Below are positions 1 through 21,833 of a DNA stretch of 21,833 bases, one piece after another. The translations under genes were made by a program, and so were the position numbers. Numbering within the stretch: the stretch's first letter is position 1; each line of letters begins with the position of its first letter. The notes under the pieces are model-generated. The model was not told the origin of the DNA, made no database searches, and worked only from the letters and a program-made list of their open reading frames with translations. The DNA is from a virus: positions 1 through 21,833 of the IMG/VR virus record IMGVR_UViG_3300044613_002340; one strand, written 5' to 3'.

Positions 1-83
1 CGCGTGCCGATCTCAAGGTAATGACGAACTGGGTAATGGACGCAGTGATACGTCAGGTATCGGTACAAGCTGGCGTTGCTCAC
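1..83 (-). CDS. Partial unknown gene cut by the left edge
   Basis: This is an open frame from a GTG at 81-83 that runs off the left edge. The GTG overlaps the TGA of the RusA-like gene as GTGA, the same 4-base coupling used throughout this operon. The 27 visible residues begin MSNASLYRYLTYHCVHYP and match no family I recognise. No strong ribosome binding site lies right before the GTG, so initiation would depend on coupling. Only the N terminus is seen, so this is a weak call resting on context. Confidence 0.4.
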   Translation of the reverse strand, partial: MSNASLYRYLTYHCVHYPVRHYLEIGT

Positions 84-478
84 GACACTCGCACGGTAGT
101 CCGTGCCTCCTGGCCGTATGACTTTTCAACCACTAACCGGCCCACCAGCGAGTCATCGCCCATCACGTCCTGCAGTGCGTCCAGCACCGCCTTGGCGATG
201 TTGTCCACGTCGGGCCTGGGCAGTTTCGGTGCGTCGGGTTTCACGCCGGCCTTCCGCAAGTGGGACTTCGGACGCTCAAAAACGGCATCAATCACGACGT
301 TGAGCGGCTCGCCGGTTGCCGTGAGCCCGGCACTTCGGGCAGCTGCTGCGATAGCCTCGCGGTACGCATGCACCGGGTGCTTCCCTGGCACGTACGCACG
401 AGCAAACCCGCCCGCAGTCGAGACGCGCGGCCTCGGCTGCGGGACGGGCTGCCCTGCGACGGTGAACGTGACAGCCAA
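80..478 (-). CDS. rusA: RusA-like Holliday junction resolvase
   Basis: This 132-residue protein has the length and signature of the RusA family, dimeric phage endonucleases that cut four-way junctions left by recombination and replication. The diagnostic stretch is PRPDVDNIAKAVLDALQ at residues 88-103, followed by the acidic GDDS at 107-110. D90, D92 and K96 are the likely metal-binding and catalytic residues by analogy with RusA. The N-terminal TFTVAGQPVPQPRPR is also typical of the family. It follows the secreted-protein gene by 3 bases and overlaps the next gene by GTGA. It fits the end of a recombination operon that also encodes RecT and a nuclease. The assignment is family-level; activity is inferred. 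Confidence 0.9.
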   Translation of the reverse strand: MAVTFTVAGQPVPQPRPRVSTAGGFARAYVPGKHPVHAYREAIAAAARSAGLTATGEPLNVVIDAVFERPKSHLRKAGVKPDAPKLPRPDVDNIAKAVLDALQDVMGDDSLVGRLVVEKSYGQEARTTVRVS

Positions 479-481
479 GGC

Positions 482-778
482 TCACCGATAGCGGATGACG
501 GCGAACCAGCGACGGGCCACGGGCGAGTAGGCCACGCCTTCCTCAACGATGACACGCTTCCCGAAGAAGCAGCAGTTACGCCGGGCGGCCTCCGGCGTTG
601 AGCCGGTGCCAATCCCCTCGTACTGGCCGCAGCTGCTGTGAACCAGTGAGCCACGGCGAGCGATCACGACGGCGTGATCCTGGGCACTGATGACAGAACC
701 ACGACGAGCCACCACGGTGGTGTCAGCGTTGGCAAACGAAGCGAACGCCAGGGCGGCGAGAAGCAAAACGAAACGCAT
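482..778 (-). CDS. Small secreted protein with signal peptide
   Basis: This 98-residue protein starts with a clear Sec signal peptide: MRF, a hydrophobic run LLLAALAFASF, and an ANA cleavage motif near residue 18. The mature part carries two VVARRGS/VIARRGS repeats, a cysteine, then GTGSTPEAARRNCCFFGKR with a CC pair and a basic, aromatic end. An AGGAGG ribosome binding site lies 7 bases before the ATG. The next gene downstream is the RusA-like resolvase, 3 bases away, so it is cotranscribed with DNA-processing genes although it should leave the cytoplasm. I do not know its function. A role in lysis, superinfection exclusion or host-surface modification would be speculation. Confidence 0.8.
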   Translation of the reverse strand: MRFVLLLAALAFASFANADTTVVARRGSVISAQDHAVVIARRGSLVHSSCGQYEGIGTGSTPEAARRNCCFFGKRVIVEEGVAYSPVARRWFAVIRYR

Positions 779-1056
779 AGCAGTCCTCCTGTGACTGGGA
801 ACAAATCCACAGCCAGCAGGATTGCAAACGTGTCAAGGAATCAGGGCCGCCCAACTCGTAAGCAAAAGTGTTCGCTTTTCGTTGCTTTTGACATACGTTC
901 TGGCGTCATGTCGCGGGGCGTGACACGACTGCGAGATATGCAGCAGATAATCCGCGTTAGCGCGACAAGCTTGCGGCTAGCGGCTGCACGGCGCTGATGG
1001 CTTGTAGATATACGGCCATCGGTGGCGGATACACGGGTCCGCATACTTACTGGTTC
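779..1056. other. Intergenic stretch, no supported gene
   Basis: This 278-base gap separates the DUF551/LTDEERE gene from the secreted-protein gene. It is one of the two longest gene-free stretches in the window. On the minus strand a TTGACA lies at 831-836, but its partner at 17-18 bases is a poor -10, so I do not call a promoter. A 67-codon frame on the minus strand has no ribosome binding site and an arginine/serine-rich shadow-like composition. I see no tRNA, no terminator with a T-run and no repeat array. Confidence 0.5.
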
Positions 1057-1743
1057 TCAGACCAATCGTTCCAGCATGGCCCGCAACGCAACCGCCCGTT
1101 TTCCATCCTCAACGTGGCCCATCTGCTTTGCGCCTTGTTCGTAGATCAGGGCCGCAGTCTCAACCGCCTCCCGCTCCTCGTCGGTGAGGGCGTGTTGGCC
1201 GGAAAGGCCATCAATGATTTTCTCGCGATCCGCGTCTGTCACCCACAGCATGACGCTGTACGGTGCCTCATCACGCGGAGGTGCAGGAAGACGCATCCAG
1301 TGCGTTGGCCTGCCTGACTCATTCCAGCGCAGGCCGGGTTGAGATTCATCGTCGATCTCTCGCCACGCTATTCCGTACTCGCACCCAAAGTGCGAGTCTC
1401 CCGACCGAAAACCTAAAACGGCGATTCCTTTCTCCGGCAGTCCGGCCTCCACAGGAATCCAGCCTTGTATTGCGGGCGTCCCGTAAACGTGCGTGACGTT
1501 CAGCCACTCGCCGTCAGAACGCTCAACCGTGTCGAACTCAACCGACTTACTGCGCCCGGCGACCTGCGGGTAAGCGTATAGCGTGTCTGGCATCCCCTGC
1601 TGCAAATCCTTGTAACGTCCTACTTGCATGAGGCACTGGCCGCTAGCGTCGCGGTACAGGTAGAACCCTTGGGTGGTCGGCTTGTCCTTGCTCCACGCAT
1701 AACCAGTCCATGGATCGGACTCGCGAGCATCGTCATTCGTCAT
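1057..1743 (-). CDS. DUF551-domain protein with LTDEERE C-terminal module
   Basis: This is a 228-residue protein of two parts. The middle, about residues 92-155, is a DUF551 domain (GWIPVEAGLPEKG near its start, THWMRLPAPP at its end), a small domain of unknown function common in phages. The C terminus carries ALTDEEREAVE followed about 25 residues later by LRAMLERLV, the module shared with the next four genes upstream in the operon. I chose the ATG at 1741-1743 because AAGGAGG lies just before it; the frame is open further upstream but without a ribosome binding site. It lies 38 bases after a small membrane-protein gene. The fusion of DUF551 with this tail suggests the tail is a movable module. 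Function unknown. Confidence 0.85.
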   Translation of the reverse strand: MTNDDARESDPWTGYAWSKDKPTTQGFYLYRDASGQCLMQVGRYKDLQQGMPDTLYAYPQVAGRSKSVEFDTVERSDGEWLNVTHVYGTPAIQGWIPVEAGLPEKGIAVLGFRSGDSHFGCEYGIAWREIDDESQPGLRWNESGRPTHWMRLPAPPRDEAPYSVMLWVTDADREKIIDGLSGQHALTDEEREAVETAALIYEQGAKQMGHVEDGKRAVALRAMLERLV

Positions 1744-1781
1744 AGCGTGGCCCCTCCTTCGCGGGCCTATCATCTTCCGTG

Positions 1782-1949
1782 TTATGGAACCAGAAGTCGA
1801 CACCCAAGTGCGATAACAGCAACAACGGCTCCGCTCGCACCAAACACTACAGCAACGGCGGGCCAGCCGCCGTGCATGTGGCACAACACAGCAACGCCCG
1901 CAAATGGTGATGAGATCAGTGCAGCGCCGATTATTTGAGTGATTGTCAT
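1782..1949 (-). CDS. Small membrane protein, two predicted helices
   Basis: This 55-residue protein starts at an ATG with GGAG 8 bases upstream. Two hydrophobic segments fill most of it: IIGAALISSPFAGVAVLCHM near residues 5-24 and WPAVAVVFGASGAVVAVIAL near 29-48, separated by a glycine-containing turn, with a basic cysteine-containing end. It sits between two genes of the LTDEERE family but lacks that module. Small two-helix proteins in phage early operons are often toxins, holin-like proteins or exclusion factors. The sequence does not choose among these. Confidence 0.65.
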   Translation of the reverse strand: MTITQIIGAALISSPFAGVAVLCHMHGGWPAVAVVFGASGAVVAVIALGCRLLVP

Positions 1950-2005
1950 GTGTGTGTCTCCAGAACCACGCGATGGAGTGGACTGCGCCGCAGATCGCAT
2001 CGTTC

Positions 2006-2233
2006 TCACTTCAGTCGTTCCAGTAACGCGAGGAGCGTCCTCGCTGCGGCATCGTCTCTGCGGCACGCACCATCCGATACGTCCTCCACGCCGTACAAAG
2101 CGTCGATTCCGCGATTCAACGCCTTCCGTTCCTCGTCTGTAAGCGTGAAGGTTTCCTGCGACGAATCTGGACACGGCCCAGTACCCCAGAGCGTTTTTCG
2201 CCACTCGGCCATCTGGTCTGCGAAGTCGCTCAC
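2006..2233 (-). CDS. LTDEERE-module small protein (copy 2)
   Basis: This 75-residue soluble protein starts with GTG at 2231-2233, overlapping the upstream stop as GTGA. The N-terminal 30 residues (MSDFADQMAEWRKTLWG...) resemble nothing else in the window. From about residue 30 it carries FTLTDEERKALNRGIDAL and ends LLALLERLK, the C-terminal module found in four other genes here. The segment between the two conserved blocks is charged and variable in length. It is translationally coupled to its upstream relative at 2230-2493. No function is known to me. Confidence 0.75.
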   Translation of the reverse strand: MSDFADQMAEWRKTLWGTGPCPDSSQETFTLTDEERKALNRGIDALYGVEDVSDGACRRDDAAARTLLALLERLK

Positions 2234-2493
2234 CTTGCACCTCCAAGCCGCTCCAGTAGGCCCCGCAGCGCGTCGGCCATTTCCTCATGTCGCTTGATAT
2301 GCTCCGGCCCTTCCGCGAACATTCCGATTGCCAGCCAGACGGCTTCCCACTCATCGGCGGTGAGCGCGGGCTGCGGTGGATGAACCAGCGGGCCTCCTGC
2401 ACCGCCTGACAAGGACGCCCGCAATGACTCTCGCTGCTCGTCTGTGAGCGTCACGTTTATTTGCGACGGAACTTGACATTGCGTTTTAGTCAC
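2230..2493 (-). CDS. LTDEERE-module small protein (copy 3, with a doubled motif)
   Basis: This 87-residue protein begins with GTG at 2491-2493 and overlaps its neighbours on both sides as GTGA. It contains the motif twice: VTLTDEQRESLRASL near residues 14-28, and ALTADEWEAVWLAI near 43-56, the second followed by ADALRGLLERLGGAR at the C terminus. The linker between them is GGAGGPLVHPPQP, flexible and proline-rich. The doubling looks like an internal duplication, or fusion of a truncated copy to a full one, and shows that the first half of the module can exist without the LLERL half. Function unknown. Confidence 0.75.
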   Translation of the reverse strand: MTKTQCQVPSQINVTLTDEQRESLRASLSGGAGGPLVHPPQPALTADEWEAVWLAIGMFAEGPEHIKRHEEMADALRGLLERLGGAR

Positions 2494-2819
2494 TTCGTTC
2501 TCTCTAGTAGGTTGCGCAGCGTGTCAACGCGATCAAACTCTTCGCAGTTTCCAGCGAGTTCTTCCGCCCACTCCACCGCCTCCCGCTCCTCGTCGGTGAG
2601 CGTGGGCTGAAAAATCCTCGCAATCCTCCGCGCCGCAAGCCTCGCCCTGTCTTCGGCGTAACTGTTGCCGCCCTGCCACTTCTTTGTGGTGCCCTCGCGA
2701 TACCACCGCATGGCGCAGTGGACGATTTCGGCACCCCGCTCCAGTTGGGATTCCCCGTGAGAACCAGCGGATGCAGGAGACATCGCCTTGTCGTCCTGCG
2801 GTGTAGTTTCGTCACTCAT
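2490..2819 (-). CDS. LTDEERE-module small protein (copy 4)
   Basis: This 109-residue protein starts at an ATG at 2817-2819 with AGGAG 7 bases before it, so it can start independently of its neighbours. The N-terminal 70 residues are its own: a polar stretch followed by a basic, helical region (GAEIVHCAMRWYREG, then ARLAARRIARIF). The C terminus is TLTDEEREAVEWAEEL, a short linker and TLRNLLERTK. It overlaps the next gene by GTGA and follows the copy-5 gene by 25 bases. Apart from the shared tail I recognise no domain. Confidence 0.78.
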   Translation of the reverse strand: MSDETTPQDDKAMSPASAGSHGESQLERGAEIVHCAMRWYREGTTKKWQGGNSYAEDRARLAARRIARIFQPTLTDEEREAVEWAEELAGNCEEFDRVDTLRNLLERTK

Positions 2820-2844
2820 GCGATGCTCCTGATCCTGCGTGTTC

Positions 2845-3102
2845 TCAGCCTAGCCGCTTCAGTAGGCCGTGAAGCGTGGCAGCGATCTTCGCACATTCCT
2901 CGTCGTCGTCGTTGTCGTTGTAGGCTCCGGCCGCTTCAGCAATCGCCTCGCGCTCCGCGTCGGTGAGCCGTACCGTTTCGCAGGCCACTAGTGAACCGTT
3001 TCGCAGCCGCTCCATCTCGTCTGCGGCCTCTTCCATGAGTAGGTGCAACCTCGCCAGATGCACGGTTCGCCAGTTCCGTAGCCGCTCCACGATGTCACTC
3101 AC
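2845..3102 (-). CDS. LTDEERE-module small protein (copy 5)
   Basis: I start this 85-residue protein at the GTG at 3100-3102: it overlaps the stop of the upstream HTH gene as GTGA and has GAGAGG 7 bases before it. An ATG further upstream lies inside that gene. The N terminus SDIVERLRN...EEAADEMERLRNG is a short helical, coiled-coil-prone region of a type common in small phage proteins. The C terminus is RLTDAEREAIAEAAGAY, an unusually acidic linker (NDNDDDEEC) and LHGLLKRLG. This copy has the most diverged end (LLKRL instead of LLERL). Function unknown. Confidence 0.75.
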   Translation of the reverse strand: MSDIVERLRNWRTVHLARLHLLMEEAADEMERLRNGSLVACETVRLTDAEREAIAEAAGAYNDNDDDEECAKIAATLHGLLKRLG

Positions 3103-3473
3103 GCCACACCTCTCGGCTGGCAGATCCCGTGACGCCACTTGCTGACTTTGCTTTGCGTGTTGCAAGGCTCCTCTCGCCGTCTGCTGTCGTAGTGCTTTTC
3201 CCTCACCACCTTTGCCCGCTCCTCAACCCACGGCGACAACGCCAGTCCGTCTAGCGATGCGGCATCGTCCTCAGGTGTCGGTGCCTCAGGTTCGTCAGCT
3301 GGGTGCAGCGTCCTGCGTGGCAACTTGTACCGCTGTGCCCACTTTGTGACTGTGGAATAGGCCACGCCAAACCGCTTGGCAATCTCTGACGAGGTAACGC
3401 CTTCCGCCCACAGTTGGTGGAGCAGCACGAGATCAGCCCGAGAGTGGTTGCGTGATGCTTCGCTGGCTTTCAT
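3099..3473 (-). CDS. Helix-turn-helix DNA-binding protein
   Basis: This 124-residue protein has an N-terminal HTH at about residues 12-52: LVLLHQLWAEGVTSSEIAKRFGVAYSTVTKWAQRYKLP, with the turn at FGVAY and the recognition helix STVTKWAQRY. This is the arrangement seen in resolvase-type, homeodomain-like and small terminase-like HTHs. The middle is acidic and proline-rich. The last 45 residues are basic (EERAKVVREKHYDSRRREE...) and may be a second nucleic-acid-binding segment. It overlaps the sliding clamp gene by ATGA and the next gene by GTGA. It may be a regulator of the early operon. A small terminase subunit is an alternative, though no large terminase is nearby. Confidence 0.82.
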   Translation of the reverse strand: MKASEASRNHSRADLVLLHQLWAEGVTSSEIAKRFGVAYSTVTKWAQRYKLPRRTLHPADEPEAPTPEDDAASLDGLALSPWVEERAKVVREKHYDSRRREEPCNTQSKVSKWRHGICQPRGVA

Positions 3474-4588
3474 GCGTCCTCCGCCAGAGGCATGATGACT
3501 CCGGTGTACGGGCCGCAGCGAAGGAGCACGCGGCTCTGGGCGTCCTTCACGTACACGTCAACATGCGGCTCTTCGTCGGCTGGCAGGTTCGCCAAGAACT
3601 GGGCCAGATACTTCGGGTCCAGCTTCGTGCTTGCCGTTGAGCCCGCCGCGATCGTCGGGCAGATCACCTTGCTCTCCCCGTACTCGCTCGAGCGGCCCAC
3701 GAGCACCAGCGTGTTGGCCGTCCACGTCAGGCTGATGCCCTTGGACTGCTCGCTGGTGACGATGGCTGCGGACTGCACCGCCTGGAGCAGCTCCACCACG
3801 TCAATCACCGTAGGCTCGCCTTCCGCCTCGCCAACCACGTCACGCCACCGTGGATAGCGACCGTCCACGAGCCGGCCCGTGATCGTGCAGCCGTCCAGCG
3901 AGAAGCGGACCTCTTTTCCGTTGGACTCAACCTGAACGCTGCCGTCACCCGTGGCCATGCTTGCCACCGTCGCCAGCAACCTGGCCGGCACGATGGTCTG
4001 CGAGGCGTCAACGGCATCGTCGCTCTCAGTCTCCACGCACGCCAGGCGTCGCCCGTCAGTGCCAACCCAGTGCTGCCGCGAACCGTCTGCGGTTGACTCC
4101 ACGTCCAGCATGACGCCGCCCAGTGCGTAGCGGCTGGACTCGGCGTCCGTGGCGTACGTCGTGGCCTTGGCGGCCCGGCAGAACTGGTCAGCCGGCAGGC
4201 GGCAGATTGCCTTCAGATCGCCAGCGTCCCACGTTGGGAACTCTGCGGCGTCTTCCGTTGGTAGAGTCCACGAGCCAGCACCGCACTTCACCGTTACGCT
4301 GCTTTCCTTCGGAATCAGAAACACCTCGTCGCCGGTCGCGGCCCGCAGGATGGCGCTGAGCCGATGAGCCGGCAGCAGCATGGCGTCGCCGTGGTAGTCA
4401 ATCTCGCGGTCAATACGCACCTCGAGATCCGTGCCCGTCAGCAGCCCGTCACCTAGTCTGACGTTGCCCAGGATTGGCTTCGCGTGCCTTGTCGGCACAG
4501 CCCTGAGCACGTCGGCAAGTGCCGCCCTGAGCGTTGACGTTGCCAGCGTGATTCCAGTTGCCTTCCGTTCCCGTGTTGCAGTCGCCAT
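3470..4588 (-). CDS. dnaN: DNA polymerase III beta sliding clamp (phage-encoded)
   Basis: At 372 residues this has the length of bacterial beta clamps, the ring-forming dimer that tethers polymerase and repair proteins to DNA. Family landmarks appear in order: TRHAKPILGNVRL near residues 33-45 in domain 1, YALGGVMLDV followed by VGTDGRRLA in domain 2, VDGRYPRWRDV in the domain 2/3 region, DPKYLAQFL in domain 3, and YTGVIMPLAEDA at the end, where bacterial clamps have the VMPMRL-type tail. The ribosome binding site is the AAGG just before the ATG. It overlaps a small membrane-protein gene by 140 bases and the HTH gene by ATGA. No polymerase is in the window, so it may load a host enzyme. It is too intact to be a decaying host copy. 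Confidence 0.93.
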   Translation of the reverse strand: MATATRERKATGITLATSTLRAALADVLRAVPTRHAKPILGNVRLGDGLLTGTDLEVRIDREIDYHGDAMLLPAHRLSAILRAATGDEVFLIPKESSVTVKCGAGSWTLPTEDAAEFPTWDAGDLKAICRLPADQFCRAAKATTYATDAESSRYALGGVMLDVESTADGSRQHWVGTDGRRLACVETESDDAVDASQTIVPARLLATVASMATGDGSVQVESNGKEVRFSLDGCTITGRLVDGRYPRWRDVVGEAEGEPTVIDVVELLQAVQSAAIVTSEQSKGISLTWTANTLVLVGRSSEYGESKVICPTIAAGSTASTKLDPKYLAQFLANLPADEEPHVDVYVKDAQSRVLLRCGPYTGVIMPLAEDA

Positions 4589-4697
4589 TCCTTGGCCCCT
4601 TTCGATTGAGAGATACCCCTACAAGAATCCCGAGAGCGAAAGTGCCCGCGAGAAGTGTTTCACCGATTGCCAGCCAGACGAAATCCGAGAGCGTCAT
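4449..4697 (-). CDS. Small single-pass membrane protein overlapping dnaN
   Basis: This 82-residue frame starts at an ATG that overlaps the upstream stop as ATGA and has GGAG 7 bases before it, so initiation is well supported. Residues 5-30 (DFVWLAIGETLLAGTFALGILVGVSL) form one membrane helix followed by NRKGPRNGD. From about residue 37 on, the frame runs through the first 140 bases of the sliding clamp gene and looks like low-complexity overlap sequence (GTEGNWNHAGNVNAQ). The helix is likely the functional part and the tail a by-product. Small single-pass proteins occur in many phage early operons; no role can be assigned. Confidence 0.55.
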   Translation of the reverse strand: MTLSDFVWLAIGETLLAGTFALGILVGVSLNRKGPRNGDCNTGTEGNWNHAGNVNAQGGTCRRAQGCADKAREANPGQRQTR

Positions 4698-4966
4698 AGT
4701 TCTTCTCCCGTGTCTTCAAGCAGCGGCCACGTCTTCGGCTGCTCGCGTGCTTCGATGTGCTCGAAGTAGCAGGCCTGTCTGACAAGCCTGGCCCGCAGTT
4801 CGTCGTTCTCAGCCTTGAGCGTCTTGATGGACGCAATGGCAATCCCGATGGTGCGAGCGTTCGCAACGAGTGAGTCGTGCATGCTCCAGTTGTCAGCGTC
4901 TTCACTGGCGTGGATGCAACCACCCTGCAGACGCAGCAGACGCTTGATAAGTCTTTCGGTTGTCAT
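4694..4966 (-). CDS. Unknown small protein with short coiled coil
   Basis: This 90-residue protein overlaps its neighbours on both sides as ATGA. The N terminus is basic and leucine-rich (MTTERLIKRLLRLQGG). A leucine-repeating helix runs from about residue 40 to 65 (GIAIASIKTLKAENDELRARL) and could form a short coiled coil for dimerisation. The end is acidic. I recognise no family. It lies between the LexA-like domain and the sliding clamp, inside the replication block. Confidence 0.75.
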   Translation of the reverse strand: MTTERLIKRLLRLQGGCIHASEDADNWSMHDSLVANARTIGIAIASIKTLKAENDELRARLVRQACYFEHIEAREQPKTWPLLEDTGEEL

Positions 4967-5202
4967 GTTCGCACCCTGATTCCACGGGACTTGCCGGGCT
5001 CAATGGTGATGTAGCCCTTACGCTCCAGGCGTTTAAGCAACCCGGCGACAGCGTTGGGCGATGAGACGCCAATGCCGGCGGCGATTTCTCTGACGGCAGG
5101 GCCCCACATGCCAGCAGTTCTGCAAATGAAGTCGTATGCCTCTTTCTGGCGAGGCGTGAGCGGTTGTCGCTCTTCGGTAGCGGTGGTGTTTTCTGGGGTC
5201 AT
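4963..5202 (-). CDS. Stand-alone LexA-type DNA-binding domain
   Basis: This 79-residue protein is nearly all one domain: LTPRQKEAYDFICRTAG, then VREIAAGIGVSSPNAVAG, LLKRLERKGYI and GKSRGIRVRT. This is the LexA N-terminal winged helix, including the SPNA recognition-helix motif and the SRGIR wing. The S24 autoprotease half of LexA (cleavage site, Ser-Lys dyad) is absent and the gene stops right after the wing. It could occupy SOS-type operators without being cleaved after DNA damage, or control phage promoters. It overlaps the next gene by ATGA and follows the O-like replication gene by 17 bases. The domain call is strong; the regulatory role is inferred. Confidence 0.88.
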   Translation of the reverse strand: MTPENTTATEERQPLTPRQKEAYDFICRTAGMWGPAVREIAAGIGVSSPNAVAGLLKRLERKGYITIEPGKSRGIRVRT

Positions 5203-5219
5203 GGATGCTCCTCCTTGAG

Positions 5220-5810
5220 TTAACAGCTCTCGTCAACAAATCCACTTTTGGGATTCGACGGTGCCGGCTCCTGACCGGCACCGGAAGAATCCTCAATTGA
5301 GATCCCATTGGTAGTACTTGGACTACCAATGGATCTAAATGAATTGCGGGCACAGAGTGTGCGCGCTCCGCGCACCACTCGTGCGCGCTCCGCGCACGGC
5401 TCGTGTCCGGAGCGCGCACCACTCGTGCCCGGGGGGGGCACGCCTTGTGCGCGCTCCTGGACACCACTCGTGCCCGGGGGGGGCACCACTGGTGCGCGCG
5501 CCGTGACAAGAAAAACGGTGCGGCCAGAGCCCTCGGGCTTCTCCAAAACCTCCAGAACCCCACAGGAAATCATCTGCGTGATGCCTCTGCGAATGGTCGT
5601 TGGATGTACTCCAACAAGCTTGGCGGCACGCCGGATGGACATCCTGACTTGGCACGTCGAGAAGTCAGCCGCGTAGAGCACGTACAAAGCCGCCAGACGC
5701 CCTTCTGATCTGAGCGAGGCTAGAGAGCCGTCCTCGAGCATCGCCCTCCAGCGGCGACGCATTTCGCCCTGGCGTGAAGGCTCCTTTCCGGGTCGTTTCT
5801 CAAACGTCAC
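5220..5810 (-). CDS. Winged-helix replication initiator (lambda O-like) containing the repeat array
   Basis: This 196-residue protein starts by ATGA overlap with the primase-helicase gene. Residues 34-102 form a winged helix: SEGRLAALYVLYAADFS, MSIRRAAKLVGVHPTTIRRG and a beta wing ending GRTVFLV, like the DNA-binding domains of phage replication initiators. From about residue 105 to 152 the coding sequence runs through seven 22-23 bp dyad repeats, giving a low-complexity protein segment with PPPGTSG twice. The C terminus is polar and disordered. In lambda, protein O binds iterons inside its own gene and recruits the helicase loader. Here the gene adjoins the helicase and contains the repeats, so I infer the same job. 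A transcription factor is the alternative. Confidence 0.8.
   Translation of the reverse strand: MTFEKRPGKEPSRQGEMRRRWRAMLEDGSLASLRSEGRLAALYVLYAADFSTCQVRMSIRRAAKLVGVHPTTIRRGITQMISCGVLEVLEKPEGSGRTVFLVTARAPVVPPPGTSGVQERAQGVPPPGTSGARSGHEPCAERARVVRGARTLCARNSFRSIGSPSTTNGISIEDSSGAGQEPAPSNPKSGFVDESC
5301..5335. other. Near-perfect hairpin beside the dyad array
   Basis: CATTGGTAGT (5306-5315) and ACTACCAATG (5322-5331) pair exactly around the 6-base ACTTGG. The flanking GATCC and GATC extend the stem to about 14 bp with one bulge. It lies 24 bases from the first repeat of the array, inside the same gene, in a stretch richer in A and T than the array. It has no T-run. It may be part of a replication origin; a role in the mRNA is also possible. 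Confidence 0.6.
5359..5507. repeat. Seven-copy dyad repeat array, candidate replication origin
   Basis: Seven 16-18 bp units of the form GTG-x-CAC start at 5359, 5381, 5403, 5425, 5447, 5470 and 5492, one every 22-23 bp, with 5-bp spacers mostly CACTC. The seventh ends GAC. Units 1 and 2 are GTGCGCGCTCCGCGCAC. Units 4 and 6 are GTGCCC, eight G and CAC. Unit 3 is close to unit 5 inverted. The period is not a multiple of 3, so it is DNA that is being kept. A degenerate half-unit precedes it near 5338-5353. The array lies inside the gene of the initiator-like protein, as lambda iterons lie in gene O. Confidence 0.75.
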
Positions 5811-7573
5811 ACTGCACCCCAGTTCTGGGTTGGAGCGTGTCCGGAAAACTCGGGGAAGTCTGGGATTTCGCAGGCGTCCTCAAAGTACTGGTACTGCCCG
5901 TGGAACCACATTTCCACGTCAGCCATCTGGCCCTGGCGGAGCTTCTTGCACTTCCACTCAATCTTGATTTCGCCAGCCTCGCCGGTTTCGCCTATGCGGT
6001 GCCCGAAAAGGAAGTTGTCCACGTCAAAGTCGATCTGATTTGAGCCCTTGCCGATGTTGCCGATCTCGGTGCTGGCGTCGCATCCTTTGGCGATATTCGT
6101 GACGAGAAGCGTTGCGATGTTCCGTGTTGTCGTAATCTCGCGGAGCTTCAGCAGAACCTCGTTAATCTCGCCAGTTTTGTCGTTGAAATGCCTCGTGGAA
6201 CGAACCAACTGCAGGTAGTCAACGATGAGCAACGTCGGGCCGTCCTTCGTGACTGCACGCTCAATCCTGTCAATGATGAGAGGAGCCTCAATCAGTTTCA
6301 GGCGATTGCCGATAGCTGCACCAAGGTCAGACGCTACGCGGTCGCTTGGCTCTCGCTTCTGGATTACGTCCTGCAAAGTTAGCTTCTCTGGCTGTCCGCC
6401 AAAGTTCGTAATGGCCCTGGCTGCGAGCGCTGCCCGAGTCATTTCCCCAAGGCACCAAGCCGCAACCATCTCTGGGTTTTGCCCGAGGCATTGAAGAACC
6501 AGCTGCAGGGCAAGAGCGGACTTCCCAAGGCCAGGAGCAGCAGCGATGGCTGTCATTTGCCCTAGCGGAAGGCCGCCGCCAAAGAGCTTGTCTAGGGCTC
6601 GAATGCCGGTGGGAAGGGCAGGCGTCTCTTCCTGCTCTCGCCAAGCCTTGATCGCGTCTAGCAGCGTCGGCGTGGGAGTTTCGTCTGCGGCATCGACAAC
6701 AGGAACGGCCTCATCTGCAGACCCTAGGACCGGAAGTCGCGTCCTCTTCCAGGCGTTGGCAATCTGCCGTGGGCAATCGTCAAGGTCATCCTGCCGCAGG
6801 CCAACGCGACGCATGCGCTCCATAATGGCCGTAGTTGCCTCAGCAACACCCCATCCACGGGCAGCCATGTCGCACGCAACCGTAAACATGGTTTGACGCC
6901 GGCCAGCTGCAAGCGCGAATCCTTCCTCGAGGAACCGCCGCGTTAGGTCGCTCATGCTCTTCGGCTTTACGACGATGGACTGCACCGCCTGGCCACGGAA
7001 CACGTCCAGCGAGTAGATCCGAGTCGGGTCGCAGTCCCAGAGGTGCGCCCTGGGCGTCTGCTCGTACTTCCAGTTCACAAACCCAGGAAGACGCATGATG
7101 CGCGGCCAGTCGCAGATTGATTGATCAGAGCCAAGTGAGGAGGCAATGGCCTTCATCCGCTCGTGCCACGCAGCTGCGTCGCGCATTGGCTCTGACAGCC
7201 GCCACCACAAATGAACTCCGCCACCGCTTTCAATGATGGCTGTGGGCATCGGGAAGCCAGCGGCACGAACGCGGGCCAGGGCGTCCTCGACTACAACACC
7301 ACCGTCAAAGTCTGCAAACACACACCGGGCCAGGGCTACGCCTTCAGCCTGGGAGGAGTTCTTTTCCTTGCGAGGATTTGCCCCAAAGTAAGCGTGAACT
7401 CGCTGGTTTTCGTCGCGGTTCAGCCGCTCGAGCCAGTCGATGATGTCCGGTATTTCAGTCAGCGTTGACCACCGCCGGCCAGCGGCAGGAGGAAGCGGAC
7501 GAAACTCAATGATGTCCTCGGGCTCAAAGATAGCGCCAAGGAAATCGATGCACTGCGAAAGGGCGTCCATCAA
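5807..7573 (-). CDS. Primase-helicase fusion (RepB-like primase plus DnaB-like ATPase)
   Basis: This 588-residue protein probably primes and unwinds DNA at the phage replication fork. The N-terminal third has features of archaeo-eukaryotic/RepB-type primases: FADFDGG at 86-92 with metal-binding aspartates, SGGGVHLWWRL at 116-126 containing the motif-II histidine, and RIMRLPGFVNWK at 158-169. A linker containing GWGVAEATTAIMERM resembles a PriCT segment. The C-terminal half is a RecA-fold DnaB-type ATPase: Walker A APGLGKS at 346-352, GEMTR near 376-380, Walker B LLIVDYLQL at 448-456, and a late KLRQGQ region. It overlaps genes on both sides by ATGA. The helicase assignment is strong; the primase domain is good but subtler. 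Confidence 0.9.
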   Translation of the reverse strand: MMDALSQCIDFLGAIFEPEDIIEFRPLPPAAGRRWSTLTEIPDIIDWLERLNRDENQRVHAYFGANPRKEKNSSQAEGVALARCVFADFDGGVVVEDALARVRAAGFPMPTAIIESGGGVHLWWRLSEPMRDAAAWHERMKAIASSLGSDQSICDWPRIMRLPGFVNWKYEQTPRAHLWDCDPTRIYSLDVFRGQAVQSIVVKPKSMSDLTRRFLEEGFALAAGRRQTMFTVACDMAARGWGVAEATTAIMERMRRVGLRQDDLDDCPRQIANAWKRTRLPVLGSADEAVPVVDAADETPTPTLLDAIKAWREQEETPALPTGIRALDKLFGGGLPLGQMTAIAAAPGLGKSALALQLVLQCLGQNPEMVAAWCLGEMTRAALAARAITNFGGQPEKLTLQDVIQKREPSDRVASDLGAAIGNRLKLIEAPLIIDRIERAVTKDGPTLLIVDYLQLVRSTRHFNDKTGEINEVLLKLREITTTRNIATLLVTNIAKGCDASTEIGNIGKGSNQIDFDVDNFLFGHRIGETGEAGEIKIEWKCKKLRQGQMADVEMWFHGQYQYFEDACEIPDFPEFSGHAPTQNWGAV

Positions 7574-8115
7574 CGGCTCCCCTGCTTGTTTCCGCCACGG
7601 AGCTCAGTTGCAATGCACGGCAGTGCATGCCCGTTGTCTGCATAAGCAGCCGTGCCGCCGTACGACAGCCTCAGACGCGGGAGACGGTGCTGAAGAAAGG
7701 CAACGCCGATCCGATTCTGGATCATCACTGACTCAAGGTCGTTCTTTACGGGATCGCACGGCCAAATAAAATTCAGCCGTGACATGACGTTAAACCCGTT
7801 GGGGGTCTCCCACACGCATCGCGTGTAGTCCATCACCTGCGAGATGACACGACCGAGTTTCGCACCAGACTTTTTGCATTCGATTCCAACATGACCCCAA
7901 CGCCATCCGCTCTCAATGAGCAACTTCTTTGGCTGAAGAAGAACATCAATGCGTGGCCTGCCTGTTCCGGTGGTGTCGATGCGCGGGTGGAGCATCCATC
8001 CATGAACCTCTTGCAGCACGTGCCAGTGCGTCGGATTGACAACTGACAGCAAAGCCGCAACGGCGTCTGGCTCCGTTGCGTATTCGCCGCACGTCAGCAC
8101 TTGGTCTGGATACAT
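7570..8115 (-). CDS. PD-(D/E)XK nuclease
   Basis: This 181-residue protein has the restriction-endonuclease-fold signature: GRPRIDVLL with D57, then GIECKKSG with E79 and K81, the D-x(n)-E-x-K metal site, followed by the helix GRVISQVMDYTRCVW. I start at the ATG at 8113-8115, which has AAGGA before it, rather than an ATG nine codons upstream with none. It overlaps the helicase gene by ATGA. Candidate roles are the exonuclease partner of RecT, replication-fork processing, or degradation of competing DNA. The catalytic motif is clear but the substrate is unknown. Length and motif layout do not let me place it in RecE, lambda exonuclease or Cas4 specifically. Confidence 0.8.
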   Translation of the reverse strand: MYPDQVLTCGEYATEPDAVAALLSVVNPTHWHVLQEVHGWMLHPRIDTTGTGRPRIDVLLQPKKLLIESGWRWGHVGIECKKSGAKLGRVISQVMDYTRCVWETPNGFNVMSRLNFIWPCDPVKNDLESVMIQNRIGVAFLQHRLPRLRLSYGGTAAYADNGHALPCIATELRGGNKQGSR

Positions 8116-8186
8116 CCGTGTATTCCTTTTCAATCCCGCCATGCCGCGTCGAAGCGGCGTCCGCGCCTATCGCGTGGCGGTGCGTG

Positions 8187-8660
8187 TTAGAAGGGAACGT
8201 CATCCGTAGGCAGCGTGGCCGTGATCTTCGCCGCAACCGTCCTCGGCTTGGCCTTTGGCTGAGGCTTGGGCTCTGTCGCCACGTACCTCTTCACGACTGC
8301 CGACACCTTGCCGCTCTTGCTGGTGTAGTGGCTGACTTCAGCTGTCAGCGTTGCACCAACTAGCGACGCCGGATCAAGGCTGACCTTTCCGCCAGCGGCA
8401 GAGACGCCGATCGCGTCGGCCAGCTGCTTGGCACGCCAGCCCAGGTGCTTGGGAATGTCATCAAACACAAACTTGTGGTTGCCAGATGACGTTGCCAGAC
8501 GCAGCTTGAGGCACAGCCCGTGCGGGTTTGCGTCTGTGACCTTGTACTCGTTAGGCCCTTCCTCAGCGTGTTTCACGGTCATTTCGTGAACACCGGCAGG
8601 AACAATCTCACGATCCATGGTCGATAGCTGCGACTGTTCGTCTTCAATGATGAAGTCCAT
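8187..8660 (-). CDS. Single-strand-binding-like protein ending DDVPF
   Basis: This 157-residue protein has a mostly beta core with conserved-looking stretches (PAGVHEMTVKHAEEG, NPHGLCLKLRL, LVGATLTAEVSHY), a lysine/proline-rich linker (PKPQPKAKP), and the terminal tip TDDVPF. The layout of core, flexible linker and acidic DDxPF end is that of bacterial SSB, whose tip recruits partner proteins. The core looks more like phage DUF669-type proteins of recombination operons than classical SSB. I start at the ATG at 8658-8660, which has AAAGGG before it. It lies between the nuclease and the ParB-like gene. Function is by analogy; direct ssDNA binding is an inference. Confidence 0.75.
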   Translation of the reverse strand: MDFIIEDEQSQLSTMDREIVPAGVHEMTVKHAEEGPNEYKVTDANPHGLCLKLRLATSSGNHKFVFDDIPKHLGWRAKQLADAIGVSAAGGKVSLDPASLVGATLTAEVSHYTSKSGKVSAVVKRYVATEPKPQPKAKPRTVAAKITATLPTDDVPF

Positions 8661-8750
8661 CTTGTCCCTTTCTGTTGTCCGTAGTTCCGTTGCCATCCTC
8701 TGCCGCACGTCAACGAGACGCCGCAGTTGCTTTCCAGATCACTGCCATAG

Positions 8751-9626
8751 TCAGACGTAGTCGGAGCTAAGCCGCTCGTAGTTGAGTCCAGCAATCTGAG
8801 GAAAATCCTCGTTGGGCTTGTAATAAACCTTCTTAATCCAGTTTGCCGTAATCTCGGAGTTCCACGCCCTGATCGCCATGAACGCAAGCTGCCGTCCTCC
8901 AATACGACGAACACTCAGACGCCTGTTGATTACTGACTCTCGCAGGATGTGAAACGGACGCTCCAACTCCGAGCTGCCGTCGGCCATCACAGACACGAAC
9001 TCGCTAGCCATTTCCGCGTTAGAGCAGGCAAACAGATAATGCACTGCTGCCAGAAGAGAAGGCGAAGAGAAAACGCGAACTCCAGCGCACCTAGCTACGG
9101 AGTCGTTGATGCCTGGCCTACGCGACAGGATGTCCAGGCAGACCCTCGGGCTGAATCCGTTGCAGCCGCCGCCTCCCTCGTAGAACTGCCCAGTCATTCC
9201 GAACACCCAAAGCAACTTAACGCAAGCCGCCAAATGAGTTGCGTTCTCTTTTCCGTGGATCCCAAGAATGTCGCTCGTCCGTCGCGTGCGCAGATTGGTG
9301 TCGATCGTGTCGAACGCATCCGACTCCACGCCGTAAGCGACGTACGTCCAGAACCCGACGCCGGAATTCACGCATGCGTGCAGACGGTGCTGGCCGTCCA
9401 ATAGTCTTCCGTCGCCTGAGAACTTGATTGTTTCTCCATTCAGCATCCATTCGCCTCGCACAAGAACAGCTTCCAGGGAATCTACATGTCCCTTGCTCAG
9501 TCGCCTGTTGGCGGTGTTTCTGGCGAGCCACTGACCGGCTATTTCTGGGGTCACAAAAACCTTTTCAACACACTGTCCGGCTCGCTTATCAACTCCGTTC
9601 CGGTATTGAACTTGCGTCGTAACCAT
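8751..9626 (-). CDS. ParB/sulfiredoxin-fold domain protein
   Basis: This 291-residue protein has an N-terminal ParB-like region: NRRLSKGHVDSLEAVLVRGEW at about 40-60, NGETIKFSGDGRLLDGQHRLHA at 63-84, with the hallmark DGQHRL. This fold occurs in CTP-using partition proteins, in nucleases and in uncharacterised phage proteins. The remaining 200 residues are helical (a TRRTSDILGIHGKENATHLAA stretch and a late IRAWNSEITANWIKK) and lack an obvious DNA-binding HTH. An AGGAG ribosome binding site lies 9 bases before the ATG. It sits between the winged-helix gene and the SSB-like gene, so a role in DNA handling is likely. Partitioning is not supported because no ParA is present. Confidence 0.82.
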   Translation of the reverse strand: MVTTQVQYRNGVDKRAGQCVEKVFVTPEIAGQWLARNTANRRLSKGHVDSLEAVLVRGEWMLNGETIKFSGDGRLLDGQHRLHACVNSGVGFWTYVAYGVESDAFDTIDTNLRTRRTSDILGIHGKENATHLAACVKLLWVFGMTGQFYEGGGGCNGFSPRVCLDILSRRPGINDSVARCAGVRVFSSPSLLAAVHYLFACSNAEMASEFVSVMADGSSELERPFHILRESVINRRLSVRRIGGRQLAFMAIRAWNSEITANWIKKVYYKPNEDFPQIAGLNYERLSSDYV

Positions 9627-9700
9627 TAGTAATCGCTCCTTTGCTTACTTGTCCTTTCACCATCCGGCCGCCGGAACACCCGGCTTCTGTGTCTTGTCAT

Positions 9701-9728
9701 GCGGTGACGTTGCTTTCGCCGTCACCGC
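9701..9728 (-). other. Perfect 9-bp intercistronic hairpin
   Basis: GCGGTGACG at 9701-9709 is exactly complementary to CGTCACCGC at 9720-9728, with a 10-base loop. It begins directly after the stop codon of the winged-helix gene on the minus strand. There is no T-run, so it is not a typical terminator. It could protect the 3' end of a processed transcript or tune expression of the ParB-like gene that starts about 75 bases later. Confidence 0.5.
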
Positions 9729-10040
9729 TCACGCTTTTCTCCATATGACAGCCATCCGCCCGCTCGCAGTCCGCCTGGTGCCGGCCTCCACGATCAGGCC
9801 GCGCTTGGCCAACTCAATTCGCCTGGGCCTGACGGTGCTCGCGTTCATCTCGAGCTCGCGCGTGATCTCTTCGTCAGTGCTTGGCGTACGGCACAGGAAC
9901 TCGTAGACGCGCAGCTGCATGGCGTTCAGCGTCTTCGGCGTCAGCGAGTCCGCAGCTGCGGCCGAGGTGGCCGAGCCGTTGACGCTGGGGGCTCGCGTGG
10001 CGAATAGCGGCAGCGGTGCTTCCTTGTAGTAGTCGCTCAT
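9729..10040 (-). CDS. Winged-helix DNA-binding protein
   Basis: This 103-residue protein has a C-terminal winged helix at about 38-102: NAMQLRVYEFLCRTPSTDEEI, TRELEMNASTVRPRRIELAKRGLI and a wing GTRRTASGRMAVIW. This is the phage-type domain with STVRPRR as recognition helix. The N-terminal 35 residues are disordered but contain EAPLPLF at about 7-13, which resembles the short clamp-binding motifs (QLxLF-like) that dock on the beta clamp. AAGGA lies 8 bases upstream of the ATG. It is a likely regulator or replication accessory factor; with a clamp encoded in the same operon, the motif may matter. Its DNA target is unknown. Confidence 0.82.
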   Translation of the reverse strand: MSDYYKEAPLPLFATRAPSVNGSATSAAAADSLTPKTLNAMQLRVYEFLCRTPSTDEEITRELEMNASTVRPRRIELAKRGLIVEAGTRRTASGRMAVIWRKA

Positions 10041-10063
10041 GTCACAAGTCCTTTTGTGTGTTT

Positions 10064-10080
10064 GCCGGGTTACGCCCGGC
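10064..10080 (-). other. Short intercistronic hairpin
   Basis: GCCGGG and CCCGGC at 10064-10069 and 10075-10080 flank a 5-base loop. It lies between the gene ending at 10192 and the ribosome binding site of the winged-helix gene, with no T-run. The surrounding 151-base gap (10041-10191) holds no supported gene. Confidence 0.35.
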
Positions 10081-10191
10081 GCGACCGACTCACCGCCGGA
10101 TCAACGGCGTCGGCTGCTGCAGTTACTCGCCACCAGCAGCTAGGCGGCCAATGCGGCTGTGTTCGTCAGCCTGCTCGCCAATGGCGTGGCG

Positions 10192-10410
10192 TTAGTCTCC
10201 TGTCCAGTTCGTCCCAGGCCGTGGCCCTGCGTCGCCAAGCGTTTGAGGTTCATTGCCCCATCGCTCGCGCCACGCCTGACGCACAGCCAACTCGTCTGCG
10301 TATGGACGGGCCAGGGCCATTGATTCCATAGAGACGGCGTTGGCAATCTTCATGGCGTCGTGCTTGTTGCCAGCCGTCTGGATCGCCGTGATGGCCTCGT
10401 CAAGCGTCAT
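10192..10410 (-). CDS. Unknown small protein coupled to recT
   Basis: This 72-residue soluble protein starts by ATGA overlap with the recT stop, so the two are translationally coupled. The first 45 residues look helical (MTLDEAITAIQTAGNKHDAMKIANAV...) and the end is polar (GDAGPRPGTNWTGD). I see no motif. The tight coupling suggests it acts with RecT or is needed in similar amounts. No function can be assigned. Confidence 0.75.
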   Translation of the reverse strand: MTLDEAITAIQTAGNKHDAMKIANAVSMESMALARPYADELAVRQAWRERWGNEPQTLGDAGPRPGTNWTGD

Positions 10411-11261
10411 GCCGTCACCTCGTGCTCAGCGGCCTCGTGCTCAAACGCCACGCCATCGTCAGAGTCGCCTAGAATCTCGGCCCGGTGCAGCATCAACTGC
10501 ACGAGCTCGTCGTGCTCGCTCTTCGTGAACTTGCCTTCGGTGAGCCGCTGAGCCACCAGCGTTCGCAGACGGTTTAAGGCCGTGATGCTGTCGGCCTTGC
10601 TCACCGCCAGGCGGGCGTTGCCAAGTGCATCGCTGGCAGCGGCCGGCTGATCCGCCTTGAGTTTCACGACGGTGGCCTTGGGCTCGTCGGTGAACTTCGG
10701 ACGCACCACCACGGGCTCAGGCTGCGTGGGGTAGTCCTGGGCCTCTTCAGCCGTCACAAGCCCACGCAGTGCGTCAGCAAATGCGTTACGCAGTGCGAAG
10801 CCGCGAGCACGCAGCTGCAGCATCCGAGACGGGTACTGAGTCCACGGGCCCGACTTTCCCCACAGGCCAGCCTTTTTGGCGTCGGCCACCGAGAACCGCA
10901 CCGTAGTTGGTGCAGGGTAGCCATGCCGCTTGGCCTCGCAGACGGCGGTGAGGTTGTCGCCCTCGCCTTCAAGGTATTCGCGGACGTACTCGCAAACTGG
11001 GCACGCCTGCACCAGGGCCAGGGCCGCGTCGCCCCAAATCGTGGGCCGTCCGTTGATGACGGCGATCGACTGCAGGCTTTGCATCGGGGAAAGCCCGACT
11101 TCGCTGCCGTGCTGGATGGCTAGTAGGCAGGACTCTGGCTTGCCCTTGAAGTCCTTTGGGGCGAACTCGCTGGCCGCCACCATCTTGGAAAACCGAAACG
11201 CATCGTCAAAGCTTTGAAGAGCCAGCCCACTGGCTCGTTGTGTTGAAAGTTCTGTTGTCAT
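10407..11261 (-). CDS. recT: RecT-family single-strand annealing recombinase
   Basis: This 284-residue protein has the RecT core: SCLLAIQHGSEVGLSPMQSL at 44-63, SIAVINGRPTIWGDAALALV at 65-84, a following CPVC pair at 87-90, GPWTQYPSRMLQLRARGFAL near 138-157, and ADALRGLVTAEEA before a disordered acidic tail. RecT proteins anneal complementary single strands in phage recombination, normally with a 5'-3' exonuclease partner. No RecE is adjacent; the PD-(D/E)XK gene six positions away in the early block is the only candidate. AAAGGA precedes the ATG, and a terminator-like hairpin ends only about 20 bases upstream, so expression may depend on read-through. The C-terminal half after residue 180 is linker-like and acidic. 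Confidence 0.93.
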   Translation of the reverse strand: MTTELSTQRASGLALQSFDDAFRFSKMVAASEFAPKDFKGKPESCLLAIQHGSEVGLSPMQSLQSIAVINGRPTIWGDAALALVQACPVCEYVREYLEGEGDNLTAVCEAKRHGYPAPTTVRFSVADAKKAGLWGKSGPWTQYPSRMLQLRARGFALRNAFADALRGLVTAEEAQDYPTQPEPVVVRPKFTDEPKATVVKLKADQPAAASDALGNARLAVSKADSITALNRLRTLVAQRLTEGKFTKSEHDELVQLMLHRAEILGDSDDGVAFEHEAAEHEVTA

Positions 11262-11280
11262 CTCGCGTCCTTTGCTGTTG

Positions 11281-11312
11281 AAAAAAGCCCGCTCCGCGTC
11301 CTGCTCGGCGGG
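11281..11312 (-). terminator. Terminator-like hairpin in the recT leader
   Basis: On the minus strand CCCGC and GCGGG (outer ends of 11288-11312) form a 5-bp GC stem around a 15-base interior, followed by C and six T at 11281-11286. The recT ribosome binding site begins about 10 bases later. There is no room for a promoter between them, so this may be an attenuator that recT transcription must pass. Confidence 0.45.
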
Positions 11313-11333
11313 TGGTTAGTGCGTCCTTGCTGC

Positions 11334-11348
11334 TGGGGCTCCGCCCCA
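11334..11348 (-). other. Compact GC hairpin upstream of the recT leader terminator
   Basis: TGGGGC and GCCCCA flank a 3-base loop at 11334-11348, 22 bases upstream of the terminator-like hairpin on the minus strand. Three near-copies of GCGTCCTTGCT surround this region (near 11263, 11297 and 11321). Together they make the 178-base space between the 11440 gene and recT more structured than the other gaps. Confidence 0.35.
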
Positions 11349-11439
11349 CTCCTTCCGCTCAGCGGTTCCACCGCCTTGCGTTCCCTTGTTCGTGATTCGC
11401 GAATCGCGGACATGCGTGCCGCTACTGCGCTTACGTCGC

Positions 11440-11676
11440 TCAATGAGTGACATCGTTGGCACTCACCGCGAGCCATCCGCCGTCAATCTCGATGCTGAGT
11501 CGGTCGCCATCGACGTTCCAGATGCGTCCCTGCCAACGCTTGCCGGCCGAGCATCCGCTTACGAAGTCGCCAATGGCGTAGGTGACCTTCGGTGCTGGGC
11601 TCACCGTCTGCTCGTGTAGGCCGGCTACTGCGGCGAGGTACTCGTTTTCTGCGGGACTTGATTCATTCGTGATCAT
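11440..11676 (-). CDS. Unknown small protein, probable beta-barrel C terminus
   Basis: This 78-residue protein starts at an ATG with AGGAG 9 bases before it. The N-terminal 30 residues are polar. From about 33 on, VTYAIGDFVSG, KRWQGRIWNVDGDRLSIEI and GGWLAVSANDV look like the strands of a small SH3-like or KOW-like barrel. Such folds often bind nucleic acid or peptides, but no specific family is evident. A promoter-like pair precedes it (11707-11734) and a terminator-like hairpin follows it, so it may form a transcription unit of its own. Confidence 0.72.
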   Translation of the reverse strand: MITNESSPAENEYLAAVAGLHEQTVSPAPKVTYAIGDFVSGCSAGKRWQGRIWNVDGDRLSIEIDGGWLAVSANDVTH

Positions 11677-11706
11677 CGGGGTGCTCTCCTTCTCTTGGGT
11701 TGAGGT

Positions 11707-11734
11707 AGTGTACGGGCGTATACCTACAAGGCAA
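11707..11734 (-). promoter_or_regulatory. Candidate early promoter
   Basis: On the minus strand TTGCCT (11729-11734) is followed after 16 bases by TACACT (11707-11712). A start site would fall near 11700, about 25 bases before the ATG at 11676. The spacer contains GTATACG and an imperfect dyad with GTAG/CTAC ends, possibly an operator. Confidence 0.4.
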
Positions 11735-11807
11735 GCGTCTGTACGAAGATTCCAGTGTCAGTCCTGCGCGGCCTTTCCTTTCCGAGCCTTGTGCGTTGTG
11801 CAGGTAT

Positions 11808-11951
11808 CTACCTTTGAAGTGCAAAAAAAGAGTTGAGCAGCGTGACAACATCAAACACGGCTCGAGCAACCGGCGTTTGCGTTCCCAGCTGCTGGCCTAG
11901 ATGCACCAGCGTCAGGGCAACCACGGCGTCGTTCCACGTCAATCGCTTCAC
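11808..11951 (-). CDS. 47-residue protein, unknown
   Basis: This short gene starts at GTG (11949-11951) with a very strong GGAGGTGATG just upstream. The protein starts MKRLTWNDAVVALTLVHL and continues through GQQLGTQTPVARAVFDVV to NSFFALQR and a TAG stop. It has two hydrophobic or amphipathic stretches, roughly residues 9-19 and 32-44, around a TQTP turn, so it may be membrane-associated or a helical hairpin. A promoter-like pair at 11975-12004 would place the transcript start a few bases before the ribosome binding site. Start signals are better than for most genes here, but no family is recognised. Confidence 0.6.
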   Translation of the reverse strand: MKRLTWNDAVVALTLVHLGQQLGTQTPVARAVFDVVTLLNSFFALQR

Positions 11952-11974
11952 GTCATCACCTCCATGCGGTCAGT

Positions 11975-12004
11975 AGGCTAGTGCAGTTATCTGCCATTGG
12001 TCAA
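11975..12004 (-). promoter_or_regulatory. Candidate promoter for the 47-residue gene
   Basis: On the minus strand TTGACC (11999-12004) and TAGCCT (11975-11980) are separated by 18 bases. A second -10-like GATAACT lies inside the spacer. The predicted start site is about 17 bases before the GTG at 11951, which leaves just enough leader for the ribosome binding site. Confidence 0.4.
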
Positions 12005-12035
12005 TAGGGACTTGAGCACGATTTTTTTCATGCAG

Positions 12036-12055
12036 AAAAACCCCAGCAAGTTGGG
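12036..12055 (-). terminator. Weak terminator-like hairpin after the excisionase-like gene
   Basis: On the minus strand CCCA and TGGG flank a 6-base loop and are followed by G and five T (A-run at 12036-12040 on the plus strand). The stem is only 4 bp, so termination would be weak. The position, just after the stop at 12069, is right for ending that transcript. Confidence 0.3.
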
Positions 12056-12068
12056 TAAAGCCTACTGG

Positions 12069-12368
12069 TCAGCCAACTGGTCCGCCGCTCGGCGGTCGGC
12101 CGCCACGGGTGCCAGAGGCACGCTCGGCATGCTTTTGCTCAGCCAGTTGCCTGAGCTCGATGGCGTCATACACAGGGCATCTCTTGCCAAACCTGTGGTC
12201 AGACCAGATGTCGCCTTCTCGGGCGAGCTTGCGGATGTAGCCAATCCGAACGCCCAGGATCTCGGCGGCCTCAGTGGTGCCTACGAGTTCCCGCTCTGTC
12301 TCCGTTGCCGTGTCCATGGCAAGGAGTTTAGCGGGCTGTCCAGCGGGTGTCCGTTTTTTCTTTGCCAT
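12069..12368 (-). CDS. Excisionase-like MerR/AlpA-type HTH protein
   Basis: This 99-residue protein has a winged HTH at about 27-76: LVGTTEAAEILGVRIGYIRKLAREG, then FGKRCPVYDAIELRQLAEQ. The layout is that of excisionase/MerR-type domains: TEAAEILGV, a second helix with YIRKLAREG, a basic wing and a helix naming the next contacts. The N terminus is lysine-rich and the C terminus is basic and glycine/proline-rich. It starts at an ATG with GGA 5 bases before it. It is divergent from the integrase, the usual place for Xis, which bends attachment-site DNA and directs excision. A repressor of the divergent region is the alternative. Confidence 0.8.
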   Translation of the reverse strand: MAKKKRTPAGQPAKLLAMDTATETERELVGTTEAAEILGVRIGYIRKLAREGDIWSDHRFGKRCPVYDAIELRQLAEQKHAERASGTRGGRPPSGGPVG

Positions 12369-12451
12369 GCTTCCAGTTCACGCAGCACGCTGAATCATAC
12401 GGATTAACTCGCCTTGCCTGCTGTACTGGAAACGCTGTACAGTAGATTTGC

Positions 12452-12513
12452 GGCGATCTTTCTAGCGGATGGGGTGTAGTTTGTACATTTGTACACTATC
12501 CGCTAGCATCGCC
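12452..12513. promoter_or_regulatory. Large interrupted palindrome before the integrase
   Basis: GGCGAT (12452-12457) and CTAGCGGAT (12462-12470) are mirrored by ATCCGCTAG (12498-12506) and ATCGCC (12508-12513). Inside lie GTGTA (12474-12478) and TACAC (12492-12496), and two TGTACA boxes centred near 12484 and 12493. Two more CTGTAC boxes lie just upstream at 12421 and 12435. The element overlaps the likely integrase promoter, so it could be an operator, Xis or integrase arm sites, or part of attP. Confidence 0.6.
12481..12509 (+). promoter_or_regulatory. Candidate integrase promoter
   Basis: TTGTAC (12481-12486) and TAGCAT (12504-12509) are separated by 17 bases. The start site would be near 12516, followed by the GGGAGG ribosome binding site and the ATG at 12541. 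The right arm of the palindrome overlaps the -10 element, so binding there should block transcription. Confidence 0.5.
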
Positions 12514-12540
12514 TTTTTACCAGAAAATGGGAGGCGTGCG

Positions 12541-13482
12541 ATGACTCTGAGAGATTTGCTGATTGACCGGATTGCCCCGCTCAAAGGGCTGTCGGACAGG
12601 TCTGTGGCTATGTATTCGGCAACGCTGGACAGGTTCCGCGATTACCTAGGGCACGAGGCCACGGTGGACGATCTGGACGATTTGACGGCCGCAAAGTTCC
12701 TGCGGTGGCGGCAGGCTACCCAGCACAGCAAGTGGAAGAAGATCTCGCCGGCCTCGCTAGCCAAGGATAGCGCCCACCTGCGTAGCCTGTGGACTTGGCT
12801 GGCCAAGAAGCGATGGAAACGGTCTGACGGCGAACTGGTCGAGTTCCCAGACTACGCCCGGCCTCGCGTCCCTAAGCCCGTTCCGAAGGCTTTCCGGGCC
12901 GAGGAGCTTGCCAGGCTTGTCGATACCGCCCGGCACAGGAAAGGCACCGTAGCAGGCAAGCCAGCGGCCTGGTACTGGGTGACCAAGATTCTCGCCATGT
13001 TCCAGACGGGCGAGCGAATCGGTGCTGTGCTCGAGCTTCGATGGGAGCAGGTGGATCTGGAGCGGCACACGCTGACGTTCTTGGCCGCCACCCGCAAAGG
13101 CCACAGGGAGACGATTACGCGGGCGATCACGCCGGAACTGTCCAAGATGCTGGCCATGTGCAAAGGGGCCCCCAGCGAGCGTGTGTGGCCTTGGGTGGAG
13201 GATCGTGAGTTCCTGTCCATCTACGGCAGCCTGCGCGTGCTGTGTCGCACAGCTGGGGTGCCATACCACCCGTTTCATTCAATCCGGAAAAGCACAGCGA
13301 GTTATCTGAAACGGGCCGGAATCTCGGCCAAGAAGCAGCTGGGGCACAGCAGCGAGGAGATGGCGGAAAACCACTACTACGACGAGGAAATCACGGGACG
13401 GGAGTCCAACTTGGACTACCTGCCAGACATCACGCATCGGCCGGCAGACAGGCCCGACGCTGGGCCAGGAAAGCCGAGATAG
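12541..13482 (+). CDS. int: Tyrosine recombinase (phage integrase)
   Basis: This 313-residue protein carries the full catalytic set of tyrosine site-specific recombinases: R159 in QTGERIG, K186 in ATRKGHRE, H246 and R249 in FHSIRKS, H269 in QLGHSS, and the nucleophile at Y279 or Y280 in NHYYDEE. Residues 1-90 form the core-binding domain (SDRSVAMYSATLDRFRDYLG...). GGGAGG lies 6 bases before the chosen ATG; the frame is open further upstream without a good start. It is one of only two plus-strand genes. It faces the excisionase-like gene across a palindromic control region, so integration and excision are likely set from there. The protein is intact, and its presence marks the phage as temperate. 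Confidence 0.95.
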   Translation: MTLRDLLIDRIAPLKGLSDRSVAMYSATLDRFRDYLGHEATVDDLDDLTAAKFLRWRQATQHSKWKKISPASLAKDSAHLRSLWTWLAKKRWKRSDGELVEFPDYARPRVPKPVPKAFRAEELARLVDTARHRKGTVAGKPAAWYWVTKILAMFQTGERIGAVLELRWEQVDLERHTLTFLAATRKGHRETITRAITPELSKMLAMCKGAPSERVWPWVEDREFLSIYGSLRVLCRTAGVPYHPFHSIRKSTASYLKRAGISAKKQLGHSSEEMAENHYYDEEITGRESNLDYLPDITHRPADRPDAGPGKPR

Positions 13483-13530
13483 GCCGGTGGCGTACCTACG
13501 GTTTAGACTTCACCACACAGGAGAACGACG

Positions 13531-13776
13531 ATGGAAAGCAGACAGCAGCTACTTAAGCGTTGGGACGAGGCGCGCGGAACGCGATGGATTCTGATCAGCG
13601 AGGAACTGCCAGACGAGGAGATGCTCGTCCTGATTTGCTACCACGACGAAGAGAATGCCGTGGATGCGATTAGCCTGGGCTACGTTTTTGAGAACTCAAC
13701 GTGGCATGACGAGCAAGGCGTTGAGATAGACTCGCCAGATTACTGGATGCCGCTGCCTCATCCGCCAGCAACATGA
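13531..13776 (+). CDS. DUF551-domain protein
   Basis: This 81-residue protein is essentially one DUF551 domain: TRWILISEELPDEEMLVLICY at the start, an acidic middle with SLGYVFENSTW, and DYWMPLPHPPAT at the end, which matches the W[IM]x[VL]...P and YWMPLP landmarks. AGGAG precedes the ATG. It follows the integrase by 48 bases on the same strand, so the two probably share a transcript. A second DUF551 domain, fused to another tail, is in the gene at 1057-1743. The domain is common in phages and is of unknown function. Confidence 0.85.
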   Translation: MESRQQLLKRWDEARGTRWILISEELPDEEMLVLICYHDEENAVDAISLGYVFENSTWHDEQGVEIDSPDYWMPLPHPPAT

Positions 13777-13782
13777 CAGGCA

Positions 13783-13836
13783 CAGGGCGAGCGACGGCAG
13801 GGAAAGGGAGTAAAACCTGCCGCCGCTCAAGCCCTG
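13783..13836. terminator. Long bidirectional hairpin between convergent transcripts
   Basis: CAGGGC, GAGCG and CGGCAGG (13783-13801) pair with CCTGCCG, CGCTC and GCCCTG (13816-13836), giving 18 paired bases with one mismatch and one 2-base bulge around a 14-base loop. It lies between the plus-strand integrase/DUF551 unit and the end of the minus-strand late operon. It has no T-run on either side, so it may stop both transcripts by a mechanism other than the classical one. Confidence 0.6.
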
Positions 13837-13843
13837 GCCTAGG

Positions 13844-14026
13844 TCATGAGTCCTGCCGCCTCGCCCGCTCTACTGCGGCTTGGCCTTTGACTTGTTGCAG
13901 TTCACGCAACAACCGCATGACGTGTGCCGCCAATACGCCGCTTGTGCCCTGGTCCCAGCAGCCAGAGAACTTGCGGGCGTCCCACTCGCACTGCTGCAGG
14001 TAGGCGTCAGTGAGCGGCTCAGCCAC
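13844..14026 (-). CDS. Unknown small protein, end of the late operon
   Basis: This 60-residue protein starts at GTG (14024-14026), overlapping the upstream gene by 8 bases. It reads MAEPLTDAYLQQCEWDARKF, a short GCWDQGTSG, then AAHVMRLLRELQQVKGQAA, a helix rich in leucine and basic residues. It has the alpha-helical, charged character of small phage accessory proteins. I recognise no family. The stop lies 8 bases from the long hairpin, marking the end of this transcript. Confidence 0.65.
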   Translation of the reverse strand: MAEPLTDAYLQQCEWDARKFSGCWDQGTSGVLAAHVMRLLRELQQVKGQAAVERARRQDS

Positions 14027-14591
14027 GCTTGGCCTCCCGCAACTTAAGCAGGCAGATCAGCGACCAGTTGGCGGCGTCAATCAACGCGTTCTCGTAGTCC
14101 ACGGGCTGGCCGTTGGCGTACTTCTGCATCCGCACAACGCAGTCAGACAGGTCGCACAACGCTCGCCGCCAGGGCTCAACGCCACACTTGGCCGAAGCGG
14201 TGACGTTCTCAAAAGGGTCTGCCGCACCGCCATACGAGGCCGTCTTTTCGTAGTGCAGCTGCCGCAACTCCTCGAGCAGTTCCAAGAACGGCAGCGACCC
14301 AGGCCGCTGCTCGTGCGTGATGCCGTCGCCGGCCAGACGCTCAAGGGCTTCGTCTAGTTCGTCCTGCGTCAGGCCAGCCCGGTGCAGGTGGTGCTCGTGC
14401 AGCAGGTGCTCGATGTATGGCTCATCGACGTGTTGCGTTTCCTCGGTACTTGCGACAAAGCACCTAGGTTCTGTCGCCGCCTGCGACACGTCGTACCACT
14501 CCTCCAGCGGCTTGCCTGCGGTCTGGGCGTCGCGGCGAGCGGCCACTGCGGCGCGGAGCAAATCGTTTGCGTCGAGCATGTCGTTGGTCAT
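14019..14591 (-). CDS. MazG/DUF1599-like all-helical protein
   Basis: This 190-residue protein has a C-terminal half with HYEKTASYGGAADPFENV, PWRRALCDLSDCVVRMQKY and DYENALIDAANWSLICLLKL. The pattern of a tyrosine/glycine turn, helix with DxxxR, and ENALIDAANW is that of phage MazG-like and nucleotide-modification-associated (DUF1599) proteins, which act on nucleotides or on modified bases. The N-terminal half is acidic, with a histidine cluster (HLLHEHHLHR). I start at the second ATG (14589-14591), which has AAGG at a proper distance; the first is too close. The domain call is moderate; the catalytic reaction is not established. Confidence 0.7.
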   Translation of the reverse strand: MTNDMLDANDLLRAAVAARRDAQTAGKPLEEWYDVSQAATEPRCFVASTEETQHVDEPYIEHLLHEHHLHRAGLTQDELDEALERLAGDGITHEQRPGSLPFLELLEELRQLHYEKTASYGGAADPFENVTASAKCGVEPWRRALCDLSDCVVRMQKYANGQPVDYENALIDAANWSLICLLKLREAKRG

Positions 14592-14627
14592 GGGCATTCC
14601 TTTTTGACAGAAAAACAGCAGCGTATT

Positions 14628-15533
14628 TCAATCGTCAATGGATGAGTCATCGCGTGGCGAGTCGTGGAACGACGCACGCAGTTCAGTGTGGTCCGTGTTC
14701 CACCGAAGCAGCATCCACCAACCGCCAAGCGGCCTGCTGCTCATGCCCTTCTCGACAGCCCAGCCGTCGCTTAATGATTCCTGCTTGTAGGCCGCACTTC
14801 GCACGAGGTGAATCGGCCGCACCCGCACGAGCCCCGTAGGCGAGAGCCGTTGCCGGCTGGCCTCAATCAGCGTCCGCTGGTGGACGTGCCCTGCGTGAAC
14901 GCAGTCAGCGTCCACGTCTGTGAGGTAGCGGCTGTAGTCAATGACGCCGCGAGTCACCGGGCCACCGCCACCATAACCATGGTGGTACCAAAGTCGGTAC
15001 AGTGCCGTGCTCGTCTTTCCGGCCTTGGCCCGGAACATCACCCAGCCTGAGTAGCCAGCGTGTCGGCACTTGCTGCCTCGCACCCGCAGCTGCTCGACGA
15101 GCCGCGTGGTCAAGCACGTCTCCATCCGCTTCCGCACAGCCGTCTCGTGGTTGCCCGGCGTTATCAGCGCCATCTGCTCGCGGTACGGCTCGAGGTACTC
15201 GGCGCACTGGGTAACGATGTCGTCGTAGTAGTTGCCGCGCTGGAACTCGGGCCGCACGTCCCACTTGCCATTCGATCGCGGGTCGTACTTGCCGCCCATC
15301 GCGTCGAAGTGGTCGCCAATACTGAGCACTGCGGCGTTGAGCTCGCGGGCCTTGGTCAGATCCGCCGTGAGCTTCTCGCGGTTGCACTTCACTGAGTCCC
15401 AGTGCCAATCGCTGGAGAGCAGCACCCAGAGACGGGTGTTGAAATCTATGCGTGTGACGCTGCCATCAAGGCTTGTGACGTTCCAGGCGTCCGATGCGTT
15501 CTTCCTGCGGAATGTGCCAGAGCTACGGCCCAT
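14628..15533 (-). CDS. Calcineurin-like metallophosphoesterase
   Basis: This 301-residue protein has the ordered metal-binding motifs of the family: LSSDWHWDS (D42, H44), SIGDHFD (D74), PGNHE (127-131), the histidine pair in LWYHHGYGGG, and HAGHVHQ near the end. These motifs make a two-metal site that hydrolyses phosphoesters in nucleic acids, nucleotides or proteins. The enzyme is encoded between a zinc peptidase and a MazG-like gene in the late block, and its start overlaps the peptidase gene by 11 bases. It may be a DNA end-processing or nucleotide enzyme. The family is certain, the substrate is not. Confidence 0.9.
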   Translation of the reverse strand: MGRSSGTFRRKNASDAWNVTSLDGSVTRIDFNTRLWVLLSSDWHWDSVKCNREKLTADLTKARELNAAVLSIGDHFDAMGGKYDPRSNGKWDVRPEFQRGNYYDDIVTQCAEYLEPYREQMALITPGNHETAVRKRMETCLTTRLVEQLRVRGSKCRHAGYSGWVMFRAKAGKTSTALYRLWYHHGYGGGGPVTRGVIDYSRYLTDVDADCVHAGHVHQRTLIEASRQRLSPTGLVRVRPIHLVRSAAYKQESLSDGWAVEKGMSSRPLGGWWMLLRWNTDHTELRASFHDSPRDDSSIDD

Positions 15534-15807
15534 CAGTCACCTCTCGGAAGTTCAACGCATAGAGAACCTTGGCAATATCCTTGCCCGCCTGCTCGACGTG
15601 CTCTTCACTGGCTGTAGGAAAAAGCGCATGGAGTAGCTCGTGCGTCAGGATCGTGAGCTTGTGCCGGCCCTTGAGCCCGCTGTGAATCAAGATCCTCGGC
15701 CGCTTGCTCTTCTGGCTGTAGGTGTAGCCGTACGCCTGGCCCTTGAGGTCCGTGAACCTGACGAGCCACCGCTCGTCACCGTTGAGTGTGAAGTGGTGAT
15801 CTTCCAC
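15523..15807 (-). CDS. Small HELLH zinc metallopeptidase
   Basis: This 94-residue protein has the zincin motif HELLH at 56-60 in ILTHELLHALFPTASEEH, on a helix with E57 as the general base, followed at 69-71 by EHV, which may supply the third ligand. The N-terminal half looks like beta strands (GYTYSQKSKRPRILI) leading into KLTILTHELLH. At this size it has little beyond the catalytic core. It is in the tail block, between the zinc-ribbon protein and the phosphoesterase, and overlaps the latter by 11 bases. A role in maturing a tail protein or in host entry is possible but unproven. Confidence 0.8.
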   Translation of the reverse strand: MEDHHFTLNGDERWLVRFTDLKGQAYGYTYSQKSKRPRILIHSGLKGRHKLTILTHELLHALFPTASEEHVEQAGKDIAKVLYALNFREVTDGP

Positions 15808-15842
15808 GGCTCGCCCTTTCGCCCGTCATGGTGGCAGGGCTG

Positions 15843-16283
15843 TCAATCGCTAGACGCCGGTCCCCACTTGCCGACAGGGCATGACTCGCCTGCCCAAGAG
15901 AGCTTGCTGATAAACTTCCTGTTTCGGGTTATCGGGCATCCGCATTGCGCACATGTGTTGTCCTGATAGTGCTCACAACCTAGGCAGATGTCGTGCCGTC
16001 TTAAAACTTCTTCGTCGCTGCACATCGGCAAGCCAGCAGAGACGTGACTGATGGCCGACTTGGCAAAGTTCTTTGCCTTCTGAGCAAAAGAAAGAGGCTC
16101 TGCACCACGAACAAAAACGGGGCCGTTCAAGTCTGCTGCGGTAGGCTTTGGGTACGCAGGATGCAGTGGGTCGACAGTAACGGTGTCGCCGTCAATACTG
16201 ACGATGCACGCCCGAGACGCATCAACGGTCGTGCCGCGCTGCAAGCAACGCTCCTCAAAGTCTGAAAGGTTTCCAGTGATCAT
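15843..16283 (-). CDS. Cysteine-rich zinc-ribbon-like protein
   Basis: This 146-residue protein ends in a metal-binding module: CLGCEHYQDNTCAQCGC at about 100-116 and AGESCPVGKWG at 131-141, giving six cysteines spaced C-x2-C-x7-C-x2-C-x1-C plus C135. The N-terminal 95 residues are a beta-rich domain (VSIDGDTVTVDPLHPAYP). It overlaps the next upstream gene by ATGA. The module resembles zinc-ribbon tails found in small phage proteins near tail genes; I recall no named function. The upstream neighbour is even richer in cysteine. Confidence 0.75.
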   Translation of the reverse strand: MITGNLSDFEERCLQRGTTVDASRACIVSIDGDTVTVDPLHPAYPKPTAADLNGPVFVRGAEPLSFAQKAKNFAKSAISHVSAGLPMCSDEEVLRRHDICLGCEHYQDNTCAQCGCPITRNRKFISKLSWAGESCPVGKWGPASSD

Positions 16284-16801
16284 GGAAATGGGTTATTGCA
16301 CACGCACCTGATGTTATTTGCCACATCGTTTCTGCCAGAAAAGGTGTCAGGACACTGCGGAGGAGTGCATACGGGAGGCGGCGGGCAACTACAGTTTGCT
16401 GCATAAACAACGCAGCCGGTGTTTGCCACTTCGTTCAGTTCTACGTAAATCTTTTCCCACAAGCACTTGTCCTTGAGCCACACGTATCCGGCTACTTCAG
16501 AAAACCCTTTTTGCCAAAACACCTTACAGCACGGAAACAAGCCAGTGTCGCAACGAGACTGCGCTACCATGCAATAGCAACCGGCATACTTTGTTCGTGT
16601 ATCCTGCGGTGCCAAATAAAGCAGACTACTGCATTCACCAAATCCTACACCTGGGATGCACTGCTGGACTAAATCGCGAACTATATTGCTGCCGCACCAC
16701 TCCTCAACTCCGCTGTTTGAGTAGCAATTGGCGCCACAGCCGCCAGTTACCCCGTTGCAAAAACCGCAATCAACTTGGCCGCAGCACGGGCAAGCCATCA
16801 T
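16280..16801 (-). CDS. Extremely cysteine-rich protein in the tail block
   Basis: This 173-residue protein has 23 cysteines (about 13%): MMACPCCGQVDCGFCNG at the start, CGANC, CYCMVAQSRC and CCKVF in the middle, and CSCPPPPVC, CPDTF and RCVCNN at the end. I start at the ATG that overlaps the upstream stop as ATGA (16799-16801). A longer frame upstream is only the other-frame shadow of the previous gene. No signal peptide is visible. Such a protein should bind metals or form many disulfides. It is encoded among virion genes, so it may be a virion or host-interaction protein. I know no homologous family. Confidence 0.8.
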   Translation of the reverse strand: MMACPCCGQVDCGFCNGVTGGCGANCYSNSGVEEWCGSNIVRDLVQQCIPGVGFGECSSLLYLAPQDTRTKYAGCYCMVAQSRCDTGLFPCCKVFWQKGFSEVAGYVWLKDKCLWEKIYVELNEVANTGCVVYAANCSCPPPPVCTPPQCPDTFSGRNDVANNIRCVCNNPFP

Positions 16802-17325
16802 GGCACCCGCAGTCGTAGGTAGGAAGAAGTGACCGTTGCCGTGATGAGCGTGATGCGTGTGGTGCTGGGCGTCTGGCTCACCGTGATTCCGCAGGTGTTT
16901 GTGTTCAGCGTCGCTGCAATGGCGATGCTCACAAGGTTTGTGCCGTCCTGCGTTTGCGTCACGAAGACCGCCGTGGCCGTTTGCAGCACAGGGACAACGA
17001 GCCACCAGTTGGTGCCTTCTCGCCCAACAACGCAGTCCTCGTTGACGTAGCCAGTCAGCGCGATAGGCCACGATAGATTCGTGACGTTTGCCGTAGCAGT
17101 CGGCGCATACTTGAACGTCACGGTCTTGACGCTGCCAATCGGCCACGAACCCGTGAACGTCGCGGCCCGCACCTGCTTCGGGTGCCTATCCGATAACCGC
17201 CGATCAAACGTCAGCGGCGACGCAGCTGCCGGCGTAAGCTCGGCCCGGCGAACGACGCGAGCGACACGCTCGGCGCTTTCTCGCGTGAACTGAACCGCGT
17301 CAAAAGGTTTCTTCTGGCGGGCCAT
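16798..17325 (-). CDS. Probable virion protein, unknown
   Basis: This 175-residue protein begins with a charged helix (MARQKKPFDAVQFTRESAERVARVVRR) and then a long stretch of threonine/valine-rich beta-type sequence, for example ATFTGSWPIGS, VTFKYAPTATANVTNL and ITLITATVTSSYLRLRVP. This fits an adhesive or structural beta-sandwich protein of a virion. It begins 3 bases after the upstream gene and ends by ATGA overlap with the cysteine-rich gene. No named domain is recognised; tail placement is the main argument for the role. Confidence 0.78.
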   Translation of the reverse strand: MARQKKPFDAVQFTRESAERVARVVRRAELTPAAASPLTFDRRLSDRHPKQVRAATFTGSWPIGSVKTVTFKYAPTATANVTNLSWPIALTGYVNEDCVVGREGTNWWLVVPVLQTATAVFVTQTQDGTNLVSIAIAATLNTNTCGITVSQTPSTTRITLITATVTSSYLRLRVP

Positions 17326-17328
17326 GCG

Positions 17329-18207
17329 TCAGGTGGGCGGCGTGCCGAAGAGGCTGCCGAAGTTGGCTTCTTCGTTAACGCGAAAGTCGTGAATGTAGGG
17401 GAAGCTCGATGACTGACCCCCTGATCCGTCGAGAGCGACAGGATTAGCGGAGGCGACCCACTCTGCGTTTTTGAAATCGAAAACCATTGCGCGCCGCTTC
17501 TGCCCACTTGCAGCGTCAATGAAGTTCCATCCGATGTCCGGTATGCGTAGGTTCCACTTGCTTTCGCGGTACAAGATTTCGCACGTCGTGGCCCAGTAGT
17601 AGTAGGTGACGTTGTTGTAGGACTCGACAGTGTAGGTTGAGTTGACGCCAGCGACTTTCCACGAGTGAGCAGGGCAGCCGAAGTAATCGCCGCTATTTAC
17701 TTTGTTAGTGGCCTGCATCTGAGACGCGGGAAAGTTGTCGTAGTTCTTTTTGATCGTGGCCCGAACGATCTGCTCCTCAGTCGTGAGCCCCTCGAAGTAG
17801 TCGTTGGCTGAGTTCACCAGCGGCCTGCGTGTGGTGCCGTCCCAGTAGTAGAACGCTGGCACCTGGGCAGGCTCAGCGGCGAATGTCCACTCAGCTTCGC
17901 GTGCAGTCGGGTTTTCCAAGTCGTTGGGCATGATCAGCCCATACTCGGCAACCACTTGGACGTGGTACGGCGAGTCTGAATGCCGCTCTGTAATCGAAAG
18001 CTTCCGCAGCCCTAAGAAACTGAGGGACGGGTGCGAGCTCCCCCAGTTGTCGAGCGAGAGAGCCGATATGATTTCCGCTTCTGTGGGCGGGTTGTTCTCG
18101 AGCGTGTTATCCGCGAGCGTCAGCACGAACGTGCGGGTGGCAGTCGTGGTGCTACGCACTTCCCCTTCTGTCGTGCGTGCAAGCTCACGCCAGGACTGTA
18201 TGGGCAT
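17329..18207 (-). CDS. Probable tail protein following the tape measure
   Basis: This 292-residue protein starts by TAATG overlap (1 base) with the tape-measure stop. It is a beta-rich, tryptophan- and tyrosine-rich protein with no signal peptide: SITERHSDSPYHVQVVAEYG, PAFYYWDGTTRRPLVN, NVTYYYWATTCEILY and RESKWNLRIPDIGWNF. In siphoviruses, the gene after the tape measure usually encodes a distal tail protein, and this one holds that position. The sequence itself gives me no motif, so the role is placed by order only. Confidence 0.8.
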   Translation of the reverse strand: MPIQSWRELARTTEGEVRSTTTATRTFVLTLADNTLENNPPTEAEIISALSLDNWGSSHPSLSFLGLRKLSITERHSDSPYHVQVVAEYGLIMPNDLENPTAREAEWTFAAEPAQVPAFYYWDGTTRRPLVNSANDYFEGLTTEEQIVRATIKKNYDNFPASQMQATNKVNSGDYFGCPAHSWKVAGVNSTYTVESYNNVTYYYWATTCEILYRESKWNLRIPDIGWNFIDAASGQKRRAMVFDFKNAEWVASANPVALDGSGGQSSSFPYIHDFRVNEEANFGSLFGTPPT

Positions 18208-21158
18208 TAGATGCCTCCCACGTCAGCGTAGCCAACGATGGCGACTGGCTGATTGAAGTAGTTGCTGGACGCCTGGCCTATGCCTAGGGCGATCTTCTCG
18301 AGCAGCTTCGTCTGCAGCCGCTGCTGAATCAGTGCGGGATCTTGGGCGGCCGCGCCGAGTTGCAGCACAAGGTTGGCGCTCTCGACGTTGCGGATGTCCG
18401 CCACTTGGATGGACTGAGCGCCAAGCGTGTTCAGCTTGCGGATGCGTTCTTCCTGCCGCTTCGCTTCGGCCTCGGCGGCCTTACGCTGCTCCTTAAAGAT
18501 ACGGGCCTGCTCCTGGGCGTACTGCTGCTGGGCCTGCTGTTGCTGTTGCTGGTACGCCTGCAGGGCAGTCTCTTGTTGCTTGCGGTAATCGTCCTGGGCC
18601 TTGAGCTCAGCGTTGGCTCGCTCCTGCTCCTTGGCCTTCCTGTCCTCAGCTGCCGCGTCCCTGGCCTTCTCTGCCTCTTGGATGTTGGCGAGCTCCTGAT
18701 TGAAGAGCTCCTGCTGCCGCTGCACTTCAGCGTTAAATGCCTCGGCATTAAGAATGCCGTCCCGTGCCTGCTCTTGAGCGGCAGCGATGCCTTCCTGCAG
18801 ACGCAGGGCAGCGTCAAACCCGGCCTGGCCGAACTCCTGAGACTTGGCAATCAGTTGGTCGATGTTCTGGTCAACCGACTGGAAGGCAGCGTTGAACCCA
18901 GCGCCGAAGCCCTGCTCGAGGGCCTGCTGCTGATCCTCAAGGCTAGCCTGCAGTTGATCAAGCTCTGCCTGACGGGCAGCAGCTGCGTCTGCCTGCGCTT
19001 GGTTGTCAGAGGCACGGGCGGCGGCGAGCTCCTCAGAGACGCGGGCCTGCTCACGCTGGACGGTCTGCAGATCCTGCTCGAGCTTGGTGGCATCATCGTT
19101 GGCCGACAGCAGCGTATCGATTCGCTCTCTGTCGTTTTCAATCAGCTTGCGCTGCTCCTGCTCAAGCTTCTTCACACTATCAATTTGGGCCTCGTAAGCA
19201 GCCTGTGCCGCCTCAGCTCCTCTCGCAAGCGTCTCTTCGTTAATAATGCCAGCCTCAAACTGCGTTTGCAGTTCCTCAACCGCGCTCTGGTATTCAAGTG
19301 CTGCATCAAAGCCCGCTTGCCCCAACGAAGCAGACTCGTCGATTGCCTTGGACAACTCGGCGCGAATGCCAGCCACAGCCTGCGCGGCGTTCTCCGTTAC
19401 CTGAATCTCTAGCTTTGCGTCCTGCTCAATCTGTGCAAGTTCGTCCTTAAACGCATTGCCGGCCTGCTCCGCAGAACGGCGGAAGACTTCTTCATTGATG
19501 ATCCCGTCATCAAGTTGCTGCTGCAGTTCACGAATGGATTCCTGATACCGCAGTGCGGCGTCAAATCCTGCCTGGCCAAACGCAGCCGATTCGTCGATTG
19601 CGTTGCTAAGGTTTGCGTTAATTCTTTCTAGGTCGTTTGCGAACTCTTTGACGAAGCCAGCGTCAAGCGGTTCTTCCATTTCCGCACGCAGCCCGCGAAC
19701 CTCAGCGGCGGCTTTCTGGTTTGCTCCAACGAGGCTGTCGAAGAATCTGTTGACTGCAGCCAGTCCGTCGCCGAGCAACCCGAAGCCCGCGCCAAGCGTG
19801 TCAAGTACAGGCGTCAACACAAAGCCTATGGCCTGCGCCAGACGTGTCACCGTGCCGATCAAGTCAGCGAACAGATTAGCCACGCCATCAACGAGGCCGG
19901 AAAATGGAAGTAGAGCAGACTGGCCAAGCCCGGCCAGCGAAGTCTTCACGTTGTCGAACGCCTGGCCGAGCGAGCCTATGCGGTCGCGGTCAATGTTGCT
20001 GATCCCTGCAGAGAACCGCCGAAGCGCCTCTTCGCTTTCGGCAATCGCATTGAACCCAGGCAGTAGCGTGAGCCCAGCCTTTCCAAGCGTCTCAGTCGCC
20101 AACGCCGCCCGCCGTGCCGGGTCTTCTATCTGCTGCAGTGCTGTTGCCGTTTGCTGAGCCAGAGTTGCCGGGTCTAGCGTGGCAAGTTGCTCCTGCGAAA
20201 TCCCTAGCTCGCGGAATGCGTCGGCTGCCTTGCCGGTGCCACTGCGAGCCTCGTCGATGTTTACGGCCAGCTTTTGGATGCCAGCCGCCAAGGCGTCGAT
20301 CGAGCCGCCGCTCCTGCGTGCTGCTTCGTCCAGAACTTGAATCGTGGCAAAGTCAGTGCCGAGACGCAGGGCGGTATTCCCTAACTGCTCAACTCGGCCC
20401 TCGAGGTCAGCGAGCCCGCGAGTGATTGCCGTGGCAGCAGCACCAAACGCAGCAAACGAAGCGATGCCGATATTCAGCGGAGATGCCAGGGCAGACAACT
20501 GAGACCCAAGGCTTGATAGCCCTGTTTTTAATCCACCAGAGAAAACCCTGCTAAGCCCTTCCGATGCGCTGGCGATTCCAGAAAAGCGGCCAGCAATGTT
20601 GCCGAGCGGGCCAGGGAGAGCAGCAAGGATGCCGCTCAGCTCGTTGAACTTCAGCCCTTGCGTTGCGGCCCGCGTTGTCTCGTCTGCAAACTTATCAGCA
20701 GACGTGGACGCCTTGAGCAGTGCGGCGTCAGCCTTGGCGACTGCCCGCGTATGCGTCTCTTCGCTGATCGCGTTTTTTTGCAGCAGTGCGTCAAGCTTTG
20801 CCAGCTCCTGGCCGTGACGCTCTTCCGCCGTCCTGACTTGCTCAGTGACGCGAACGCCTTCCGCAAATGCGTCAGCGGTGTTTCGCACTTCCTGCTGCAG
20901 GGCCGCGTACTGATCGGCGTAGGCCTGGGCGTTGAGGCCGCCTTTCAGCTGCTCAGCCAACGCCGCAAACTTGTCATTCAGAGTCGCCTGTGCAGCCGAT
21001 GCCGCCTCGCTGTTCTTGGCGAACTCGTCAAAAACAGACGTGGCCTTGCTCGCCTGCTTGGCCAGATTCTCAAGCGCCCGCTCAGCCGGCGTCAGGTTCT
21101 TCACCACGCCAGAGGCGTCGGCGTTTACCTTCAGCGCGAGTGAGAGGATGGTGGCCAT
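18207..21158 (-). CDS. Tape-measure protein with internal repeats
   Basis: At 983 residues this is the tail tape measure, which sets tail length and may be ejected into the host. It is helical and alanine/glutamine-rich. Hydrophobic segments lie at about 225-250 and 414-476. From about 515 it has three copies of a repeat containing GQAGFDAAL (at 528, 613 and 777) followed by DGIINEE, AGIINEE or DGILNAE. From about 830 to 905 it is a coiled coil of E, Q, R and K with a run of glutamines. The start overlaps no gene; the T-frame stop is 3 bases before it. It ends with TAATG on the next gene. Confidence 0.92.
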   Translation of the reverse strand: MATILSLALKVNADASGVVKNLTPAERALENLAKQASKATSVFDEFAKNSEAASAAQATLNDKFAALAEQLKGGLNAQAYADQYAALQQEVRNTADAFAEGVRVTEQVRTAEERHGQELAKLDALLQKNAISEETHTRAVAKADAALLKASTSADKFADETTRAATQGLKFNELSGILAALPGPLGNIAGRFSGIASASEGLSRVFSGGLKTGLSSLGSQLSALASPLNIGIASFAAFGAAATAITRGLADLEGRVEQLGNTALRLGTDFATIQVLDEAARRSGGSIDALAAGIQKLAVNIDEARSGTGKAADAFRELGISQEQLATLDPATLAQQTATALQQIEDPARRAALATETLGKAGLTLLPGFNAIAESEEALRRFSAGISNIDRDRIGSLGQAFDNVKTSLAGLGQSALLPFSGLVDGVANLFADLIGTVTRLAQAIGFVLTPVLDTLGAGFGLLGDGLAAVNRFFDSLVGANQKAAAEVRGLRAEMEEPLDAGFVKEFANDLERINANLSNAIDESAAFGQAGFDAALRYQESIRELQQQLDDGIINEEVFRRSAEQAGNAFKDELAQIEQDAKLEIQVTENAAQAVAGIRAELSKAIDESASLGQAGFDAALEYQSAVEELQTQFEAGIINEETLARGAEAAQAAYEAQIDSVKKLEQEQRKLIENDRERIDTLLSANDDATKLEQDLQTVQREQARVSEELAAARASDNQAQADAAAARQAELDQLQASLEDQQQALEQGFGAGFNAAFQSVDQNIDQLIAKSQEFGQAGFDAALRLQEGIAAAQEQARDGILNAEAFNAEVQRQQELFNQELANIQEAEKARDAAAEDRKAKEQERANAELKAQDDYRKQQETALQAYQQQQQQAQQQYAQEQARIFKEQRKAAEAEAKRQEERIRKLNTLGAQSIQVADIRNVESANLVLQLGAAAQDPALIQQRLQTKLLEKIALGIGQASSNYFNQPVAIVGYADVGGI

Positions 21159-21161
21159 GGC

Positions 21162-21419
21162 TTACTCAGGGAACGCCAGGAGCTTTTGCAGCTCCCGCTT
21201 CATCTCGTCTGCGTGCTGGGGTGGTTTCTCAATCGGGTTGAAGTCGTCCGCTTTTGGTGCCTTGCCTTGCTGGGAGTACGGTGCAAGCACGGCACTCGTC
21301 AGCAGGCCCGTCTGCCGCCATGGATCAGGAAGAGCGTGGTAGTAGCGAGTAAACGCAATCCACTCCGTGAGCTCCTGCGAATCCATGCGGCGAGACAGTT
21401 CCCTCACCGTCATGCCCAA
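21162..21419 (-). CDS. Tail assembly chaperone T (frameshift-coupled)
   Basis: This is the second half of a lambda G/T-like chaperone pair that loads the tape measure in tail assembly. The frame reads GMTVRELSRRMDSQELTEWIAF, the hallmark of T-like (DUF4035-type) proteins, then RYYHALPDPWRQTGL and an end with DDFNPIEKPPQHADEMKREL. The only in-frame starts are a weak TTG at 21417-21419 and an ATG at 21411-21413. The same frame stays open upstream to 21467, encoding KLSVRPTRRFLFRLAGHL directly before GMTVREL. So the protein is most likely made as a G-T fusion by -1 frameshift rather than from its own start. Confidence 0.82.
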   Translation of the reverse strand: MGMTVRELSRRMDSQELTEWIAFTRYYHALPDPWRQTGLLTSAVLAPYSQQGKAPKADDFNPIEKPPQHADEMKRELQKLLAFPE

Positions 21420-21463
21420 GTGCCCCGCCAGACGAAACAGGAAACGCCTCGTCGGGCGGACGC

Positions 21464-21833
21464 TCAGTTTTTTGCGAGTTCCTCCACGTCTGTCTCAGTC
21501 ATGTTGTTGTGCTTGAGCGCCTTCTCGAAGAGCTTGGACACGATGGCCGCTGACTTCTTCGCCAGCTGCTCGATGCCAGCCTCGTCAAAAAGACGCTCGC
21601 CACTCTCGGGATGGCACAGGCAACGGGCCAGATATTTCGTCCGGAAGTTGTCGATGCCCGTCTCCTTCTTGCCCACCCACTCCTTCTCGTAGCTGTCCCG
21701 CTCTTGCACGGTCATGACTCGCACGCCAAGCACAAGCGGCTTGCCGTCACCGCCTTTCCACTCACGCACTGTCACTTTGAGAACGGGCAGATCGTCAGCC
21801 GCAAGAATCTGGGCAGCAAGTTCTGAAACGCTC
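21464..21833 (-). CDS. Tail assembly chaperone G (partial at right edge)
   Basis: This frame is open to the right edge: SVSELAAQILAADDLPVLKV leads without a stop into TVREWKGGDGKPLVLGVRVM, so the GTG at 21773-21775 is probably not the true start. Then come SYEKEWVGKKETGIDNFRTK, CLCHPESGERLFDEAG and LAKKSAAIVSKLFEKALKHN, and the frame ends EELAKN before a TGA. Size, position before the tape measure and the slippery end all match G-type chaperones. Most ribosomes should stop at the TGA; a few would shift -1 to give the G-T fusion through the T frame. Confidence 0.82.
   Translation of the reverse strand, partial: SVSELAAQILAADDLPVLKVTVREWKGGDGKPLVLGVRVMTVQERDSYEKEWVGKKETGIDNFRTKYLARCLCHPESGERLFDEAGIEQLAKKSAAIVSKLFEKALKHNNMTETDVEELAKN
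21467..21473 (-). other. Programmed -1 frameshift site (A AAA AAC)
   Basis: On the minus strand the last zero-frame codons of G are GCA AAA AAC TGA, giving the heptamer A AAA AAC right before the stop. Sliding back one base gives CTG AGC GTC, which continues the T frame (LSVRPTRRF...) with no stop to 21162. The canonical X XXY YYZ form, the immediate stop and the homologous gene pair agree. I did not check for a downstream pseudoknot. Confidence 0.85.

Follow-up and report, generated by a model that had tools for sequence, protein, structure and literature searches.

A short gene of an uncultured phage carries, within its own coding sequence, a regular array of inverted half-sites, and the question is what purpose this array serves. 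It lies in a virus record of 21,833 bases (IMGVR_UViG_3300044613_002340), the whole of which is referred to here as the window; the integrase, tape-measure protein, RecT and sliding clamp encoded in it point to a temperate tailed phage. The reading that we favor, with a probability of roughly three in four, is that the locus is a phage replication origin inside its own initiator gene, at which a winged-helix protein would bind the array and which would operate in a lambda-O-like manner.

A putative initiator gene among replication genes

The array is located in a 196-codon ORF with a GTG start (5220-5810, minus strand), which encodes the putative initiator and overlaps the end of the primase-helicase ORF (5807-7573, minus strand). 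The product of the latter is a 588-aa protein whose N-terminal part matches RepB_primase in Pfam (PF16793, E 1.3e-7, the RepB-type primase region), and which also contains a DnaB-like helicase domain (DnaB_C, PF03796, E 2e-20). A PDB profile search gave only a weak PrimPol match, and RepB' was not among the matches. Besides the primase-helicase, the replication genes around the array encode a sliding clamp, RecT and SSB (the last a weak match); no separate P/DnaC-type loader was found in the scans. A DNA polymerase III beta-clamp-like protein with all three Pfam beta domains is encoded at 3470-4588 (minus strand). The next gene after the initiator ORF (4963-5202, minus strand) encodes a 79-aa HTH protein that resembles the LexA N-terminal domain by eye; its equivalent varies considerably among the group I relatives described below, and some of them (e.g. 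L031-L034) apparently have another gene at this position.

The preliminary description of this DNA had stated that the host gene encodes a winged helix and borders a primase-helicase gene, and both statements hold: besides the overlap of the two ORFs, AlphaFold predicted a winged helix for the first 105 residues (mean pLDDT 88), placing this N-terminal domain (wHTH) at about 5495-5810 (minus strand), while the C-terminal tail is encoded by the array and the hairpins discussed below. The viral matches of the domain in Foldseek include the lambda gpO N-terminal domain, phage Min27 O, RepL and RepA-type initiators. The top PDB fold matches are MarR/CodY/ArsR-type regulators, and the fold is common to many repressors as well as initiators. 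At the sequence level, no O match was found in Pfam or PHROGs (generic HTH matches only), no similarity to known initiators was detected, and tblastn against 50,697 phage records gave no match. A weak match to RP-C (PF03428) was obtained for 2 of 19 members of the wHTH family (best E 0.0013), the window protein having none.

Regular arrays of protein sites are also present at plasmid centromeres, which would fit a partition (centromere-like) site; on the other hand, the surroundings speak against this or a packaging site, as the neighbors are replication genes and no ParA/ParM-like gene was found among the window proteins scanned. We consider such a role very improbable.

Layout of the array

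The array (5348-5497, minus strand) is 150 bp long. Six-base half-sites of two forms, xxxCAC and GTGxxx, take turns in it at 11-bp steps; there are 14 of them, and they form seven dyads of the type CAC-N5-GTG. Each dyad spans 17 bp, and the period is 22 bp apart from one 6-nt spacer after dyad 2. In order on the minus strand, the dyads are GCGCAC-CAGTG-GTGCCC (dyad 1, 5481-5497), GGGCAC-GAGTG-GTGTCC (dyad 2, 5459-5475), GCGCAC-AAGGC-GTGCCC (dyad 3, 5436-5452), GGGCAC-GAGTG-GTGCGC (dyad 4, 5414-5430), GGACAC-GAGCC-GTGCGC (dyad 5, 5392-5408), GCGCAC-GAGTG-GTGCGC (dyad 6, 5370-5386) and GCGCAC-ACTCT-GTGCCC (dyad 7, 5348-5364). In the window, GTGCNCNNNNNGNGCAC is found 4 times where 0.12 would be expected, a number reached in none of 100 shuffles; self-matching reaches 0.61 at a lag of 22, compared with no more than 0.43 after shuffling, and dyad centers follow each other every 11 bp.

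Previously, the repeats had been described as seven GTG...CAC dyads at 5359-5507. A periodic array well beyond chance is indeed present, but the phase of that description was off by half a unit, and the CAC arm of its seventh dyad (5492-5508) is absent. The correct phase is evident from 26 loci: the inner spacer of CAC-N5-GTG is 5 nt in all 169 cases, while the spacer between GTG and the following CAC is either 5 nt (121 cases) or 6 nt (23 cases, mostly after dyad 2). Since the former is constant and the latter variable, CAC-N5-GTG is the rigid unit.

Distribution in uncultured phages

A three-dyad pattern built from group I arrays was scanned on 2.9 million viral contigs. Of the 46 matches, 45 were located inside a gene whose product belongs to the wHTH family, with E values between 1e-24 and 1e-46; a DnaB-like helicase gene adjoins 43 of these 45, the remaining two being on short or truncated pieces. 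Recovery of group I is expected from the derivation of the pattern; the near-absence of other matches and the recovery of distant groups were not expected a priori. Thus, the array is carried by dozens of uncultured phage relatives, which are freshwater phages, and it is found at the same position in the same wHTH gene. The preliminary description had proposed to examine this, and the absence from relatives that would have spoken against its proposal is not what was observed. The 22/11-bp lattice is retained even where the half-site has completely changed (L013, L018, L031).

The relatives differ in the helicase protein. Group II comprises L101, L103, L104, L107, L109, L110, L124, L126, L127, L134 and L141; its helicase is about 435 aa and lacks a recognized primase domain in the members read, with L109, L110 and L134 assigned by score and locus structure alone. 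In group III (L122 and L123 scanned, L129 placed by similarity), the N-terminus of the helicase bears PriCT_2. One initiator-array module is therefore combined with three different helicase/primase proteins.

No nucleotide match to phage records was found, and at the protein level only the helicase domain matched, at no more than 27% identity among the matches listed. A prophage/host search of 84,980 species genomes gave no helicase relative, and the 11 pattern matches in species genomes were rejected as unrelated tandem repeats without this wHTH gene. Tandem GTGCAC or GTACAC repeats with steps of 11 or 22 bp were seen beside bacterial host genes (L146, L150, L152, L155, L156); no link between them and the phage family was found. 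The sole pattern match outside the wHTH family is a tandem CACTCGGGGTG array in L121 (3155-3212; IMGVR_UViG_2928125067_000001), inside a phage gene for a DUF1376 protein and just past the part that encodes its N-terminal domain; the in-gene design is the same, but the gene is unrelated.

The array is translated and does not behave as hairpins

It had been proposed that the arms of the dyads covary so that pairing is kept. This could not be confirmed: units 3 and 5 of the GTG...CAC dyads are unpaired in the window, and covariation is absent across the 26 loci. Complementarity between GTG..CAC partners is 0.628, compared with 0.633 when partners are shuffled within the array (P=0.64), and the corresponding values for CAC..GTG partners are 0.650 and 0.647 (P=0.44). 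Each phage has a short half-site repertoire of its own, such as GCG, GGA and GGG before CAC in some and GGT, GCA and GTA in others, TGG in L045, and GGGAAC/GTTCCC in L013-L018, and the half-site sequence shifts across the whole array rather than pair by pair.

These patterns bear on the possibility that the array itself forms structured RNA or single-stranded hairpins. Single units such as GTGCGCGGAGCGCGCAC are able to fold; against this, within-dyad covariation is missing from the 26 loci, half-sites change array-wide, and Rfam gave nothing above the gathering threshold in the region (sub-threshold chance matches only). Such a role is hardly credible to us. Because the arms do not covary within dyads, the repeats look like double-stranded protein-binding sites rather than base-paired RNA or single-strand hairpins.

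The preliminary description had also argued that the protein is not what is conserved here. It is true that the period does not keep the reading frame; nevertheless, the coding frame through the array has no stop in any of the 25 loci counted, compared with 34 and 66 stops in the other two frames, and the array is thus also translated. In L040, which is outside these 25 loci, the coding frame stops within the array, implying that the full protein tail is dispensable there. In L021 (6145-6225), a member of the GTTCCC half-site clade, the array is irregular and contains inverted repeats that are long and perfect (GGCGCAGTTGTTCCCGG...); it is perhaps rearranging.

In the winged-helix protein, residue 71 occupies the second position of the predicted recognition helix. 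All 14 loci in which many half-sites have G beside CAC carry T at this residue, and 11 of the 12 others carry N; it therefore agrees with the type of half-site in 25 of 26 loci, and no other of the 72 columns gives a better single-residue split. On the helicase tree, each trait changed three times, including L027 group versus L030/L019 and L045 versus the L035 group, and with only about three evolutionary changes the association is not significant given relatedness. This coupling is suggestive of binding between wHTH and the sites, although it is not proof.

Two covarying hairpins beside the array

Directly past the array is an inverted repeat, H1 (5302-5335, minus strand), which is a putative DNA-unwinding or helicase-entry site. 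Its loop is 6 nt in the 22 aligned sequences, and both-sided changes were observed in 12 of 16 pairs, giving a covariation score of 0.471, whereas shuffles score 0.185 and slid partners no higher than 0.16. A second, G+C-rich hairpin, H2 (CGGTGCCGGTC-AGG-AGCCGGCACCG; 5259-5283, minus strand), also covaries (0.384 versus 0.090). H2 was considered as a rho-independent terminator and rejected, as a T-run is absent on both strands. The earlier idea that the hairpins might serve in single-stranded form or as RNA lacks support for the array and finds it in H1 and H2, which the preliminary description did not contain. The inner eleven pairs of H1 include no G-U pair, suggesting that H1 acts as DNA rather than RNA. 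A+T content peaks locally at H1, where it is 0.57-0.65 in five long contigs versus 0.2-0.42 over the array. By eye, short direct repeats can be made out within H1, CAnT in group I and CCTCAA in group II, which recur every 10-11 bp; such a palindrome with a phased repeat was seen in the window (5296-5345), L007, L020, L024 and L101, and it recalls the 13-mers found in the unwinding tracts of plasmids.

All three groups retain H1. It was seen in L101, L107, L141 and others of group II, where compensatory changes include GGATTC/GAATCC, GGGTTC/GAACCC and GGTTCC/GGAACC, and L122 and L129 of group III have both H1 and H2. Being kept beside three helicase types, the hairpin follows the array and helicase and not the primase type.

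This is important for an RSF1010 (IncQ)-type origin, in which wHTH would act as RepC on iterons and H1 and H2 would be ssi sites for the RepB-like primase domain of the neighbor. The RepB_primase match of that neighbor and the presence of a 22-bp array with two hairpins are what such an origin would have. However, H1 is retained in group II, whose helicase lacks a recognized primase domain, and both hairpins are retained beside the PriCT_2-type N-terminus in L122 and L129; a conserved GTG a few bases 3' of the hairpin, as in ssiA, was not found for H1 or H2 in the relatives compared; and the sites are alternating inverted half-sites instead of direct-repeat iterons. We dropped the RSF1010-like ssi model because H1 occurs beside helicases without that primase, and an origin of this type appears unlikely.

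The array might also be an operator, with wHTH as a repressor and the array as a cooperative silencing or autoregulatory site instead of an origin. The regulator-type folds closest to wHTH in PDB and the second HTH gene downstream agree with this. On the other hand, the array occupies part of the 3' half of the gene for its own putative binding protein, covarying hairpins with an A+T peak come directly after it, and a replicative helicase adjoins it whichever N-terminus that helicase has. We regard an operator as improbable.

A model of the proposed origin

The preliminary proposal of an iteron origin within a lambda-O-like initiator gene is thus well supported by the constant position of the array in relatives, the O/RepL/RepA fold class, the adjoining A+T-rich tract and the surrounding replication genes. 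In our model, the winged-helix domain of about 105 residues would bind the seven CAC-N5-GTG dyads as dimers. As each repeat spans about two helical turns, bound dimers would be aligned on one face of the DNA, and the resulting complex could strain and open the adjoining A+T-rich tract that bears H1. The DnaB-like helicase encoded by the adjacent phage gene may then enter at the opened H1/H2 region. Cumulative GC-skew, another check proposed at the outset, was computed for five long contigs and did not switch at the array; this is a weak test because contig ends are unknown and the genes are mostly co-oriented.

A further and rather doubtful possibility is that H1, as a DNA hairpin containing short phased repeats, allows the phage's DnaB-like helicase to load with no separate loader after the region has been opened by the wHTH array. 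If true, this would represent an iteron-plus-hairpin origin class in which conservation of the hairpin does not depend on the priming enzyme. On the favored reading, the origins of a whole group of uncultured temperate phages could be diagnosed from sequence. As dozens of natural variants differ in half-site, recognition helix, hairpin and helicase type, both initiator-site co-evolution and the role of the hairpin in helicase loading are directly testable.

Comparison with known origins

In RSF1010, the iterons are bound by RepC; RepA is the unwinding protein, and the ssi stem-loops, once exposed, are recognized by RepB' (PMC4234260, PMC4434180). Its oriV shares with our locus an initiator, a repeat array, hairpins, and a RepB-type primase and helicase. 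Here, however, primase and helicase form one fused protein, the hairpins are independent of the primase type, the dyads are inverted repeats and the putative origin is within the initiator gene. The last feature is shared by repABC plasmids, whose oriV is inside repC and has an A+T-rich region (PMC3155836), as is also the case here, but no repeats are detectable in the repC gene of p42d, and repA/repB were not seen here. In pRN1, a conserved stem-loop lies downstream of the primase-helicase gene and keeps its structure while the sequence changes (PMC4234260). A conserved stem-loop of variable sequence 3' of the primase-helicase gene is present in our phages as well; pRN1 differs in lacking iterons and in its SF3-type primase-helicase, whereas here there are an array and a separate wHTH protein.

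In lambda, the middle of gene O contains the iterons, which are inverted repeats with an A+T-rich tract next to them and are bound by O dimers; in lambdoid origins the array is also translated, and its size differs among phages (PMC7466680, PMC5043065). Several differences from lambda are clear: wHTH of the window has no detectable sequence similarity to O; the sites are G+C-rich, 17 bp long and regularly spaced at 22 bp in a continuous lattice of 11-bp half-sites; there are 5-7 dyads compared with 4-6 iterons; a covarying hairpin lies on the A+T tract; and a DnaB-like helicase is phage-encoded, with no P/DnaC-type loader in the scans. As homology to gpO is not established, we use lambda-O-like for the operation and not for membership of the O family. 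What is shared is the arrangement: the initiator gene holds its own inverted-repeat sites after an N-terminal DNA-binding domain, an A+T-rich tract adjoins the array, the array is translated, and the gene of a replication partner is adjacent. By analogy, this design probably works like the lambda origin (PMC7466680, PMC5043065, PMC6022878).
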